Positions 1-64,000 of a DNA stretch of 64,000 nt are shown piece after piece. The notes under the pieces were generated by a model. That model was not told the origin of the DNA. It did not search any database and saw nothing but the letters and a program-made list of their open reading frames with translations. The stretch lies in assembly GCF_039645585.1 (NCBI RefSeq), contig NZ_CP147915.1:310001-374000 (forward strand), given 5' to 3'. Within the stretch, counting starts at the first letter, position 1, and each line of letters opens with the position of its first letter. The position numbers and the translations under genes were made by a program. This DNA comes from Sulfurimonas sp. HSL-1656 (GTDB lineage Bacteria > Campylobacterota > Campylobacteria > Campylobacterales > Sulfurimonadaceae).

Positions 1-433
1 TGAACCCGATGCCGAAGTAGCTGATCATCACGGGGAGCCAGGGGAGTTTGATGGCCCGGGCATAGAAGAAGGCGACGATGAGGCCGTCGCGGGCCCCCTG
101 GCTCCGCAGGTCGGCGAGCATGGGATACCAGACATAACCGGGGCCGTGGCTGAGGATCCCGCCGAAGAGGGCGATGAACCAGCCGTGGAGCCGTGAACCT
201 TCGCCGAGGTGTTTCGCGATGCTCTTGGGCTTGAGGAAGGTGTTGAGCAGGGCGGTGAGGAAAAAGACGACGAGCAGGATCGGCAGGATTTTCATCAGGA
301 TGCCGAGACTCTCCTCCGCCGCCGCCAGGGTTGTGTCGGGGGCGAACAGGGCGGCCGCGCCGTAGAGCAGGAGGGTGACGGCGAGCAGGATGCAGCCGTT
401 GCATTTCAGTGCGGGGGCCGGTGCTTTTTTCAC
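1..433 (-). CDS. COG0701 (DUF318) permease half, truncated by the window edge
   Basis: Integral membrane permease half; the 3' end lies outside the window. About 144 residues are visible from a GTG start that overlaps the stop of the upstream half-gene by four bases (GTGA). A hydrophobic segment follows a short N-terminal CNGC stretch, and later come SHGPGYVWYP and FYARAIKLPW, which match the signature block of the COG0701/PF03773 permease family. Full-length members have about 320-380 residues with two homologous halves, like the one at 24552-25703; here each half is a separate gene. The pair probably forms one transporter. Family members have been linked to metal or oxyanion export, but the substrate here cannot be read from the sequence. 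Confidence 0.7.
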   Translation of the reverse strand, partial: MKKAPAPALKCNGCILLAVTLLLYGAAALFAPDTTLAAAEESLGILMKILPILLVVFFLTALLNTFLKPKSIAKHLGEGSRLHGWFIALFGGILSHGPGYVWYPMLADLRSQGARDGLIVAFFYARAIKLPWLPVMISYFGIGF

Positions 434-861
434 GAGAGCCCCTGCAGCGTCAAAGCCGTGGCGAAACCGATCAGCATCGCGAAAACGAAGCTGAGCAGGT
501 TGCGGATAACGGTGAAGCGTTTGCCGAAGAGGGAGGCCTCCAGCGGCAGCTGGATGATCCCGAGGGTCACCCACGCCAGGATAAAGGCGGTCACGGCATA
601 GAGCGATATCCCCTCGCCGAGCAGTTCGCCGCCGATAATGTAGCTGATGACGGGCTGGCCGATGGAGATCCCGCCGATGACGGTCCCGATGAAGGTGTCA
701 AGGAGGGGGGTGCCGCTGAAGAGGGTGCGAAGCATCTCCGGGGAGACGAAGGCCTGGAAAAGCCCGACCAGGCCGATGACGGCGAGGAGCATCGGCGTCA
801 TGGTCGCAAGGGAGCGCAGGGCTTTGGAAAAGGCCTCTTTGGCGCGGGAGTTCTCTTTCAT
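430..861 (-). CDS. COG0701 (DUF318) permease half, first gene of a split pair
   Basis: 143-residue membrane protein with about four hydrophobic segments. The start is taken at the ATG beginning MKENSRAKEA, because the upstream extension to 936 is basic and unlike the family. The stretch GGISIGQPVISYIIGGELL and the polar residues within membrane segments fit a half-size PF03773 permease. It is followed by the second half at a GTGA overlap, so the two are probably made in fixed ratio and assemble as a heterodimer. It lies 37 bases beyond the cytochrome bd genes on the same strand and may share their transcript. Function beyond membrane transport is not inferred. Confidence 0.65.
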   Translation of the reverse strand: MKENSRAKEAFSKALRSLATMTPMLLAVIGLVGLFQAFVSPEMLRTLFSGTPLLDTFIGTVIGGISIGQPVISYIIGGELLGEGISLYAVTAFILAWVTLGIIQLPLEASLFGKRFTVIRNLLSFVFAMLIGFATALTLQGLS

Positions 862-898
862 AACTACGATTGTAGCGAAACCCCTGCGGCAAAAGGGG

Positions 899-1018
899 TC
901 ACGACTGCTCTTTTTCGCGGCGGGCAATCTCGTCAACGTTGAGGCGGACGAAGCGGTAGCTGACGTAGATGATCAGCGGCCAGGAGGCGAACCAGATAAG
1001 TGAAGAGGTGTAATCCAT
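899..1018 (-). CDS. CydX-like 39-residue single-span membrane protein
   Basis: A 39-residue ORF begins MDYTSSLIWF ten bases after cydB, on the same strand. It has one hydrophobic span (IWFASWPLIIYVSYRFV) followed by a charged tail (DEIARREKEQ), the size and layout of the CydX/CydS subunits that stabilise the haem sites of cytochrome bd oxidases. Direct similarity to the proteobacterial CydX sequence is weak, so the call rests on size, topology and position. The alternative is an unrelated small membrane protein. Confidence 0.5.
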   Translation of the reverse strand: MDYTSSLIWFASWPLIIYVSYRFVRLNVDEIARREKEQS

Positions 1019-1028
1019 AACGGGCTCC

Positions 1029-2162
1029 TTAATAGTTGTGCGCGTCGGGCGCGTTGATCTCGTCTTCGGTGATCTTGACCCGGTCCATCGCACGCCAGGC
1101 GTAGGCGATGTAGGCGAGGACGAAGGGCACCATCAGCGAGACGTAGCTCATCACGGTCAGCGTATAGAGGCTGCCCGAGGCATTCTCGATCGTGAGCGAG
1201 TGCTGGAGGTCGTGCGTCGAGGGGTAGAAGGCCGTCCCGTTGAAGCCGACGGCGAGCAGCACCGCCATAACGGTCAGCACGATTCCGACCCCGTTGGTCC
1301 AGGCGCAGCAGCTCTTGCCGCGGAAGACCGTGTTGAAGACCGAGAGCAGGACCATGACGACCCCGGCGAGGAACATGATGCCCACTACGGGCATCTCGAT
1401 GAAGTTCCAGAAGTATTTATTCGGCACCATCGATACCGTTTTGGTGGCGGCATCGTAGGCAAAACCGTCTTTGAGGAAGATCCACGCGACGAAGCCGAGG
1501 AAGAACGGCAGGAACCAGACGATGTTGCGTTTGATCATCGTGCGGGCCTTGGCCTCGATCGGGGCATGGTCGATGCTCGAGATGAAATACATCCCGGCTG
1601 CGATGCGCACAAGGAAGAGCAGTGCGAATCCGAGCAGGTAGTTCATCGGGTTCAGTAGCGCTTCAAGGCCCCGAGCGCCACCCTGCCAGTGGACGAAGTT
1701 ATTGTCATCGAGGGCGAAATCCGCACCGCTGAAGAAGGTGCTGATGGCGATGCCGAGCAGCACGACGCCGAGGCTGCCGTTGATGTAGAGGAACGCTTCG
1801 TAGGTCTTCTGCCCCAGGACGTTGTCGGGCTTTTTGCGGTACTCGTAGCTGACCGCCTGGATGATAAAACAGAAGAGGATGACCATCCAGACCCAGTACG
1901 CCCCGCCGAAGCTCGTGGCGTAAAAGAGGGGAAAGGCGGCAAAGAGCGCCCCGCCGAAAAGGACCAGGGTCGTAAAGCCGAGCTCCCATTTGCGCCCCAG
2001 GGAGTTGACGAGCATCGTCTTCTCCGTTTCGTTACGGCTCAGCTGATTCAGCACGGTCTGTCCCCCCTGGATAAACATGATATAGACAAAGAGTCCGCCC
2101 AGCAGGCTGATGATGATCCACCAGTACTGCTGCAATTGTAAAAAGGTGAGTGCTTCAAACAT
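1029..2162 (-). CDS. cydB: Cytochrome bd ubiquinol oxidase subunit II
   Basis: 377 residues, close to the usual CydB length of about 380. The start MFEALTFLQLQQYWW is taken because its ATG shares one base with the cydA stop (TGATG); upstream sequence in this frame is not CydB-like. About eight to nine transmembrane segments are visible, with the family stretches YEYRKKPDNVLGQKTYE and GFNGTAFYPS. Subunit II supports the haem-bearing CydA in oxidising quinol and reducing oxygen to water in the inner membrane with high oxygen affinity. It is translationally coupled to cydA and followed by the CydX-like gene. Confidence 0.95.
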   Translation of the reverse strand: MFEALTFLQLQQYWWIIISLLGGLFVYIMFIQGGQTVLNQLSRNETEKTMLVNSLGRKWELGFTTLVLFGGALFAAFPLFYATSFGGAYWVWMVILFCFIIQAVSYEYRKKPDNVLGQKTYEAFLYINGSLGVVLLGIAISTFFSGADFALDDNNFVHWQGGARGLEALLNPMNYLLGFALLFLVRIAAGMYFISSIDHAPIEAKARTMIKRNIVWFLPFFLGFVAWIFLKDGFAYDAATKTVSMVPNKYFWNFIEMPVVGIMFLAGVVMVLLSVFNTVFRGKSCCAWTNGVGIVLTVMAVLLAVGFNGTAFYPSTHDLQHSLTIENASGSLYTLTVMSYVSLMVPFVLAYIAYAWRAMDRVKITEDEINAPDAHNY

Positions 2163-3700
2163 CAGTGGTCTCCTCCGTCGGGTCCGATTTTGATCTGGCG
2201 GAGCATGATCTTGATCTCCGCGACGAGCAGCGCCGTAAAGAGCGCCGCGAACATCCAGAAGGTCGTCTGGACGCTGCTGCTCGAGATGTCCGTCATCGCG
2301 ATGCCGACGGGCAGCAGGTCTTGCACGGCCCAGGGCTGGCGGCCGACCTCGGCGACGATCCAGCCCGCCTCGGCGGCGATGTAGCCCAGCGGGATCGACC
2401 AGATGGCGAGCCAAAGGAGTTTGCGGAAGCGGGTGATCTCGTTGGCCATCGTCAGGTAGAGCAGGGCAAGGAACAGGAGAATGAACCAGCTCCCCAGTCC
2501 GACCATGACGTGGAAGCTGTAGAACGTGAGGGCGATCGGCGGGACGATGTCCTCGGGTTTGTCGAGGTAGCCGTAGCCGAAGTCGGCGATGTTCGCTTCG
2601 AGCACCGTGCGCGCTTCGGCCGCACCCGCTTCGTCACCCGCTTTCACGGCTGTTTTATACTCCTTGAACGCTGCAACCGCTGTCTTGCCGCGGTCGATCC
2701 GCGCCTGCGCCGGTTCGATGCCGTGCTTTTCGTTACCGTAGACGAGGTCGTCGAGACCCGGCACGAAGGCGTCGATATCGTGGTAGCCCAGGAATGAGAG
2801 GGCGTAGGGGATCTCGATGTCGCCGTAGAACTCGTGGCGGTCGTCGCCGAGCTCTTTGTCGGGGTTGAGGATACCGAAGGCGATGATGCCCGCGCGGGTC
2901 TCGCCTTTGTAGAGCCCTTCCATCGCGGCCAGTTTGACCGGCTGTTTCTGCGCGACGTTGTAGGCGCTCTCATCCCCGCTGAGTGCCAGGAAGAGCGACA
3001 CAAGCAGGCCGAAGGAGGCGCCGACGACCATGCTGCGCTTGGCAATAAGCGTGTCGCGGTTCTTCAGCAGGTACCAGCCGGAGATCCCGACGACGAAAAG
3101 TCCGGCGATGACGTAGCCGCTGCTGATGGTGTGCAGGAACTTGGACATCGCTACCGGGGAGAGGATGACATCCCAGAAGTTGGCCATCTCGTTACGGGCG
3201 GTGTCCGGGTTGAAGGCCATGCCGACGGGGTACTGCATCCAGCCGTTGGCGACAAGGATCCAGAGTGCGGAGAGGTTCGAACCGACGGCGACGAGCCAGG
3301 TGGAGAGGAGGTGGAACCCCTTGCTCACCTTGTCCCAGCCGAAGAACATGACGGCGAAGAAGGTCGACTCCATGAAGAAGGCGAGGATCCCCTCCACGGC
3401 CAGCGGCGCGCCGAAGATGTCGCCGACGAACCAGGAGTAGTTGGCCCAGTTGGTCCCGAACTCGAACTCCATGATCAGCCCCGTCGCGACGCCGACGGCG
3501 AAGTTGATGGCGAAGAGCGTCATCCAGAACTTCGTCGCCCGCTTCCACTGCGGGTCGTTGGTGCGGACATAGAGCGTCTCCATGATCGCGACGATAAACG
3601 AGAGTCCCAGGGTGAGGGGGACGAACAGGAAGTGGTAGATCGCCGTCAGGGCAAACTGGGCCCGTGCCCAGTCAACGCTTGCGGCCGTTTCATACAGCAT
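2162..3700 (-). CDS. cydA: Cytochrome bd ubiquinol oxidase subunit I
   Basis: 512 residues. Landmarks are the N-terminal RAQFALTAIYHFLFVP with the haem histidine, the quinol-side GRQPWAVQDLLP near residue 415, and a long Q-loop between about residues 255 and 385. The loop is of the L-type, as in Escherichia coli. CydA binds haems b558, b595 and d and is the site of quinol oxidation and oxygen reduction. It is followed by cydB with a one-base overlap. A small hairpin (3726-3741, TGCCG/CGGCA) lies in the 97-base gap to the upstream DUF4492 gene, so cydA could have its own control. Confidence 0.97.
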   Translation of the reverse strand: MLYETAASVDWARAQFALTAIYHFLFVPLTLGLSFIVAIMETLYVRTNDPQWKRATKFWMTLFAINFAVGVATGLIMEFEFGTNWANYSWFVGDIFGAPLAVEGILAFFMESTFFAVMFFGWDKVSKGFHLLSTWLVAVGSNLSALWILVANGWMQYPVGMAFNPDTARNEMANFWDVILSPVAMSKFLHTISSGYVIAGLFVVGISGWYLLKNRDTLIAKRSMVVGASFGLLVSLFLALSGDESAYNVAQKQPVKLAAMEGLYKGETRAGIIAFGILNPDKELGDDRHEFYGDIEIPYALSFLGYHDIDAFVPGLDDLVYGNEKHGIEPAQARIDRGKTAVAAFKEYKTAVKAGDEAGAAEARTVLEANIADFGYGYLDKPEDIVPPIALTFYSFHVMVGLGSWFILLFLALLYLTMANEITRFRKLLWLAIWSIPLGYIAAEAGWIVAEVGRQPWAVQDLLPVGIAMTDISSSSVQTTFWMFAALFTALLVAEIKIMLRQIKIGPDGGDH

Positions 3701-3797
3701 TAATTATCCTTTTCAATTTCATTTTTGCCGTGCTTTCGGCATGCCTTGCCTCTTGATGGGGCGCAGGGGGTGTCAAAATCGGGCGTGAATCGTTTGA

Positions 3798-4007
3798 TTA
3801 CGGTGTGTTCATCAGTTGCCGGCTTACGAACTCCTGCCGTGCTTCGTCACTGTCGAAACGGCTCTGCAGGGTATCGCTGAAAAAGAGGACTTTGATCACA
3901 CCGAAAAGAATGAGCAGTTTGACAGCCACGACGGTCCAGAGCGTACGGCCCAGCCGCATGGCGTTGAACCCGTCACGGTAAAAACGGTAGAGGGCTGCCA
4001 GTTTCAT
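3798..4007 (-). CDS. DUF4492 small membrane protein, cytochrome bd-associated
   Basis: 69 residues with one strong membrane span (LWTVVAVKLLILFGVIKVLFF) and the N-terminal block FYRDGFNAMRLGRTLW typical of DUF4492. Family members are usually encoded immediately upstream of cydAB in Campylobacterota and Bacteroidota, as here, and presumably help assembly or activity of the bd oxidase. It follows the NifX-like gene by 12 bases and precedes cydA by 97 bases, linking the redox-protein cluster to the oxidase genes. Confidence 0.85.
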   Translation of the reverse strand: MKLAALYRFYRDGFNAMRLGRTLWTVVAVKLLILFGVIKVLFFSDTLQSRFDSDEARQEFVSRQLMNTP

Positions 4008-4019
4008 TTTTTTCCTTGT

Positions 4020-4385
4020 TCAGTGGGTGGAACAGGTCCCTTTGCCGCCGAGGGCGCCGAGGGCGTTTTGCATGAGGCGCTCGACGGAGTCGCGCACCGT
4101 CGGCGATTCACGGTCGACATAAACGGAGAGCCCCGCCTGTTCAAACCCTTTGGCCGGGGAGCCGCCGATACCCGAAACGACCAGGGCGTCGGGGTGCAGG
4201 GCCATGATATTGGAGACGGCGTTGCCGCAGCCCCCGGCATCGTGGCCCGGGTTGACGATACCTTCGACATCCATTATACGATTATTTTCGACGGTGACGA
4301 GGGTGTAGAACTTCGCTTTGCCGAAATGCGCTCCGCGGCGGGAGAGGAATCCCATGTCCTCATCGGTCGGAAATACGATTTTCAT
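4020..4385 (-). CDS. NifX/NifB C-terminal-like (FeMo cofactor-binding fold) protein
   Basis: 121 residues of the dinitrogenase iron-molybdenum cofactor-binding superfamily. The N-terminus IVFPTDEDMGFLSRRGAHFGKA and the central GGCGNAVSNIMALHPDALVVSGIGGSPAKGFEQAG are the family core. The C-terminus ends in GGKGTCSTH, which could bind metal. No nitrogenase genes are nearby, so this is more likely a stand-alone metal-cluster or sulfur-related carrier. It overlaps its paralog upstream by four bases (ATGA), making an obligate pair. Confidence 0.75.
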   Translation of the reverse strand: MKIVFPTDEDMGFLSRRGAHFGKAKFYTLVTVENNRIMDVEGIVNPGHDAGGCGNAVSNIMALHPDALVVSGIGGSPAKGFEQAGLSVYVDRESPTVRDSVERLMQNALGALGGKGTCSTH

Positions 4386-4780
4386 GCTGCTTTCTCCTGT
4401 AAATAATTTTTGACGGCTTCATCGGCGGTTTCGCCGTGTTTCTCACGGATCTTCTTGACGGTGATACCGGCACGGTCGACCGCCTCTTTCATATGCGTTC
4501 CGATCATACGCACGAGCATCATCTCGACACCGGCGAGGTTGGAGAGGCTCTTGCCGTGCCCCTGGATATGTTCCTCGTCTTCGGCGTGGTGATGCCCGTG
4601 GTGGCCGCCGTGCTCTTCATGGTCATGGTGGTCGTGACGGTCGTCATGGGCATGTCCGCTCTGCGGCGCTTCGACGATCCGCTCGAAGACGGTGTCGTCG
4701 AAAAGGGCGTAGTAGGGGGCCTGCCCCGTCCGTTTGACGATTTTGAGGTTTTCACCCTCTACGGGGATTGCGATTTTCAT
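4382..4780 (-). CDS. NifX-like protein with a histidine-rich insertion
   Basis: 132 residues, paralogous to the next gene: IAIPVEGENLKIVKRTGQAPYYALF matches the start of the same fold. Between about residues 40 and 73 there is a His/Asp-rich insert (HDDRHDHHDHEEHGG and following) likely to bind Ni, Zn, Cu or Co. It resumes with LSNLAGVEMMLVRMIGTHMKEAVDRAGI, the usual C-terminal half. The ATGA overlaps on both sides place it in one translationally coupled unit with a secreted rhodanese and the second NifX-like protein. The role is unknown; metal buffering or cluster delivery is inference. Confidence 0.7.
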   Translation of the reverse strand: MKIAIPVEGENLKIVKRTGQAPYYALFDDTVFERIVEAPQSGHAHDDRHDHHDHEEHGGHHGHHHAEDEEHIQGHGKSLSNLAGVEMMLVRMIGTHMKEAVDRAGITVKKIREKHGETADEAVKNYLQEKAA

Positions 4781-5250
4781 TTTTCATCCTTTAACGGTGC
4801 GTTTTTGGTCGTATCGGAAGCGGCGAGCGCGACGATGCCCCCTTTGAGAACCTGCACGTTCTTGATCCCGATCATCTTGAGGCCCATGGCCGCCATCGTC
4901 GCCCGCGTGCCGGAGTAGCAGACGAGGACGATCGGGCGGTCCGTGGGGAGGGTGTCGAGGTTCGGCTTTTCGAACAGATGCTCGACGGGGACATGTCTGC
5001 TTCCTGTGCCGCCCAGAGCGACGACGGAGGCTTCCCCTTCGGTCCGGATGTCGAGCAGGAGCATCGGTTTGGCTTCACGCAGCATCTTCATGACGTCGTC
5101 GGCCTTGACGAAGAGCGTCGAGTTGGCGCACGCCTTGTGGGTCATGTGGGAGAAGAAGCCGTTGAATTCGGCGGCTTTTGCGGCGTCGTAGGCGAGCGCG
5201 GATGCGCTCAGTGCGCTCAGTGCGATCAGGGAGATCACTGTTTTTCTCAT
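4777..5250 (-). CDS. Secreted rhodanese-domain protein
   Basis: 157 residues. An N-terminal signal peptide (MRKTVISLIALSALSASALA) predicts export. The single rhodanese domain includes LLLDIRTEGE and the active-site loop VCYSGTRATMAAMGLKMIG, with cysteine at about residue 111. Rhodaneses carry sulfane sulfur as a cysteine persulfide, so a periplasmic copy fits an organism that handles reduced sulfur. It overlaps the His-rich NifX-like gene by four bases and follows a second rhodanese lacking a signal peptide. Confidence 0.85.
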   Translation of the reverse strand: MRKTVISLIALSALSASALAYDAAKAAEFNGFFSHMTHKACANSTLFVKADDVMKMLREAKPMLLLDIRTEGEASVVALGGTGSRHVPVEHLFEKPNLDTLPTDRPIVLVCYSGTRATMAAMGLKMIGIKNVQVLKGGIVALAASDTTKNAPLKDEK

Positions 5251-5278
5251 GCGGTTTTTCCTTCGTATGGTGTCGGCA

Positions 5279-5674
5279 TCAGCGGCCGGTGTGGGCGTAG
5301 TGCGCTTCGATCAGCGCGGTGATGCTTGTGTCGAGCACGTAAACATTGGCATAGCCCATCATCTCGAGGTAGGCCATGACGCGGTTGCCGAACCACCCTT
5401 TGACGCAGGCGGTGATAATGGGGGTCGTTTTGTCTTCAGGCAGCAGCTCCAGGGAGGCGGCAAATGCCGGGTAGGGTGCGTAATAGGCATTTTTGATCCC
5501 CGCTTCCTGGGCGTTTTCGCCCTCCACCTTCGCCGGCGGCCGGACGTCAAAGAGCACGGCACCGGCATCCATCAGCAGTTCCCGCGCCTTGTGCAGGTCG
5601 ATATGGCCGAGGTTTTCTTTGGCGACATCGTTGGCGATAATGGACGCCAGACGCTCATTGAAATTCTCATTCAT
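5279..5674 (-). CDS. Cytoplasmic rhodanese-like protein
   Basis: 131 residues without a signal peptide. AGAVLFDVRPPAKVEG and the catalytic loop TACVKGWFGNRVMAYLEMMGY identify the rhodanese fold, with the active cysteine in CVKGWFGN. It is the first gene of the run rhodanese, secreted rhodanese, two NifX-like proteins, DUF4492, cydAB. A TATAAT on the minus strand at 5705-5710 lies 31 bases upstream of its start. Together the two rhodaneses may hand sulfur across the membrane, but that is inference from location only. Confidence 0.8.
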   Translation of the reverse strand: MNENFNERLASIIANDVAKENLGHIDLHKARELLMDAGAVLFDVRPPAKVEGENAQEAGIKNAYYAPYPAFAASLELLPEDKTTPIITACVKGWFGNRVMAYLEMMGYANVYVLDTSITALIEAHYAHTGR

Positions 5675-5704
5675 TTTTACTCCTTATGCAAATAATCTGA
5701 CAGC

Positions 5705-5710
5705 ATTATA
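5705..5710 (-). promoter_or_regulatory. -10 hexamer upstream of the rhodanese/NifX/cyd run
   Basis: On the minus strand the sequence reads TATAAT within TATTATAATGC, 31 bases before the ATG of the first rhodanese. No convincing -35 box is seen. Upstream lies an AT-rich stretch with an ATAAAA/TTTTAT inverted pair that might also end the neighbouring peptidase transcript. Confidence 0.45.
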
Positions 5711-5802
5711 ATACCTGACGATTAAACCAAAATAAAATTGTAGTTTTATCGTCATTTGAGAGTGGTTTTCAATTCGATAAGGCGATCTTACGGGGTGGAG
5801 TG

Positions 5803-6615
5803 TCAGCCGTAGTAGGCGGAAAAGAGGGTGTGGAGTTCGGGGTAGTGGTGTGCAAAAGCGTCGGGCTGCGTAAAGTACCGTTCGGAAGCGACGGCAAAAA
5901 ACTCGGCCATGTCCGTGGCCGCGTAGGTACCGAGGAGATGCTGCTTTTCGTTCAGGTGCCCGTGCTCCGTGGCGGCCGTGAGGTGCTTGAACTCCCGCGC
6001 CATGTGGTGCTCCCACTGGGGGGCGCTCTCTTTGGGAAGCAACGGAACGCCGTCGGTCAGCCCGTCTTCGAAGTCCAGGAGATGGGCGAATTCGTGAATG
6101 ACGACGTTGTATTCGGAGGGGTGGTAGGCTTCGGCCTCCACGTCGGGCCAGGCGAAGACGACGGTGTCGTGGGAGGATTGCCCGTCGAGGACAGCGCGCT
6201 GTTCTGAGACGATCCCGCCGTAGTCGTGAAACTCGTCGACGACGAAACCGTCGGCGTAGATGATGATACCGCCCAGCGTCGGGTAGTCGTAGGATTCGGG
6301 CCGGTGCCGCACCATTAGGCAGGCGTAAAAGGCGATGACGACTTTCATCTCCTCCGTCACCTCGAGCCCGACCCCGCTATAGGGCTTCGTGTGGACAAAG
6401 CGCAGGACGGCACGTTCGATCTTCCGGCGGGCTTCATGTTCCAGCTGCGGGTAGTGGACCGTCCGCTCCAGATATCGTCGCCACTGCTCGGGAAAAGGCA
6501 TGGTGCGCAGGGTTTCAAGGAGCATTTTTTTCCGGCGGCTGCGGTAAAAGGCGATGAAAGCCCAGATCAAAAACAGTAATAAAAAGATGGATAAAAGCGC
6601 GAGAGGATACGTCAT
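5803..6615 (-). CDS. MtfA/M90-family zinc peptidase-like protein
   Basis: About 270 residues. An N-terminal membrane span (LALLSIFLLLFLIWAFIAFY) precedes a soluble domain with the HEXXH zinc motif VIHEFAHLLDFEDG near residue 173 and a second conserved block ATDMAEFFAVASERYF, as in the MtfA (DUF980) family. E. coli MtfA is a cytosolic peptidase that binds the repressor Mlc; this version is membrane-anchored, as are several homologs. The ATG at 6615 starts the hydrophobic segment directly; a GTG at 6651 is an alternative. Neither has a strong ribosome-binding site. Confidence 0.8.
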   Translation of the reverse strand: MTYPLALLSIFLLLFLIWAFIAFYRSRRKKMLLETLRTMPFPEQWRRYLERTVHYPQLEHEARRKIERAVLRFVHTKPYSGVGLEVTEEMKVVIAFYACLMVRHRPESYDYPTLGGIIIYADGFVVDEFHDYGGIVSEQRAVLDGQSSHDTVVFAWPDVEAEAYHPSEYNVVIHEFAHLLDFEDGLTDGVPLLPKESAPQWEHHMAREFKHLTAATEHGHLNEKQHLLGTYAATDMAEFFAVASERYFTQPDAFAHHYPELHTLFSAYYG

Positions 6616-6732
6616 GGCATGCGCCCGTTCGTTGGAGCAAACGGCCAACACTCCAGGGAGGCCGTCTGATAGTGCAATCTTAACACAGCTTGCTTAGGAG
6701 GGTCTGAGGGGTGCAGGGCCTTCAGGGACGGC

Positions 6733-7443
6733 TTAAGCATCGGCGGGAGAACGCAGGTCGATAAGGCGCGCATCCGGGATCTGCCTTTGGATGATATGGC
6801 CGGCGAGGTCGAACCATGCGACCCCGCTGGCGAGGATCTCCGAATCGGCGGTGACGGCGATGCCATCGCACCGTTTCACTTTTGCATCGACCTCGTCGGC
6901 CGTGAGCGCCTCCATCGGGACGGAGAGCCTCTGCGCGGTGTCATTGACGAGCGCGGCGACCCTTCCGCTGTTGGAAACGGGGCGGTCGAAGAGCCAAAGC
7001 GCCTCGGCGATCCCGGCCGCTTTGAGCGCATGTGCGGCGAGGGAGATGGCCGCCTCGGTCTCGGCCCGCAGGGCGTAAGCGCCGTGGATATTTGCGATGT
7101 CGCGGTAGCAGCCGTCCGTCCCGATAAGGATGATGCCGCCGCCCAGTGCCGTTTCGAGGGTGATAAGCAGGTTGAAACCGTCGATGCAGAGTGTTCGGCC
7201 CCGGAGCGCCTCGAAGGTCAGGGGGGTGTGCCGCGGTGCGCCGTCACCGGCGGTGTGGACGATGGCAAGCCGTTCGCGCTCGACGAGCTGGAAATGGTTG
7301 CCGACCAGCGTCAGGGCGGCCTTGGTGCTGTAGCCGCGCTGCAGCAGCCACGAGAGGTCGCCGACGGCCTGCCGCAGCACGGCAAGCCGTTTCGGATCGA
7401 AAAAGAGGGTGTCTTCGGGGGCCAATCCACGATGTTTGCGCAT
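6733..7443 (-). CDS. DUF434 domain-containing protein
   Basis: 236 residues, soluble. The N-terminus (LAVLRQAVGDLSWLLQRGYSTKAALTLVGNHFQL) is the DUF434 region, and the rest (LCIDGFNLLITLETALGGG, FDRPVSNSGRVAALV, CDGIAVTADSEIL) matches the associated DUF5616-type domain, which resembles a nucleotide- or nuclease-like fold with conserved acidic residues. Function is unknown. Its ATG lies two bases outside the left end of the inverted-repeat element at 7446-7717, and the likely ribosome-binding site (AGAGG, nine bases upstream) lies inside that element. Confidence 0.7.
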   Translation of the reverse strand: MRKHRGLAPEDTLFFDPKRLAVLRQAVGDLSWLLQRGYSTKAALTLVGNHFQLVERERLAIVHTAGDGAPRHTPLTFEALRGRTLCIDGFNLLITLETALGGGIILIGTDGCYRDIANIHGAYALRAETEAAISLAAHALKAAGIAEALWLFDRPVSNSGRVAALVNDTAQRLSVPMEALTADEVDAKVKRCDGIAVTADSEILASGVAWFDLAGHIIQRQIPDARLIDLRSPADA

Positions 7444-7445
7444 TC

Positions 7446-7717
7446 AGGGGTACCTCTAGAAACTCTATGCGCATCTCAGAGAGCTTTGGAAGCGTGAGAT
7501 TTTCTTTGTTTTCGGCGCAGGCCTAGTCTAAGCTAAGTCAAGATGAAAACGGAGGAAAGATCATGCTCCCAAAGCCCTCCCATAGGGCACCGCAGAGAAA
7601 AGCCATACTCGGCGTTGCCACTTTTCGGCTTAGCTTAGGCTAGGCCGTCAAAGCGTCGCCTTGATTATGACATTCTCTGCGGTGCTGAGACCGCATAGGG
7701 TTTCTAGAGATGCCCCT
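7446..7717. repeat. MITE-like element with 33-34 bp terminal inverted repeats
   Basis: The ends 7446-7479 and 7685-7717 are imperfect inverted repeats sharing AGGGG, CTCTAGAAAC and CTATGCG. Internal pairs are 7521-7539 with 7627-7645 (17 of 19 matching) and 7587-7598 with 7674-7685 (12 of 12). A weaker pair, 7481-7494 with 7564-7579, interleaves with these. There is no coding capacity and no clear target-site duplication. It fills almost the whole gap between two divergent genes, like a small non-autonomous transposable element, though a structured regulatory region is possible. Confidence 0.6.
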
Positions 7718-7726
7718 ATATTGTAC

Positions 7727-7732
7727 TATACT
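7727..7732 (+). promoter_or_regulatory. -10-like TATACT directly before rnz
   Basis: TATACT ends immediately before the first ATG of rnz (7733), so a start point six to seven bases downstream would fall at the second ATG (7739). No ribosome-binding site is seen. The upstream region, including any -35 contact, is the right end of the inverted-repeat element. Confidence 0.35.
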
Positions 7733-7738
7733 ATGCGT

Positions 7739-8692
7739 ATGAAACTGACCTTCCTTGGAACGAGCGCGGGGAAACCGACAAAGGAGCGCAACGTTACAGC
7801 GCTGGCACTGCAGATGGAGCAGGAGCCCCGGTGGTACCTCTTCGACTGCGGGGAGGGGACCCAGCACCAGCTGCTGCGCACGCGCCCCTCCGTCGGAAAA
7901 CTGGCCGCGATCTTCATCACCCACATGCACGGCGACCACATCTTCGGGCTACCGGGCCTGCTGGCCTCCAAGCGGATGGACCGGGCCTTCCGGCCGCTGC
8001 GCATTTACGGTCCCAGGGGAATCGCCGCATTCATTCACTGCTTTACGGAGACCGACGCCGACTACCTCGGGTACGACCTGCAGATCATCGAGTACACGCC
8101 GGGGGAGCAGTTTATCTTTGACCGCTTCCGCGTCACCGTTTTGCCCCTGGTGCACTCCATCGAGAGCCACGCCTTCCTGATCAGGGAGAACGACACCGCC
8201 AATCGGCTCGACGAGGCGAAGCTGCGCAGTGAAGGCCTGGAACCCTCCCCGCTCTACGGGGAGCTGAAAAGGGGGCTGACCGTCACCCATGAGGGGCGGG
8301 TCTACGAACCGCAGGCGTATATGCTGGAACCGGTGCGGGGACGTTCACTTCTTATCGCCGGGGACAATGCGGAGCCTTCCGTACTGGGCGAGGCGCTGGA
8401 GGGGCTCGACCTGCTCGTGCACGAATGCACCTATACCCAGGCGATCTACGACAGCCTCGTCGAAAAACAGCTGCATACGACGGCCCGCGATCTTGGGCGC
8501 GCGGCGGGCGCTGCCGGTGTCGGCGCGCTCATCGCGACGCACATCAGCCCCCGGTTCGGCAGGGGCAGCCCCCATGAATTAAGCGAAATAGAACTGGAGG
8601 TCCGTTCAGCCTACGACGGCCCCTTGTTCATTGCCGAAGATTTCGACGTGTTCTACCTGGGGCGTGACGGCCGAATCGGAAAAGAGGAATAA
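7739..8692 (+). CDS. rnz: Ribonuclease Z (tRNA 3' processing)
   Basis: About 317 residues. Metallo-beta-lactamase fold with the zinc motif THMHGDHIFGLPG at residues 60-72 and the N-terminal LTFLGTSAGKPTKERNV typical of RNase Z. Later HSIESHAFLI, AGDNAEPS and LVHECTY are further family motifs, and IATHISPRF provides the last metal ligand. It removes 3' trailers from tRNA precursors in the cytoplasm. Two ATGs in frame (7733 and 7739) compete; the second gives the conserved MKLTFLGTSAG start. Confidence 0.93.
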   Translation: MKLTFLGTSAGKPTKERNVTALALQMEQEPRWYLFDCGEGTQHQLLRTRPSVGKLAAIFITHMHGDHIFGLPGLLASKRMDRAFRPLRIYGPRGIAAFIHCFTETDADYLGYDLQIIEYTPGEQFIFDRFRVTVLPLVHSIESHAFLIRENDTANRLDEAKLRSEGLEPSPLYGELKRGLTVTHEGRVYEPQAYMLEPVRGRSLLIAGDNAEPSVLGEALEGLDLLVHECTYTQAIYDSLVEKQLHTTARDLGRAAGAAGVGALIATHISPRFGRGSPHELSEIELEVRSAYDGPLFIAEDFDVFYLGRDGRIGKEE

Positions 8693-8717
8693 AGAATCCG
8701 TTGTTTCATGATTTGGT

Positions 8718-8736
8718 GCACTCAGGGATTGAGTGC
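8718..8736. terminator. Hairpin between convergent rnz and an orphan gene
   Basis: GCACTCA and TGAGTGC form a seven-pair stem around a GGGAT loop. It lies 26 bases after the rnz stop and overlaps the 3' end of the convergent gene. There is no strong T-run on either side, so termination is only a possibility. Confidence 0.35.
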
Positions 8737-9024
8737 CCTGCGACATTTATTGAATTTTTTCGCAATATAACTGCTCAAGAAATACCACCACGATGTTCCT
8801 AGTATTCCAAATGTAATGAATGCTGCAGCGTTTGGCGATAGGCCTAAAAAGATGAATAAAAAATAAAATGTTGTTATTGGAAAATCAATAAATGACAATG
8901 GTAGCCATGCTAATTGATACTGTGCATCCATACCACTTGCAACGCGGTAAAACATCATAAACAGTAAAAAATTAATGGAGGCAAAAATTGCTCCAATCAG
9001 TTGATAGCATCTGATTTTATTCAT
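8722..9024 (-). CDS. Hypothetical AT-rich membrane protein
   Basis: 100 residues with about four hydrophobic segments (LIGAIFASINFLLFMMFY, FPITTFYFLFIFLGL, AAFITFGILGTSWWYFLSSYIA) and a basic C-terminus (KKFNKCRR). No family recognised. A GAGG ribosome-binding site lies a few bases upstream of the ATG. The DNA is clearly more AT-rich than all neighbours, which suggests recent acquisition. It sits alone between rnz and a flavin reductase gene. Confidence 0.55.
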   Translation of the reverse strand: MNKIRCYQLIGAIFASINFLLFMMFYRVASGMDAQYQLAWLPLSFIDFPITTFYFLFIFLGLSPNAAAFITFGILGTSWWYFLSSYIAKKFNKCRRALNP

Positions 9025-9068
9025 ATTTCCTCACTTTATCACTTATTACTGTAAGAAAAAAAGCCTTA

Positions 9069-9521
9069 TCAGGGGATCGGCGGCGGTGTGCGCTCTTCGC
9101 CGATATGGGCGTAGCTTTTGCCGATGCGGGCGATGGGGTCGAAGATGATCGTCATACGCTCTTTGTCAGGGATGCAGGCGTCGTCGACGAATTGCGCCTT
9201 GATCTCGACGATAAGCGGGATCGTTTTGCTCTCGCCCAGGTCGACTTCGCTGTGAAAGTCGCAGAAAAAGGCGATGGGGGCACCCTCGATCATCGGCGGG
9301 TACCCCGGTACGGGACGCGTATGGGGAATGGCGAACTGCTCGGCTTCGCTGACGTGGGCTTCGAGCTCCTTGGAGGAGAGGCCGGTGAAGTAGCTGAAGG
9401 GCGCCACGTTCACGACGCTGCCGCTCTCGGTGACGACCCAGGCGATGGGGCGGGGGATGATGGATTGCGACATCAGTTTGTAGATATCACCGGCATTTGC
9501 AGCGTCATAGTTAATGAGCAT
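9069..9521 (-). CDS. Flavin reductase-like protein, apparently internally deleted
   Basis: 150 residues. MSQSIIPRPIAWVVTESG and VNVAPFSYFTGLSS are the N-terminal signature of the flavin reductase-like FMN-binding split-barrel family, and the C-terminal part (ESKTIPLIVEIKAQFVDD, DPIARIGKSYAHIGE) also matches. Family members are usually 180-200 residues. Here FTGLSS runs directly into KELEAHVSEAEQF, skipping the strand, loop and helix that normally carry SVG-x-K and TxxNI-type flavin contacts, about 45 residues. The frame is kept, so a protein is made, but FMN binding is doubtful. It overlaps the transglutaminase gene by 11 bases. Confidence 0.7.
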   Translation of the reverse strand: MLINYDAANAGDIYKLMSQSIIPRPIAWVVTESGSVVNVAPFSYFTGLSSKELEAHVSEAEQFAIPHTRPVPGYPPMIEGAPIAFFCDFHSEVDLGESKTIPLIVEIKAQFVDDACIPDKERMTIIFDPIARIGKSYAHIGEERTPPPIP

Positions 9522-11547
9522 CGGAGCTTCCTTTGGCGGGTTTTTCGCGCAGAAAGGCGCGGATGGCTTTTTTGAATTGTACTGCATCCTCTTCGTTCCT
9601 GCCGTACTGCTGCCGGTGGTAGAGGCGGTCGACGTCGGCCAGAGCGCTGCCGGGGTGGGCCGCGAGGTAGCGCGTGAAAAACGTATGCAGGGTCTCCCCC
9701 TCTTCCCGTACGAAGCCGCTGCGCTGCAGTCGTGTGAGCAGCGGGCGCAACAGGCAGAGCAGCCTGTTGCCGCAGCGCGGACGGCGCAGCCAGAGGAAGA
9801 GTGCCGCACTGGCCAGCACGAGCAGGGCAAAGGCGGCGGCGAGTTTGGCGGCAAAGAGCGGGTTCGTTTTGATCTTTTCAAGCAGCCGCATCTGCCGGAA
9901 GTGGCTGTACTGCAGCACCCAGGTTTCCACCTGGTACTTGACATAGAGCAGGTAGAGGTTCAGGCGGGTGAGGCGGTCGCTGTTGTCCTCGAGGGTACCG
10001 GTCTGGCGCAGCAGCTCTGCGCTCTCGTTGTCAATGAAAGAGGCTGTTGCCGTCGTCTCGACACGCTGCCAGCGGCCGCCGGCGTAGACCTCGGCCCAGG
10101 CATGGGCGTCACGCTCCTTGACGGCGAGGTAGTTGTTGACACTGTTCTTGCGGTCGGCTTTGTAGCCGGTGACGACGCGGGCGGGAAGGCCCGCGAGCCT
10201 TGAGAAGGTGACGAAGGCGCCGGCGAAATGGACGCAGTACCCCTTGCGTTTGTCGAAGAGGAAACTGTCGGCCGTATGGTTGAGGTCGAGGGGCTCCGGG
10301 CGCAGACTGTAGGTGAGGTTCTGGTCACGGAAAAAGCGCAACAGGGCGCCGAGGCGCTGTTCCGGGTCGGGGTTGGCTGCCGCGAGCGTATCGGCAGCCT
10401 TTGCGCTGCGGGGATGGGCGCTTCGGTTGACGTCGAGTGCATAGTACAACACGGTGCGCTCCGTCCTACCGCCGTAGCGGTAGACCAGGGCCGATCCCGC
10501 ATCGTAGCGCTGGGGCTCCTCAATGGGCTTCTTCAGCGTCGTTTCGAAGTCGGCGTTGATCGTGGCCCCCTCCGGGGCTTCCAGCGGCAGGTCGAGGAGG
10601 TAGAGCCACTGCTTGTGGGTCGGGTAGAGCGACACCTTGTAGGCCGTGACCTGCTGTGCGGAACCGTACATTCCTCTTTGGGCATTCTGTGCCGGAATAA
10701 AGGCCCTCCGGACATAGGAGGGAAGGGGCTCCCAGTGATCTTTTTTGTCGCGGTAGAGGACGCTGCCGCGGAAATAGAGCTGCCCGTCGGCAGGAATCGT
10801 GCCCTGGAACCCCACTTCCATGACGATGCGTTCGGAGGGTACGAGCAGGGCGGCGCTGTCCATGCGCATCGTGCCGTCGTGGCCGGTGCGGGTGATGTCG
10901 TCGCCCCGGAAACCGTAGGAGGCGTGCTCAAAGGAGATGCGGGGGAAGAAGAAAAAGAGCAGCACGACCCAGGGCAGGGAGAGAGCGAAGAGCATTCCCG
11001 TGATCCGGAGGCTGAAGAGGGGATCGGCCCCGGTGCGGTGCGCGAGCATCAGCCACAGCAGCACGAAGACCTCGAAAACGACGTAGCCGAGCATCGCGAT
11101 GGAGTCGAAAAAGAAGAGCGAAAGGGCCAGCAGCAGTACGGGGGAGATGAGCAGGTAGAAGTTGATCGTGCGGGTGAGCCGCTGCAGGCTGACGGCGAGC
11201 AGCAGCAGGTAGAGGATCAGTTCGACGAAGAGTTTCAGCCTTGAGAGGCCCGCGAAGTTGAAGGCCCCGTAAATGGAGAAAAAGACCGCAAGCAGGCCGG
11301 TCATGGCGACGAGCAGGAGGGTCGCCGTACTCCCCTTTTTCCCGGCGAGCAGGAGCACGAGCACGAGCAATAAGAAAAGCAGCATCGGGGCTTTGAGCAG
11401 CAGCAACAGAGGCGTGATGACGGCGAGGTAGGCGAGGTCCAGCAAAAAGAGCTCGCGCGAAGCGCTCCAACTCTGCAGCCTGGAGACGATGCGTCCCGGC
11501 TGTTTTGCAGCGGGATCAGTAGAGCGCCAGATAGGTAAGAATCGCAT
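9511..11547 (-). CDS. TgpA-like transmembrane transglutaminase
   Basis: 678 residues. About six membrane spans lie in residues 30-215, followed by a large periplasmic region with a transglutaminase core: KGYCVHFAGAFVTFSRLAGLPARVVTGY contains the catalytic cysteine, and RDAHAWAEVY holds the histidine. A final membrane span near residue 580 and a DUF4129-like tail complete the TgpA (DUF3488 plus transglutaminase) layout. TgpA of Pseudomonas is an essential periplasmic-facing enzyme of unknown substrate. It is the third gene of a MoxR-DUF58-TgpA operon with overlapping coding ends. Confidence 0.88.
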   Translation of the reverse strand: MRFLPIWRSTDPAAKQPGRIVSRLQSWSASRELFLLDLAYLAVITPLLLLLKAPMLLFLLLVLVLLLAGKKGSTATLLLVAMTGLLAVFFSIYGAFNFAGLSRLKLFVELILYLLLLAVSLQRLTRTINFYLLISPVLLLALSLFFFDSIAMLGYVVFEVFVLLWLMLAHRTGADPLFSLRITGMLFALSLPWVVLLFFFFPRISFEHASYGFRGDDITRTGHDGTMRMDSAALLVPSERIVMEVGFQGTIPADGQLYFRGSVLYRDKKDHWEPLPSYVRRAFIPAQNAQRGMYGSAQQVTAYKVSLYPTHKQWLYLLDLPLEAPEGATINADFETTLKKPIEEPQRYDAGSALVYRYGGRTERTVLYYALDVNRSAHPRSAKAADTLAAANPDPEQRLGALLRFFRDQNLTYSLRPEPLDLNHTADSFLFDKRKGYCVHFAGAFVTFSRLAGLPARVVTGYKADRKNSVNNYLAVKERDAHAWAEVYAGGRWQRVETTATASFIDNESAELLRQTGTLEDNSDRLTRLNLYLLYVKYQVETWVLQYSHFRQMRLLEKIKTNPLFAAKLAAAFALLVLASAALFLWLRRPRCGNRLLCLLRPLLTRLQRSGFVREEGETLHTFFTRYLAAHPGSALADVDRLYHRQQYGRNEEDAVQFKKAIRAFLREKPAKGSSDAH

Positions 11548-12385
11548 CGATCCCCTCCTTTTTGCTGTCGAGTTCCCTGCGGGGCATGAGGATGCTGAAA
11601 GGGAGCCGTGCCGCTTCGCATTCGAGGGTCCAGAGGGTCAGCTGCGACAGGCGGCTTTCGTCGTCCCTGCCGCTGCGCAGGAATTCGAACCGGAGTGTCT
11701 CCGTCCGCTGCTCCCGGTCGAAGTGCTTGACGGCGAGTTCCCCCCTGGCGACGGAGGGCCAGTGGATACGCGAAGGGCTCTCCGCACCGCTGTAGCTGCG
11801 CAGCCCCTCGAAATCGGTTTCGTCGCCGAAGGGGGATCGGCGCCGCAGCAGGAAGCTGCGCAGGGGTTCGCCTTTGGGTTCGGGGAAGACGATGTGTTCG
11901 CAGCTTTTGGCGATCTCGAGGACGAAACGGACCGTCGAGAGGGGAAAGAGGCTCTGCAGCGTGCAGGGGCCGGCTTCAAAGCGGCCGCGCCGTTCCGGGG
12001 CGAGCGGCAGCGTAGCGGTCACGGTCGTATGCGGGGGGATCTCCGGCAGGGGTTGGACGCTTCCCGCCCCGTGGAGCTCCACGGCCCAGGCCCCCAGGGC
12101 GGAGGTGTTGCGGATCTTGAAGTGGCACTGTGCACTGCGGCGTGCGAAGAGCCGTTCGCAGCCGCTGGGTTCCGCTTCGAGGCAGCCGAGGTTGCGCAGT
12201 CCGAGCGGCCCGGCGGCAAAGGCGCTGGCAAAGACGAAAAAGAGGGTGATATAGACGAGGTTGAAGTTGTGCATATAGGCCTCGAGAAAGAGGCCGAACA
12301 GCAGGACGACGACAAGGAGGCTGAAACGCGTTGCCCGCTGGCGGACGCGTTTACGCATCCGCCGAAACGTGCGAAAAGAGCTCAT
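11516..12385 (-). CDS. DUF58 domain protein, partner of MoxR
   Basis: 289 residues. Two adjacent N-terminal hydrophobic segments (FSLLVVVLLFGLFLEAY, NLVYITLFFVFASAFAAG) precede a beta-rich region and the DUF58 core ETDFEGLRSYSGAESPSRIHWPSVARGELAVK. DUF58 proteins act with MoxR ATPases in envelope-protein maturation. The domain appears short of the full VWA-like end. The start MSSFRTFRRMRKR overlaps moxR by 35 bases and the stop overlaps the TgpA gene by 32 bases, so the three are tightly coupled. Confidence 0.85.
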   Translation of the reverse strand: MSSFRTFRRMRKRVRQRATRFSLLVVVLLFGLFLEAYMHNFNLVYITLFFVFASAFAAGPLGLRNLGCLEAEPSGCERLFARRSAQCHFKIRNTSALGAWAVELHGAGSVQPLPEIPPHTTVTATLPLAPERRGRFEAGPCTLQSLFPLSTVRFVLEIAKSCEHIVFPEPKGEPLRSFLLRRRSPFGDETDFEGLRSYSGAESPSRIHWPSVARGELAVKHFDREQRTETLRFEFLRSGRDDESRLSQLTLWTLECEAARLPFSILMPRRELDSKKEGIDAILTYLALY

Positions 12386-13271
12386 GGCGGAGGCGTGAGA
12401 GGGTCGTGACGCCCTCTTTGAAGGCGAGGCGGTGGAGACAGACTTCGCCGGCCACGGCCTGGACGTCGTCGGGGAGGGCATAGTCGCGTCCGTGCAGGTG
12501 CGCCCAGGCGCGGGTCATCGCGGCCATGGCCAGGGCGCCGCGGGTCGAGAGGCCGTAGACGAAGCGGCCGCTGTCGCGGGTGTAGGCGATGAGCGACTGG
12601 AGGTAGTCCAGCAGCATCGGGCTGAGGTGGACGTTCTGCACGGCCTCCATCGTCCCCCTGACCGCCGCGGCGTCGATCAGCGGCACGGCCGCGCCGGCGC
12701 GGCTGCCGCCGCCCAGCAGTACTTCGCGTTCCGCTTCCTTGTCGGGGTAGCCGATCCCGAACGAGCAGAGGAAACGGTCCAGCTGGGAGTGGGGCAGGGC
12801 GAAGGTGCCGACCTCTTCGTGGGGGTTCTGGGTCGCGATGACGAAGAAGGGCTCTTTGAGATCGTGGCTTTTGCCGTCGATGGTGACGTGGTGCTCTTCC
12901 ATCGCCTCGAGCAGCGCCGACTGGGTCTTGGGCATTGAGCGGTTGATCTCGTCGGCGAGAAGGAACTGGGTGAAAATTGGTCCCTTTTTCAGGACGAACT
13001 TGCCGCTCTCCTGGTCGAAGTAGCTTACCCCGAGGATGTCCGAGGGGAGTAGGTCCCCGGTGAACTGGATGCGCCCGAAATCGAGCCCCATGACGTTCGC
13101 GAAGGTTTTGGCAAGGGTCGTCTTCCCGACGCCGGGGATATCCTCGAGCAGGACGTGCCCCCCGGCGAAGAAGGCGGCGAGCGTCAGGGTAATGGCATGG
13201 CGTTTGCCCAGCAGGTGGGCTTCGACGGCGTCGACAAGGGGCAGGAATTCCGGGGCGATGGTCTCATTCAT
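12351..13271 (-). CDS. MoxR-family AAA+ ATPase
   Basis: 306 residues. Walker A is GVGKTTLAKT near residue 44; Walker B is LLADEINRS near residue 107; sensor and arginine-finger regions follow in IATQNPHEEVGTFALPHSQLDRF. The C-terminal lid has STRGALAMAAMTRAWAHLHGRDYALPDDV, typical of MoxR. These ATPases act as chaperones for metal insertion or complex assembly together with DUF58 and VWA proteins. First gene of the MoxR-DUF58-TgpA operon. Confidence 0.92.
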   Translation of the reverse strand: MNETIAPEFLPLVDAVEAHLLGKRHAITLTLAAFFAGGHVLLEDIPGVGKTTLAKTFANVMGLDFGRIQFTGDLLPSDILGVSYFDQESGKFVLKKGPIFTQFLLADEINRSMPKTQSALLEAMEEHHVTIDGKSHDLKEPFFVIATQNPHEEVGTFALPHSQLDRFLCSFGIGYPDKEAEREVLLGGGSRAGAAVPLIDAAAVRGTMEAVQNVHLSPMLLDYLQSLIAYTRDSGRFVYGLSTRGALAMAAMTRAWAHLHGRDYALPDDVQAVAGEVCLHRLAFKEGVTTLSRLRHELFSHVSADA

Positions 13272-13363
13272 GGCCTTATGATAGCATAGGGATTGCTGCG
13301 ATGCTCAAAAAGTTTGAATGATTTTAAAAATAATATTGATTTATTGTTTGCATTTATTTGTAT

Positions 13364-13369
13364 TATAAT
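13364..13369 (+). promoter_or_regulatory. -10 hexamer upstream of the YeeE pair
   Basis: TATAAT in TGTATTATAATTATG lies 33 bases before the ATG at 13403. The 130-base intergenic region is markedly AT-rich. A TTGTTT at 13344-13349 is spaced 14 bases away, too close for a good -35. Confidence 0.5.
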
Positions 13370-13402
13370 TATGAAAGAAAATACATTTAATAAGGGGTTG
13401 TA

Positions 13403-13915
13403 ATGATCAGGCGTATTCCCTGGTGGGTCGGCGGTCTGCTGATGGCGCTGCTGCTGATGTTCACTTTTTCCGTTTTCGGGGCGGACCGCCCCATCGGCGC
13501 TTCGACTTATGTCCCCTATTTTGCGGGGCTTCTCTTTAACCTTGACCCGGAACAGTACGGCTATCTCAAAGAGATCGACAGTGCCGGTGCCTGGGAGGGC
13601 GTGATGCTGCTGGGCGCACTGGTCGGCGGGTTCGTCACCTCGGTCTTTATCACCAAGAGCTTCCGTTTCAGCATCATTCCGACGGCATGGAAAAAGTACA
13701 AGAACGGCTCCGTCGTCTCCCGCCTCTCCTGGAGCTTCGCGAGCGGCTTTTTCATGATCATCGGCGCGCGCCTGGCCGGGGGGTGCACCAGCGGGCACTT
13801 CCTGAGCGGCATGAGCCAGACGGCGATCAGCGCGATGATCTTCGGCGGCATCGTGATGGCGACCCTGCTCATTACGGGACGTCTCTTCTACAAGAAGGAG
13901 GCACAGGATGTTTGA
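13403..13915 (+). CDS. YeeE/YedE-family transporter half (N-terminal type)
   Basis: 170 residues with four to five membrane spans. GARLAGGCTSGHFLSGMSQ near residues 123-141 is the cysteine-containing signature of YeeE/YedE (DUF395) proteins, which import thiosulfate or other sulfur compounds. A full-length YeeE has two such halves; here they are two genes overlapping by eight bases. A sulfur-compound permease fits the nearby rhodaneses, but the substrate is inferred. An AAGGGG ribosome-binding site precedes the ATG. Confidence 0.85.
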   Translation: MIRRIPWWVGGLLMALLLMFTFSVFGADRPIGASTYVPYFAGLLFNLDPEQYGYLKEIDSAGAWEGVMLLGALVGGFVTSVFITKSFRFSIIPTAWKKYKNGSVVSRLSWSFASGFFMIIGARLAGGCTSGHFLSGMSQTAISAMIFGGIVMATLLITGRLFYKKEAQDV

Positions 13916-14510
13916 GCGTATCATGGGGATGTTCGAAACGGTTGCGAACGAGGGGCACGGCTCTATCGCGCTCGTCTTTGTCATCGGGATCCTCTTCGGG
14001 GGGATCATCCAGTACAGCCGTGTCGACAAGTTCGAGAAGATCGCCGGGTTCGCGATGCTGCGCGATACGGTCGTGCCGAAGATGCTCTTCCTGGCCGTAG
14101 GCGTAGCAAGCATCGGGCTATACTTTATGATCGAAGCGGGGTGGGCGCACTACCACATCAAACCGATCCTGCTCGGCGGGCTCATTATCGGCGGGGTGAT
14201 CTTCGGCGTCTCCATGGCGATCTTCGGCAAATGCCCGGGAACGGGCCCCGTATCCATCGCCGAGGGTCGGATCGACGTCCTCGTCGGGGCCATCGGCGGG
14301 CTGCTCGGCGGGCTCGTCTTTACCCTCTTCTATGAGCCGCTCTTCAAGCCCCTCATGGGGCCGGACCTCGGCAAAAGTACCCTTACCGGCGTCGCCGGCG
14401 ATTTCGGCAGCGTCACCATCCTTGTTTTCGGGATCGCGCTGGTCGCCGTGAGCATCCTGATCCCGCTGCGGCAGGAGTTCGACGAAGCGGACCTCAAGCG
14501 GCTCGGTTGA
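13908..14510 (+). CDS. YeeE/YedE-family transporter half (C-terminal type)
   Basis: 200 residues with about five membrane spans. It carries the second-half signature IFGKCPGTGPVSIAEGRIDVLVGAIGGLLGG near residue 105, where a cysteine replaces the GGCTSGH motif of the partner. Overlaps the first half by eight bases and ends 13 bases before the convergent histidine kinase gene. The pair likely forms one sulfur-compound transporter in the inner membrane. Confidence 0.85.
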   Translation: MFERIMGMFETVANEGHGSIALVFVIGILFGGIIQYSRVDKFEKIAGFAMLRDTVVPKMLFLAVGVASIGLYFMIEAGWAHYHIKPILLGGLIIGGVIFGVSMAIFGKCPGTGPVSIAEGRIDVLVGAIGGLLGGLVFTLFYEPLFKPLMGPDLGKSTLTGVAGDFGSVTILVFGIALVAVSILIPLRQEFDEADLKRLG

Positions 14511-14523
14511 GCCGCGCTCCTCT

Positions 14524-15693
14524 TTATACCCCTGACGCTTCTTGCGGGAAGCAGAGGCGGAACTGTGTCCCCTTCCCCTCCGCTGAATCGAGCGTCAGCG
14601 TGATGCCGTAGGCGTCGCAGATCCGTTTGACGATGGAGAGCCCCACCCCAAACCCCCCGCCTATTTCCGTGGCGCGGGTGAACTGCTCGAAGATCCTGTG
14701 CTGCTGCTCGGGCGCAATCCCCATCCCCTCATCCCTGACAATGAGACACCCCGCATTCATCTCCAGATGTACCGTCGCTCCCGGCGGGGAGTACTTGACG
14801 GCATTGCCGATGAGGTTGCCCAGCAGCAGCTGCGCTTCCGCCTCGGGAATGGCAAAGTACAGCGGGTGCGTCTGAAGGGAAAGGGTCTGCTGTTTGCTCT
14901 CCATCAGCGGCCGGTAGTAGGCCGAGCTTTTTTCCGCCACACCGGCCAGGTCGATGGCGTGGGGGGTCTCAGGTTCGCGCGCGAAATTGAGGTAGGTCAG
15001 CGAGCGGTAGATGTCATAGAGCTGCCGTGTACTTGCCGTGATGTTGCGCAGGGTCTTCTCGCTGCAACGTCCGGCGCTCAGGAGCTGTTCGGCCGCCATG
15101 GAGAGGGCGGTCACGGGGGTGTTGAGCTCATGGGTGACGTCGCTGACGAACCGCTCGGTCTGGACGACGCGCTGGTGCAAGGGGCGCATAAAGAGTTTGG
15201 AAAGGGTCCAGGCGACGGTCGCGGCGAGCAGGGCGATGGCGGCCATCATCGCCAGCACGACCTCGCGCAGCTCTGAGAGCACCCCGAAGAGCGCGTCGGA
15301 ACTGACGATGACATAGCGGATCTGCAGGTGCTCCTTGGGGGCGTCGGAGACGAGGACCATCCGTCCGGTGTATTCGCGGTAGTCGGGGCCGTCGGGAAGG
15401 AGCCCTGCGGGAAGTTCCCCCGAGACAAGCCGACCGTCCGTCCCGATCAGAGCGATGCGGATATCCCTGCCCTGCAGTTCGGGAATCTGCAGGGGGGTGC
15501 CATGCATATGGGCCATGATGATCGCCGTGCCGATGCGGTCCGCGATGTGCTCCAGCCGGTAGTGCTCGTTGTTCTCGAAAGCGTGTTTCTGGGCCGTGTA
15601 GTACCAAAAACCCGCCAGCAGGATAAAGAGAAAGGACGAGACGATATAGAGTCCCAGGAAAGAGTAGAAGGAGCGCTTTTCGAGTTCATTCAT
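14524..15693 (-). CDS. Sensor histidine kinase (copper-block two-component system)
   Basis: 389 residues. One N-terminal membrane span (FLGLYIVSSFLFILLAGFWYY), a sensor region to about residue 140, a second span (VVLAMMAAIALLAATVAWTL), a HisKA helix with phospho-acceptor in SDVTHELNTPVTAL near residue 188, and an HATPase domain with NLIGNAVKYSPPG, RDEGMGIAPEQ and GGGFGVGLSIVKRI. It overlaps its response regulator by eight bases. Position at the end of a Cus/CopB cluster suggests metal sensing, but the sensor region has no obvious metal motif. Confidence 0.9.
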   Translation of the reverse strand: MNELEKRSFYSFLGLYIVSSFLFILLAGFWYYTAQKHAFENNEHYRLEHIADRIGTAIIMAHMHGTPLQIPELQGRDIRIALIGTDGRLVSGELPAGLLPDGPDYREYTGRMVLVSDAPKEHLQIRYVIVSSDALFGVLSELREVVLAMMAAIALLAATVAWTLSKLFMRPLHQRVVQTERFVSDVTHELNTPVTALSMAAEQLLSAGRCSEKTLRNITASTRQLYDIYRSLTYLNFAREPETPHAIDLAGVAEKSSAYYRPLMESKQQTLSLQTHPLYFAIPEAEAQLLLGNLIGNAVKYSPPGATVHLEMNAGCLIVRDEGMGIAPEQQHRIFEQFTRATEIGGGFGVGLSIVKRICDAYGITLTLDSAEGKGTQFRLCFPQEASGV

Positions 15694-16339
15694 AGCGGTA
15701 CCCTATGCCGCGCACGGTGGTGATGCGCTCGCTGCCGATCAGCTCGCGCAGGCGGCGTATGTGCGAACGCAGGGTCGCATCGCTGGGAAGCTGGTCGTAC
15801 TCCCAGAGGTTCTGCACCAGCTCCTCCGTGGAGAGAGTACGCCCCGGGTGGGCGAGGAAGTACTCCAGCATCGCCGCCTCTTTCGGCGCCAGGGATTGAC
15901 GACCCTGTTCCGTTTCGATGCGTTTGGCATCGGGGTCGTACAGGCAGTCGTCGCCGAGACGGATTTTCTCCCGCTGCTCGATGTTGAAGAGGCGTTTGCT
16001 GTTCTCGATACGGAGTCGCAGCTCTTCGAGGGCGAAGGGTTTGCGGATGTAGTCGTGGGCACCGGCATCGAATCCGGCCTTGAGCCGTGCGGTGTCTTCG
16101 TAGGCGGTGACGAGGATGGCGGGGGTGGTGACGTTCATTCCGCGCAGGCCCCGCAGCAGGGCGATGCCGTTCCGGCCGGGGACATTGATGTCGAAAATAA
16201 AGAGGTCATAGTGCTTTTGCGCAATCAGGGCCGACGCCTCGTCGGAAGTATAGGCCCGGTCCGTCTCGTAATGCTCCGCGAGGTAGTCACCGACGATGTC
16301 GGAGAGTACGGGGTCGTCTTCGAGCAGCAGTATGCGCAT
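15686..16339 (-). CDS. OmpR/PhoB-family response regulator
   Basis: 217 residues. Receiver domain begins MRILLLEDDPVLSDIVG; the phospho-acceptor aspartate is in FIFDINVPGRNG (about residue 53), with conserved threonine in LVTAYED and lysine in RKPFALEEL. A winged-helix DNA-binding domain follows (LSTEELVQNLW, DATLRSHIRRLREL, TTVRGIGYRYE). Start chosen at the ATG at 16339, because earlier sequence is not receiver-like. Probable CusR-like activator of the adjacent copper export genes. Confidence 0.92.
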   Translation of the reverse strand: MRILLLEDDPVLSDIVGDYLAEHYETDRAYTSDEASALIAQKHYDLFIFDINVPGRNGIALLRGLRGMNVTTPAILVTAYEDTARLKAGFDAGAHDYIRKPFALEELRLRIENSKRLFNIEQREKIRLGDDCLYDPDAKRIETEQGRQSLAPKEAAMLEYFLAHPGRTLSTEELVQNLWEYDQLPSDATLRSHIRRLRELIGSERITTVRGIGYRYE

Positions 16340-16404
16340 GGCCCGCCTCCATTGGGAATCACCCAGTTTAATCTTTTCACGGTTAGAAGCGGCTTTTTGC
16401 CGTT

Positions 16405-16611
16405 TCAGTCGTTTTCGGTCAACTCCGCCTTGAGGCGTTCGTAGGTACCGATGTCGATCTCCCCGCGGGCGAGGCGTTCCTCGAGGATCTCCAGGGCCCG
16501 GGAGCGGCGGCTGCGGCCGTCGCGTCCGGTTGCCACGTAAAGCACGGCGACGATAATGATGAAAGGCAGCAGCCACCACAGTCCCATCCAGCCCATGCCG
16601 AAGGTATGCAT
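16405..16611 (-). CDS. SHOCT-domain small membrane protein
   Basis: 68 residues: an N-terminal Met/Trp-rich segment MHTFGMGWMGLWWLLPFIIIVAVLYV forming one membrane span, then a SHOCT motif RALEILEERLARGEIDIGTYERLKAEL. Such small proteins often sit in metal-export operons. Here it is 20 bases after the CopB-type ATPase and precedes the response regulator. The function is unknown; a metal-related accessory role is inferred from location. Confidence 0.8.
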   Translation of the reverse strand: MHTFGMGWMGLWWLLPFIIIVAVLYVATGRDGRSRRSRALEILEERLARGEIDIGTYERLKAELTEND

Positions 16612-16631
16612 CTTCTCTCCTTTGTTGAAAA

Positions 16632-18659
16632 CTACACCATCAGGTCACGGCGTTTCAGCCGCTGCGCGTTGAGCGCGACGATAACGGTGCTTATGGACAT
16701 CAGCACGGCGCCGAACGCCGGGCCGATGACGATGTCCCAGGGGGCGAGGACCCCGGCCGCGAGGGGGATGGCGACGAGGTTGTACCCGCTCGCCCACCAG
16801 AGGTTCTCTTTCATCTTGCCGTAGGTGCGCCGTGAAAGCCGTACGGCATCCACGACGCTGCAGAGGTCGCTTTGCGTGAGGATGATGTCGGCGCTGTCGA
16901 TGGCGATGTCCGTACCGGCGCCCACCGCGATGCCGATGTCGGCCCCGGTGAGCGAGGGGGCGTCGTTGACCCCGTCGCCGACCATCGCGACGCGTCTGCC
17001 CTGCTCCCGGAGTGCGTTGACAAAGGCGAGTTTTTCATCGGGCAACAGCCCCGAACGGTAACGGTCGATGCCCGTCTTCCCGGTGACGGCGGCGGCGACG
17101 GCTTCGTTGTCACCGGTCAGCATCCAGGACCGGATACCGAGCAATTTGAGTGCCGCAACGGCATCCGCGGAGGTGTCGCGGATCTTGTCATCGAGCAGGA
17201 TGACACCGACGGTGCGGCGGTCGACGACGACCCAGACCGTTGTCGAGGCCGTCTGTTCGAACTGGCGCAGCGGCGGAGGGATCTCAAAGCCCTCGCGCTC
17301 AAGGAGCTGCGGGCCGCCGATCATGACCGCATGCCCGTCGACCTGGGCCGAGGCCCCGATGCCGGGAATCGCCTTGAAGGCCTCGGCCTGCATCGGGCGG
17401 AGGCCCTGGGCGTCGGCATAGGCGGTGACGGCGCGGGCGATGCTGTGCTCGGAGTCGCGTTCCAGCGCGGCCGCATAGGCGAGCATTGTATTGTCATCTT
17501 CTGTGGCGGCTGTTCTGGTGACGGCGAGGCGCCCTTCGGTGACGGTGCCCGTTTTGTCAAAGCAGATGGTATCGATGCCGCGGAGGGCTTCGAAGGCCTG
17601 CCGGTTGCGGATCAGTATGCCCGATTTCGCCGCGAGCGACGTCGAGATGGCGACGACCAGCGGTACGGCGAGGCCCAGGGCGTGGGGGCAGGCGATAATG
17701 AGGACGGTGACGCTGCGCAAAACGGCATCGGCGGGGGAGACGAGCGCCGCCCAGACGGCAAAGGTGGCACTCCCCGCGGCGAGCGCGGCATAAAAGAGCC
17801 ACCCGGCCGCGCGGTTGGCCAGGTCCTGGGTATGCGAACGGCTCTGCTGGGCCTCTTTGACGAGGGCGATCACCTGCGACAGGTAGCTTTCGCTGCCGGC
17901 CTTGTCGATACGGACGCGCAGGGCACCGTCGAGGTTGAGGGCCCCCATGAAGAGCGTCGCTCCGGCGGTCTTGAAGACGGGTTTGGACTCTCCCGTGAGC
18001 AGGGCTTCGTTGACGGTGCTCTCCCCCGCTTCGACCGTGCCGTCCGCGGCAATGTTCTCCCCGGGCCGTACGAGGATGAGGTCGCCCGGCTGCAGGGCAC
18101 TGACGTCGACACTTTCCGAGGTGCCGTCCCGGTTCAGCCGCGTTGCCGTTTTGGGCATCAGCCGTACGAGGTCTTCAAGGGCGTTGGAGGCGCCGAGGAT
18201 GCTTTTGGCTTCGATGTAGTGGCCGATCAGCATGACGTCGATCAGGGTGGCCAGCTCCCAGAAAAAGGCTTTGCCGCCGGGGAAGAAGAGGGTGGAGACG
18301 GAGTAGCCGTAGGCGACGGTGATCGCCATCGATATCAGGGTCATCATTCCCGGCCGGCGCGCTTTGAGCTCGTCCAGCGTCATCGTCAGGAAGGGTTTGC
18401 CGCCGTAGAGGTAGATGAAGGTGGAGAGCAGCGCGGTCGCCACATCGCGGTAAGGGAAATCGATGCGGAAACCGGCCCAGCTCTGCAGCATCGGCGAGAA
18501 GAGCAGAATGGGGACGGTGACGATCAGCGAAACGATGAAGCGCCGCCGCATCTCCTCCATATGGTGCATATGTCCCATGCCGCCGTGCCCATGCCCCGCA
18601 TGTTCGGAGTGGTCATGCGCATGTGCATGTTCATGGTGCGTCATATGATCGTGTTCCAT
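16632..18659 (-). CDS. copB: CopB-type copper-translocating P-type ATPase
   Basis: 675 residues. The N-terminal His/Met-rich tail (repeated [22 protein letters not shown]) replaces the CXXC domains of CopA. The transmembrane ion site is [16 protein letters not shown], not CPC, which is the mark of P1B-3 CopB pumps. The actuator has LTGESKP, the phosphorylation site is DKTGTVTEG, the nucleotide domain has SEHSIARAV, and the hinge reads [12 protein letters not shown]. It exports copper (or silver) from the cytoplasm. Downstream of the efflux operon, in line with the SHOCT and two-component genes. Confidence 0.93.
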
Positions 18660-18701
18660 GGCGTTCTCCTCACTGCTATCATAGAACGTTTCCGTGCACG
18701 C

Positions 18702-18710
18702 AGTGTGCAG
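18702..18710 (+). promoter_or_regulatory. AGTGTGCAG motif upstream of copB
   Basis: AGTGTGCAG lies 43 bases upstream of the copB ATG, inside a TGCAC/GTGCA inverted repeat (18695-18709). The same nine bases occur 50 bases upstream of the TolC-type gene at 24441-24449. A shared response-regulator site is a hypothesis. Confidence 0.35.
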
Positions 18711-18726
18711 ACGTCCCTTCCGTCGT

Positions 18727-19038
18727 TTATTTCGTCGCGTTGTACTCCAGCGTCAGCTTGCCGGTGTCGGGGTCCCGGACACAGTCGTAAATCGCTTCAA
18801 CCGTCTGCGCATTCATGACGCACCCCATGCGCGGATCGTCCGTAGACATCTGGGTGAGGACCGCACGCTGTTTCTTCGCCAGCTCCGAGCTGCCGCTGAC
18901 CATATTGGCCCCGCATTTGCCGGCCCCGCATTTCATGGCCCCGGCCGTCGGGGTGTCGGATGCTTTTTTCTGATCGCTGCAGCCTGCGAAGGCGATGAGC
19001 GCTGCGAGCAGCGCGGCGGTATAAAGAGTCTGTTTCAT
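18727..19038 (-). CDS. Small cysteine-bearing lipoprotein of the copper block
   Basis: 103 residues. Signal sequence and lipobox FAGC (LLAALIAFAGCSD) predict a lipid-anchored periplasmic protein. It has a short CGAGKCGANM stretch near residues 38-47 and later cysteines in MGCVMNAQ and YDCVRDP, a layout suited to metal binding. Its ATG overlaps the CusA-like stop by four bases. No named family recognised; the role as a periplasmic copper-binding accessory is inferred from context. Confidence 0.7.
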   Translation of the reverse strand: MKQTLYTAALLAALIAFAGCSDQKKASDTPTAGAMKCGAGKCGANMVSGSSELAKKQRAVLTQMSTDDPRMGCVMNAQTVEAIYDCVRDPDTGKLTLEYNATK

Positions 19039-22000
19039 CTGTTTTCCTTTGGTGTGGCGTGGGCAGTGTTGCCCGGTTGTTGGTTCAAGTGGCGCCGCTC
19101 GTACATCTCGTAGAGAATCGGGATGATGAGGAGGCTGAGCAGTGCCGAGGTGACGATCCCGCCGAGCATCGGGGCGGCGATACGCTGCATCACCTCACTG
19201 CCGACCCCGTGGGTGTACATGATGGGGGCGAGGCCGGCGAGGATGGAGAAGACCGTCATCAGCTTGGGCCGCACCCGTTTGACGGCCCCCTCATTGATCG
19301 CCGCCTTCAGGGCCTCGGCATCGAAACGGTCGCCCAGCGCCGCGCGGGAGGCCTCCACGCTGTCGGTGAGGTAGACGATCATGACGATCGCCGTCTCCGC
19401 GGCGATCCCCAGCAGGGCGAGAAAACCGACGACGACGGCGATGCTCATGCTAAAGCCGAGCATCCAGACATAGAAAATGCCGCCCAGCAGCGCAAAGGGG
19501 AGCGTCAAAAAGACGATCAGGGTCGCGGCGAAGCGGCGCAGCGAGAGGTAGATGAGCAGCAAAATCACCGCCAGCACTGCCGGGATGATCCACTGCATCT
19601 TCTCCATGGCCGAGGCGAGGTACTCCGCCTGGCCCGCCCACTCCATGTGGTAGCCCGGCGGCAGCGGGAAGTCCGCGAGGGCCTTCAGCGCCGCTTCTTT
19701 GTAGGCGACGGCGCCCACACCCGGGCGCGGCGTGATGTAGACATAGGTGACCGGCGTCGCCATTTCGCTCTTGATGACCGAGGCGCTTTCGCGGTAGCGG
19801 ACGTCGGCGAAGGTGGTGAGGGGGACGAATCCCAGCGGCGTCTTGATAGGAAGGGCGCGGATATCGTCGAGGTTCCGCCGCTCATCCTCCTCGAGCCGCA
19901 GGGCGACCGGGTAGCGTTCGATCCCTTTGTAGAGTGTCGTCACCTTCATGCCGCCGATGGCCGCGCGGGTGGTTTCGAGCAGGGCCGTCTTTGCCAGCCC
20001 GTAGCGCTGCAGCGCCGTTTCGTTGATGTCGATGTCGATGTAGTAGCCCGCGGCGGAGCGGTCGGCAAAGACAGACTGGGATTCGGGCAGCGGCATCAGT
20101 TTCTGTTCGATATCCCATGCCAGCCGCTGCAGCGTCGCGGCGTTGCTGCCGTAAAGCTTGATGCCCACGGGGGTGCGGATGCCGCTTAGGAGCATATCGA
20201 TCCGGCCGCGGATGGGGTAGGTCCAGGAGTTGACAAGCCCGGGGACCTGGAGGGCCGCCTCCATATCGTTTCGCAGTTGTTCAAAGGTCATCCCCTCCCG
20301 CCACTTCGAGGGGTCTTTGAAGGTGATGATCGTCTCCAGCATCCCCAGGGGTGCGGGATCGGTGGCGGTGTCGGCACGCCCCCCTTTGCCGAAGACCGTT
20401 TCCACTTCCGGGAAGCTCTTGAGGATCTTGTCCGTCTTCTGCGTCAGCGCCTTGCTCTGGTCGATGCTGATCCCGAACGGCGTCACCGGCATGTACATGA
20501 ACGTTTGTTCATTGAGCATCGGCATGAACTCCCACTCGAGCTTCTCGTACAGCGGCGCGATGGCGACGAGCAGCGCGAGGGAGGCGGCCAGGACGACGTA
20601 GCGCAGCTTCAGTCCCCACGCCAGCAGGGGCTGGTAGAGCCAGAGGAAGAAGCGGTTGATGGGGTTGGCGGTCTCTTCGCGGATGGGGCCGCGGATAAAG
20701 AGGACCATCAGCACCGGCACCAGCGTGACGGCGAGAATCGCGCCCGCGGACATGGCAAAGGTCTTCGTGAAGGCCAGCGGGGTAAACAGCAGCCCCTCCT
20801 CGCCCGAGAGCGCGAAAATGGGGAGGAAAGAGACGACGACGAGGGCGAGGGCGAAGAAGATGGGGCGTCCCACCTGCTGTGCCGCCGCCACGACCGTCTC
20901 GGCGTGTTCAGACGGTGTGAGCTCGCGGCCCAGCTCCCCGCGTTTTTTGCGCAGCCGCTTATGGGCGTTCTCGATCATGACGATGCTCGCGTCCACGACG
21001 GTCCCCAGCGCGATGGCGATCCCGCCGAGGCTCATGATGTTGCTGCCGATGCCGGCCAGTTTCATCAGCCCGAAGGTCGCCCCGATCACGAGCGGCAGCA
21101 CGAGCAGCACGATGAGCGATGAGCGCAGGTGCAATAAGAAAAGGCCGATGATGATCACGACGATGATGCTCTCCTCGACGAGGGTGTCCGTGAGGGTACC
21201 GATCGCTTTGTCGATCAGTCCGGAGCGGTCGTAGGCGGTGACAACGTCGACCCCGTCGATGTGCAGGGCGGCCATTTTCGCCTTGATCCGCTGGATGACG
21301 CTGTAGACGTCCTCGCCGTAGCGCACCATCACGATCCCGCCGACGACTTCGCCCTCGCCGTTAAGGTCCGCCATCCCCCGGCGGGCGGCGGGCACGACCT
21401 CTACTCTCCCCAGCTGCGCGAGGGTGACGGGGATGCCCTCTTTGACGGTGACGACGAGGTCGCGGATGGCGTCCAGGTCTTCGAGGTAGCCCTTCGCCTG
21501 CACCATCCACTCGAAACCGTTCTGGATGACGATGCGCCCGCCGGTATCGTTGTTATTTTGCCGCAGTACCCGCACAACGTCGCCGACGGAGAGACCGTAG
21601 CGGATAAGCGCGTCGTTGTTCACGGTGAGCTGGAAGGTCGGCACGAAGCCGCCTACGGTCGCCACGTCGCTGACGCCGTCGACGCCCATCAGGGCGTATT
21701 TGAAGTAGTAGTCCTGCAGGGTGCGCAGCTCGGCGAGGCTCTTCGTTTGCGACGTCAGGGCGTACTCATAGACCCAGCCCACCCCCGAGGCGTCCGGCCC
21801 CAGGGCGACTTCCATCCCCTCGGGCAGCTTGCTCTGGATGCTTGCCAGCTGCTCCAGGACCCGTGAGCGGGCCCAGTAGAGATCGGTCCCCTCCTTGAAG
21901 ATGATGTAGACGAGCGCGTTTTCATAGGTGGAGAAGCCGCGTACGGTGCGGATATCGGCGATGGAGAGGAACTGCGACACCAGCGGGTAGGTCCCCTGGT

Positions 22001-22187
22001 CCTCGACGATCTCGGGGCTCTGCCCCTTCCAGGTGACCTGCACGATTACCTGGGGCGGGGAGAGGTCCGGCAGGGCGTCGAGCGGCGTCGTCATCATCGC
22101 CCGGTAGGCGCCGAAGATGAGAAAGAGCGTCGCCATAAGGACGAGAAACCGGTTTTTGACGCTGAAGGCGATAAGGCGTTCGATCAT
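19035..22187 (-). CDS. cusA: CusA-like heavy-metal RND efflux pump
   Basis: 1050 residues, the normal HME-RND length. The TM4 block reads ALGTVVDASIVMIENAHKRL, like CusA (AMVDAAIVMIENAH), and lacks the DFG-type aspartate typical of CzcA divalent pumps, which favours Cu(I)/Ag(I). Two large periplasmic loops and 12 membrane spans are visible. It would form a trimer with the CusB-like adaptor and a TolC-type outer-membrane channel, exporting copper to the outside. Gap to cusB three bases; overlap with the next lipoprotein gene four bases. Confidence 0.93.
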   Translation of the reverse strand: MIERLIAFSVKNRFLVLMATLFLIFGAYRAMMTTPLDALPDLSPPQVIVQVTWKGQSPEIVEDQGTYPLVSQFLSIADIRTVRGFSTYENALVYIIFKEGTDLYWARSRVLEQLASIQSKLPEGMEVALGPDASGVGWVYEYALTSQTKSLAELRTLQDYYFKYALMGVDGVSDVATVGGFVPTFQLTVNNDALIRYGLSVGDVVRVLRQNNNDTGGRIVIQNGFEWMVQAKGYLEDLDAIRDLVVTVKEGIPVTLAQLGRVEVVPAARRGMADLNGEGEVVGGIVMVRYGEDVYSVIQRIKAKMAALHIDGVDVVTAYDRSGLIDKAIGTLTDTLVEESIIVVIIIGLFLLHLRSSLIVLLVLPLVIGATFGLMKLAGIGSNIMSLGGIAIALGTVVDASIVMIENAHKRLRKKRGELGRELTPSEHAETVVAAAQQVGRPIFFALALVVVSFLPIFALSGEEGLLFTPLAFTKTFAMSAGAILAVTLVPVLMVLFIRGPIREETANPINRFFLWLYQPLLAWGLKLRYVVLAASLALLVAIAPLYEKLEWEFMPMLNEQTFMYMPVTPFGISIDQSKALTQKTDKILKSFPEVETVFGKGGRADTATDPAPLGMLETIITFKDPSKWREGMTFEQLRNDMEAALQVPGLVNSWTYPIRGRIDMLLSGIRTPVGIKLYGSNAATLQRLAWDIEQKLMPLPESQSVFADRSAAGYYIDIDINETALQRYGLAKTALLETTRAAIGGMKVTTLYKGIERYPVALRLEEDERRNLDDIRALPIKTPLGFVPLTTFADVRYRESASVIKSEMATPVTYVYITPRPGVGAVAYKEAALKALADFPLPPGYHMEWAGQAEYLASAMEKMQWIIPAVLAVILLLIYLSLRRFAATLIVFLTLPFALLGGIFYVWMLGFSMSIAVVVGFLALLGIAAETAIVMIVYLTDSVEASRAALGDRFDAEALKAAINEGAVKRVRPKLMTVFSILAGLAPIMYTHGVGSEVMQRIAAPMLGGIVTSALLSLLIIPILYEMYERRHLNQQPGNTAHATPKENR

Positions 22188-22190
22188 TCC

Positions 22191-23195
22191 CTACTCCAGT
22201 CCGCTGATCTGGGCGTCGGCGTCGAGCATGAAGAGGGCGTCGCCGGCGACTTCATCCCCGGCGTTCAAGCCCGAAACGACCTCGAAGCGATCCTTGTCGA
22301 GGGGTTTGACCTCGATCTTGACGGGTTCGAAAACCCCCTTGAAATCCCCGGCGCGGAAGACGTACCATGCGCCGTTTTTGCGCAGCACGGCGGTGCGGGG
22401 CAGGGTGAGCAGCGGCAACGCCGCCGCCGCCGCAGTGACCGTGGCGTACATGCCCGGCAGCAGCTCGCCGCGGGGATTGTCGACGGCGAGACGCAGGGTG
22501 ACCGTGGCCGCCTTGGGGTCGATGTCGGGGTAGAGCGTGAGTTTTTTGGCGGGGTAGGCCCGCTCCACGCCGCTGACGCTGACCGTGAAATCGCTCAGGG
22601 AGGCGAGCCGCGGCAGCTCCTGCTGGTAGAGCGCGGCCTCGACCCAGACGCGCTCAAGGTTGACGATCGTAAAAAGCTTCATGCCCGCTTTGAAGGCGGA
22701 GCCCTCAACGACGCTCTTTTCAAAAAGCCACCCCGATGCCGGGGCGTGGATCGTGGTGAGGGAGGCGGCTTTCATCCCGGAGCGGACCGCGTCGATCTCG
22801 GCGCGGCTGACACCGAGCAGGGTGAGCTTTTCGCGGAGGCTGCGCAGCATCTCCGGGCTGGGGCGCGTCGCGTTGAAACGCAGGGCGGTGAGGTAATCCT
22901 CCTTCGCCTGGAGCACTTCGGGCGAGTAGACCTCGGCCAGCGCCTCGCCCTTCTTGACCCGGCGGTAGCGCGTATCGGCGTAGAGTTTCTCAACATAGCC
23001 GCCGAACCGCGGCGATACGTCGTACATGCGGGAATCTTCGGCGCGGACAAAGCCGTAGTTGGTCTGCGCCCGCGCGGCGCTGGTCTGCTGTACTTTGACC
23101 GTTTTGACGGCGAAGAGCTGTTCGACGCTCGGCCGCTCATCGGCACAAAGCAGCAGGGGCAGCAGGGCTGCGAGGACTAGGATGTGTTTTCTCAT
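22191..23195 (-). CDS. cusB: CusB-like membrane-fusion adaptor protein
   Basis: 334 residues. N-terminal signal peptide (LVLAALLPLLLCAD). HlyD/CusB fold: a barrel/lipoyl region with RFGGYVEKLYADTRYRRVKKGEALAEVYSPEVLQAKEDYL and the return strand TTIHAPASGWLFEKSVVEG. The helical hairpin is short. It bridges the RND pump and outer-membrane channel. Shorter than E. coli CusB, lacking the extra N-terminal Met-rich segment. Overlaps the TolC-type gene by four bases. Confidence 0.9.
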   Translation of the reverse strand: MRKHILVLAALLPLLLCADERPSVEQLFAVKTVKVQQTSAARAQTNYGFVRAEDSRMYDVSPRFGGYVEKLYADTRYRRVKKGEALAEVYSPEVLQAKEDYLTALRFNATRPSPEMLRSLREKLTLLGVSRAEIDAVRSGMKAASLTTIHAPASGWLFEKSVVEGSAFKAGMKLFTIVNLERVWVEAALYQQELPRLASLSDFTVSVSGVERAYPAKKLTLYPDIDPKAATVTLRLAVDNPRGELLPGMYATVTAAAAALPLLTLPRTAVLRKNGAWYVFRAGDFKGVFEPVKIEVKPLDKDRFEVVSGLNAGDEVAGDALFMLDADAQISGLE

Positions 23196-24391
23196 TTGAT
23201 CTCTCCCGTCAATGCTTTGAGGCGCGCGCCGGCGCGGAGGTAGTCGGCTTTCGCGGCGATGCGCTGTTCGTCGAACCGGAGCTTGCGTTCGAGCAGGTCG
23301 AAATAGTTGAAGAGGTCGCTGCCGCTGCGCAGTTTCGCGTCGCTGAGATCGACCATGTGTTCCACCTGGGGCAGGCTCTCCTCGGTGATGATGCGGTAGG
23401 TGCGGTAGGCCTCGGTCAACGCCGCGTAGGCCGCTTCGATCTCGCTGCGCAGCTGCAGGCGGTAGTCGGCGGCTGCCTCCGCCGATGCCAGCTCCGCTTT
23501 CCGCGCCGCTTCGGTGTCGTCGCGCTCCGCGCCGTAGAGCGGCAGCGCCGCACCGACGGTGAGGCTGAGGTAGTCGGGGTGGGCTTCGCGGTAGTAGTAG
23601 CCGACCATCACGAAGGGGTCGGCGTTGGCCGAGAGTGCTTTGACCTTTGTCTCCGCCGCCGCGGCCTTCTGGTCGGCTGCTTTGACGCGGTAGATCCGGT
23701 TGTTCTCCAGCCGCTGCAGGTAATTTTCCAACGGCGGCGGGGGCGCAACCGCTTCATCGGCCTCGACGGTGTCGAAGGGGGCCTGCACGAGGTAGGCCAG
23801 CCGCGCTTTTTGCGCCGTGAGCATCGCCGTGAGCTTTTCCCGGCGCACGGCGATGTCGGAGCGGAGCAGTTCTGCGGACATGATCCCCATGTGGCGGTCG
23901 CGCTGGGTGGAGGCGTAGGCCGTGTTAAGGGCGATGTTCTGCTCAGTCAGTTCCAGGTAGTTTTGCAAGACGCCCAGGCGCGCGTTCAGTTCGGCGACGG
24001 TGTAGGCGCGCAGCCGGATCCGCTTGGCCAGCTCCGCCTGCGCCGCCTCGAGGGAGGCGAAAAGCACGGCTTTCTGTGCCCGCACCTTCTCCCCCGCCGC
24101 GCCGCGCTTCCCGAACCAGGGGAATTTCTGCCGGATACTGACGGAGGTGAACTGCATTGGCTCGAGGGTCCGGTCCATGGGGTCGTCGAACTGGATGTCG
24201 TTGATGCCGACAAGCAGCTCCGGATTGGCGAAGAGGGAACTTTTGTCCTCCAGGGCGTCATAGGCGCCGAGGCGCTGTTCGATCATCTTCAGCGAGTGGT
24301 GCTGTTCAAGCGAGCGGTCGATCAGGGTGTCGATCCCCTCGGCCCGGAGCGCGGCGGCAGCGAACAGCAGGGCTAAGAGCGGGCGGAACAT
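23192..24391 (-). CDS. TolC-family outer-membrane efflux protein
   Basis: 399 residues from the ATG starting MFRPLLALLFAAAALRAEG, which is a signal peptide; the upstream extension is not. Two outer membrane efflux domains (internal repeat) are rich in coiled-coil helices, with LANPELLVGINDIQF typical of Cus/Czc-linked TolC proteins. First gene of the TolC-CusB-CusA-lipoprotein-CopB-SHOCT-regulator run, transcribed leftward. The intergenic region to 24552 is shared with a divergent permease gene. Confidence 0.9.
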   Translation of the reverse strand: MFRPLLALLFAAAALRAEGIDTLIDRSLEQHHSLKMIEQRLGAYDALEDKSSLFANPELLVGINDIQFDDPMDRTLEPMQFTSVSIRQKFPWFGKRGAAGEKVRAQKAVLFASLEAAQAELAKRIRLRAYTVAELNARLGVLQNYLELTEQNIALNTAYASTQRDRHMGIMSAELLRSDIAVRREKLTAMLTAQKARLAYLVQAPFDTVEADEAVAPPPPLENYLQRLENNRIYRVKAADQKAAAAETKVKALSANADPFVMVGYYYREAHPDYLSLTVGAALPLYGAERDDTEAARKAELASAEAAADYRLQLRSEIEAAYAALTEAYRTYRIITEESLPQVEHMVDLSDAKLRSGSDLFNYFDLLERKLRFDEQRIAAKADYLRAGARLKALTGEIK

Positions 24392-24440
24392 CGGTCTCCT
24401 TTTGAGTGAATAGGGAATGATACTGCGGCTGTGTGTAAGA

Positions 24441-24449
24441 AGTGTGCAG
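24441..24449 (+). promoter_or_regulatory. AGTGTGCAG motif, part of an 11-bp-period direct repeat
   Basis: GTGTGTA at 24431-24437 and GTGTGCA at 24442-24448 repeat with an 11-base period, as expected for OmpR-family regulator sites. The motif lies 50 bases upstream of the TolC-type gene. The same nonamer lies upstream of copB (18702-18710). Confidence 0.4.
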
Positions 24450-24551
24450 GTCAACCTTAGCGCCCGGACATAAAAACGGTAAGCTTGGCGGATAAAAGCG
24501 GGTTATAAAACGTTTCGTCGGACAATAGCGTTTTCGCATGAAGGAATAGCC

Positions 24552-25703
24552 ATGGAGTTTCTGCTTCTGTTTTGGGGTGCACTGGTCGAGCTGAGCAATG
24601 CGATGGCCCCCTACATCGTCTTCGGCCTCCTTTTCGCCGGGATCCTGCACGAACTCGTTCCCGACGCGCTGGTCACGAAGCACCTGGGCAGCGACAACGT
24701 GGCTTCCGTCGTCAAGTCGACCCTTTTCGGCATCCCGCTGCCGGTCTGCTCCTGCGGGGTGATCCCGCTGGCGACCTCCATCAAGAAGAGCGGGGCGAGC
24801 CACGGGGCGACGCTCAGCTTTCTCATCTCGACGCCCATCACGGGCATAGATTCCATCCTCGCGACCTACGGGATGTTCGGATGGGCCTTTACCCTCTACC
24901 GTGTCTTCACCTCCATGCTGATGGCGATGCTCGCCGGGATCCTGACGAACCTGTTCGGTTCGGAGCCGGAGCCCGCGCCTGCCCAAAAAGCTCCGGCCTT
25001 CTCGATGGCCGCCCCGCCGAAACAGGCCGCGCCGGTCGGCTTCAGCATGGCCGCTCCCACCAAAGAGGAGGCGAGCTGCTGCAGCTCCGGCTGCGGCTGC
25101 GAAACGGAAACGAAAAAACGCTTCTCGATGGGCGGTGCGCTGCGCTACGCCTTCGTGACCCTGCTCGGCGACATCGCCAAGCCGCTCTTCTGGGGGCTCA
25201 TCGTCGGGGCGCTGATCACCGTGGCGATCCCCGAGGACCTCGGCACGCTCCTGGCCGAGAACAGCTGGCTCTCCTATCTCATCGTCATCGCTGTCGCCGT
25301 GCCGATGTACGTCTGCGCGACGGCCTCGCTGCCGATTGCCGCGGGGCTGATGCTCTCTGGGGTGAGCGCCGGGGCGGCCTTCGTCTTCCTCAGCGCGGGC
25401 CCCGCGACGAACACCGTCACCATCGGCGTCGTGAAAAAGATGCTGGGAACAAGGGCCCTCGCCATCTACCTGGGCACCATCACCGTCGCCAGCGTCGTTT
25501 TCGGGCTCATGCTCGACTGGCTCTTTATCCGGGCCGAGATCGACCCGAAGGCACTGGTGCATCTGCATGAAGAGGCGGGCATCATCGCCGTCGCCTCGTC
25601 ACTGCTGCTCTGGGGATTGGTGCTCTACTTTATCGCCAAGCCGTGGTTCCGAAAAAAGGAGGCCGCATGCTGTTCGGGGGAGTCCTGCGGCTGCGAATCG
25701 TGA
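24552..25703 (+). CDS. SO_0444-type Cu/Zn efflux permease
   Basis: 383 residues, full-length COG0701 permease. The first half has PLPVCSCGVIPLATSIKKSGASHGATLSFLISTPITGIDS, the signature of SO_0444 proteins. A cytoplasmic loop near residues 175-190 holds a cysteine cluster (SCCSSGCGCE) and the C-terminus repeats it (ACCSGESCGCES), both likely metal-binding. It lies divergent to the copper efflux operon and probably shares regulation with it. Zinc or another thiophilic metal is also possible. Confidence 0.88.
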   Translation: MEFLLLFWGALVELSNAMAPYIVFGLLFAGILHELVPDALVTKHLGSDNVASVVKSTLFGIPLPVCSCGVIPLATSIKKSGASHGATLSFLISTPITGIDSILATYGMFGWAFTLYRVFTSMLMAMLAGILTNLFGSEPEPAPAQKAPAFSMAAPPKQAAPVGFSMAAPTKEEASCCSSGCGCETETKKRFSMGGALRYAFVTLLGDIAKPLFWGLIVGALITVAIPEDLGTLLAENSWLSYLIVIAVAVPMYVCATASLPIAAGLMLSGVSAGAAFVFLSAGPATNTVTIGVVKKMLGTRALAIYLGTITVASVVFGLMLDWLFIRAEIDPKALVHLHEEAGIIAVASSLLLWGLVLYFIAKPWFRKKEAACCSGESCGCES

Positions 25704-25709
25704 TGGGAT

Positions 25710-26516
25710 TCAGTGCAGAAAGGCGGGCTTGAACCACTCGATCAGTCCCATGCCGATCTCGACGGCGATAAGGACGATGATGATCCACTCCAGAAACGAA
25801 CTGTGCTTATGGTTGGTGATATCCATGACCATGATGATATCGTCCTTGATGCTGCCGAGCTTGTAACTGACGACTTCGAAACGGTCGCTGAGTTCCAATG
25901 CGGTTGCCAGGCTGTTGTAGAGCGCTTCGGCATCGGCGTTGTCCCATAAAATGTTGGGTTTGTCCAGCAGGTAGAGGTCGATAAGGAGGTCGTGGCGGAT
26001 AAGCACGAGCTGCTTGGCGAAACGGGCGAGACGGGTCCGTTTGAAGAGCGAATAGCTGTCGGAATCCTCGATCAGGGTCCGGCTCCGTTCGGAGTAGTCG
26101 GCCAGCTTCTGTTCATAAACGTCCAGGGCAACGCTCTGGGCGATCACATAGGCGATGATGACCATATTCAGATCCGAGGCGCTTTGAAGGGTGATCGCTT
26201 CATTGCTGACGGTAAACGGGGAGGTCAGCGCCGGGTCGAAGCAGATATTGTAGTCCTGGTAGACCATCTGTTTCATGTCATGTTCGGCGGCATCGATCCC
26301 GAGTGCCTGAAGCAGGGCAATGCGTTCGGGCGGCGGCATGTTGACCATCGCCAGTACGTTGAACTGCGTGAAGACGACGATAAAGTCATCTTTGCGCAGA
26401 TAGTAGGTCCCCTCCAGCCGTTTCTGCATCTCCGCCCCGAGGGCGAGCTGGAGCTTCTTGTAGTTCAGGGGCTTGGGAAGGTAGAGGGCGAGCAGTTCGG
26501 TCGATTTGGTGTTCAC
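25710..26516 (-). CDS. RMD1/DUF155-family membrane-anchored protein
   Basis: 268 residues from a GTG start with GGAGAG six to seven bases upstream; an ATG at 26552 is the alternative but is poorer. The C-terminal part (SDRFEVVSYKLGSIKDDIIMVMDI, SSFLEWIIIVLIAVEIGMGLIEW) matches RMD1/DUF155: helical region plus one C-terminal membrane anchor. Homologs are found in yeast and many bacteria; their function is poorly defined. Convergent with the permease gene, with six bases between stops. Confidence 0.8.
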   Translation of the reverse strand: MNTKSTELLALYLPKPLNYKKLQLALGAEMQKRLEGTYYLRKDDFIVVFTQFNVLAMVNMPPPERIALLQALGIDAAEHDMKQMVYQDYNICFDPALTSPFTVSNEAITLQSASDLNMVIIAYVIAQSVALDVYEQKLADYSERSRTLIEDSDSYSLFKRTRLARFAKQLVLIRHDLLIDLYLLDKPNILWDNADAEALYNSLATALELSDRFEVVSYKLGSIKDDIIMVMDITNHKHSSFLEWIIIVLIAVEIGMGLIEWFKPAFLH

Positions 26517-26614
26517 GCTTCTCTCCGATGTCTGTATGGTTAAGCATAGCACGTTTCAAGGGGAAAACCGTATTCCCGTGTAACGGTTTGTGCATTATCT
26601 AGGCAGGCCCCGCC

Positions 26615-26643
26615 TTGACGGATAAATGTTATAAAAGTACAAT
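26615..26643 (+). promoter_or_regulatory. Promoter of the PEGA/Lnb_N/coiled-coil operon
   Basis: TTGACG (26615-26620) and TACAAT (26638-26643) are separated by 17 bases, close to a sigma-70 consensus. The expected start leaves about 50 bases of leader before the ATG at 26701. Confidence 0.55.
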
Positions 26644-26700
26644 GTGACTTTTTGTGTCAGGCATCGCCATCACTACCATCTATTAACCCCGGAAGAGAAT

Positions 26701-27672
26701 ATGAAGAAAACTCAGATTTTTATACCCCTGCTCACCGTTTTTACCGTTGCCGTCCAGGCGAATGACACCGTATTGCGTATTTTGTGCGCCCCGCAGGACA
26801 GCGGTGCGACGATCTATGTCAACGGCAGTGTAAAGGGGGAGTGCTCGGAGAGTCCCCTCGATGTCTTCATCTCCGCCGGTCCGACGACGGTCGAGGCGAA
26901 AAGGATGCCCGATCCGGAGCATGAACAGATGTTCACAGAGCGTTTCACCGCCATAGCCGGGGTGGCCAAGCGGGTCAAAGTGGTGCTCTCCGCCCCGCAG
27001 CTGACACAGGCAGCCCTGCAGGCCCGGAAGAGGGCAGCCTTCGAAGCGACATTGAAGTCGGCCGAAAACGGCGACATGGCCGCCATGGCCAAAGTGGCCG
27101 AGCTCTACGATGCCGGCACCGGGGTTCGCCGTGACGCGGGGCAGGCGCAGCTGTGGCGTGACAAGATCGAAGCGGTCCTGGCTTCGCAGGACCTGAAAGC
27201 CGCCGAAAGCGGCGATCTCGATGCCATGGCCAAAATCGCCGAGCGTTACAAGCAGGGCAAAGGTGTGGCACGCGACCAGGCCAAGGCGACGGCATGGATG
27301 GATCAATACGAAAAAGGCAAGGAAGCGGAGCGGCAGCGACTGGCGGCAGAGCAGCGCCGGCAGGCGGCCGCCCGCCGCCAGGCTGACAAAGCGGCGGCAT
27401 TGGAGCGCGCTTCCTATACAAAATATTTTGATCAGGCCGTTGCCGATATGGCACGGGAGCGTGACCCGTTTGCCGGACTCTCATCCGCGACGTTATCTCC
27501 TCTGGCCCTTATTTTTGACCTCACCTCCCTGCCGACACGTTGGATGGAGCGGCGCGAGATCCAGAAAAAATACGCGGCACACCCTGCCGCCTGGGCCAAA
27601 CCGGCCTCCATGCTGGCCCGGGCCTATCATGCCGACCCCGTAGCGTCTGTGGGAACCTTCGCGGCCCGATGA
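26701..27672 (+). CDS. PEGA and Sel1-repeat secreted protein
   Basis: 323 residues with an N-terminal signal peptide (TQIFIPLLTVFTVAVQA). A PEGA-like region follows (residues 24-100: CAPQDSGATIYVNGSVKGECSE). Two Sel1-like repeats (AENGDMAAMAKVAELYDAG and AESGDLDAMAKIAERYKQG, each followed by a RD...W turn) occupy about 120-200; then an Arg/Ala-rich helical stretch and a C-terminal part. Sel1 and PEGA domains usually mediate protein or surface contacts. Start chosen at 26701 because of GGAAGAG upstream and the signal peptide. First gene of a three-gene envelope operon. Confidence 0.75.
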   Translation: MKKTQIFIPLLTVFTVAVQANDTVLRILCAPQDSGATIYVNGSVKGECSESPLDVFISAGPTTVEAKRMPDPEHEQMFTERFTAIAGVAKRVKVVLSAPQLTQAALQARKRAAFEATLKSAENGDMAAMAKVAELYDAGTGVRRDAGQAQLWRDKIEAVLASQDLKAAESGDLDAMAKIAERYKQGKGVARDQAKATAWMDQYEKGKEAERQRLAAEQRRQAAARRQADKAAALERASYTKYFDQAVADMARERDPFAGLSSATLSPLALIFDLTSLPTRWMERREIQKKYAAHPAAWAKPASMLARAYHADPVASVGTFAAR

Positions 27673-29363
27673 GATGGCTTTCGGCCCTGCTGCTTCTGCT
27701 GCTGGGCGGTTGTGCCTTTCGTGATCCGGCACCTGATGCGCCGCTGCACAGTCTCAGCCTCCGGCAATGGGAGACGCTCGCGACCACTTTGCAACAGGTT
27801 CCGGACCCCCTGCAGCGTGCCATCCGGGAAGAGGCCCTGCCGCGTCTGGCCATCTCTGCGCGTAGTACACAGACCGATGTCGGCAGTGAGTACAATGCGA
27901 CGGAGACCCTGTCGGATCTGATCCAGCAGAGCCGTACACCCCTGCTGAGCGCCGACGAGGAATTCCGCCGGCGTCTTGCACTGCTCGAGGCCTCGCCTTC
28001 GCCGCAGCACGCCTTTGCCGATGCGCTGGCCGGCTTCCTGCTGGAGCCGGATTACCCCTGCCGCCACCCCGTTTACAGCGCCTATTTCCAGGCGCGGTAC
28101 GGATTGCCCGTTCCACGTTGTACGGAACCGCTTCCTTTCCTGGTGGTCAGCCGGACAGAGGGCCTTGTTCCTTTCTGGCTTGCACCGGAGCGGCTCTATG
28201 CCATTCACCTGCTCTTTGCCGGCGAGGGGAGTGCAATGGCTTCGCGTTTCGGCCACGTCGCCCTGCGCCTGGTCATCTGTCCCGAAGGTGAAACGTCGCC
28301 CGAGGCATGCGAGAGCAATCTCTACGGACACCTGGTGCTGGGATACATGGCGCATATCGACGAGTTTGAACTCAATAGCGTCAAGGCCCTCAGCGGCGCC
28401 TACAGAGCGCACCTCTTCGCCTTTCCCTTTATGGATGTCTACCGCGGGTATGCCATCGACGAGTTCCGGGAACTCTATTCCCTGCCGCTGACGCTGAGCG
28501 GGGCGCAGCTTCAGACCCTGTTGCGGCAGCTTGACGAGATCCACTGGCGCTTTGAGGGTGACTACAGCTTTTTCAGCCGCAACTGTGCCACGCTGCTGCA
28601 GATGACCCTGCGTGCCCTGCTGCCCGGTTACACGGAGCAGCCGATCTCGGATGATGCCTATCTGCGGCCCGACACTTTTTTCGAGGCGATGCGGGAGACG
28701 TCCCTGGTGGAGGGGGAGCGACTCGCTTCTTTGGCGCAGGCCGAAGAGGGCGGTTACTATTTTTCCAGTACCGAAGGGTACTATGAAGCGGCCCTCAAAG
28801 CGGTGCTTGCGGGCATGACAAGCCCCGCTTTCGATGATATCGACACCTACCTTGCACGGCCGCCGGAGGTACGGTTTGAGACCATTGTCGGCGACCGTCG
28901 CTACCGTGAACGCCTCGGCCGGGAGCCGCACCTCCTCGAGGCACAGATCCTTTTGGAGGAGCTGGCCCTGCTGCGCGGCGAACGACGGCTGCAGGCCCTG
29001 GGCAGCCGCTACCTTAATGATTACGGCGATCAGCTCCAGTCCGCCGAAACCCTGGAGCCGCTTGCCGGCGACGACCGTGCGTTTTTCCGGGCCTGTTTTT
29101 TGCAGTCGGTCCGGCTGGTAACGGCAGCGTTCCCGACACGCCGGGCCATCCCGGACCCGCAGAGCACGCTGCCGTCACTCCCCCGTCCGGCCCTCTGCCG
29201 CGAAGAGGGGGCCCCGGCCAGACTGAATGCCATCCTCACCGCGATCAACCGGCCGGGAAGTGACCAGTGGCAACAGCTCATATACACTACCCGCCTGCTG
29301 GATGAAACCACCGGCAACATCCTCAAACTTCAGGAGATTCCCTATGATACCCCCATCCGTTAA
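27669..29363 (+). CDS. DUF4105/Lnb_N-domain lipoprotein
   Basis: 564 residues. Lipobox LLLGGC gives lipid anchoring at Cys15. A DUF4105 (PF13387, Lnb N-terminal domain) core is seen: the conserved ASRFGHVALRL near residue 192 and the SFFSRNCATLLQ block near residue 303, which supply the His and Cys that are catalytic in the Bacteroides lipoprotein N-acyltransferase Lnb. Unlike Lnb it has no membrane spans. ATGA overlap with the preceding gene and a 20-base overlap with the next. Acyltransfer is a hypothesis; a cysteine peptidase-like activity is possible. Confidence 0.75.
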   Translation: MRWLSALLLLLLGGCAFRDPAPDAPLHSLSLRQWETLATTLQQVPDPLQRAIREEALPRLAISARSTQTDVGSEYNATETLSDLIQQSRTPLLSADEEFRRRLALLEASPSPQHAFADALAGFLLEPDYPCRHPVYSAYFQARYGLPVPRCTEPLPFLVVSRTEGLVPFWLAPERLYAIHLLFAGEGSAMASRFGHVALRLVICPEGETSPEACESNLYGHLVLGYMAHIDEFELNSVKALSGAYRAHLFAFPFMDVYRGYAIDEFRELYSLPLTLSGAQLQTLLRQLDEIHWRFEGDYSFFSRNCATLLQMTLRALLPGYTEQPISDDAYLRPDTFFEAMRETSLVEGERLASLAQAEEGGYYFSSTEGYYEAALKAVLAGMTSPAFDDIDTYLARPPEVRFETIVGDRRYRERLGREPHLLEAQILLEELALLRGERRLQALGSRYLNDYGDQLQSAETLEPLAGDDRAFFRACFLQSVRLVTAAFPTRRAIPDPQSTLPSLPRPALCREEGAPARLNAILTAINRPGSDQWQQLIYTTRLLDETTGNILKLQEIPYDTPIR

Positions 29364-30486
29364 AGCCTCTATCGGCCGTTTTTGGCAACTGCTGCCCCTG
29401 CTCGCTCTACTCTTTTCGGTGCCGTCTGTTTCGCCGTTGCACGCAGCCACGGATGCAAGCAAACAGCAGCGTATGCTTCAGATGCTCGATCAGCTTGACC
29501 AGCTCGACAAGATGGATTTCGATGACGCGATCAGCGAGGCGGAATCGTGCATCATCGCACGCAACTTCAGATGCGCCAGGAAGCAGCTCGCCAAAGCCGA
29601 GAGCTATGCCCGCAGCGCCCAGGACAAAACGGTGCTCGAACACAGCCGGCGGAATCTCAAAGCCGAGATCCGCCAGGAGGAGCGTGAAGAGGCGGAGCGG
29701 ATCGCGTTGGAAGAGGAGATGGAAGAGCTGCGCAAGGAGCAGAAGCGGGCCGAGCGCGAGTATGCCCGCCGGATGGCGATGGAAGAGGACGATGCTTCAG
29801 GCTCAACCGGTATGGATGTCTATAACAAACTGATGGAGTCGGCAATGGAGAGCCGTCGTATGCTCGAAAAGGCTGACCAGGGCACCTATGCCGCTGTACG
29901 CAAAACGAATGAAATGATGGAAATGAAGCAGCGCGAGGGTGAGATGGCATCCCGCCAAAAGCGTATGGATGCCGCCCGCCAGGCGCAGCAGCGGGACTAT
30001 GAACGGCGTCAGCGGGAGCAACGGGCCGCGGAAAAGCAGCGCAAGTATGATCAACTGCAGAAGGATCTGGAACGTAAGCGACAAAAGCTGGCGAATGCCG
30101 AAGAAGAGCGTAGTCGCCAAAAACAGGAGAGACGCCTGGCCAGTGCGGGCAGCGCTTCGGCTACAGGTGCTGGGGGCACAGGGGCAAAACAGTATACATG
30201 TTACCTGGTCTACAGCGAGACGATGGCAGCGAGCCAGCCGCATCTGAAAAAAGTGGCCGTCATTGACTATGAACATTGTGTTTTTTCGCATCAGACGGGA
30301 TCGGTAACATGTAAACCCGTAGACTATCCTGCCTACATCTATGCGGACAACCATTTCACACATAGCTGTAACAATCGCAGTGCATTTGACAGTATCGGGG
30401 GCGTCTTCGACTCCGTGAAAAATTCGCATAGACAGAGTGCAGGAAAACACAACTACTCCACCAATGAGAAATTGACACGGTATTGA
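29344..30486 (+). CDS. Secreted coiled-coil protein with C-terminal Cys domain
   Basis: 380 residues. Signal peptide (LLALLFSVPSVSPLHA), a helical region, and a long Glu/Arg-rich coiled coil (residues about 90-270, many EEMEELRKEQKR-type heptads). A C-terminal globular part (residues about 280-380) has four cysteines (YTCYLV, EHCVFS, VTCKP, HSCNN). Family unknown. Its 5' end overlaps the Lnb_N gene by 20 bases. The 3' third is more AT-rich than the rest. Likely an envelope scaffold acting with the two upstream proteins. Confidence 0.6.
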   Translation: MIPPSVKASIGRFWQLLPLLALLFSVPSVSPLHAATDASKQQRMLQMLDQLDQLDKMDFDDAISEAESCIIARNFRCARKQLAKAESYARSAQDKTVLEHSRRNLKAEIRQEEREEAERIALEEEMEELRKEQKRAEREYARRMAMEEDDASGSTGMDVYNKLMESAMESRRMLEKADQGTYAAVRKTNEMMEMKQREGEMASRQKRMDAARQAQQRDYERRQREQRAAEKQRKYDQLQKDLERKRQKLANAEEERSRQKQERRLASAGSASATGAGGTGAKQYTCYLVYSETMAASQPHLKKVAVIDYEHCVFSHQTGSVTCKPVDYPAYIYADNHFTHSCNNRSAFDSIGGVFDSVKNSHRQSAGKHNYSTNEKLTRY

Positions 30487-30507
30487 TAGGACGGTTGCAT
30501 TTGCCGG

Positions 30508-30522
30508 CTTGATTAAATCAAG
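30508..30522. promoter_or_regulatory. Palindrome upstream of arsB
   Basis: CTTGATTAAATCAAG is a perfect seven-base-arm inverted repeat, 46 bases before the arsB ATG, close to a possible -10 (TATAGT, 30532-30537). It resembles AT-rich ArsR-type operators, but no arsR is seen nearby, and it could instead end the upstream transcript. Confidence 0.35.
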
Positions 30523-30567
30523 AAAGATTGATATAGTTTCGGCTGATTCACACCCAAGGATGCTCCC

Positions 30568-31824
30568 ATGCTGACGGCGGCCCTGCTTTTTCTTATTACC
30601 CTCCTCTTCGTCATCTGGCAGCCCAAAGGGCTCCAGATCGGGACGACGGCCGTCATCGGCGCCGTCATCGCCGTCATTCTCGGCGTCGTCAGTGTCGATG
30701 ACGTCTGGACGGTGACGGGAATCGTCTGGGACGCGACGCTCGCCTTTATCGGGATCATCCTCCTCTCCCTCGTGCTCGACGAGATAGGCTTTTTCGAGTG
30801 GGCGGCGCTCAAGATGGCAAAGCTTTCCGGGGGCAGCGGCAACAAAATGTTCGTCTACATCCTGTTGTTGGGCGCCTTGGTGGCGGCTTTCTTCGCCAAC
30901 GACGGGGCGGCGCTCATTCTCACGCCGATCTTGCTGGCGAAGATGAAGCACCTGAAAATGAACCCCGTCGCCGTCTTCGCCTTCCTGATGGCGGGGGGAT
31001 TTATCGGCGACAGCGCCTCCAACCCGCTGGTGATCTCCAACCTCACGAACATCGTGACCGCGGGCTACTTTGACCTCGGGTTTTGGGAATACGCACAGGC
31101 GATGTTCCTGCCGAACCTCTTCAGTATCGCGGCGTCGATCATCGTGCTCTGGCTCTATTTCCGTAAAGATATCCCGCTCAAGGTCGACGTCTCCGAACTC
31201 CCCGAACCCGCCAGTGTCATCAAGAACATGACGATGTTCCGGCTCAGCTGGGGCTTTCTCGCCCTGCTGATGGCGGGCTACTTTGTCGGCGACCACTATG
31301 AGCTCCCCATCTCCCTCTTCGCCCTGGGCGGGGCGGTCGTTTTCCTCTTTATCGCCGACTACTACAAGGCGGTCAAACCCATCATGACCGTCAAGGCAGC
31401 ACCGTGGCAGGTCGTCTGGTTCTCCATCGGCCTCTACGTCGTCGTCTACGGGCTGAAAAACGCGGGGCTGACCGACTACCTGGCCGATGCGGTGACGGCG
31501 ATGGCGGCACAGGGAGAGGCGGTGGCGGTCATCGGGACCGGCTTCCTCTCCGCCGGCCTCAGCGCCGTGATGAATAACATGCCCACCATTATGATCATGG
31601 ATATCGCCATCGCCGACGCGGGGCAGAACGCCCTGGCATACGCAAACATCCTCGGTGCCAACCTGGGGCCGAAGATGACGCCGATCGGCTCGCTGGCAAC
31701 CCTGCTCTGGCTGCATGTGCTTGCCAACAAAGGCGTGAAGATAGGGTGGGGAGAGTATATGAAAGTCGGCCTTGTTATTACGCCGCCTGTTTTGCTGGCG
31801 GCGCTAGTCGGGTTGCTGGGTTAA
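30568..31824 (+). CDS. arsB: ArsB arsenite efflux antiporter
   Basis: 418 residues, about twelve membrane spans. Start FLITLLFVIWQPKGLQIG and later DEIGFFEWAALKMAK, AAFFANDGAALILTPILLAKM, SNLTNIVTAGYFDLGF, WLYFRKDIP, APWQVVWFSIGLYVVVYGLKNAGLT, MNNMPTIMIM and GPKMTPIGSLATLLWLHVLAN all match E. coli ArsB. It exports As(III)/Sb(III) from the cytoplasm. No arsR, arsC or arsM is next to it. Confidence 0.93.
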   Translation: MLTAALLFLITLLFVIWQPKGLQIGTTAVIGAVIAVILGVVSVDDVWTVTGIVWDATLAFIGIILLSLVLDEIGFFEWAALKMAKLSGGSGNKMFVYILLLGALVAAFFANDGAALILTPILLAKMKHLKMNPVAVFAFLMAGGFIGDSASNPLVISNLTNIVTAGYFDLGFWEYAQAMFLPNLFSIAASIIVLWLYFRKDIPLKVDVSELPEPASVIKNMTMFRLSWGFLALLMAGYFVGDHYELPISLFALGGAVVFLFIADYYKAVKPIMTVKAAPWQVVWFSIGLYVVVYGLKNAGLTDYLADAVTAMAAQGEAVAVIGTGFLSAGLSAVMNNMPTIMIMDIAIADAGQNALAYANILGANLGPKMTPIGSLATLLWLHVLANKGVKIGWGEYMKVGLVITPPVLLAALVGLLG

Positions 31825-31871
31825 AATATTCCATCAAGATTTGATGAGGTTTCCCTGATGATTTATTTTAG

Positions 31872-32306
31872 TTAGAGGCTTTCATTGGTCTGTTTGATTT
31901 CATCTCTGCATTGGATAATAGGAACAGGCTTGAGAACATGTGTTGCGAAACCGATACCAAGGTCATGGACCATATCAATGTAGCTTGTAAGACATGTGAT
32001 CCTGTTTTTTTCGATTGTGATATCCAACTCATCAGAGGGTGTAATCAGTGTGTACCTTCCTGCCGGGAGACTTTTTGAAATAAAGCTACTATTCCGAAGT
32101 GTTCCGATGACTTCTTGCGTGTGTTTGTCTTTAACGTCATAACTTACAACCATACCTGTAAAACGATCCGGTCGATATATGTAAAGAAGGCCGTTATCGT
32201 TGACAGGTTCTTTAAATGCTGTGAATACTTCACCTTTGCCTGCACATCCTGAAAAGACAAATAAAGTAGAAAAGCTTAGAAATATAAATAGTAGACCTCT
32301 ACTCAT
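31872..32306 (-). CDS. AT-rich DUF2846-like lipoprotein
   Basis: 144 residues from the ATG at 32306 with an AAGGG ribosome-binding site. Lipobox FSGC at residues 17-20. The mature part reads GLLYIYRPDRFTG, a motif of the DUF2846 lipoprotein family, then a beta-rich region (LPAGRYTLITPSDELDI) and a C-terminal segment with CLTSYIDM and QCRDE. Its base composition is lower in GC than the surroundings. No partner genes seen. It lies between arsB and a stretch resembling the arsB 3' end. Confidence 0.65.
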   Translation of the reverse strand: MSRGLLFIFLSFSTLFVFSGCAGKGEVFTAFKEPVNDNGLLYIYRPDRFTGMVVSYDVKDKHTQEVIGTLRNSSFISKSLPAGRYTLITPSDELDITIEKNRITCLTSYIDMVHDLGIGFATHVLKPVPIIQCRDEIKQTNESL

Positions 32307-32666
32307 TATCACCCTTTGTATAGAGAATATTCTGTATATAGCAGAAATTAGTTGATTAATATTATATTAAAACTCTTTAGAACAAATTAATAAAAGTGAT
32401 ATGTGTGTTCATGAGGGGAAAGTTCTCCTCTGATTTTAGGGGAGGGGTTGCTGGCGACCCTCCTGTGTCTGCGCTAGTCCGGTTGTTGTTTTAAAGGTGT
32501 TTGTTCCCCTTTTTCTTTGCATGCACAAAGAAAAAGCCGAACCGGGAAAAAGAAAGTGCAAAGGGCTGCCGCTTTCGGGATATTCCATTCTATTGTTATC
32601 CGCTCGACACGCTAATTTTCGTTTCGGCCTTGACGGGAGAAGCGGATAGTCGCATGTTACTCTTAA
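32307..32666. other. Gene-free region with a degenerate arsB-tail-like stretch
   Basis: Parts of 32307-32430 are AT-rich and hold nothing recognised. TTGCTGGCG at 32448-32456 and 32471-32496 resemble the arsB 3' end (31792-31826): the longer part matches at 21 of 26 positions but with a 14-base gap between the two pieces. A 28-base hairpin (32509-32536) follows. No gene is supported here. Confidence 0.4.
32509..32536. terminator. Hairpin downstream of the oxidase operon
   Basis: CTTTTTCTTTG pairs perfectly with CAAAGAAAAAG around a six-base loop. It lies about 130 bases past the stop of the minus-strand ctaB gene and could end that transcript or act on either strand. The stem is mostly A-T. 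Confidence 0.4.
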
Positions 32667-33515
32667 CTAGATCGTATCGATGCTCATCAGGGTCATTGTA
32701 GCGAGCAGGAAGAGGTTGATTCCCCGGAAAAGGGTACCGGCGCGTTCGGCGGTGAGCTGCCGGAAGGGGATGCGCCCGCCCGCGGCGGCCGTGGCGGCGG
32801 CCAGCGCTGCGAGCAGCAGCAGGATGACGGAGCTCCTGATCCCGAAGATCGCCGCGGTGTAGAGGGCGCAGAAGATGGTCATCATCCACCAGACGCAGAG
32901 CACGCGGCGGAAGCCGGTTTCGCCGAAGATTTCGACGGCCGTGGGAAAGCCCGCAGCGCGGTAGTCGGCGTCGTGTTTGGCCGCGAGCAGCCAGAAGTGA
33001 GGCACCTGCCAGACGAAAAAGAGCAGCCCGAGCGCAAAGAACTCCGGATCGGCGAGGCTCTGCCCCGCGGCGAGCCAGCCGATGGCCGGGGGGATCATCC
33101 CCAGCAGCCCCCCCGGCACGACGGCGAAGGCCGAATAGCGTTTGAGGATGGTGTAGACGCCGTTGTACCAGAAAGGGACGAAGAGGAAGAGCAGCAGGCC
33201 CGTCGTTTTCAGCGTGGCGGAGATCAGGAGCGTCCCCAGGGCGATCAGTGCCAGCGAGACGGCCAGGGCGGCATCGGGATGGACACGCCCGGAGGGGATG
33301 GGCCGCCGTTTCGTGCGTTTCATCTTGCTGTCGCTCTCCCACTCCTGGTACTGGTTCAGCGCCGAAACGCCCAGGGCGAGGAGCAGTACGGCCAGCGTTG
33401 AGGGAAGAAGCGGCGCAAGATCTCTGCCGCCGCCCAGGGCGAAGCCGAAAACGGCGGAGAGCGTCACCGCCGCCGAGAGGCGGAATTTGGTCAGTTCCAT
33501 CAGTGTGCGAATCAT
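32667..33515 (-). CDS. ctaB: Protoheme IX farnesyltransferase (haem O synthase)
   Basis: 282 residues, UbiA family with about nine membrane spans. The first prenyl-binding loop reads NQYQEWESDSKMKRTKRRPIPSGRV; the second has AAKHDADYRAAGFPT. It farnesylates haem b to haem O for the oxidase encoded upstream. No ctaA (haem A synthase) is seen in the window, so whether haem A is made is open. Last gene of the operon; overlaps the subunit II gene by four bases. Confidence 0.9.
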   Translation of the reverse strand: MIRTLMELTKFRLSAAVTLSAVFGFALGGGRDLAPLLPSTLAVLLLALGVSALNQYQEWESDSKMKRTKRRPIPSGRVHPDAALAVSLALIALGTLLISATLKTTGLLLFLFVPFWYNGVYTILKRYSAFAVVPGGLLGMIPPAIGWLAAGQSLADPEFFALGLLFFVWQVPHFWLLAAKHDADYRAAGFPTAVEIFGETGFRRVLCVWWMMTIFCALYTAAIFGIRSSVILLLLAALAAATAAAGGRIPFRQLTAERAGTLFRGINLFLLATMTLMSIDTI

Positions 33516-34858
33516 TTGAGCTCCTTCATGTAGGTGACGAGCGCTTCGATCTCCTCAGCGGAGAGCATCTTCCCGAAGGGGGGCATAAGCCCCGGCGCAA
33601 AGCCTTCGACGATGTCGGCGTTCGGGGTTTCGACGGAGCTGCGCAGGTAGGCTTCGTCGGCGGTCACCTCGCGGTTTTTGCCGTCGGTGACGACCGTCAG
33701 CGTGCTGCCGTAGAGGCCTTTGAGCGTCGGACCGAGCTTTTTCGAACCGTCGAGGCTGTGGCAGGCGCCGCACCCCTTCGTATTGAAGAGGGTCGCCCCG
33801 TCAGGCGCGGCAGACGCCTCCTTCGGTGCGGCTGGTTCCGGTGTAGGTGTTGCGGCCGGTGCCGTCTCCCCGTGAGGGGCCGTCTCGGGCGCCGCACCGC
33901 CGCCGGAACCGTTTTGCTCTTTGATAAAGGTGACGAGCGCCTTCAGCTGCTCGGCGTCGATCTGGCCGGAGAGGTCGGGCATGACGCCGTCGGGGAAGCC
34001 CTCGGCCACGTCGGCGCCCGGTGCGCGGATGGCACGTTCGAGGTAGGCGTCGTCGACGACGGTCCGGCGCGTTTTGCCGCCCGTTGTCACGGTGACTTCT
34101 TTGCCGAAGAGTCCCGCAAAGGAGGGGCCGACGATGATGGAACCGTCTAGGCTGTGGCAGGAGACACATCCCAGCGTTTTGTAGAGCATCTCCCCTTGAC
34201 TTTTTGGCGCGGCCGTGTCGTGGGGGCTCAGCTTGTCGCTGGCGTACCACGCATCGAAATCCGCTGCCTGCATGACTTCGACTTTCGAAAGCATTTTCGA
34301 ATGGCTGAGGCCGCAGTACTCGGCGCATTCGATGTCATACCGTCCCGGCTTCGTGGCGTTGAACCAGATGTGCGTTTTGCGCCCGGGGACGACATCCTCC
34401 TTGACCCGGAAGGCGGGGACGAAGAAGCTGTGCAGGACGTCGCCGTCGGGCGCACCCATGATCAGCTTGATGTTTTTGCCGACGGGAACATAGAGCTCGG
34501 CGGTCTGCTTGCCGTTGGGATAGGTGAAGGTCCAGGACCAGCGCTTGCCCAGCACGTCGACGGTGAAGGCGTCTCCGGGCATCGTTCGCAGGTCCCGGAA
34601 AGAGGTGTAGCCGTAGTAGAAGATGACGAAGAGCAGGATCGTCGGGATGACCGTCCAGGCGATCTCGAGCCCCAGGTGGTCGCGGATGTTGCGTATCTCC
34701 CCGGGCTCGACCCGGCTGTGGTGGTAGCGGACGATGAAGAGCACCATCAGGCCTGCCACCAGGATGAACATGGCGATGGAGATGCCTGTTGTGATCCAGA
34801 AGGCGCGGTCCACGTCGGCGGCGAAGGTGGAAACGTTTTGATTGAATCCTTCGAGCAT
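33512..34858 (-). CDS. ctaC: Cytochrome c oxidase subunit II with two cytochrome c domains
   Basis: 448 residues. Two N-terminal membrane spans, a CuA cupredoxin domain with CAEYCGLSHSKM (Cys176, Cys180, His184, Met187 approximately), then two tandem cytochrome c domains: CVSCH near 229 and CGACH near 361, joined by an Ala/Pro-rich linker (PTPEPAAPKEAS). It takes electrons from soluble cytochrome c and passes them to subunit I. The diheme extension is unusual compared with the single domain of typical caa3 enzymes. Confidence 0.92.
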   Translation of the reverse strand: MLEGFNQNVSTFAADVDRAFWITTGISIAMFILVAGLMVLFIVRYHHSRVEPGEIRNIRDHLGLEIAWTVIPTILLFVIFYYGYTSFRDLRTMPGDAFTVDVLGKRWSWTFTYPNGKQTAELYVPVGKNIKLIMGAPDGDVLHSFFVPAFRVKEDVVPGRKTHIWFNATKPGRYDIECAEYCGLSHSKMLSKVEVMQAADFDAWYASDKLSPHDTAAPKSQGEMLYKTLGCVSCHSLDGSIIVGPSFAGLFGKEVTVTTGGKTRRTVVDDAYLERAIRAPGADVAEGFPDGVMPDLSGQIDAEQLKALVTFIKEQNGSGGGAAPETAPHGETAPAATPTPEPAAPKEASAAPDGATLFNTKGCGACHSLDGSKKLGPTLKGLYGSTLTVVTDGKNREVTADEAYLRSSVETPNADIVEGFAPGLMPPFGKMLSAEEIEALVTYMKELK

Positions 34859-34869
34859 GCCGTCTCCTT

Positions 34870-35151
34870 TTATGAATGGGCTACGTCGATGCCGACGATG
34901 ATGAAAAAGACCGCGAGGATCATCAGGGCCATGACGACGTACCCTTTGAGATACGCCGTCTCACTGCGCAGGTGCATGTAGTACGCGGCGACCAGGGCGA
35001 CCTTCAGGACGGCGATGAGCATCTGGGTCCCGACAGTGCCGCCGACGTCAAGGGGAAGGAGTGAGGGCTGCACGAAGGTCAGCAGTGTCAGCAGTAGCAG
35101 TCCGCCCAGCACTTTGGTGTAGAGGGCGACGGAGGGGGTAGCGTGTTCCAT
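34870..35151 (-). CDS. Cytochrome c oxidase subunit IV-like protein
   Basis: 93 residues with three membrane spans (VLGGLLLLTLLTFVQPS, LIAVLKVALVAAYYMHLRSET, GYVVMALMILAVFFIIVGID). KVALVAAYYMHLRSE is the hallmark of the prokaryotic subunit IV (COX4_pro/CtaF) family. It supports the core of the haem-copper oxidase. It lies between the subunit III and II genes, two and eleven bases apart. Confidence 0.85.
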   Translation of the reverse strand: MEHATPSVALYTKVLGGLLLLTLLTFVQPSLLPLDVGGTVGTQMLIAVLKVALVAAYYMHLRSETAYLKGYVVMALMILAVFFIIVGIDVAHS

Positions 35152-35152
35152 C

Positions 35153-35800
35153 TCAGACTCCTATCATGTAAAACAGCGGGAAGAGGACGATCCAGACGAG
35201 GTGGACAAAGTCCCAGTAGAGCGTGACATTCTTCATGGCGATGGTATGCTCGGGCCGGATGCCGCCGGAGCGGATCAGCAGCAGCACCCAGCTCATCAGT
35301 GCCACCCCGGCGATAACGTGCAGGCCGTGCAGCCCCGTCATCACGAAGTAGAGGCCGAAAAAGAGGATCTCGCCTCTGTCCAGGGCGTCAAGTACCCCCG
35401 AACCGGGGTAGATGCCCCGGCTGATTTCCATGTTCCACTCAACGGCTTTGATCCCGAGGAAGATAAGGGCCATCAGGGTGGTAGCTCCCACGAGCAGGAC
35501 CGCGGCGCGGACCCTGCCACGGCGCAGCATCATCGTGCCGAGCCCCATCGTGTAGGTGCTCACGAGCAGGATCACCGTATTGGTGCCGCCCAGCCAGACG
35601 TCGAGGTGGCCGGAGGAGGCGACATAGCTCTCCGTATGGCGGTAGAAGTAGATGGCGAAGAGCAGGAAGAGCGTTCCGAACATCATCGCCTCGGTCATCA
35701 AAAAGACCCAGAATCCCAGTTTGGCTCCCCCGTAGTCATCGTGAAAGTCGGCGACGGGATGGGGCTGTCCCTGCGCGTCGTAGGCCATTTCCTGTTGCAT
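35153..35800 (-). CDS. ctaE: Cytochrome c oxidase subunit III
   Basis: 215 residues with about six to seven membrane spans. KLGFWVFLMTEAMMFGTLF and FVMTGLHGLHVIAGVALM, NVTLYWDFVHLVWIVLFPLFYM are standard subunit III motifs. Shares one base with the start of the subunit IV side and with the stop of subunit I; clearly one operon. Subunit III stabilises the catalytic core and proton entry. Confidence 0.93.
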   Translation of the reverse strand: MQQEMAYDAQGQPHPVADFHDDYGGAKLGFWVFLMTEAMMFGTLFLLFAIYFYRHTESYVASSGHLDVWLGGTNTVILLVSTYTMGLGTMMLRRGRVRAAVLLVGATTLMALIFLGIKAVEWNMEISRGIYPGSGVLDALDRGEILFFGLYFVMTGLHGLHVIAGVALMSWVLLLIRSGGIRPEHTIAMKNVTLYWDFVHLVWIVLFPLFYMIGV

Positions 35801-37446
35801 CAGCGTATCCTCCGGAAGTTTTCATCGAACTGCACGAGGGGCTCACCCGCATCGTATTCGTAGGGCTCGAAATCCACGTAGGGGATCTTGGCGAAGTTTT
35901 CCAGCGGCGGGGGCGAGGGGATGTGCCACTCCAGTGTCGTCGCGTTCCAGGGGTTGGGACCCGCTTCCCGCCCCGAGCGGAGCCCCCGGTAGAAGGTGTA
36001 GACGATCATGACCAGTCCGGATGCTATCAGCAGCGCCCCGATGCCCGAGATCTGGTGGTAGACGGTGAAATCGGGCAGATAGTCAAAATAGCGGCGGGGG
36101 TTGCCGAGAAAGCCGGCGAGGAACATCGGGAACCAGAGGGTGTTGAAGCCGACGAAGGCGAGCCCGAATGCGATGCGTCCCAGCCCTTCGTCATAGAGCT
36201 TCCCGGTGATCTTCGGGTACCAGTAGTGTAGACCCCCGATAAACATGAAGATGACCCCACCGAGAATAGTGTAGTGGAAATGTGCCACGACATAGTAGGT
36301 GTCGTGCAGGTGGATATCCGGCCCGATGGCGCCCAGGGTCAGGCCCGTCAGCCCGCCGACGGTGAAGTTGATGATGCTTCCCAGTATCCAGAGCATCGGC
36401 GTGGAGAGGATGATGGAGCCTTTGTACATCGTCGCCACCCAGTCGAAGATCTTAACCCCCGTGGGCACCGCGACGAGGAAGGTGAGAAAGGAGAAGATGA
36501 TCCGGGCCAGGTCGCTCATGCCGGACGTAAACATGTGATGCCCCCACACGAGATAGCCTATCCCGGCGATGGATGCCGAGGAGATGGCGATGGCGTGGTA
36601 GCCGAAGATGGTGCGGCGCGTGAACGCGGGCAGCACCTCCGAGACGATGCCGAAGCCGGGGAGGATCATCAGGTAGACTGCGGGGTGGGAGTAGATCCAG
36701 AAGAGGTGTTCGAAGAGGACGGGATCGCCCCCTTTCGTCGGGTCGAAGATCCCCACTCCCAGGGTGCGTTCAAGGATCACCAGCAGCAGGGTGATGCCGA
36801 CGACCGGGGTCGCGAGCACCTGGATCCATGCCGTGGCGTAGAGCCCCCAGATGAAGAGCGGCATCTTGAAGAAATTCATGCCCGGAGCGCGGAGCCGGTG
36901 AATGGTGACGACAAAATTGAGGCCGGTCAGAATAGAAGAGAGGCCCAGGATGAAAGCGGCGGTCAGGGTGGAAAGCACATGGGCATCGGTGCGGATGCTG
37001 TAGGGGGCGTAGAAGGTCCAGCCCGTATCGGCGAACCCCTGTCCCGTGACCAGCGAGGAGAGGCCGAGGATAACCCCCAGGATGTAGAGCCACCATGACA
37101 GAAGGTTCAGACGGGGAAAAGAGACGTCGCGCGCCCCCAGCATCAGCGGCAGCATGAAGTTACCGAGGGTCGCGGGGATCCCGGGGACGATGAACAGGAA
37201 GATCATCGTCACGCCGTGGAAGGTGAAGAGTTCGTTGTAGGTCTGCGGTTCGAGGAACTGGGCCCCGGGCGCGAAAAGCTCCGCGCGCATCGTCAGTGCG
37301 GCGCCCACGGCCATGAAAAAGAGCGTGAACATCACCGCCATATACATCAGGCCGATGCGCTTGTGGTCGATGCTGAATATCCACTGCAGGACGGGGTTGC
37401 GCAGATGCCCGAAGAGGGTATGGGTTTCATGATAGAAGCTAGGCAT
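35800..37446 (-). CDS. ctaD: Haem-copper oxidase subunit I, A2 type
   Basis: 548 residues, twelve membrane spans. Haem and CuB ligands are visible in FTFHGVTMIF, WIYSHPAVYLMILPGFG (near residue 250), VWGHHMF and LHDTYYVVAHFHYTI. The helix VI block reads YSHPAV, with no HPE glutamate: this is the Tyr-Ser substitution of A2-type oxidases, as in Rhodothermus and Thermus caa3. It reduces oxygen to water while pumping protons. Overlaps the SCO gene by eight bases. Confidence 0.95.
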   Translation of the reverse strand: MPSFYHETHTLFGHLRNPVLQWIFSIDHKRIGLMYMAVMFTLFFMAVGAALTMRAELFAPGAQFLEPQTYNELFTFHGVTMIFLFIVPGIPATLGNFMLPLMLGARDVSFPRLNLLSWWLYILGVILGLSSLVTGQGFADTGWTFYAPYSIRTDAHVLSTLTAAFILGLSSILTGLNFVVTIHRLRAPGMNFFKMPLFIWGLYATAWIQVLATPVVGITLLLVILERTLGVGIFDPTKGGDPVLFEHLFWIYSHPAVYLMILPGFGIVSEVLPAFTRRTIFGYHAIAISSASIAGIGYLVWGHHMFTSGMSDLARIIFSFLTFLVAVPTGVKIFDWVATMYKGSIILSTPMLWILGSIINFTVGGLTGLTLGAIGPDIHLHDTYYVVAHFHYTILGGVIFMFIGGLHYWYPKITGKLYDEGLGRIAFGLAFVGFNTLWFPMFLAGFLGNPRRYFDYLPDFTVYHQISGIGALLIASGLVMIVYTFYRGLRSGREAGPNPWNATTLEWHIPSPPPLENFAKIPYVDFEPYEYDAGEPLVQFDENFRRIR

Positions 37447-38272
37447 TTTTGTCCTCCATGGAACGCGTTTTTCTGCCGGAGAGCACCAGGTAGAGGAAGA
37501 AACCGGCCAGGATAAGCGTCAGGGCGATGGCTCCGAACTTTTCGGCGGCAAAGACGTAGGTCTTGTTCTTGGGGTCGAAGGCGAAACAGAAGAGCAGCCC
37601 CTTGGCGATGGTGGGGCGCACTTTCCCCTCCGAGGCTTCCATCAGGGCCATCTGGATATCGAAGGGGAGCTGCTGGATTCCGTTGAGGTAGCGGGTGATC
37701 TTCCCCTCCGGGGAGAGGGCGACGAGCACGGCGGGGTGAACGTACTCCTCCATGCCGTTCGGTCCGACCTGTTTTTCGTATTGGAAGCCCACGGCGTCGG
37801 TCACCCTGCGGATGTTGGCGTCGCTGCCGGTCAGAAAGGTCCAGGCGGCGGGGTCGAAGGGGCGGGGCATGGAGGCGAGGAGATTCGCTTTTTTCTTGGC
37901 CGCGTCGGCAGGCCCCTCGTCGGGATTGAAACTGAGGGTGATGATCTTATACTCGTTGCCTTCGGCCAGTTTGACCATCGGGAGGTTCTGGGCGAGGTCG
38001 TTGAGCTGGGGGGTGCAGAGCCCGGGGCAGCCGTAGTAGTTGAGGGTGAGTATGGCCGGTTTGCCCTGCATGATCTGCGCGAAGGTGGTGCGGTGCCCCT
38101 CGTCATCGATAAAGGGGACGTCCATCGGCAGCTGTCCGGCGGGATGCTCTTCCATCCCCAGCGTGGGCGGCGTATCGGCGCAGCTCGCCGCGGCACAGAG
38201 CAGCATGCATGCGAACCAGTAGAACGGCAGGGCAATCGGGTAGGTCTTTTTTCGTCGTATGCCGGCGGACAT
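37439..38272 (-). CDS. SCO1/SenC copper chaperone with C-terminal membrane anchor
   Basis: 277 residues. N-terminal signal/anchor (ALPFYWFACMLLCAAASCAD). Thioredoxin-fold SCO domain with the copper motif NYYGCPGLCTPQL (Cys79, Cys83) and the later His in EEYVHPAVLVAL. A second membrane span at the C-terminus (AIALTLILAGFFLYLVL) is unusual. It likely loads CuA in subunit II. First gene of the oxidase operon. Confidence 0.88.
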   Translation of the reverse strand: MSAGIRRKKTYPIALPFYWFACMLLCAAASCADTPPTLGMEEHPAGQLPMDVPFIDDEGHRTTFAQIMQGKPAILTLNYYGCPGLCTPQLNDLAQNLPMVKLAEGNEYKIITLSFNPDEGPADAAKKKANLLASMPRPFDPAAWTFLTGSDANIRRVTDAVGFQYEKQVGPNGMEEYVHPAVLVALSPEGKITRYLNGIQQLPFDIQMALMEASEGKVRPTIAKGLLFCFAFDPKNKTYVFAAEKFGAIALTLILAGFFLYLVLSGRKTRSMEDKNA

Positions 38273-38516
38273 GGGGTGGTCTCCTTGTGAACAACGTCGA
38301 AATAGTGGTCGTGATGGGGCCTAACGGTCGTCGGCCCGATAAAACTGTTGTGTTCCCCTCCGGCATTTCCGGGAAGGAAATGCATGTTTTTGTTCCGAAA
38401 GTCGGAATGGCAGTATTTGGATTTCTAATACTATGCTAACGAGACAAACCAAAACGATTCTTTGAGATTGCGTCTAGTTCCCGAGTGCCCCGTTTCGTTT
38501 TAAACCGAAAAAGGGC
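38273..38516. promoter_or_regulatory. Leader region of the oxidase operon with two hairpins
   Basis: This 244-base gap holds a GCATTTCC/GGAAATGC hairpin (38363-38383, loop GGGAA) and a GGGCC/GGCCC pair (38317-38337). Between the MMPL gene stop and the SCO start on the minus strand, these could end the upstream transcript or shape the oxidase leader. Several AT-rich stretches near 38430-38460 may hold a promoter; none is clear. Confidence 0.4.
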
Positions 38517-40637
38517 TTAGATCGTGCAGTGGTCCTTGTGGATCTCCCTGCTTTTGGGGTAAGGGTCGATGGAGAGCAGGAAAACCGGGAGGAGGAACAG
38601 GTCGGTAGCGAGCGAAAGAGTGATGAGTTCGGCGCCGAATTTGCCGATGTCGCGCAGGTTCGGTACGGATGTCATCAGCAGTGACGCAAAGAAGATGACG
38701 AGGACGAAGGCACCGATGACGACGGGGACGGCGCCGTAGAAGAAGGTGATCTCCAGGGCGTGTTTGCGGCTGCGGCCGAAGAAGCGCGCGCGGAAATACT
38801 TGAAGGCGAAGTGCACCGTCGCGTCCGAGCCGAGCCCGACGGAGATGGACATGGCGATGAGCATCTCGAGGTTGACGGGAGTGTCGAGCATCTCCATGGC
38901 CAGTCCGAACCAGGCGATGGGGATGGCATTGGTGATGAAGCCGATGTAGATCATCCGCCCCGACCCGAAGATGATCCCCATGATCAGCCCGATGATGACA
39001 AGGGCCGTAAAGAGTGAGGCGGCGAGGACGACGATCTGCTGCTGCTTGGCGCTGCGTACGAGGGTCCGGACATCGCTGAAGTGCAGGGGCAGCGCCCGGT
39101 AGCCGCGCAGGTAGGTGAGCAGCGCCGCCGTGTCGACGCCGGGCTCCATGAAAAGGGTGAGTTTGAGTGTCTGTTTTTCGTCGTCGAAGTAGCGCTGGTT
39201 GAGATCGTACATGTCGATAAAGAAGAGCGCACGGAGGATCGCCTGGTCGTCCATCGGTTCATCGGGGGCTTCGGCCTGATGGATGAGGTGCAGCAGCGCG
39301 GCGACGCTGTCGACCCTGTTGACGCTGGCGAAACGGTGTGTCAGTTCCGAGGCGAAGGTGTCGATCCGCTCCACGGCGGCGGGGTCGATCTCGTCGAAAG
39401 GCATGGTGAGCACGAGGGTACGGCCGCTTTGTCCCGGGGAGAGGAGCAGGTCGGAGCGGGTCAGGAAGAGGCTGAGGCCCAGCAGCAAAATGCCGATGGT
39501 GGCCAGGTTGAGCAGACGCAGGAGTCTGGGGTTGTACTCCAGTTCCCGGCTGACGAAGTAGTAAACGGGCCGCGTAAAGCGCACCCGGGGGTGACGCACC
39601 CGGAAATAGCTGAGGAGGGCGATCAGCAGGGTCGTGTTGAGCAGCAGCGCGATGAGGGAGGCACCGATGATGCTGATGCTGAGCATCCGGACGATCTCGT
39701 TCTCGGAGAAGAGCAGCGTTCCCAGCCCTACGGCGGTGATGACCGTGGTCCAGAGCGCCGGGGTGACGGTCCGGTTGAGGGATTTGAGCAGGGCGCGGTG
39801 CGCGTCATCGCGGTACTGGGTGACGTGCCACCGGTAGTAGAAATAGAGATAGTCCACAAGGGCGATCGCGATGATGATGAGCCCCAGGGCGAGGTGCAGT
39901 TCGTGCAGCCCGGTGATGAGGTAGATGAGTTCAAAGGTAAAGAGCAGGGTGCCCGAGACGACGATGAGCGCGGCGAAGGCGGAGACGTAATTGTGAAAGA
40001 TAAAGCGGAAAAAGAGGATGACGGCCAGGATGATCAGCCCCAGGTAGAGCAGGGTTTGCCGGTGGCTGAAGGTGTTGTCGGTCTCATCGAGCGTATAGGC
40101 GAAAGGGACGGAGAGTTGTGCTTCGGCCAGCAGATTATCCCCGTAGAGGTAGTAGTCGAAAGCGTCGAAGTGCTCCGTGACGTAGCGGCGGTAGGCATCG
40201 GGCAGGGCCCGGATAAAGGCGTACGCCTGGGCGGCGCTCAGTTCGGAGAGGGGAAGGGCCTTGATGAGCGACGACCCCTCGGTCGCCTTGTCGTTATAGA
40301 TGTAGCGGCTGCTGAAGAGCGAATCGACGTGCCGCACCCCCGGGACCTCTGTCAGTTGCGTATGCAGTGCCGCCAGTTTTGCCTTGGTGTCGTCGTCGAA
40401 CCGGTCGACATAGACCCGAAGGTGCTGCACGTTTTCCGGTACGATCCCCAGCGCCTTCGTCATCGCCAGCTCCTGGGAACCTCCCAGCCAGAACCGTTCG
40501 TCGCTGAGGACAAAGCTGAAACGTCCCAGGGCAAGCGTCAGGAGGGCAAGCAGCACGAAAAGCCCGATGACGGCGGCACGGTTGCGGGAGACGAAGGTGA
40601 CGTAGCGGCTGACTTTGGGGGTCTCTTGATATCTCAT
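38517..40637 (-). CDS. MMPL/RND-family (HAE3-like) exporter
   Basis: 706 residues, twelve membrane spans in the 1+5 and 1+5 layout with two periplasmic loops. Family features: FHNYVSAFAALIVVSGTLLFTFELI, SISVGLGSDATVHFAFKYFRARFFG and FGAELITLSLATDLFLLPVFLL. Members export lipids, hydrophobic compounds or glycolipids. Compact for the family. Overlaps the thioredoxin-fold gene by four bases. The substrate is unknown. Confidence 0.82.
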   Translation of the reverse strand: MRYQETPKVSRYVTFVSRNRAAVIGLFVLLALLTLALGRFSFVLSDERFWLGGSQELAMTKALGIVPENVQHLRVYVDRFDDDTKAKLAALHTQLTEVPGVRHVDSLFSSRYIYNDKATEGSSLIKALPLSELSAAQAYAFIRALPDAYRRYVTEHFDAFDYYLYGDNLLAEAQLSVPFAYTLDETDNTFSHRQTLLYLGLIILAVILFFRFIFHNYVSAFAALIVVSGTLLFTFELIYLITGLHELHLALGLIIIAIALVDYLYFYYRWHVTQYRDDAHRALLKSLNRTVTPALWTTVITAVGLGTLLFSENEIVRMLSISIIGASLIALLLNTTLLIALLSYFRVRHPRVRFTRPVYYFVSRELEYNPRLLRLLNLATIGILLLGLSLFLTRSDLLLSPGQSGRTLVLTMPFDEIDPAAVERIDTFASELTHRFASVNRVDSVAALLHLIHQAEAPDEPMDDQAILRALFFIDMYDLNQRYFDDEKQTLKLTLFMEPGVDTAALLTYLRGYRALPLHFSDVRTLVRSAKQQQIVVLAASLFTALVIIGLIMGIIFGSGRMIYIGFITNAIPIAWFGLAMEMLDTPVNLEMLIAMSISVGLGSDATVHFAFKYFRARFFGRSRKHALEITFFYGAVPVVIGAFVLVIFFASLLMTSVPNLRDIGKFGAELITLSLATDLFLLPVFLLSIDPYPKSREIHKDHCTI

Positions 40638-41122
40638 GGCTGCTTCTTTTTGTCGAGGATGAGGTAGGGGCGTTTGTCGACGCCGATCTGCTCGGCTGCC
40701 GTTTTGATGCGGGTGACTTTGACATGGATTGCCGGCGGGGTGAGGCGGTTGAGTTTGGGCAGGGGCGCGCGTTTGAGCATGTAGTCCAGCATTGCCTCTT
40801 TGGGGCGGGGGGCATTGTAGATGGCGTTGATGACGGCCCCGGACTTGAACATGGGGTGGGCGTAGAGAAAAAAGTAGTAGTGGTAGCGCTCCTGCATCTT
40901 TTCACTCTCCGTGATCATGCCGACGAAGTCCCGCGAATGGGGGCAGCGCGGATCGATGAAGGCGTAGACGTCCGTCGGCCCTTTCCCCAGTTCGATGGCA
41001 TCGCCTTTGATGGCGAGCAGAACCGGGAGTACTGAGCCCAGCGGTTTTTTGGCCGTAACCCCGGCGACGAGCGGAGCGGCGAACAGCAGGACCGACAACA
41101 GGCTGAGCAACAGTAATTTCAT
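40634..41122 (-). CDS. Secreted thioredoxin-fold protein with a single active-site Cys
   Basis: 162 residues with a signal peptide (LLLLSLLSVLLFAAPLVAG). The thioredoxin-like core has VYAFIDPRCPHSRDFVGMI, so the usual CXXC is CPHS, with one cysteine. Later stretches (FFLYAHPMFKSGAVINAIYN and KRPYLIL) resemble DsbC/DsbG. A single-Cys motif suggests binding or mixed-disulfide exchange rather than redox cycling. Overlaps the exporter gene; likely its periplasmic partner. Confidence 0.7.
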   Translation of the reverse strand: MKLLLLSLLSVLLFAAPLVAGVTAKKPLGSVLPVLLAIKGDAIELGKGPTDVYAFIDPRCPHSRDFVGMITESEKMQERYHYYFFLYAHPMFKSGAVINAIYNAPRPKEAMLDYMLKRAPLPKLNRLTPPAIHVKVTRIKTAAEQIGVDKRPYLILDKKKQP

Positions 41123-41254
41123 GATGAATGACGATTATAGTATACCTTCTTCCCATTTGCCTGTATAAACAGAACAAATAGGTGGCAGCCGGAGGGGTTT
41201 CGTTATCCTAAAGTGCTACAATAATAGGCAATACAAACGGCTGCAGGAGAGCGT

Positions 41255-42250
41255 ATGAACGAAGTTTACAACCTGGCGATCATCGGGGCTGGCCCGGCAG
41301 GGATCGCCGCGGCAGTAGAGGGCTACCTTCTGGGGATGCGCGACATCATCATCCTGGAGAAGGGCCAGAGTCACAACGAGACGATCCGCAAGTACTACAA
41401 AGACAACAAGCGCGTTGACAAGGACTGGCAGGGACAGAAGGTCGAACTTGACGGCAACATCTATTTTATCGACGGTACGAAAGAGAGCACCCTCGACTTT
41501 TTCGATGAGGTGCTGGCGAAGCACTCTGTCAAACTGCAGACGCAGACGGAGGTGCAGAAGATCGTCAGAGCGGATGACGGCATCTTCGACGTGATGGTCC
41601 CCGGCGGCAGTATCCGTGCGCGCTATGTCGTCGTTACCATCGGCCGGATGGGCAAGCCGAACAAACCCGACTACAAGATCCCGACTTCGATCCGCAAACA
41701 GGTCAACTACACCCTCGACGACGTGACGGAGAACGAGAAGATCCTCGTCGTCGGCGGGGGCGATTCGGCAGTCGAGTACGCTGTCGACCTGGCCGCAAAA
41801 AACGATGTAGCCATCTGTTACCGCCGTGCGACGTTCCGCCGTGCCAACCCGACGAATCAGACGGACATCGCCAATGCCATCGCCCACGGCGAGGTGCGCC
41901 CTATTCTCAATACGAACATCGAAGGTCTTGAAGATGATGGCGGCAAAGTGAAGGTGATCTTCGAAGATCGCGAGCCGGAGACTTTCGACCGCGTCATATA
42001 CGCCATCGGCGGGACGACGCCGAGCGCCTTCCTTACCGGTTCGGGTATCGGCATCGAAGAGGGGTGCCCGGTGCACGATGAGAACTACGAGTCCAATGTA
42101 CCGGGCATTTTCGTCGCCGGGGACATTACCCAGGAGCGCGGCGGCTCCATCGCCCTGGGGCTCAACCACGGATTCTACATCGCGCGGCATATCCTCGACA
42201 ACGACAAGACGCTGCGGCGTGACGACGACGTCATCAAACGGCTCGATTAA
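41255..42250 (+). CDS. FAD/NAD(P)-dependent oxidoreductase, thioredoxin-reductase-like
   Basis: 331 residues. FAD site GAGPAGIAAAVEGYLLG near the start, NAD(P) site VVGGGDSAVEYAVDLA near residue 165, and the FAD second motif GIFVAGDITQERGGSIALGL near 286. No CXXC active site is seen, so it is not a thioredoxin reductase; ferredoxin-NADP reductase or YpdA-like roles are possible. A TACAAT at 41217-41222 lies upstream. The gene seems single. Confidence 0.8.
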   Translation: MNEVYNLAIIGAGPAGIAAAVEGYLLGMRDIIILEKGQSHNETIRKYYKDNKRVDKDWQGQKVELDGNIYFIDGTKESTLDFFDEVLAKHSVKLQTQTEVQKIVRADDGIFDVMVPGGSIRARYVVVTIGRMGKPNKPDYKIPTSIRKQVNYTLDDVTENEKILVVGGGDSAVEYAVDLAAKNDVAICYRRATFRRANPTNQTDIANAIAHGEVRPILNTNIEGLEDDGGKVKVIFEDREPETFDRVIYAIGGTTPSAFLTGSGIGIEEGCPVHDENYESNVPGIFVAGDITQERGGSIALGLNHGFYIARHILDNDKTLRRDDDVIKRLD

Positions 42251-42414
42251 GGGCCTGCAGCCTGAACGGGCACAAGATGATGATAACTACGGCAGAAGGA
42301 CTCTGAACATATTATCGGACGCTAGCAGATGATGATATGCGGAAAAGAAAGTAGGACTTGAACATTCAAAGCGTCTGTTTTTCATCTGTTGAACGTTCTT
42401 CTTCTTGGAGGGAT

Positions 42415-42443
42415 GATGCTTCCGCTGTAAGAGCGGAAACATC
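42415..42443. terminator. Long hairpin after the repeat lipoprotein
   Basis: GATGCTTCCGCT and AGCGGAAACATC pair over twelve bases with one mismatch, loop GTAAG. It lies 22 bases past the stop of the minus-strand lipoprotein gene and also 165 bases past the oxidoreductase stop. No T-run is seen on either side, so it may be a weak bidirectional terminator. Confidence 0.45.
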
Positions 42444-42464
42444 TAATATAGACGCCCGGGCTGA

Positions 42465-44126
42465 TTATTTAAAATAGAAGCGGGTGTCGACCAGTTTCGC
42501 TTCTGTGGAACCCGATGTTGCTGCTGCATCATAATTGCCCCACAGGAGTTGCTGATTCGGAGTATTGCCGCGTCTGCAGTCAATGCCGCCAGAACCGCCT
42601 TCACCCCTGATTTCGAGTACCAGATTTGAAACACCGTCATATTTGAACGGCTTCGTCAGATTGATACCGACCCAGTCCCCCGCTTTTACTGCAGGCGTGT
42701 CGATAATGCCTGAAAAGACAAGGGATTTATCGGACACAAGGTTGTCTGCGAAAACAGTACCTAAATCCATGGCGGTCGTATGTGCCATCGTGACATTGTA
42801 ATCATAGCCCGTATGGGACGGTTGGGCACTATTCGCTCTACACTCGATGCGGTCGATGGTACCTGCAGAACCCAGTTGATACGCACTGTAAAGATGCTGC
42901 ATAGAACCAACGGTGGCCCAGAATGGGAATGCCTGCCCCTCGTTGCTTGTCGACATCAGTACGCTCATCCCTGCACCGTTGAAACGGAACTTGGCATTGT
43001 TGACATAGCCGTCTACCGTGCCCGTAGCGACGTTGTTACCATAAACGCGCTGGCTGCCGCCCAGATCTACCACTTCGACATAATTCAGGTTCCCCTGTCC
43101 GGCGGACGTTGTGAAATCGACGACAAGGTTGTCTGTCCCGTTGTAGTTGAAGGTGCCGTTCAGAGGAATCCATACCCATCCACCGGCAGGAATGCCGGCC
43201 GGGACATGGACGGTGACATCCTGTGCAACGGTTACGAACTCGTCGGCGTTGTCGGCAAATGTCGCCGAAAGCACATCAGATGATGTATGTCCCATCTTGA
43301 CGGTCATCGTATAGTTCCCTTCGACGGAGAGCTTGTTCAGCCGCAAGGCATAGCCGGTAACGGGACCGGAACCGTTGATGTCGGCTGCCATGTACATGTT
43401 TTGCAAACGGAGATTTGCCGCTGTCGTCAATGGGTAGGCATGGTCAAGCCCTGTGCCGTAGTATTGGGTATTGTCCCCGCCGCTAAAATGGAAACCGGCT
43501 TGAAAGAGTTGGTTGAACGAACTGGCGGTTAAGTCTGTAGTTGCTGAGGTCCACATCATTTGATCTATAGCAAGGTTGTTCTCTGCTGAAAAATGGACCG
43601 TCCCGTCACATGCGTCATTACGAAGGATGTCTACAACCAGATTGTCAACACCGTTATAAGCGAAAGCACTATCGAGTGGGATGCTGACAAATTCACCTGT
43701 CAGGCCGGTGGAAAGGAGAACAGTCCTGTTATCCAGTACCGTCATCAGGCTACCGGCACCATTTTCATAGTGATCACTGAATGTCGATGATGAGGCCAAA
43801 TCCGTTGAAGTAGTGTGACCGATTTTGATGGTTGTCCCGGGACAAGATACCGCTGCCGCGAGATCCTGGGATAAGCGGAATGAAATCGCATCTATATTCC
43901 CGGACCCTTGTAGTTCATCCGCAGTATACATGATTAGATAATGCCGTGGATTTAGATTGAACGGTGATGTCCAATCAGCCACGGAAGTATCAGGGGCGTA
44001 TGTTTTAATAAACCCACCTGTTGCAAGTGTTGACGATCCGCCACCACCGCCGCCGCCACACGCTGTCATAGCCACAATTGCCGCCGCTGATACGGTTGCT
44101 GTCAGCATTTTGCTTACCAAATTCAT
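42465..44126 (-). CDS. Lipoprotein with three beta-rich repeats
   Basis: 553 residues. Signal sequence and lipobox AMTAC, then a poly-Gly linker. Three units of about 170 residues follow, each with an HTTS-type turn (IKIGHTTSTDL, VKMGHTSSDVL, VTMAHTTAMDL) and a later strand motif DNLVVDI / DNLVVDF / SNLVLEI spaced 174 and 166 residues apart. Predicted as a string of beta-sandwich domains on the outer face. Family not recognised; it resembles adhesion or ligand-binding modules. An AAGGAG ribosome-binding site lies just upstream of the ATG. Confidence 0.7.
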   Translation of the reverse strand: MNLVSKMLTATVSAAAIVAMTACGGGGGGGSSTLATGGFIKTYAPDTSVADWTSPFNLNPRHYLIMYTADELQGSGNIDAISFRLSQDLAAAVSCPGTTIKIGHTTSTDLASSSTFSDHYENGAGSLMTVLDNRTVLLSTGLTGEFVSIPLDSAFAYNGVDNLVVDILRNDACDGTVHFSAENNLAIDQMMWTSATTDLTASSFNQLFQAGFHFSGGDNTQYYGTGLDHAYPLTTAANLRLQNMYMAADINGSGPVTGYALRLNKLSVEGNYTMTVKMGHTSSDVLSATFADNADEFVTVAQDVTVHVPAGIPAGGWVWIPLNGTFNYNGTDNLVVDFTTSAGQGNLNYVEVVDLGGSQRVYGNNVATGTVDGYVNNAKFRFNGAGMSVLMSTSNEGQAFPFWATVGSMQHLYSAYQLGSAGTIDRIECRANSAQPSHTGYDYNVTMAHTTAMDLGTVFADNLVSDKSLVFSGIIDTPAVKAGDWVGINLTKPFKYDGVSNLVLEIRGEGGSGGIDCRRGNTPNQQLLWGNYDAAATSGSTEAKLVDTRFYFK

Positions 44127-44392
44127 CGTGTACTCCTTATATGATTTTGGTCGAGTTTTATTACCTAATAACTATTGTACATCTTTCAATAATGAGATAA
44201 CTTAAATAGAAAATAATAGTATATAGTGATGATATCAAAGTTTTTATATATTAAATATGGTTTTAATAAATTTTAAAAAATGACTTTTTTGAGAGATGTG
44301 TCGAAAGATTAAACAATAAAAATTAGAGGTGCAGTGACGCCTTTTTTGCTAAAAGAATGTTGTAGCCGTGCAGGAGAAGCGCTCTCCCGCGG

Positions 44393-45175
44393 TCAGTAGA
44401 AGACCGCCGAAGTATACCCGACCACGTTGCTTGTATCTTTGGTCGCCCAGCTGCTGGTGCGGTAGTCGAGGAGCTTGACGTTGAGGTCGTCGTTCTGGGC
44501 GGCAATAAGTACCCCTTCGACCCCGATGGCACCGCAGGCTTCGCATCCGGCATGCATCATGGACGGTTCCCGCTTGTCAATGGCGTTCAGGCAGATATTG
44601 TCGAGCCTGTTCGCCTCTTCCTCCGTATAGAAGTGGCTCAGGTCCGTGCTGATGACGACGACGTTCTCCTCGTCTTTGAGCAGGTCGGTGATGATGACGC
44701 CGAGCGTGTTCGGGTCGAAGGCGCCGTAGACCATTTCCACGACCTCAAGCTGCGGGGCATAGTGCCTGATAAAGGGCATCTGTACCTCGGTCGAGTGCTC
44801 CATGTGCATGGCAGGCTCGAACGCCAGCCCGTATTGCTCCTTCAGCTTTTCGGCATAGGCCCTGTCGATAGTCAGCGCCCCAAGCGGCGTGGCGAACTCG
44901 TCGAAGAGGGAGACGCTCATCCCGTGGAAGGCGACCCGGTGCGAAGGACCGATGACGATGGCGCGCTTGGCACTGCTGTGGCGCAGCTGCTCGAAGGCCA
45001 GGTGTGCGGTGAAGCCCGAGTACATGTACCCCGCGTGGGGGACGATCAGCGCCCGCGGCGTTTCGGGGACGTCGACGTTCCCCATCTCTTCGAACGCTTT
45101 GAAAAATCGTTCAATTTCCGAAGCCTGGGCCGGGTAGAAGGTCCCGGCATGTGCGGTCGTGCGTGCGCTCATCAT
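44393..45175 (-). CDS. amrB: AmmeMemoRadiSam system protein B (MEMO1 family)
   Basis: 260 residues. MEMO motifs include RTTAHAGTFYPAQ, LIVPHAGYMYSGFTAHLAFEQ, IVIGPSHRVAFHG, MEHSTEVQMPFIRHYAP and VVISTDLSHFYTEEEA, which hold the conserved His residues. It is related to extradiol dioxygenases. MEMO usually acts with AMMECR1 and a radical SAM protein; only the AMMECR1 gene is present here. Overlaps it by four bases. Confidence 0.9.
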   Translation of the reverse strand: MMSARTTAHAGTFYPAQASEIERFFKAFEEMGNVDVPETPRALIVPHAGYMYSGFTAHLAFEQLRHSSAKRAIVIGPSHRVAFHGMSVSLFDEFATPLGALTIDRAYAEKLKEQYGLAFEPAMHMEHSTEVQMPFIRHYAPQLEVVEMVYGAFDPNTLGVIITDLLKDEENVVVISTDLSHFYTEEEANRLDNICLNAIDKREPSMMHAGCEACGAIGVEGVLIAAQNDDLNVKLLDYRTSSWATKDTSNVVGYTSAVFY

Positions 45176-45750
45176 ACACCTCCTTGTTCCAGGGGAGCAT
45201 CCTCGAAATGCTCCGCCTGGTAGGTGAAGATATCGGGGTGGTGGTTGAGGACGTCCGTCCCCAGGCCGGCCTTGAGGCCGAGGTGGGCGAAGAAGGAATC
45301 AAAGTCGGGCAGCTCCTCCCAGACCTGCGGCAGGAAGGTCGCGCTGCGTCCCCCAAGCTGCAGGATGACGCCGTCAACGTTTGGGCGGATTTTGCGCCGC
45401 AGGTCGGGAATATCGTCATAGGGGAGGTTTTCCGGAACACTCAGGAGTGAGACCTCCACACTGCAGCGGCGGTATTCACGGTCGGTCAGTGCCGAAAAGC
45501 GGGGGTCGCTGAAGGCCGCCGCTTTGGCGTTGGAAATCACATCCTCGTAAAGCGAGGTGTGCGGGACGATGGAACCGATGCAGCCGCGCAGTGATTTTCC
45601 CCCGATCTTGAGGGTGACGAAGGTAGCGCGGGGTTCATCCAGTTCCGGGAATTGAGCAAGCAGTTCGGCTTTATCGAAAGGGAAAGGTTCGCCGAACGCC
45701 GATGCGATCGCTGCACGTGCAAGCTGCAGCAGGAGGGTCTGAAGCGTCAT
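45172..45750 (-). CDS. amrA: AmmeMemoRadiSam system protein A (AMMECR1 family)
   Basis: 192 residues from the ATG at 45750 with AAGGAG upstream. AMMECR1 signature GGKSLRGCIGSIVPHTSLYEDVISNAKAAAFSDPRF is in the first half; LQLGGRSATFLPQVWEELPD in the second. The domain is small and its biochemical role is not established, though linked to radical SAM (AmrS) proteins. Coupled to the MEMO gene. Confidence 0.88.
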   Translation of the reverse strand: MTLQTLLLQLARAAIASAFGEPFPFDKAELLAQFPELDEPRATFVTLKIGGKSLRGCIGSIVPHTSLYEDVISNAKAAAFSDPRFSALTDREYRRCSVEVSLLSVPENLPYDDIPDLRRKIRPNVDGVILQLGGRSATFLPQVWEELPDFDSFFAHLGLKAGLGTDVLNHHPDIFTYQAEHFEDAPLEQGGV

Positions 45751-45811
45751 AGCCGTCTCCTTCATGCCATATCAGATGATTATAGCACAAAATGTTACGT
45801 ATAGTGACAGG

Positions 45812-46975
45812 TCAGCCGTGCAGCTCCTCGGCCGGCATCCGGACGATATGGAGCAGTTTGATGGCGATCATGACGACGATGACTTCGAAGAGCGAGGCGA
45901 GGATCAGCGCGTAGTAGTGGAGCTTGTCGATGCTGTTGCTGGTATAGGCGAGGGTCGTAATGGCGATAAGGAGCGTCAGCGGCATCGCGTGACTGAGCCC
46001 GATGCGCAGGGCGTCGCGCCACCCCATCGCAGGGGCGAAGATCTGTGCCGCGATGAGGCGGATCGCGATCATCACGAAAGTGACCATCAGCGCTTTGGAA
46101 ATTAACCCCTCCATCATCAGCGCATTAAGGTCGAACGTCGTCCCGATATAGATGAAGAAGAGGGGGACGAGAAAGCCGAAACCGAAACTGCCGAGTTTCT
46201 CCGGGAGCTCATGCTTATGCTCGAAAAAGGTCGGGATGAACATCCCGGCGATAAAGGCGGCAAAGGCCAGTTCCAGGTCGAGATAGAGCATGATGGCTAC
46301 CAGCAGGAAGAGGATACCGATGGAGAGGCGGACGTCCTGTTCGCGGTTGTCCACGTGGGGCATCAGCATCGTCGCCACCTCGGGGTACCACCAGAAAAAG
46401 AGCTGCAGCAGCTTGAACAGCAGGGTGATAATGACGATAAAGAGGACGAGCGAACCGATGGTCTTGAACAGCCCGATGCCGTCGCCGTACTCGAGCGCGG
46501 CGGAGGAGACGGTCAGGATGGCGATGGAGACGACTTCGCCGATCCCCCCGGCGAGCATCGCCAGCGCGAGCCACTCGGACTTGCCGTACTCCTTGTTGAG
46601 CGCGGCGACCAGACCGACGGAGATCAGCGGCAGCAGGACCATGAAAATACGGCCGAGTTCAAAGTACCAGACGGCGATGCCCGAGAGGGTATAGAGTGCC
46701 ATGAGGTAGAGGGTGATACGCCGCAAAACGGTACGGTCTATCCGCCAGAAGGTGCGCAGGTTGATCTCCATCCCGGCCAGGAACATGAGGAAAAGAAAGC
46801 CGACCTCCGCGATGAATTCGAAGAAGTGGCTGCCGTGCAGGAGTCCGGCATAGCCGAAAAAAGCCCCGAGGATGATCTCGATCGGCGTGGTGGGGATCTT
46901 GAAAAGTTTGGCGAGGAAAGGGGAGAACATGATGATCAGCGCGAGGGTGATGATCAGCGTGATATCATGATCCAT
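45812..46975 (-). CDS. CPA2-family cation:proton antiporter
   Basis: 387 residues, twelve membrane spans. FLMFLAGMEINLRTFWR and AALNKEYGKSEWLALAMLAGGIGEVVSIAIL plus FAAFIAGMFIPTFFEHKHE match KefB/Kch-related CPA2 antiporters. No RCK/TrkA-N domain is fused. It may exchange Na or K for H. Three bases from bioB, so likely the same transcript. Confidence 0.85.
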   Translation of the reverse strand: MDHDITLIITLALIIMFSPFLAKLFKIPTTPIEIILGAFFGYAGLLHGSHFFEFIAEVGFLFLMFLAGMEINLRTFWRIDRTVLRRITLYLMALYTLSGIAVWYFELGRIFMVLLPLISVGLVAALNKEYGKSEWLALAMLAGGIGEVVSIAILTVSSAALEYGDGIGLFKTIGSLVLFIVIITLLFKLLQLFFWWYPEVATMLMPHVDNREQDVRLSIGILFLLVAIMLYLDLELAFAAFIAGMFIPTFFEHKHELPEKLGSFGFGFLVPLFFIYIGTTFDLNALMMEGLISKALMVTFVMIAIRLIAAQIFAPAMGWRDALRIGLSHAMPLTLLIAITTLAYTSNSIDKLHYYALILASLFEVIVVMIAIKLLHIVRMPAEELHG

Positions 46976-46978
46976 CGT

Positions 46979-47827
46979 CTACTCCCCGACGCGGTCCGCG
47001 ACGGCCAGGCCGAGACTGCGCAGCATCTCAAGGTCGGCATTGCGGTCGCGCCCTTCGGTGGTGAGGTAGTTGCCGACGACGATGGAGTTGGCGCCGGCCG
47101 CGAAGATCTCGTGCTGCCGCTCCCCGAACATCAGCTCCCGCCCGCCGGCGATCATGATGCGCTCGGCGTCGGGCAACATCTCCCGCGTCAGCGTGATGAG
47201 CTCCAGGGCCTCGTCCGCCGTGAGCGGGTTGGGACGCAGGGGCAGCGCGGGATTGTGGTGGTAGAAGTTGATGGGCACGGAGACCGGGTTCAGTTTCTGC
47301 AGGGAGGTGAGCATACTGAGACGGTCCTCCTGGGTCTCGCCCAGGCCGAAGATCCCGCCGGAAATCAGTTTGAGACCGACGGCGTTGACATTCTCGCAGG
47401 TCTCGAATCGCTCGTCCCAGGGGTGGGTGGTGCAGATCTGCGGGTAGAACTCCCGGGAGGTCTCGAGGTTGTGGTTGTAGGCCTTGATCCCGGATCGTTT
47501 GAGGGTCTCGAGCTGGGAGACGGAGGCGGTACCGTTGCAGGCGATCAGGCGCAGTCCCGGAACCTCCGCGTTGACGGCCTCGGCGACTTCGCAGACGAAA
47601 TCAAGGGTACGGTCGTCGAGGCCTTTATGCGCGGTGACGAGGCAGAAGCCGAGCGCACCGGAGGCTTTGGCCGAGCGCGCCTCTTCGATGATGTCGGGGA
47701 CGGGCTTTTGCTTGTAGCGGGCGATGTCGGCTTTATAGCGGACGCTTTGGGAGCAGAACTTGCAGTCTTCGCTGCAGGTCCCGCTGTTGATGTTGCTGAT
47801 AGCGCACAGGAAAACCTTCTCGGTCAT
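46979..47827 (-). CDS. bioB: Biotin synthase
   Basis: 282 residues, shorter than the 346 of E. coli as is usual in Campylobacterota. The radical SAM motif is CSEDCKFC near the start, followed by SQSVRYKADI. The second cluster region (RLIACNGTASVSQLETLKRSG, YNHNLETSREFYPQICTTHPWDERFETCENVNAVGLKLISGGI) matches BioB. It inserts sulfur into dethiobiotin. Overlaps the phosphoesterase stop by four bases. Confidence 0.93.
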   Translation of the reverse strand: MTEKVFLCAISNINSGTCSEDCKFCSQSVRYKADIARYKQKPVPDIIEEARSAKASGALGFCLVTAHKGLDDRTLDFVCEVAEAVNAEVPGLRLIACNGTASVSQLETLKRSGIKAYNHNLETSREFYPQICTTHPWDERFETCENVNAVGLKLISGGIFGLGETQEDRLSMLTSLQKLNPVSVPINFYHHNPALPLRPNPLTADEALELITLTREMLPDAERIMIAGGRELMFGERQHEIFAAGANSIVVGNYLTTEGRDRNADLEMLRSLGLAVADRVGE

Positions 47828-48345
47828 TCCGATTCCCTCTCGAAACTGAAGTGCCGGGCGTGGAAAGTCTTATCTTCCAGCGGCCGGCTGTACTGGGTGA
47901 CGTTGAAGGCGTCATCCGTGATCTCAAGCATAGCACATTCCGAGACCGGTTTGGACCGGGCGCATGCTTCGCCGGGGTTGAGGTAGAGCGTACCGTTTTT
48001 AAAATCGCACTCGAAAGTGTGCGTGTGGCCGAAGAGCACGATCTGGGCGTCGGCACTCATATAAAACGGCAGGTGCATCAGTTTGAATTTCGTCTTCGCC
48101 AGCTTGAAGTAGTGTGGCTCCTGCACCAGGTTGTAGCGGTTATGCACCGCCGCCAGGTGCGGGTCGTTGTTGCCGTAGACGGCGACGTAGCGTTTCCCGG
48201 CTACTTTCAGTTGCTGGAGCATCTCCTCTTTGACGATATCGCCGCAGTGGATCAGGAATTCGGCGCCCTCGGCCAGCAGGTGGTCGATCACCTGCTGGGA
48301 ATACTCCACCTTTTTATGGGTGTCGGAGAGCAGCCCGATTTTCAC
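47824..48345 (-). CDS. YfcE/MJ0936-type metallophosphoesterase
   Basis: 173 residues from a GTG that forms a GTGA overlap with the topA stop. Metal motifs: GLLSDTHKK (D, H), HCGDIV, YGNNDPH and LFGHTHTFE plus LNPGEA. Calcineurin-like phosphodiesterase of the YfcE/MJ0936 group; substrates in the family are small phosphodiesters. Coupled between topA and bioB. Confidence 0.88.
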   Translation of the reverse strand: MKIGLLSDTHKKVEYSQQVIDHLLAEGAEFLIHCGDIVKEEMLQQLKVAGKRYVAVYGNNDPHLAAVHNRYNLVQEPHYFKLAKTKFKLMHLPFYMSADAQIVLFGHTHTFECDFKNGTLYLNPGEACARSKPVSECAMLEITDDAFNVTQYSRPLEDKTFHARHFSFERESE

Positions 48346-50567
48346 GCCTCTTCCTCGATCGGTGTGCGGTGTTTGCACTTGACGCACTCATAGACCTCTT
48401 TGCCGCGGTAGGTGCGGCGCGCGAGAACGCCGTCGCACCCCTCCTGGTCGCACTTCTTGTCCGTCGGTTCGAACTTCGAGATGAATTTGCAGGTAGGGTA
48501 GTTCTCGCATCCCCAGAACGCCCCGCGGCGCGACTGGCGGAAGAGCAGTTTGCCGCCGCAGTCCGGGCAGGGGACCGTCGCCTCTTTCGGGGCTTCAAGG
48601 GGACGGGTGTTCTTGCATTTGGGGTAGGCGCTGCAAGCGAGGAACTTGCCGTTTCGGCCGCTTTTGATCACCATCGGGCTGCCGCACTTGTCGCAGATTT
48701 CGTCCGTCGTTTCCGCTTCCGGTGCCTGCTTTGCGGGTGCACCCTCTTCGGCAACCTGCTCGGTGTATTTGCACTTGGGGAAGCCGCTGCAGGCGATGAA
48801 TTTGCCGTAACGGCCGGAGCGCATCAGCAGTTCCGAACCGCATTCGGGGCAGTTGCGGCCGATCGGCTCCGCCATCTTGAGGCTCTTGATCTCCGTTTTG
48901 CCCTTGGTGATCTCCTCCATGAAGGGGAAGTAGAAGTCGACGAGGACGTTCTGCCAGTCATGGTGTTCGTCGGCGATCTTGTCGAGGATCTCTTCCATGT
49001 TTGCGGTAAAGTTCGCGTCGACGATCTCCGGGAAGTGCTTCTCCAGGAGTTCGGTGACGGTAAAGGCGACCTCGGTCGGGACGATCTGGCGTTTTTCGAT
49101 ATCGATATAGCTGCGTGCCTGGAGCGTCGAGATCGTCGGGGCGTAGGTCGACGGGCGGCCGATCCCCTCGGCTTCGAGCTTCTTGATCAGGCTCGCTTCG
49201 GAGTAGCGTGACGGCGGCTCGGTAAAGTGCTGGGTCGGCGCGATCGACTCGAGGGCGATGCTCTGCCCCTCTTCGAGGGCCGGCAGCAGCTTGTCCTTGT
49301 CATCCGTGCCGAGGACTTTGTAAAAGCCGTCGAAGAGGAGCTTGCGGCCCGTCGCCTTGTACTCGGCGCTCTCGCTTTTGAAGGTGATGGACTGCTGTTC
49401 GAAGAGCGCATCGGTCATCTGGCAGGCGAGGAAGCGGGTGTAGATGAGGCGGTAGAGCTTCAGTTCGTCGGGTTTGAGGTACTGGGCCGCGACCTGCGGG
49501 GTGAAATCGAGCATTGTCGGGCGGATCGCTTCGTGGGCTTCCTGGGCACCCTTGGCTTTTTTGCCGTAGGCTTTGGGGGATTTCGGAAGGTACTTTTCGC
49601 CGTAGGTCTTGACGATGGTGTCGCGGGCCGCTTCGACGGCCTCTTTGGCCATATTGAGGGAGTCCGTACGCATATAGGTAATGACCCCGGAGGTACCGCT
49701 GGGGGTTTTGACCCCTTCATAGAGGGTCTGCGCCAGCATCATCGTCTTTTTCGGGGAGAAACCGAGCTTGCTCGAGGCCGTCTGCTGCAGGGTCGAGGTC
49801 ATGAACGGCGGCGGCGTGGAGGTTTTGCGCTGTTTCGTTTCGATCGCGCTGACGCTGAAGGCCTCGCCGCGGATGCGGCCGGTCATCTCCTCGGCCTGGG
49901 CCTGGTTCTTGATGGAGAGTTTGTCGAGCTTTTCGCCGTCGTAGCTGTAGAGGCTGGCGTCGATGCCCGGGGTGAAAACCGTATCGATCGTCCAGTACTC
50001 TTCGGGTTTGAAGGCCTTGATCTCCCGTTCACGGTCGACGATGATCTTCAGTGTCGAAGACTGGACGCGGCCGCCGGAGAGCCCCTTCTGGATCTTGGAA
50101 CTCAGCAGCGGGGAGAGCTTGTAACCGACGATACGGTCGAGCAGACGGCGGGTCTGCTGGGCGTTGACGCGGTCCATGTCGATGGCACGGGCCGTCTCCA
50201 GGGCGTGCTCGATAGCGGTTTTGGTAATCTCGTGGAAGACGATGCGCGGCAGGGCGGCAGGGTCTTTTTTGATCGCATGGGCAATGTGCCATCCGATCGC
50301 TTCTCCTTCGCGGTCCTCATCGGTCGCGATGTAGATTTCATCCGCTTTCTTGGCCAGATCCTGGATCTGTTTGACCGTGGGCGCATTCTCCTTGGAGACG
50401 CTGTATTCAGGGGTGAGCGTACGTGCCTCCTCGTCGACCTTGATGCCGAAGCGGCTTTTGGGGAGGTCGCGGATATGCCCCTTGGAAGCGATGACTTCGT
50501 ACCCTTTTCCGAGGAAGTTCTTTATGGTTCTTGCCTTGGCCGGGGACTCTACGATAATCAGTTTCAA
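48342..50567 (-). CDS. topA: DNA topoisomerase I
   Basis: 741 residues. A TTG start at 50567 with AGGAAA upstream gives LKLIIVESPAKARTIKNFLGKGYE as the Toprim beginning; the ATG at 50609 adds an unlikely tail. DEDREGEAIGWHIA binds Mg; the catalytic tyrosine is in SGVITYMRTDSLNMA. Four C-terminal C4 zinc-finger units are visible (CPECG, CDKCG, CPDCG and CDQEGC starts). Relaxes negative supercoils. Confidence 0.95.
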   Translation of the reverse strand: MKLIIVESPAKARTIKNFLGKGYEVIASKGHIRDLPKSRFGIKVDEEARTLTPEYSVSKENAPTVKQIQDLAKKADEIYIATDEDREGEAIGWHIAHAIKKDPAALPRIVFHEITKTAIEHALETARAIDMDRVNAQQTRRLLDRIVGYKLSPLLSSKIQKGLSGGRVQSSTLKIIVDREREIKAFKPEEYWTIDTVFTPGIDASLYSYDGEKLDKLSIKNQAQAEEMTGRIRGEAFSVSAIETKQRKTSTPPPFMTSTLQQTASSKLGFSPKKTMMLAQTLYEGVKTPSGTSGVITYMRTDSLNMAKEAVEAARDTIVKTYGEKYLPKSPKAYGKKAKGAQEAHEAIRPTMLDFTPQVAAQYLKPDELKLYRLIYTRFLACQMTDALFEQQSITFKSESAEYKATGRKLLFDGFYKVLGTDDKDKLLPALEEGQSIALESIAPTQHFTEPPSRYSEASLIKKLEAEGIGRPSTYAPTISTLQARSYIDIEKRQIVPTEVAFTVTELLEKHFPEIVDANFTANMEEILDKIADEHHDWQNVLVDFYFPFMEEITKGKTEIKSLKMAEPIGRNCPECGSELLMRSGRYGKFIACSGFPKCKYTEQVAEEGAPAKQAPEAETTDEICDKCGSPMVIKSGRNGKFLACSAYPKCKNTRPLEAPKEATVPCPDCGGKLLFRQSRRGAFWGCENYPTCKFISKFEPTDKKCDQEGCDGVLARRTYRGKEVYECVKCKHRTPIEEEA

Positions 50568-50752
50568 TGAGTTTCCTATATATATAGTATTGCGGTTTTG
50601 AGTTCGCAAGTGTAGCGAAAAAAGTTTTAACGCTCTGAAACCGGTTTGCCAGATTAAGGCAGAGACAAGTTTTTTCGGACGGCCCTGGGGAGGTGCAGGG
50701 TTTTGAAGGCGGCGGTTTTGTATAATGGTCCGAAATCATGAATGGGGGAACC

Positions 50753-51580
50753 ATGGAGCTGACAGAGAACCGCCTTGTAGATGAGGCCCGCCGGGAGCCG
50801 GTGAAGAACGCGTTTCGTCTGGGGTGGGAATTCGTAGAACGCAACCGCACGCTGGCACTGACAACCCTGGCCGCTTTTATGCTGCTCTCCCTGCTGGAGC
50901 TGATTCCGCTGCTGGGGATGGTTGCTGCCGTGGCGCTCGGCGTTTTTGCCCAGGCGGTACAGATCTATATCGGGCGCACCCTGGTCAATGCCGATACCAT
51001 CGATACGTTTATCGCGTCAGCGGAACAGACGACGTTCGCAGCGTTCATGACCCGCTACCAGGCGCCCGCTTTCGGGGCCTGGCTGGCCTGGTTCGTGATG
51101 GGGATGGGGCTGTTCGTGCTCTGGATTGTGCTGGTGTTTGCGGTGGGAATAGACCCGGCCGTCCTCGAGGAGTCCGCCACGGACGAAGCGGAGCTCATCG
51201 CCTTCATGGAAGCGATGGGGATAACGGTGATCCCCATGCTGGTCGTCGGGATGCTGATCGCCTACGTCTACCCCATCGCCCAGGGGCGGGTGATCCTCTC
51301 GGACACGTTCGGGGAAGCGTTCAAGGCCGTATTTTCGGTCTTCACGCCCGCGGTGTGGCAGGTCGCGGCCAAGGGGGAGTATTTCCGTTTCGTCTTTTAT
51401 CTCGGGCTGGCGTTCATGGGGATCGCCGCGCTGCTCATGGTTGTCGTGATGCTGCTGGTTCTGGTCCCTTTCCTGGGACCGGTCGTGATGGTTTTTCTGA
51501 TGGCCGGGCTCTTCTACCCCGCCATGATGATCCTCGGTATCGCCAACGTTCTGGCGCTGCGGATTGCGGTGGGTGACTAG
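50753..51580 (+). CDS. Hypothetical membrane protein, DUF4013-like
   Basis: 275 residues, about six membrane spans. Start at ATG 50753 with GGGGG five bases upstream; the ATG at 50738 is an alternative. A TATAAT at 50721-50726 lies upstream. N-terminus RREPVKNAFRLGWEFVERN precedes the first span. The glycine- and proline-rich spans resemble DUF4013-like membrane proteins. Ends four bases into the opposing DegT-fold gene. Confidence 0.6.
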   Translation: MELTENRLVDEARREPVKNAFRLGWEFVERNRTLALTTLAAFMLLSLLELIPLLGMVAAVALGVFAQAVQIYIGRTLVNADTIDTFIASAEQTTFAAFMTRYQAPAFGAWLAWFVMGMGLFVLWIVLVFAVGIDPAVLEESATDEAELIAFMEAMGITVIPMLVVGMLIAYVYPIAQGRVILSDTFGEAFKAVFSVFTPAVWQVAAKGEYFRFVFYLGLAFMGIAALLMVVVMLLVLVPFLGPVVMVFLMAGLFYPAMMILGIANVLALRIAVGD

Positions 51581-52650
51581 AAACGGCATCCCCGGTAGGC
51601 GTACTTCTCCGTCGCGTCAAGCAGGGCCGCGGCGACCTGTTCCACTTCCGACGATGTGAGCCGATGGTGGCAGGGCAGCTGCAACAGGGCTTTGTAGAAA
51701 TCCTCCGTCACCGCTAAACGGACACTCTCATCTTTGAACGCAGTTGTTTTGTAGAGCGGTTTACAGCAGACCGCAGCCTCCACTCCTTTTGCACTGATAC
51801 CGGTAAAAATATCCTCTTTGGGGCAGTAAAGCTGCGGCGTCAGCAGGACGGGGTAGCTGGCGGGTGCATCGTCGGGCGCGCGTTTCATGCGGTCGAAGAG
51901 GGTAGAACCTCCCAGCCGTTCATCCAGCAGGGCACTGTTTTCGCGGCGGCGTTCGCAGGCGGTTTCCAGCTGCGCCATCTGTTCCAGTGCCACGGCGGCG
52001 GCCAGGAGATCCAGCGTACAGTCGGCGCCGCGCAGGGGGAGGTCGTAGTTCCAGAGGCTGCCCGGCTTCCGGCCGGCGCTCCGGAAGAGGCGTGCATGCG
52101 CCGCGGTCGTATCATCGTCGGTGAGCAGAAAACCGGTGGGGCTGACACCTTCGGGCATAAGGGGCGACAGCGACCAGATAGCGGTGCCGCTGAACGGGGC
52201 CGGGGCAAGCGAACCGGTGGTGTCTTCGATCAGTGTCACTGCCGGGGGCAGTGCGGGGCATTGGGAGCGGATGCCTTCGAAATGGGTAAAGAGTACAGTC
52301 GCCGTTTCGGCGGTGACCGCGTTGTCGATGGCACTGCCCATCAGGACGCCGCCGAGGCTGATATCGCCGTAAACCGTTCGGACGCCGCTGCGCGTAAATG
52401 CGCTATGGCGATGCGGCGGGGCCATGGCGTCGGTGATAATCGTACCTGCACCCTGAAGGGCCGCTTCGAGCGCGGAAGCCGGCGTATCGAATGCGACGGC
52501 ATGCGCGCAGCCGTGATAGGCCGCGACGGCCGCTTCCAGCTGCGGAAGCGCTTTGCCGTTCAGCCCGAACGTCCGTTCGGCGAGGGCGGCGCGTTCCCGT
52601 TCGCGCGGGCTAAAAGGAATCAGTGCGGCGGCACTGCTGTGAAGCGTCAT
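51577..52650 (-). CDS. DegT/DnrJ-fold protein lacking the PLP lysine
   Basis: 357 residues with the fold-type I layout of sugar aminotransferases: AAVAAYHGCAHAVAFDTPASALEAAL near residue 40, PAVTLIEDTTGSLA (the aspartate that contacts the cofactor) near 135, and LPLRGADCTLDLLAAAVALEQM near 210. Where the family has SFHPxKxITTGEGG the sequence reads SLSPLMPEGVSPTG (about residue 165), so the lysine is replaced by methionine. Perhaps a non-catalytic or divergent partner. ATGA overlap with the upstream small membrane protein gene. Confidence 0.6.
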   Translation of the reverse strand: MTLHSSAAALIPFSPRERERAALAERTFGLNGKALPQLEAAVAAYHGCAHAVAFDTPASALEAALQGAGTIITDAMAPPHRHSAFTRSGVRTVYGDISLGGVLMGSAIDNAVTAETATVLFTHFEGIRSQCPALPPAVTLIEDTTGSLAPAPFSGTAIWSLSPLMPEGVSPTGFLLTDDDTTAAHARLFRSAGRKPGSLWNYDLPLRGADCTLDLLAAAVALEQMAQLETACERRRENSALLDERLGGSTLFDRMKRAPDDAPASYPVLLTPQLYCPKEDIFTGISAKGVEAAVCCKPLYKTTAFKDESVRLAVTEDFYKALLQLPCHHRLTSSEVEQVAAALLDATEKYAYRGCRF

Positions 52651-53060
52651 TGTTTCGGCGGCTCCATGGCGTCACCCAGACCGGCATAGCGGGTCTCGTC
52701 CGCCGGTTCGGGTTCGTCCTCGATCACGTAGTGGCTGTTGTGCCGGGGCATCCGCGGTACCACCGCATGGGTGGTACGCCGCCGAAGCAGGTAGCGTTCG
52801 GTGCGGTAGCCGCCGAAGATGATCGCCCCGAGCAGGGCCAGGACGAAACTGCCGATAACCCAGGTCTTGACGAAGGCGTTCCATTCGCCCTGCCAGACGG
52901 TTTCGGTCAGGAGGAACAGGTCAAGTTCGCCTGTCACCAGCACCAGCAGACCGAGAAAGAGCACATAGGGGGCGACCAGCAGCATGAGAAAGAGCAAGAA
53001 GGGGTTGACGCTGACGGTTCCGCCCTTCATCCGTGATTGTTCCAACTCCGTAGCCGTCAT
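52647..53060 (-). CDS. Hypothetical two-span membrane protein
   Basis: 137 residues from the ATG at 53060. Two hydrophobic spans (VNPFLLFLMLLVAPYVLFLGLLVLV, WVIGSFVLALLGAIIFGGY), then a basic segment and an acidic C-terminus (EDEPEPADETR). No family recognised. Coupled by four bases to the DegT-fold gene downstream, which hints at a shared task at the membrane. Confidence 0.6.
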   Translation of the reverse strand: MTATELEQSRMKGGTVSVNPFLLFLMLLVAPYVLFLGLLVLVTGELDLFLLTETVWQGEWNAFVKTWVIGSFVLALLGAIIFGGYRTERYLLRRRTTHAVVPRMPRHNSHYVIEDEPEPADETRYAGLGDAMEPPKQ

Positions 53061-53193
53061 GTCCGCTCCTTGCGTTGTGAGTCTATAATCATAGCATAGC
53101 TGGTGATATCCCGGTATTTTAACGTGTCGACGGGAAACGGGAGGCGGGTCTGCACGGGTTACTCCCTTAAGCAAAATCTAATGTAGGAGGAGC

Positions 53194-53199
53194 TATAAT
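53194..53199 (+). promoter_or_regulatory. -10 hexamer upstream of tRNA-Val
   Basis: TATAAT in AGCTATAATTTC lies 18 bases before the tRNA 5' end. No good -35 is seen. Confidence 0.55.
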
Positions 53200-53217
53200 T
53201 TCGGCCTCTTAACTGAT

Positions 53218-53293
53218 GGTCCCATAGCTCAGTTGGTAGAGCACCACCTTGACATGGTGGTGGTCACAGGTTCAAGTCCTGTTGGGGCCACCA
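53218..53293 (+). tRNA. tRNA-Val (anticodon GAC)
   Basis: A 76-base cloverleaf. The acceptor GGTCCCA pairs with TGGGGCC (one G-U), the D-loop has AGCTCAGTTGGTAGAGC, the anticodon stem CCACC/GGTGG encloses TTGACAT with anticodon GAC, and the T-arm reads ACAGGTTCAAGTCCTGT. The 3' CCA is encoded. It stands just upstream of thrS. Confidence 0.95.
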
Positions 53294-53432
53294 TTCTTCC
53301 AAACAAAATTAAATCCCACTCTTTATCCGATCCTTTAACGAAGTTCCATAGGAAAATGCGCTAGAATCACGCCATTATTTCCGGACGTCTTCGGGTGTCC
53401 CGTGACAAAATGAATGTTAGGAACAGAGATTG

Positions 53433-55241
53433 ATGGATGCTATTGCACTCAAACACAACGACGATATCATAGACCTGCAAACCGCCGAGGCCCTCGGGAT
53501 CAGCGGGGAAGCGATCGTACTGGATAACTCGGATGCCGCCCTGGAAGTGCTGCGCCACTCAACGGCACACCTGATGGCACAGGCGATCAACTCGCTCTAC
53601 ACCAATGCCAAGTTTTTCGTAGGTCCCGTTGTCAAAGAAGGGTTCTATTACGATTTCAAAGTCGACGAAGAGATCGGTGAAGCGGACCTGAAGAACATCG
53701 AGAAAGAGATGCTCAGACTGGCGAAAAAGAAGTATGACATCGAACGCTACGAGATCTCGATGGAAGAGGCCAAACGCAAATTCGGCAACGACGAACTGAA
53801 ACTCGATGTCCTGAAGCGGATCCCGGAGACAAAAGTCTCCATCTACAAGCAGGGCGATTTCGAAGACCTCTGCCGCGGGCCGCACCTGCCGAGCATCGGG
53901 CATATCCGCCACTTCAAGCTGACGAAGATCGCCGGGGCCTACCGCGGCGGCGACAGCAAGAACGAGATGCTGACCCGGATCTACGGGATTGCGTTTGCAG
54001 ACAAGGAGAGCCTCAAAGCCTACCTCGACCGTATGGCCGAGGCGGAGAAACGCGACCACCGCAAGATCGGGAACGAGATGAAACTCTTTACGTTCCGCGA
54101 AGAGGTCGGTGCGGGCTTCCCGATCTGGCTGCCGGCCGGAGGGCGCCTGCGCTCCCGCCTGGAGGGGCTGCTGTTCAAAGCCCACCGCAAGCGCGGCTAC
54201 GAGCCGGTCCGCGGGCCGGAGATGCTGCGTTCGGACCTCTGGAAGACCTCCGGGCACTACCAGAATTACGGTGAGAACATGTACTTCACCAACATCGACG
54301 AGATCGAGTTCGGCGTCAAGCCGATGAACTGTGTCGGGCATATCAAGGCGTATGAACATGATTTGCACTCCTACCGCGACCTGCCGCTGAAGTACTTCGA
54401 ATACGGCGTCGTCCACCGCCACGAGATGACGGGGGCGCTGCACGGACTCTTCCGCGTTCGGGAGTTTACGCAGGATGATGCCCACATCTTCTGTACGGCG
54501 GAGCAGATCGAGGGGCAGATCATCGAGATCGTCGATTTCATCGACAAGATCATGAAGACCTTCGGGTTCGAGTACCAGATGATGATCTCCACCAAGCCGG
54601 AGAAGGCCGTCGGCGACGACGCGATCTGGGAGACGGCGACCAACGCGCTCAAAACCGCGATGGACCGCAACAGCCTCTCCTACGGAATCGACGAGGGGGG
54701 CGGTGCCTTCTACGGGCCGAAGATCGACATCAAGATCACCGACGCCATCGGCCGTGAATGGCAGTGCGGCACGGTGCAGCTCGACTTCAACCTGCCGGAG
54801 CGTTTCGAGCTCGAATACACCGGCGAGGGCAACAGCAAAGTGCAGCCGGTGATGATCCACCGTGCGATTTTAGGTTCATTTGAGCGATTTATTGGTATAT
54901 TGACAGAGCATTACGCTGGGGAATTTCCGATGTTCGTCGCACCGACGCAGGTGGCGATCATCCCGATTGCCGAGACACACAACGCTTATGCGAAGGAACT
55001 TTCCGATATGCTGATGGATATCGGCGCCGATTCGGAGATCTTCGATAAGAACGAGAGTCTGAACAAACGGATCCGTACAGCGGAAAAAGGACGGGTGCCT
55101 ATGATCATCGTTATCGGTGACGAAGAGGTAAGCAATAAAAAAGTGGCGGTACGCGACCGCCGCGAACGGACGCAGTACGAACTCGCAGAAGCGGAGTTCA
55201 TGGGGCTGATCCAAAAGAAAATTAATGAGGTACATTTTTGA
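53433..55241 (+). CDS. thrS: Threonyl-tRNA synthetase
   Basis: 602 residues from ATG 53433; a TTG at 53430 is better spaced (seven bases) from AGGA and may be used. No clear TGS domain, unlike E. coli ThrS of 642. Editing domain [11 protein letters not shown] and CRGPHL; catalytic zinc ligands in [19 protein letters not shown] and MIHRAILGS; class II motifs [13 protein letters not shown] and [10 protein letters not shown]. The anticodon-binding domain follows. Ends overlapping infC. Confidence 0.95.
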
Positions 55242-55771
55242 GTAAAAAACAAGACCGCGTCATCATGAACGATGACATCCGAGCTCACGAGGTACGCTGT
55301 GTTGTAGACGGCGGAGAGGCACTGGGCATCGTCCCGACAGAAGTCGCGATGGACAAGGCGAATGAGCTCGGACTCGATCTTGTTCTGATCTCACCGACGG
55401 CGAAACCGCCGGTCGCGAAGATCATGGATTACGGTAAATTCAAGTACCAAGAAGAGAAGAAGAAAAAAGAGGCCAAGAAGAAGCAGGTCAAGATCGAGGT
55501 CAAGGAGATCAAGCTCTCCGTCAAGATCGCCGAGAACGACGTCGGCTACAAGGTCAAGCACGCCCGCGAGTTCCTCGAAGAGGGCAAGCACGTCAAATTC
55601 CGCGTCTTCCTTCGCGGCCGTGAAATGGCCCACCCCGAAGCGGCAAAGGATGTCCTGCTCAAAGTGTGGCCGATGGTCGAAGATATCGGCGTCATGGACA
55701 AAGAACCCCGCCTGGAAGGACGCTACTACAATATGCTCGTCCTGCCGAAAAAAGACGACAAGAAGAAGTAA
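55238..55771 (+). CDS. infC: Translation initiation factor IF-3
   Basis: 177 residues from a TTG overlapping the thrS stop (TTGA). [23 protein letters not shown] begins the N-domain, a lysine-rich linker ([15 protein letters not shown]) follows, and the C-domain has [29 protein letters not shown]. It keeps the 30S free of non-initiator tRNA and rejects non-AUG starts. A later ATG (55265) is in frame. A rare start codon for infC is known from E. coli (AUU), where it allows autoregulation. Confidence 0.93.
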
Positions 55772-55784
55772 CGCTTTCCCCCGC

Positions 55785-55802
55785 TGCCGGCACTCGCCGG
55801 CA
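55785..55802 (+). terminator. Hairpin after infC
   Basis: TGCCGGC and GCCGGCA form a seven-pair stem around ACTC, 13 bases past the infC stop. A short pyrimidine-rich CTTTCC follows, not a full U-tract. With the promoter at 55842 it may separate infC from rpmI, or attenuate. Confidence 0.45.
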
Positions 55803-55841
55803 CTTTCCAATCAATCTATTCCATTTTAACACTTTATACGC

Positions 55842-55847
55842 TATAAT
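55842..55847 (+). promoter_or_regulatory. -10 hexamer upstream of rpmI-rplT
   Basis: TATAAT in GCTATAATCGCG lies 57 bases before the rpmI ATG, leaving a leader where ribosomal-protein L20 autoregulation would act in other bacteria. No leader fold is identified. Confidence 0.5.
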
Positions 55848-55904
55848 CGCGTCCTCATTTTATACCCTCGGGTGTAAATGTCGAGATTACAGAAAGGATG
55901 CACG

Positions 55905-56096
55905 ATGCCAAAGATGAAATCGGTCAAGGGCGCTGTCAAGCGTTTCAAGGTCAAGAAAAGCGGCAAAGTCAAACGCGGTACAGCGTTTCGCAGCCACATC
56001 CTGACAAAACAGGATGCCGGTACACGCCGTAAGCAGAACACGCCGAAGTATCTGACGAATACAGATGCCAAAGCCGTCAAAGCGATGATCGCGTAA
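55905..56096 (+). CDS. rpmI: Ribosomal protein bL35
   Basis: 63 residues from the ATG of [27 protein letters not shown], the typical bL35 start; the earlier in-frame ATG at 55878 lacks homology. Strongly basic, with [19 protein letters not shown] in the middle. Component of the large subunit; followed 99 bases later by rplT. Confidence 0.95.
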
Positions 56097-56195
56097 GCGG
56101 TCCAACAGCCAACTCTCCAGTCCAGACTGGGCAAGTCCGCACAGCGGCACCCGAAACATTGAAAGATATGAACGGGTAAAGAAAGGAAACAGAAT

Positions 56196-56549
56196 ATGCC
56201 AAGAGTAAAAACAGGTGTCGTCAGACGCCGTCGTCACAAAAAAGTACTGAAACTTGCACGCGGTTTCTACAGCGGTCGCCGCAAACACTTCCGCAAAGCG
56301 AAAGAGCAGCTCGAGCGCAGCCTCGTTTATGCTTACCGTGACCGCAAGCAGAAAAAACGCGATTTCCGCAAACTGTGGATCGTTCGTATCAACGCGGCAT
56401 GCCGCCTCAACGATATGAACTACTCTACGTTCATGAACGGTCTGAAAAAAGCAGGCATCGAGCTTGACCGTAAAATTCTTGCCGATATGGCGATGAACGA
56501 CGCCGCGGCTTTCTCCGCCGTCGCTGCACAGGCCAAAGCGGCCCTGTAA
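56196..56549 (+). CDS. rplT: Ribosomal protein bL20
   Basis: 117 residues beginning [35 protein letters not shown], the usual bL20 start. It needs no later factor to fold and nucleates 50S assembly, and in several bacteria represses its own operon. AGGAAACAGAAT precedes the ATG. A strong GC hairpin follows the stop. Confidence 0.96.
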
Positions 56550-56554
56550 TCTTC

Positions 56555-56590
56555 CGGGGCCCCGGCCCCGACTCCCTTTTCCCCTTTTAG
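56555..56590 (+). terminator. Rho-independent terminator after rplT
   Basis: CGGGGC and GCCCCG pair around CCCG (56555-56570), followed by a T- and C-rich tail (CCCTTTTCCCCTTTTAG). It ends the thrS-infC-rpmI-rplT run. Confidence 0.6.
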
Positions 56591-56634
56591 ACAATCTTCT
56601 GTACAATTGATGACCTCGACGACGAAGGTGATCC

Positions 56635-57255
56635 ATGGTCCACGAACTCTCTACGCCCCTGGCGACCCATCTTGTAAACAGGCTGCGTGACGAAGCCACC
56701 GACGCCGAAAGTTTTCGACGCCTGATCGCCCAACTGACGCTGCTTTTGGCGGATGCTGCGATCGGGACGGACGATCTGAACCCGGTGCGCCTTCAAACCT
56801 GGCGGGGGGAGGCGGAGTACCCCCTGGTTGCGGAGTCGGAGCTCCTTTTTGTGACGATACTGCGGGCGGGGCTGCCGATGCTCGAAGCGGCGATGGCGCT
56901 CTTCCCGCAGGCGTCGGCCGGTTTTCTGGCAATAAAGCGGGACGAAACGACGCACGAAGCGAAACTCTACTATGACCGTGTCCCCGACTGCCGCGGTAAA
57001 CATGTCATCCTCGTCGACCCGATGGTCGCCACGGGAGGCTCTCTTGCCGATGCCGTGACGCTGCTGCGCCGAAAAGCGCCGGGTCGGCTCACGTCGCTGC
57101 ATATCATCGCTTCACCCGAAGGGCTGGACAGGGTAAGCGCCGAGCATCCGGATCTTGCCCTCTATGTTGCCCGGATTGATCCGGGGCTGGACGCGGACAA
57201 GTTCATTCAACCGGGGCTTGGTGATGCCGGGGACCGGGCGTTTAATACACTTTAA
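56635..57255 (+). CDS. upp: Uracil phosphoribosyltransferase
   Basis: 206 residues. PRPP motif VILVDPMVATGGSLADAV, an N-terminal FRRLIAQLTLLLADAA and the C-terminal PGLGDAGDRAFNT are diagnostic. Converts uracil and PRPP to UMP in pyrimidine salvage. A GAAGGTGA ribosome-binding site lies upstream. Stands alone after the ribosomal operon. Confidence 0.95.
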   Translation: MVHELSTPLATHLVNRLRDEATDAESFRRLIAQLTLLLADAAIGTDDLNPVRLQTWRGEAEYPLVAESELLFVTILRAGLPMLEAAMALFPQASAGFLAIKRDETTHEAKLYYDRVPDCRGKHVILVDPMVATGGSLADAVTLLRRKAPGRLTSLHIIASPEGLDRVSAEHPDLALYVARIDPGLDADKFIQPGLGDAGDRAFNTL

Positions 57256-57339
57256 ACATATATAAACGCAGTTTTTAACGATCTCCTTATATTTTCTCGT
57301 ATAGTATAGGCCTATGGCATACTCTATTAAGGTTGATCG

Positions 57340-59385
57340 GTGAAATTTGGAGCGTTATGGAGCTGCGCCGTTCCGCTCGTGCTTCTTGCTTCCGGAACGG
57401 GAGGGGACGAGCTGTCCGCGCTGTTGGAAGCAGCGAACCGGGACGTGTCGGAGGCGGGTCTGAATCTCGACTATACGACGTCGGTCGTCTCGGTGCTTGA
57501 ACACGACCAGCTGTTCCGGCTGGGGGTGAATACCCTCTTTGAAGCCCTTTCGATTGTCCCCGGGGTCGAGACGAGTATCAGCCAGTTCGGGGTGAAGAAA
57601 GTCATCGTACGCGGCTTTGACAACCCTAACACCTTTACCTTTGACAAAACACGCCTTGAACTCGACGGCGTTCCCATCGAAACCGCTTTTTTGTCGAATA
57701 CGGCCACTTTCCTGGAACTGCCCGTTGCCGTGATCGAGCGCATCGAAGTGCTGCGCGGACCGGCGTCGGCCTATTACGGAAACGGTGCGTTTAACGGGGT
57801 CATCAGTGTGACAACACGGCATACGGAAGGGGACGGCAGCGCAGTGTTCTTCGGCGGGGGGAGCTACGCTTACCGGATGGGGGGCGGACGCCTCGTTGAA
57901 GCGCTGGGACCGGAGACGACGCTGCAGGCCGACGTTTATCTGCAGCGTTCCGAGAAATTTCTGTCTGCCGGGGACGACTTCGTTCCGCAATATATCTACG
58001 AGCCGGGAACGGGGACGATACCGTTCCTCCGTGCCCCCGAAAGCAACGAACGCCTGAACGATTACAGTATCGGTGCGACGATCGCCCATAATGGGTGGAG
58101 TCTGAAAAGCCGTATGAAGAGCCGTGAGAGCGGGAATTACTACGGATGGAACGAGCGCCTGGAGCTTGACACGGACCCCCGCAACATCGAGCGTTATTTT
58201 TTCGTCGAGGGCGGTTACGAAGCAACGCTCAGCGGGGCGACGACACTGCACACCACGCTGATGTACAGCTATTATGACCTGGATATCGAGGCACAGGACT
58301 ATTACAGGGACCCGGACACCGGTGTCATGGTGCCGTACCGTTTCAGTGTCACCGAAAGCGAGGACAAGTTCCGGGTCGAGAGCCGTATGAGCAGTACCGA
58401 GGTGGAAGGGCATCATCTGAACGCCGGGGTGCTCTGGCAACGCATACGGGAGCGGAACAATGAGATCAGCGAGGCACTGTCGCCCTACGGGGACCGTCCG
58501 GTCGTCGAACCGGGACTGCAGCGTGATAACATCGCGCTCTATCTTCAGGACAATTGGGACCTGGACCGAAGGTTCGGTATCCTGCTCGCCGCGCGGGGGG
58601 ATTACTATACCAAGGAGAAGCGGTTCTACCCGAGTGCCCAGCTCGGGGCCCTCTATACCCCGAATGACCGGTGGCAGCTGAAGGCCAATTACGGCCATGC
58701 ATTCCGGATCCCGTCATGGGTGGAGCAGTATTCGGTCGAATACGGCCCCGGGGACGGCACCCGAAGCGGTAATCCGGACCTCAAGGCCGAGACGACGGAT
58801 ACGTTTGAGCTGATCGCCATCTACAAAAAGGATGCCGCGCAGCGTTTCCAGGTCAATACCTATCACGCCCTGCAGCATGATGTCCTCGACATCGATGATA
58901 AGCCGGCTGAAGGCGGTTACAGGAACTGGCCGTCACGGACATCGACGGGGGTTGAAGTGGCCTATGACGCCATGCTGCTGGCCCAGGACCATCTGCATCT
59001 GAGTCTCTCCTATACAAACACGACGTACCAGACGGCCGGCAGCGGGATCGAGCAGTTGATGCCGACGGCGGCCATCTGGATGGGCAAGGGGTACTTTGTC
59101 CACTACCTGAGTCCACTCTTTTCCTTCTCCGTTTTGGCCAAGTATATCGGGGAACACCCCTATAACAGGGAGTTTGAGGCGCGGGCCGGGACGGTGAATA
59201 TGGACCCGTACCTGATTATGGATACGACGGTGGCCTATGTCAGCCCGCTGCACTGGAGCCTGCTTTTTTCCATCAAAAACCTGCTGGATGAAGACGTGCG
59301 TTATCCCAGCTACTACTCACGCCATCCTGACGGCCTTCCGCGGGAAGAGCGTAATTTCCTTGTGGAAGCCGAGTACCGGTTTTGA
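57340..59385 (+). CDS. TonB-dependent outer-membrane receptor
   Basis: 681 residues from a GTG with AAGG eight bases upstream. A hydrophobic N-terminus (WSCAVPLVLLASGTG) acts as signal peptide. Plug domain: NTLFEALSIVPGVETSISQFG, KKVIVRGFD, VAVIERIEVLRGPASAYYGNGAFNGVISV. The C-terminal beta-barrel has repeated aromatic strands and ends NFLVEAEYRF, with terminal Phe. No TonB box is clear. The ligand is unknown; no siderophore or metal genes are adjacent. Coupled to the YfiR-like gene by four bases (TTGA). Confidence 0.9.
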   Translation: MKFGALWSCAVPLVLLASGTGGDELSALLEAANRDVSEAGLNLDYTTSVVSVLEHDQLFRLGVNTLFEALSIVPGVETSISQFGVKKVIVRGFDNPNTFTFDKTRLELDGVPIETAFLSNTATFLELPVAVIERIEVLRGPASAYYGNGAFNGVISVTTRHTEGDGSAVFFGGGSYAYRMGGGRLVEALGPETTLQADVYLQRSEKFLSAGDDFVPQYIYEPGTGTIPFLRAPESNERLNDYSIGATIAHNGWSLKSRMKSRESGNYYGWNERLELDTDPRNIERYFFVEGGYEATLSGATTLHTTLMYSYYDLDIEAQDYYRDPDTGVMVPYRFSVTESEDKFRVESRMSSTEVEGHHLNAGVLWQRIRERNNEISEALSPYGDRPVVEPGLQRDNIALYLQDNWDLDRRFGILLAARGDYYTKEKRFYPSAQLGALYTPNDRWQLKANYGHAFRIPSWVEQYSVEYGPGDGTRSGNPDLKAETTDTFELIAIYKKDAAQRFQVNTYHALQHDVLDIDDKPAEGGYRNWPSRTSTGVEVAYDAMLLAQDHLHLSLSYTNTTYQTAGSGIEQLMPTAAIWMGKGYFVHYLSPLFSFSVLAKYIGEHPYNREFEARAGTVNMDPYLIMDTTVAYVSPLHWSLLFSIKNLLDEDVRYPSYYSRHPDGLPREERNFLVEAEYRF

Positions 59386-59936
59386 AACGGTGGGTGTTCC
59401 TGGTCCTCGTGCTGCCGCTGGCACTGGCGGCGTACCAGTATGAACCGGTGCTGCTGGAGACCCAGGCCAAACTTGCCCCCCGCCTGCTGATGATGAGTGA
59501 GGGAGTGGAAAAGCATTCGGCGGACCTGCTCTCGATCTGTGTCATTTACGAAGCGGGAGAAGGGGAGGTGGCGGACGCGTTTGCGGGGATGGTGCGCTCG
59601 GCGTATCCGGACGGCTGGAAAGGCATGAGGATACGGATCGTCAAAAGCCGCTACGAGGCACTGGAGACGCGCTGCGATCGCTGTGAACTTCTTTTTTTGC
59701 TCAACGCGGACGAAGAGAAAGTCCGGCGCGCCGTCTCCTATGCAACCGCGCATCAGAAACTGACAATGGCCTATGAGAACCGCTTCCTCGAAGAGGGGGT
59801 GCTGATGTCGCTGCATGTGGGCCGGAGTGTCCGCCCCTACCTTAACCTGCAGCAGGCCAAAGAAGCGGGGATCCATTTCAGCAGCGCTCTCAAGCGCATC
59901 TCCAAGTTCCTGGACCTGCCGAAGGAGACGCCGTGA
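59382..59936 (+). CDS. YfiR/DUF4154-like periplasmic protein
   Basis: 184 residues from a TTG start overlapping the receptor stop. Signal peptide (VFLVLVLPLALAA). DUF4154 features: SICVIYEAGE, the CDRCELLFLLNAD pair of cysteines near residue 100, and the C-terminal EEGVLMSLHVGRSVRPYLNLQQAKEAGIHFSSALKRISKFL, which matches the GMINFxxxxxxxxFEINxxAAxxAGLxxSS end of the family. In Pseudomonas, YfiR represses the diguanylate cyclase YfiN in the periplasm. The next gene here is a membrane-bound GGDEF protein. Confidence 0.8.
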   Translation: MKRWVFLVLVLPLALAAYQYEPVLLETQAKLAPRLLMMSEGVEKHSADLLSICVIYEAGEGEVADAFAGMVRSAYPDGWKGMRIRIVKSRYEALETRCDRCELLFLLNADEEKVRRAVSYATAHQKLTMAYENRFLEEGVLMSLHVGRSVRPYLNLQQAKEAGIHFSSALKRISKFLDLPKETP

Positions 59937-61258
59937 AGCCCTCTGTCAGCGTCCGGACCCGTATCCTCGGCACGGTCATCGTCTTCGCCTTTGCCCTTTT
60001 CATGCTGGTGCAGTACCAGTACGAGGTCAAGCTCAAAGTGATCCTCAATACGACCGAGCAGAGCAAGTACGAGACGGTGGCCGATACGGTCCTCCCTATC
60101 CTGGCGGTCAATACGGCTTTCGAACTCGAACATGAGAACCGCCAGTACATTTCCGAACTGGTGCGCCAAAATCCTGACCTCGTACGTGTTATCCTCACAG
60201 CCGACGGCATGGGGATGATTGACATCGGGGAACACATTGCAGAAAATACGACGCTGATCCGCCTGCATAAAATCGTGCCTGACCCGCAGGGCGGGAGTGC
60301 GCTGGGCGAAGTGACCTTCATCTTTACCAGCCGGGTTTTGCAGATGACAGAACAGGAGCACCGGACCTTCATCATCAGTTTCGTGCTCGTTGCGGGGCTG
60401 CTGTTGCTGCTGCTGATCGTCATCCTGCATTACGCTATGCGGCCGATTTACGTCCTGCTCAACTGGATCCGGGATTTCGACCCCAAAACCGATGACATGA
60501 GTACGATGCCGGAGGCGTGCTGCGATGAGGTGCGTATGATCGAGGAGTCGATGCAGCAGATGTTTGAACGTATCCGCCATTACACCGCGGAACTCGATGA
60601 ACTCAACCGTAACCTGGATGAGAAAGTACGTGAACGTACCGATGCCCTGAGCTGGACCAACGCGCAGTTGCAGGAGGAGATCCGAATTCGGGAAGCGGCG
60701 GAGCAGGCGCTGAAGGCGGCCAATGAACGGCTGACGGCGCTGAGCCGTCTGGATGTCCTGACGGGGATCGCCAACCGCCGTTCATTCCAGGAGCATCTGA
60801 ACGAATCCTGGGCGGTGTGCGTCCGCGAGCAGATCCCCCTCTCGCTCATTATCTGTGATATCGACCACTTCAAACGGGTCAACGATACCTACGGGCATCC
60901 TGCCGGTGACGTGGTGATCCGGAGCATTGCGGAGATCCTCGGTACAGAGATCAGGCGTGCATCCGACCTCGTGGCCCGCTACGGCGGCGAAGAGTTCGCC
61001 GTGATCCTATTCGATACCGGGTACGCCGATGCACTGGCGCTGGCGAAACGGCTGCAGGAGAAGGTCTGGGCAATGCCACCGCTTCCGCCGCCGGCGGAAG
61101 CGGTCAGCGGTATTACGCTCAGTTTCGGGTTTTGTTCGCTGGTGCCCGGGCCGCATGACAGCATCGCCAAATGCATCGCCGCCGCAGACCAGGCGCTCTA
61201 CAAGGCGAAAAAAGCGGGACGGGACCGCATCGTCTACGGGGAGTGCAGCGAGGAGTAG
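59933..61258 (+). CDS. Membrane diguanylate cyclase with HAMP-like linker (YfiN-like)
   Basis: 441 residues from a GTG in a GTGA overlap. A first membrane span (ILGTVIVFAFALFMLV), a periplasmic domain to about residue 140, a second span (FIISFVLVAGLLLLLLIVILHY), a HAMP-like region and coiled coil (RNLDEKVRERTDAL), then GGDEF. Active site is RYGGEEF near residue 350; the I-site RASD five residues upstream fits product inhibition. Synthesises c-di-GMP. Very likely regulated by the YfiR-like partner. Confidence 0.88.
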   Translation: MKPSVSVRTRILGTVIVFAFALFMLVQYQYEVKLKVILNTTEQSKYETVADTVLPILAVNTAFELEHENRQYISELVRQNPDLVRVILTADGMGMIDIGEHIAENTTLIRLHKIVPDPQGGSALGEVTFIFTSRVLQMTEQEHRTFIISFVLVAGLLLLLLIVILHYAMRPIYVLLNWIRDFDPKTDDMSTMPEACCDEVRMIEESMQQMFERIRHYTAELDELNRNLDEKVRERTDALSWTNAQLQEEIRIREAAEQALKAANERLTALSRLDVLTGIANRRSFQEHLNESWAVCVREQIPLSLIICDIDHFKRVNDTYGHPAGDVVIRSIAEILGTEIRRASDLVARYGGEEFAVILFDTGYADALALAKRLQEKVWAMPPLPPPAEAVSGITLSFGFCSLVPGPHDSIAKCIAAADQALYKAKKAGRDRIVYGECSEE

Positions 61259-61261
61259 CGC

Positions 61262-62383
61262 CTAATCCTCGGTGTGGTGTTTGGAAAGTTTGCGGATAAC
61301 GGTATCGATCTGGGCGCTGGTCAGGGCATGGGGCGCCTTGACCACGTTGCTGATATAGGCGATCTCCGTCACCGTCACCCCGTAAGGGTCTTTTTTCACG
61401 GAATAGGGCTTGCCGTTGCGCTCGGTGATCAGTTCCAGGTTCTTACGGCTGTGGGAGAGGAAAAAGTTGAGAATATACCCCCCGGCGTGCTCTTTCTCGA
61501 TGGCGATATAGGCCCGGGCGTCGTGCGGGTTGGCGATGCCGGGAAAGCGTTCGTGGAAGGCCTCGGGCTCCATGTAGCCGATGTACATTTTGACGAACAG
61601 GTCGTGGTAGCGCTGGACGGTTTTGGAAAAGAGGAACTGGGTGTTGATGACCCCGTTCTTGATCCGGGTTTTATTGAGCACCCAGCCCAGGGTATTGTAG
61701 TAGCGGAACGGATGGATTTTCAGATCCTCCGTTCCGACGATCTGCGCCCCGCTGATGCGTTTGAAGGGCTTGCGGCGCGGACGCTTCTCCTGCTGCAGCC
61801 ACTCGAAAACGCTTGCGGCGCTGTAGGGCTTGGTGACCCAGGCAGTCGCGTAATCGGGCAGGGTGCTCAGCCCCGTGACCCCTTCGTTGAGGATCAGGAG
61901 GGCCTTGATGGAGTAGTGCGGGAAGAGGGTCTGCAGCAGCGCCCGTTTCTTCCGCATGCGCTTGCGCAGGTTCGTCACCGAGCCCACCAGGGTCATCTCG
62001 ACGAAGTAGAGCTCTTTGTCCGTAAAGAACATCGCATCGAATTCACCGATCTCGTTACGCTTGATCCGGTAGACGATCTGCCCCTTCCAGTTGACGGAGA
62101 GGGCGTTCGGCTGGGCTTTCGTACGCTCCTTGTGGGGGCCTTTTACGATGAATTTTTTGATGAACTGATGCTGCTTGACGTAGCGCAGGAGCATTTCGTA
62201 GGCGTAGTTTTCGAAAACCTCGCCCTCGAAGGAGCGGTAGGCGCTCATAAAGGCGTCGTCGTCGGGTCCGAGCCCTTTTTTGAGCAGGGAGAGGAGGTGC
62301 TTGACGTGGTAGTCGTAGTAGAGGAGGTTATCGCCCAGTTCGCTGTCATCGAGGTTGGCGATGGCTTTGCTGATTTTGGGCAA
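61262..62383 (-). CDS. Hypothetical protein with PD-(D/E)XK-like core
   Basis: 373 residues from a TTG at 62383 with AAGGAG six bases upstream. A helix FEGEVFENYAYEMLLRYV near residue 52 is followed by NEIGEFDAMFFTDKELYFVEMTLVG near 112-136. This resembles the (E)..D..ExK core of PD-(D/E)XK nucleases such as DUF1887/Card1, but the final lysine is threonine (EMT). The C-terminal half is basic and unassigned. Convergent with the diguanylate cyclase, three bases apart. Confidence 0.55.
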   Translation of the reverse strand: MPKISKAIANLDDSELGDNLLYYDYHVKHLLSLLKKGLGPDDDAFMSAYRSFEGEVFENYAYEMLLRYVKQHQFIKKFIVKGPHKERTKAQPNALSVNWKGQIVYRIKRNEIGEFDAMFFTDKELYFVEMTLVGSVTNLRKRMRKKRALLQTLFPHYSIKALLILNEGVTGLSTLPDYATAWVTKPYSAASVFEWLQQEKRPRRKPFKRISGAQIVGTEDLKIHPFRYYNTLGWVLNKTRIKNGVINTQFLFSKTVQRYHDLFVKMYIGYMEPEAFHERFPGIANPHDARAYIAIEKEHAGGYILNFFLSHSRKNLELITERNGKPYSVKKDPYGVTVTEIAYISNVVKAPHALTSAQIDTVIRKLSKHHTED

Positions 62384-62483
62384 TAGAACTCCTTTTTTCG
62401 GGCACCTTCGGTTTCTTCGGCACATTATAGAGAAAGTCGGCTGTGAGTTTCCCGAAGCCGTGACGGGGTTTAATTTCAGAGGG

Positions 62484-62489
62484 TATAAT
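62484..62489 (+). promoter_or_regulatory. -10 hexamer immediately before a lipoprotein gene
   Basis: TATAAT ends seven bases before the ATG at 62496, so a start point there would give a leaderless or near-leaderless mRNA. No -35 is recognised. Confidence 0.4.
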
Positions 62490-62495
62490 AGAGGC

Positions 62496-63368
62496 ATGAA
62501 GAAATTACATAGTGCGATCATTGCAACGGCGGCTCTTTTGGCCGTGCTCTCCGGATGCGGACAGGTCGAGGATACGCAGACCCAGGATAATAACACCATC
62601 GACCTGCCGACGACCCCGGCGAACAACTGCCCGGCGGGGTCGTATTCGGAGAACGATTTCGGCTGCTACGACAGCAGCGCTCTTTTCCCGAGTGCAACGG
62701 GTGAGACGGTGGTCGAGGATATGTGGAGTGTCTATTCGCAAAGCAATACGAACCGTACGGACGGTGTCGTCTTTTATGACCGTTATCAGTTCGGGTACCA
62801 GTTTTCCGCACTGGGGTACGCTTTTCAGCAAAACGCGTCGGATGATTATACGTACTATGGAGAATGGGGGGTCGCCAGCAGCGGGAACCCGCTGAACGTT
62901 GGAAACTACAACGGGATACTTCACCAATACACGGCGACGGGCCAGGGGTTCCAGGGGCAGCCGAACTGTTACGAGGTGACCGATGACGGTACCACCCTCA
63001 AGCTCTGCCATGAAACGCTGCAGAACGAGGGAGCCACGCTGGGGAGCACGGGCTACTATTACGGTGCCACGGTCAAGTTCGGGAACCTGCTCAATTACAA
63101 CTTTACCGTTGTCGGTACATGGACGATATCGGGTTATGACGCCAACCCGGCCCCTGAGATGACGGTCTATTTCAGCGACAACGGCACAATCTCGACGGGC
63201 AGCGGCGGCGAATGGGGCGTCAGCGCGGACGGGAAAGTGATCGAGATCGCCGGGGTACGCTACCTGGTCTTTCAGTACCTCGACGACCCCGACGTGAACT
63301 GTATCGCGACCCTGGAACTTGCAGGCGGAACGGCGACGTCCACACTCTGGAAAATGTGTAAACAGTAA
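62496..63368 (+). CDS. Secreted lipoprotein of unknown function
   Basis: 290 residues. Signal sequence and lipobox LSGC (IATAALLAVLSGCGQ). A short Thr/Asn-rich linker, then a tyrosine- and glycine-rich beta region (FYDRYQFGYQFSALGYAF, GATVKFGNLLNYNFTVVGTWTISG) with paired cysteines (NCPAGSY/DFGCYD, NCYEV/KLCHE, NCIATL/KMCKQ). Six mature cysteines suggest three disulfides. No family recognised. Confidence 0.6.
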   Translation: MKKLHSAIIATAALLAVLSGCGQVEDTQTQDNNTIDLPTTPANNCPAGSYSENDFGCYDSSALFPSATGETVVEDMWSVYSQSNTNRTDGVVFYDRYQFGYQFSALGYAFQQNASDDYTYYGEWGVASSGNPLNVGNYNGILHQYTATGQGFQGQPNCYEVTDDGTTLKLCHETLQNEGATLGSTGYYYGATVKFGNLLNYNFTVVGTWTISGYDANPAPEMTVYFSDNGTISTGSGGEWGVSADGKVIEIAGVRYLVFQYLDDPDVNCIATLELAGGTATSTLWKMCKQ

Positions 63369-63496
63369 ACCCGTACTCCTCCCCGGCCCACGGCCGGTTC
63401 ATCCCCTTTTTTCTTTCACCTTCACTGCTGAAAATTTACTCTTGTTTCCTGTGCGGAAATAGATTATGATGCTGAATATTTACATGGAGGAATACG

Positions 63497-63727
63497 GTGG
63501 AGTATGATGACGATGATGCTTCATTAAGCAAGGAAAACGTCACACCCTTTGACGATGATGAAGAGGAGAGCGCTCCGCGCAAAAAAGCGCCCCGGAAAGA
63601 GCGTTCCGACGAGGAACTGGTCAACCAGAAAAGAGGTTATACGGCTCAGGAGCGCGACATGATCGAAGCGTGGCTGAAGACGCATAGACCGCAGCGGGAT
63701 GCGCTGGACGACGACGAAGAGGAGTAG
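63497..63727 (+). CDS. Small acidic hypothetical protein
   Basis: 76 residues from a GTG with GGAGGA seven bases upstream (the ATG at 63483 stops after seven codons). Very acidic, with runs DDDDAS, DDDEEES and DDDEEE, and a basic middle (RKKAPRKERS), then a helix YTAQERDMIEAWLKTHRP. Family unknown. Fits a small cytoplasmic or nucleic-acid-mimic protein, which is guesswork. Confidence 0.5.
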   Translation: MEYDDDDASLSKENVTPFDDDEEESAPRKKAPRKERSDEELVNQKRGYTAQERDMIEAWLKTHRPQRDALDDDEEE

Positions 63728-63842
63728 TCAAAGTATGCCGGGGGATACGTTCCTTGGCACTGCTGCGAACGTTTTAGCATCGGATGATGATCTGAGGAAT
63801 ATTTTGTCTGAATCGTTTTGGAGGGAATAAAAGGATCAAAAA

Positions 63843-63930
63843 TGGCAGACAGGAAGGGATTCGAACCCTCGAAGCTGTTACACTTACACGCGTTCCAGGC
63901 GTGCGCCTTCAACCGCTCGGCCACCTGTCT
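63843..63930 (-). tRNA. tRNA-Ser (anticodon GGA)
   Basis: An 88-base tRNA with a long variable arm. Acceptor AGACAGG pairs with CCTGTCT; D-arm GCCGAGCGGTTGAAGGC; anticodon stem CACGC/GCGTG around CTGGAAC with anticodon GGA; T-arm GAGGGTTCGAATCCCTT; 3' end G-CCA encoded. The class II variable arm identifies serine. Confidence 0.95.
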
Positions 63931-63947
63931 ACATTTTGAAGACCCGC

Positions 63948-63953
63948 ATTATA
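63948..63953 (-). promoter_or_regulatory. -10 hexamer upstream of tRNA-Ser
   Basis: TATAAT on the minus strand, 17 bases before the tRNA 5' end. No convincing -35. Confidence 0.55.
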
Positions 63954-64000
63954 CTCAAACAATTCTCAATTTAGTTTTAAACGAAGCGGCTAAGAAGCGG

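Follow-up and report, generated by a model that had tools for sequence, protein, structure and literature searches.

Gene organization and domain composition of the operon

In the window, that is, the whole analysed stretch of 64,000 nucleotides from Sulfurimonas sp. HSL-1656, three genes on the forward strand formed an overlapping unit. The first gene (57340..59385, GTG start) encoded an outer-membrane protein of the TonB-dependent receptor (TBDR) family with 681 aa, the second (59382..59936, TTG start) a secreted periplasmic YfiR/HmsC-like (DUF4154) protein with 184 aa, and the third (59933..61258, GTG start) a membrane diguanylate cyclase with 441 aa. The four-base overlaps described in the initial annotation were confirmed (TTGA at 59382-59385 and GTGA at 59933-59936), and the domain identities were borne out by Pfam: Plug (PF07715, 1.2e-18), TonB_dep_Rec (PF00593, 8.6e-32), DUF4154 (PF13689, 2.3e-09) and GGDEF (PF00990, 1.9e-45). 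The overlapping gene order was common to genomes of the same genus and to a locus with about 35% identity (L101). The upstream neighbour at 56635-57255, which we took by eye to be a uracil phosphoribosyltransferase gene, and the downstream gene at 61262-62626, which was convergent to the operon, indicated that the operon consisted of three genes only. At this locus, neither a gene for the OmpA-like lipoprotein YfiB nor any fourth gene of the operon was found.

The receptor consisted of a plug plus a beta-barrel, and the Pfam scan did not find an STN signalling domain in its N-terminus. Its nearest solved structures were CirA, YncD and BtuB, with similarity mainly over the plug. NCBIfam gave no usable ligand hint, as all matches of the receptor lay far under the cut-off. 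The YfiR-like protein matched PF13689 with 37.9 bits against a curated cut-off of 24.9, and its AlphaFold model had a pLDDT of 94.6. The YfiR profile found no YfiR among PDB sequences, whereas the fold search did: Foldseek retrieved P. aeruginosa YfiR as 4yna (prob 1.00, TM 0.62/0.74) and also as 4xjy and 5eb1. The closest solved folds were a Rhodothermus substrate-binding protein and P. aeruginosa YfiR, and 3lft, an L-Trp-bound ABC-domain protein, was matched as well.

The cyclase was arranged as TM, periplasmic PAS/CHASE8-like domain, TM, coiled coil and GGDEF, as judged from Pfam, the structural model and hhalign. Direct reading of the sequence showed the GGEEF catalytic motif (60983..60997) and the RxxD inhibitory I-site (RASD, 60956..60967), so that the active site and the I-site were both intact, as first described. 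The N-terminus was modelled as TM-PAS-TM with a mean pLDDT of 79.5, and Foldseek on this model gave mostly weak matches to PAS/Cache-like sensor domains. Pfam made no CHASE8 call, and hhalign against the CHASE8 domains of YfiR-linked proteins gave a probability of 78-95%, varying by mode and segment. A HAMP domain was not called by Pfam in the window cyclase and was called in 2 of 21 homologues. In the hhalign alignment, A58-VNTA-F63 corresponded to the AAxxF motif of YfiN, which has been proposed as a YfiR contact (PMC3375315); the aligned position was often Leu in relatives. The periplasmic domain is probably a diverged CHASE8 domain. The cyclase thus resembles YfiN in layout, but its periplasmic domain has diverged and it carries an I-site.

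Conservation of the linkage among the three genes

A YfiR homologue was present in 31 of 60 related genomes, and nearly all homologues examined in context adjoined a TBDR gene together with a GGDEF or histidine-kinase gene. Because this first survey began from YfiR, it was repeated from the receptor side and from the side of the cyclase N-terminus. The results showed that 32 of 34 receptor homologues (E<1e-17, 60 genomes) had a YfiR gene adjacent or one gene away; one of the remaining two lay at a contig end, and the other (G403:C1) was unlinked. Two apparent exceptions, G404:C146 and G125:C15, were both linked when the loci were examined in full. On the cyclase side, at least 26 of 34 homologues adjoined YfiR. 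The co-occurrence that the initial annotation had proposed to check was therefore observed from the YfiR, receptor and cyclase sides alike. TBDRs of the home phylum were also adjoined by YfiR-linked cyclases in which a CHASE8 domain, the sensor type of YfiN, was recognisable.

The arrangement of the triads varied and included same-strand genes, divergent receptors, permuted orders and fusions. In several relatives, the receptor gene was divergent and not co-transcribed with the other two. DUF4154 was fused to GGDEF at four loci (L125, L126, L127 and L030) and to a hybrid histidine kinase at another (L128), in each case beside a TBDR gene, and these fusions argue for a single pathway. The distance matrices of the three proteins correlated at r 0.90-0.93 over 34 triads, a correlation for which the species tree accounts in part.

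The genome itself carried a second triad at about 100-106 kb (L069:1659-7012, about 100.2-105.5 kb), which was only about 22-28% identical to that of the window, and in a distance comparison the two triads grouped with the same partners whichever of the three proteins was compared. The second triad comprised a TBDR, a YfiR-like protein and a GGDEF-EAL protein. Its GGDEF site was degenerate (SADEY) and its EAL-type motifs seemed to be kept; from these motifs, the output of the second triad is probably a phosphodiesterase. The gene preceding it encoded an acyltransferase with matches to PF13444 and exosort_acyl and a weak one to LuxI/TraI autoinducer synthases. The six sister triads that were inspected (L087, L088, L093, L094, L098 and L107) all had a gene of this acyltransferase family directly upstream of the TBDR gene, with TIGR03694 matches below the cut-off.

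Outside these genomes, a receptor-based scan of named genomes returned at least 80 loci, with a YfiR gene within 1.5 kb in 33 of the 80 listed; as the receptor alignment was searched by a single pattern, these frequencies are not population estimates. A contig scan of the named genomes with a single YfiR protein gave no match. The linked loci listed spanned Shewanella, purple sulfur bacteria, Geomonas, methanotrophs and acidobacteria. The outputs in these other phyla were GGDEF, GGDEF-EAL or histidine kinase proteins; kinases were frequent, and one of them (L230) had a CHASE8 domain. At two loci (L208:9957-10967 and L209:9860-10885), a PF04392 substrate-binding protein was encoded directly downstream of a related TBDR without YfiR, at the place of YfiR, and at one of the two a GGDEF gene followed two genes beyond.

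The N-terminal segment of the receptor

At the usual site of the TonB box, the receptor had a pre-plug segment, LLEAANRDVSEAGLNLDY (residues 28-45, 57421..57474, forward strand), in which no TonB box was found with a tight, empirical pattern. A TonB-box-like match to this tight pattern was found in none of 35 YfiR-linked receptors of the window type and in 20 of 25 unlinked receptors, which were drawn from ten genomes and were in some cases near-identical across sister species. A loose pattern matched before the plug in 25/25 unlinked receptors. Conversely, an N-x-D type segment occupied the TonB-box site in 31 of the 35 linked receptors and in none of the 25 unlinked ones; both patterns were set post hoc on related sequences, which makes p-values optimistic. 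N42 of the receptor was invariant in alignment A1. G403:C1, the sole unlinked close homologue, kept a VTTAS box.

A better test was provided by an independent set of named genomes gathered from the receptor side. Among the loci listed, receptors with the strict segment AT[KR]xxxNxDxxP adjoined YfiR at 11/11 non-edge loci, compared with 21 of 62 for the others. The window receptor kept only the LNLDY end of the segment and did not match the strict pattern. A second receptor type (SLEELMNxxVTS), also YfiR-linked, often retained the box, which indicated that box loss is a trait of the window type and not of all linked receptors; many YfiR-linked receptors in other phyla had a VTS-type box. Taken together, receptors of the window type lacked the TonB box of unlinked receptors in the same genomes and had a conserved N-x-D segment instead. 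That the N-terminal segment predicts linkage suggests a contact between receptor and YfiR-like protein. The initial annotation had named ligand uptake or occupancy as the signal; since the receptor has no TonB-box-like sequence, uptake is doubtful and occupancy sensing is likelier. The receptor is probably a sensor prompting a change of lifestyle rather than an importer.

Proposed mechanism and alternative explanations

We consider it fairly probable that the operon encodes a three-part trans-envelope signalling line, in which receptor occupancy is passed by a YfiR-like relay to c-di-GMP synthesis. In this line, the TBDR-family receptor would bind an outside ligand and shift its conformation. 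Its short periplasmic N-terminal segment, replacing the TonB box, would contact the YfiR-like protein, which in turn would control the periplasmic domain of the cyclase. Occupancy would change the hold of the segment on the YfiR-like protein and thereby the repression of the cyclase. The TBDR-family protein would thus take the place of YfiB in a YfiBNR-like relay, and by analogy with YfiBNR the default would be that YfiR represses the cyclase and the occupied receptor draws YfiR off. The proposal starts from what was observed: gene content and overlaps, joint conservation of the three genes, a YfiR fold, an intact GGEEF motif and the lack of a TonB-box-like sequence. Physical contact between the proteins, the way in which control runs, its sign and the existence of one ligand are presumed. 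As for the coupled operon first described, its genomic linkage was strongly supported, being conserved, duplicated within the genome and present across phyla; the CDRC pair proved not to be conserved, and uptake is doubtful.

The main alternative, which we regard as unlikely though still a serious competitor, is that the receptor imports a ligand, which the YfiR-like protein binds in the manner of a periplasmic binding protein before regulating the cyclase, with no contact between receptor and YfiR. YfiR represents half of a substrate-binding fold, consistent with the Foldseek matches to the Rhodothermus protein and 3lft, and P. aeruginosa YfiR weakly binds vitamin B6 or L-Trp (PMC4887326). 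The PF04392 proteins beside two related receptors, one of them near a GGDEF gene, would also fit. Receptors of the window type, however, have no TonB-box-like sequence, and the linkage predicted by their periplasmic segment suggests contact; the missing box tips the balance towards an occupancy relay.

Sensing of redox state or envelope stress is quite improbable; here the YfiR disulfide would receive the signal, as has been suggested for other YfiR systems, and the receptor would merely be co-regulated. The only cysteines of the YfiR-like protein were C53, C98 and C101. The CDRC pair, which had been pointed out in the initial annotation, was not conserved: C101 occurred in only 2 of 38 homologues and was lineage-specific, which ruled out CDRC as a redox motif. 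The covarying pair was C53/C98 (16 homologues with both, 20 with neither and 2 with C98 alone), and these residues likely form a disulfide. C53 aligned with Cys71 of P. aeruginosa YfiR, and Cys110 aligned at C101, three residues from C98; the Cys71-Cys110 bond alters the P. aeruginosa protein (PMC4887326). The covariation and this precedent agree with redox sensing, yet about half of the homologues, including the close relatives L074-L076, lacked both cysteines and kept the operon. A chance or purely operonic neighbourhood with no common pathway is hardly credible, as the linkage was conserved in same-strand, divergent, permuted and fused arrangements and across phyla.

A more far-reaching version of the occupancy relay is speculative and, in our view, unlikely. 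A widespread TBDR-derived class would have lost its TonB coupling and turned into dedicated ligand sensors, acting via YfiR on c-di-GMP or kinases. Since the sister-triad receptors are preceded by a gene for a LuxI/exosortase-acyltransferase-like enzyme, the cell may itself make the ligand, as an N-acyl signal; the outcome would be a quorum-type circuit at the outer membrane whose outputs oppose each other within the same cell. These outputs may be the active-looking GGEEF cyclase of the window and the EAL protein with degenerate GGDEF of the second triad.

Should TBDRs prove to be the usual partners, they would supply the input of YfiR-type systems without YfiB, and for many uncharacterised YfiR-kinase and YfiR-cyclase operons the input would be defined as a single outer-membrane ligand per operon. 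Some members of the TBDR family would then be sensory instead of transporting and recognisable from the N-terminal segment alone.

Comparison with known systems

In FecA-FecR cell-surface signalling, occupancy of a TBDR is relayed by periplasmic contact to an inner-membrane regulator, and the output is an ECF sigma factor. The occupancy relay proposed here would run toward the inner membrane in the same way, but the window receptor has no STN domain, the relay is a soluble YfiR-like protein and the output is c-di-GMP. HmsCDE of Yersinia is a related YfiR-family/cyclase system. YfiBNR of P. aeruginosa, with homologues in E. coli and Klebsiella, likewise has a YfiR-family protein adjoining a TM-PAS-TM-GGDEF cyclase and an outer-membrane partner. 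That partner, YfiB, is in P. aeruginosa a peptidoglycan-binding, OmpA-like lipoprotein, unlike the TBDR of the window. The structural disulfide of P. aeruginosa YfiR, Cys145-Cys152, had no equivalent in the window protein. YfiN lacks the I-site that the window cyclase has (PMC10127611).

Two families of adjacent-numbered, evidently neighbouring genes in Thalassolituus oleivorans are also on record, namely NCBIfam NF053591 (TOL_0243, YfiR-like) and NF053590 (TOL_0244, TBDR), the latter being up sevenfold on C28 alkane (PMC6304351). The window proteins differed from both, scoring 24 against a cut-off of 125 bits and 64 against 645 bits, respectively. Apart from these families, what is already known is the modular YfiR-YfiN pair, often without YfiB. 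A search of titles and abstracts, with subscription journals largely outside its reach, found no description of a TBDR partner of YfiR.

YfiR-YfiN has been reported as a modular pair (Malone et al. 2012, PMC3375315); most of the distant pairs have no yfiB, their outputs differ, and TonB is not mentioned in that paper. The placing of a TBDR in the YfiB position, made by analogy in the initial annotation, fits these yfiB-less pairs and the conserved linkage. The core module is the same, with GGDEF, GGDEF-EAL or kinase outputs and yfiB frequently missing, and what the present analysis adds is a receptor partner with its N-terminal segment.
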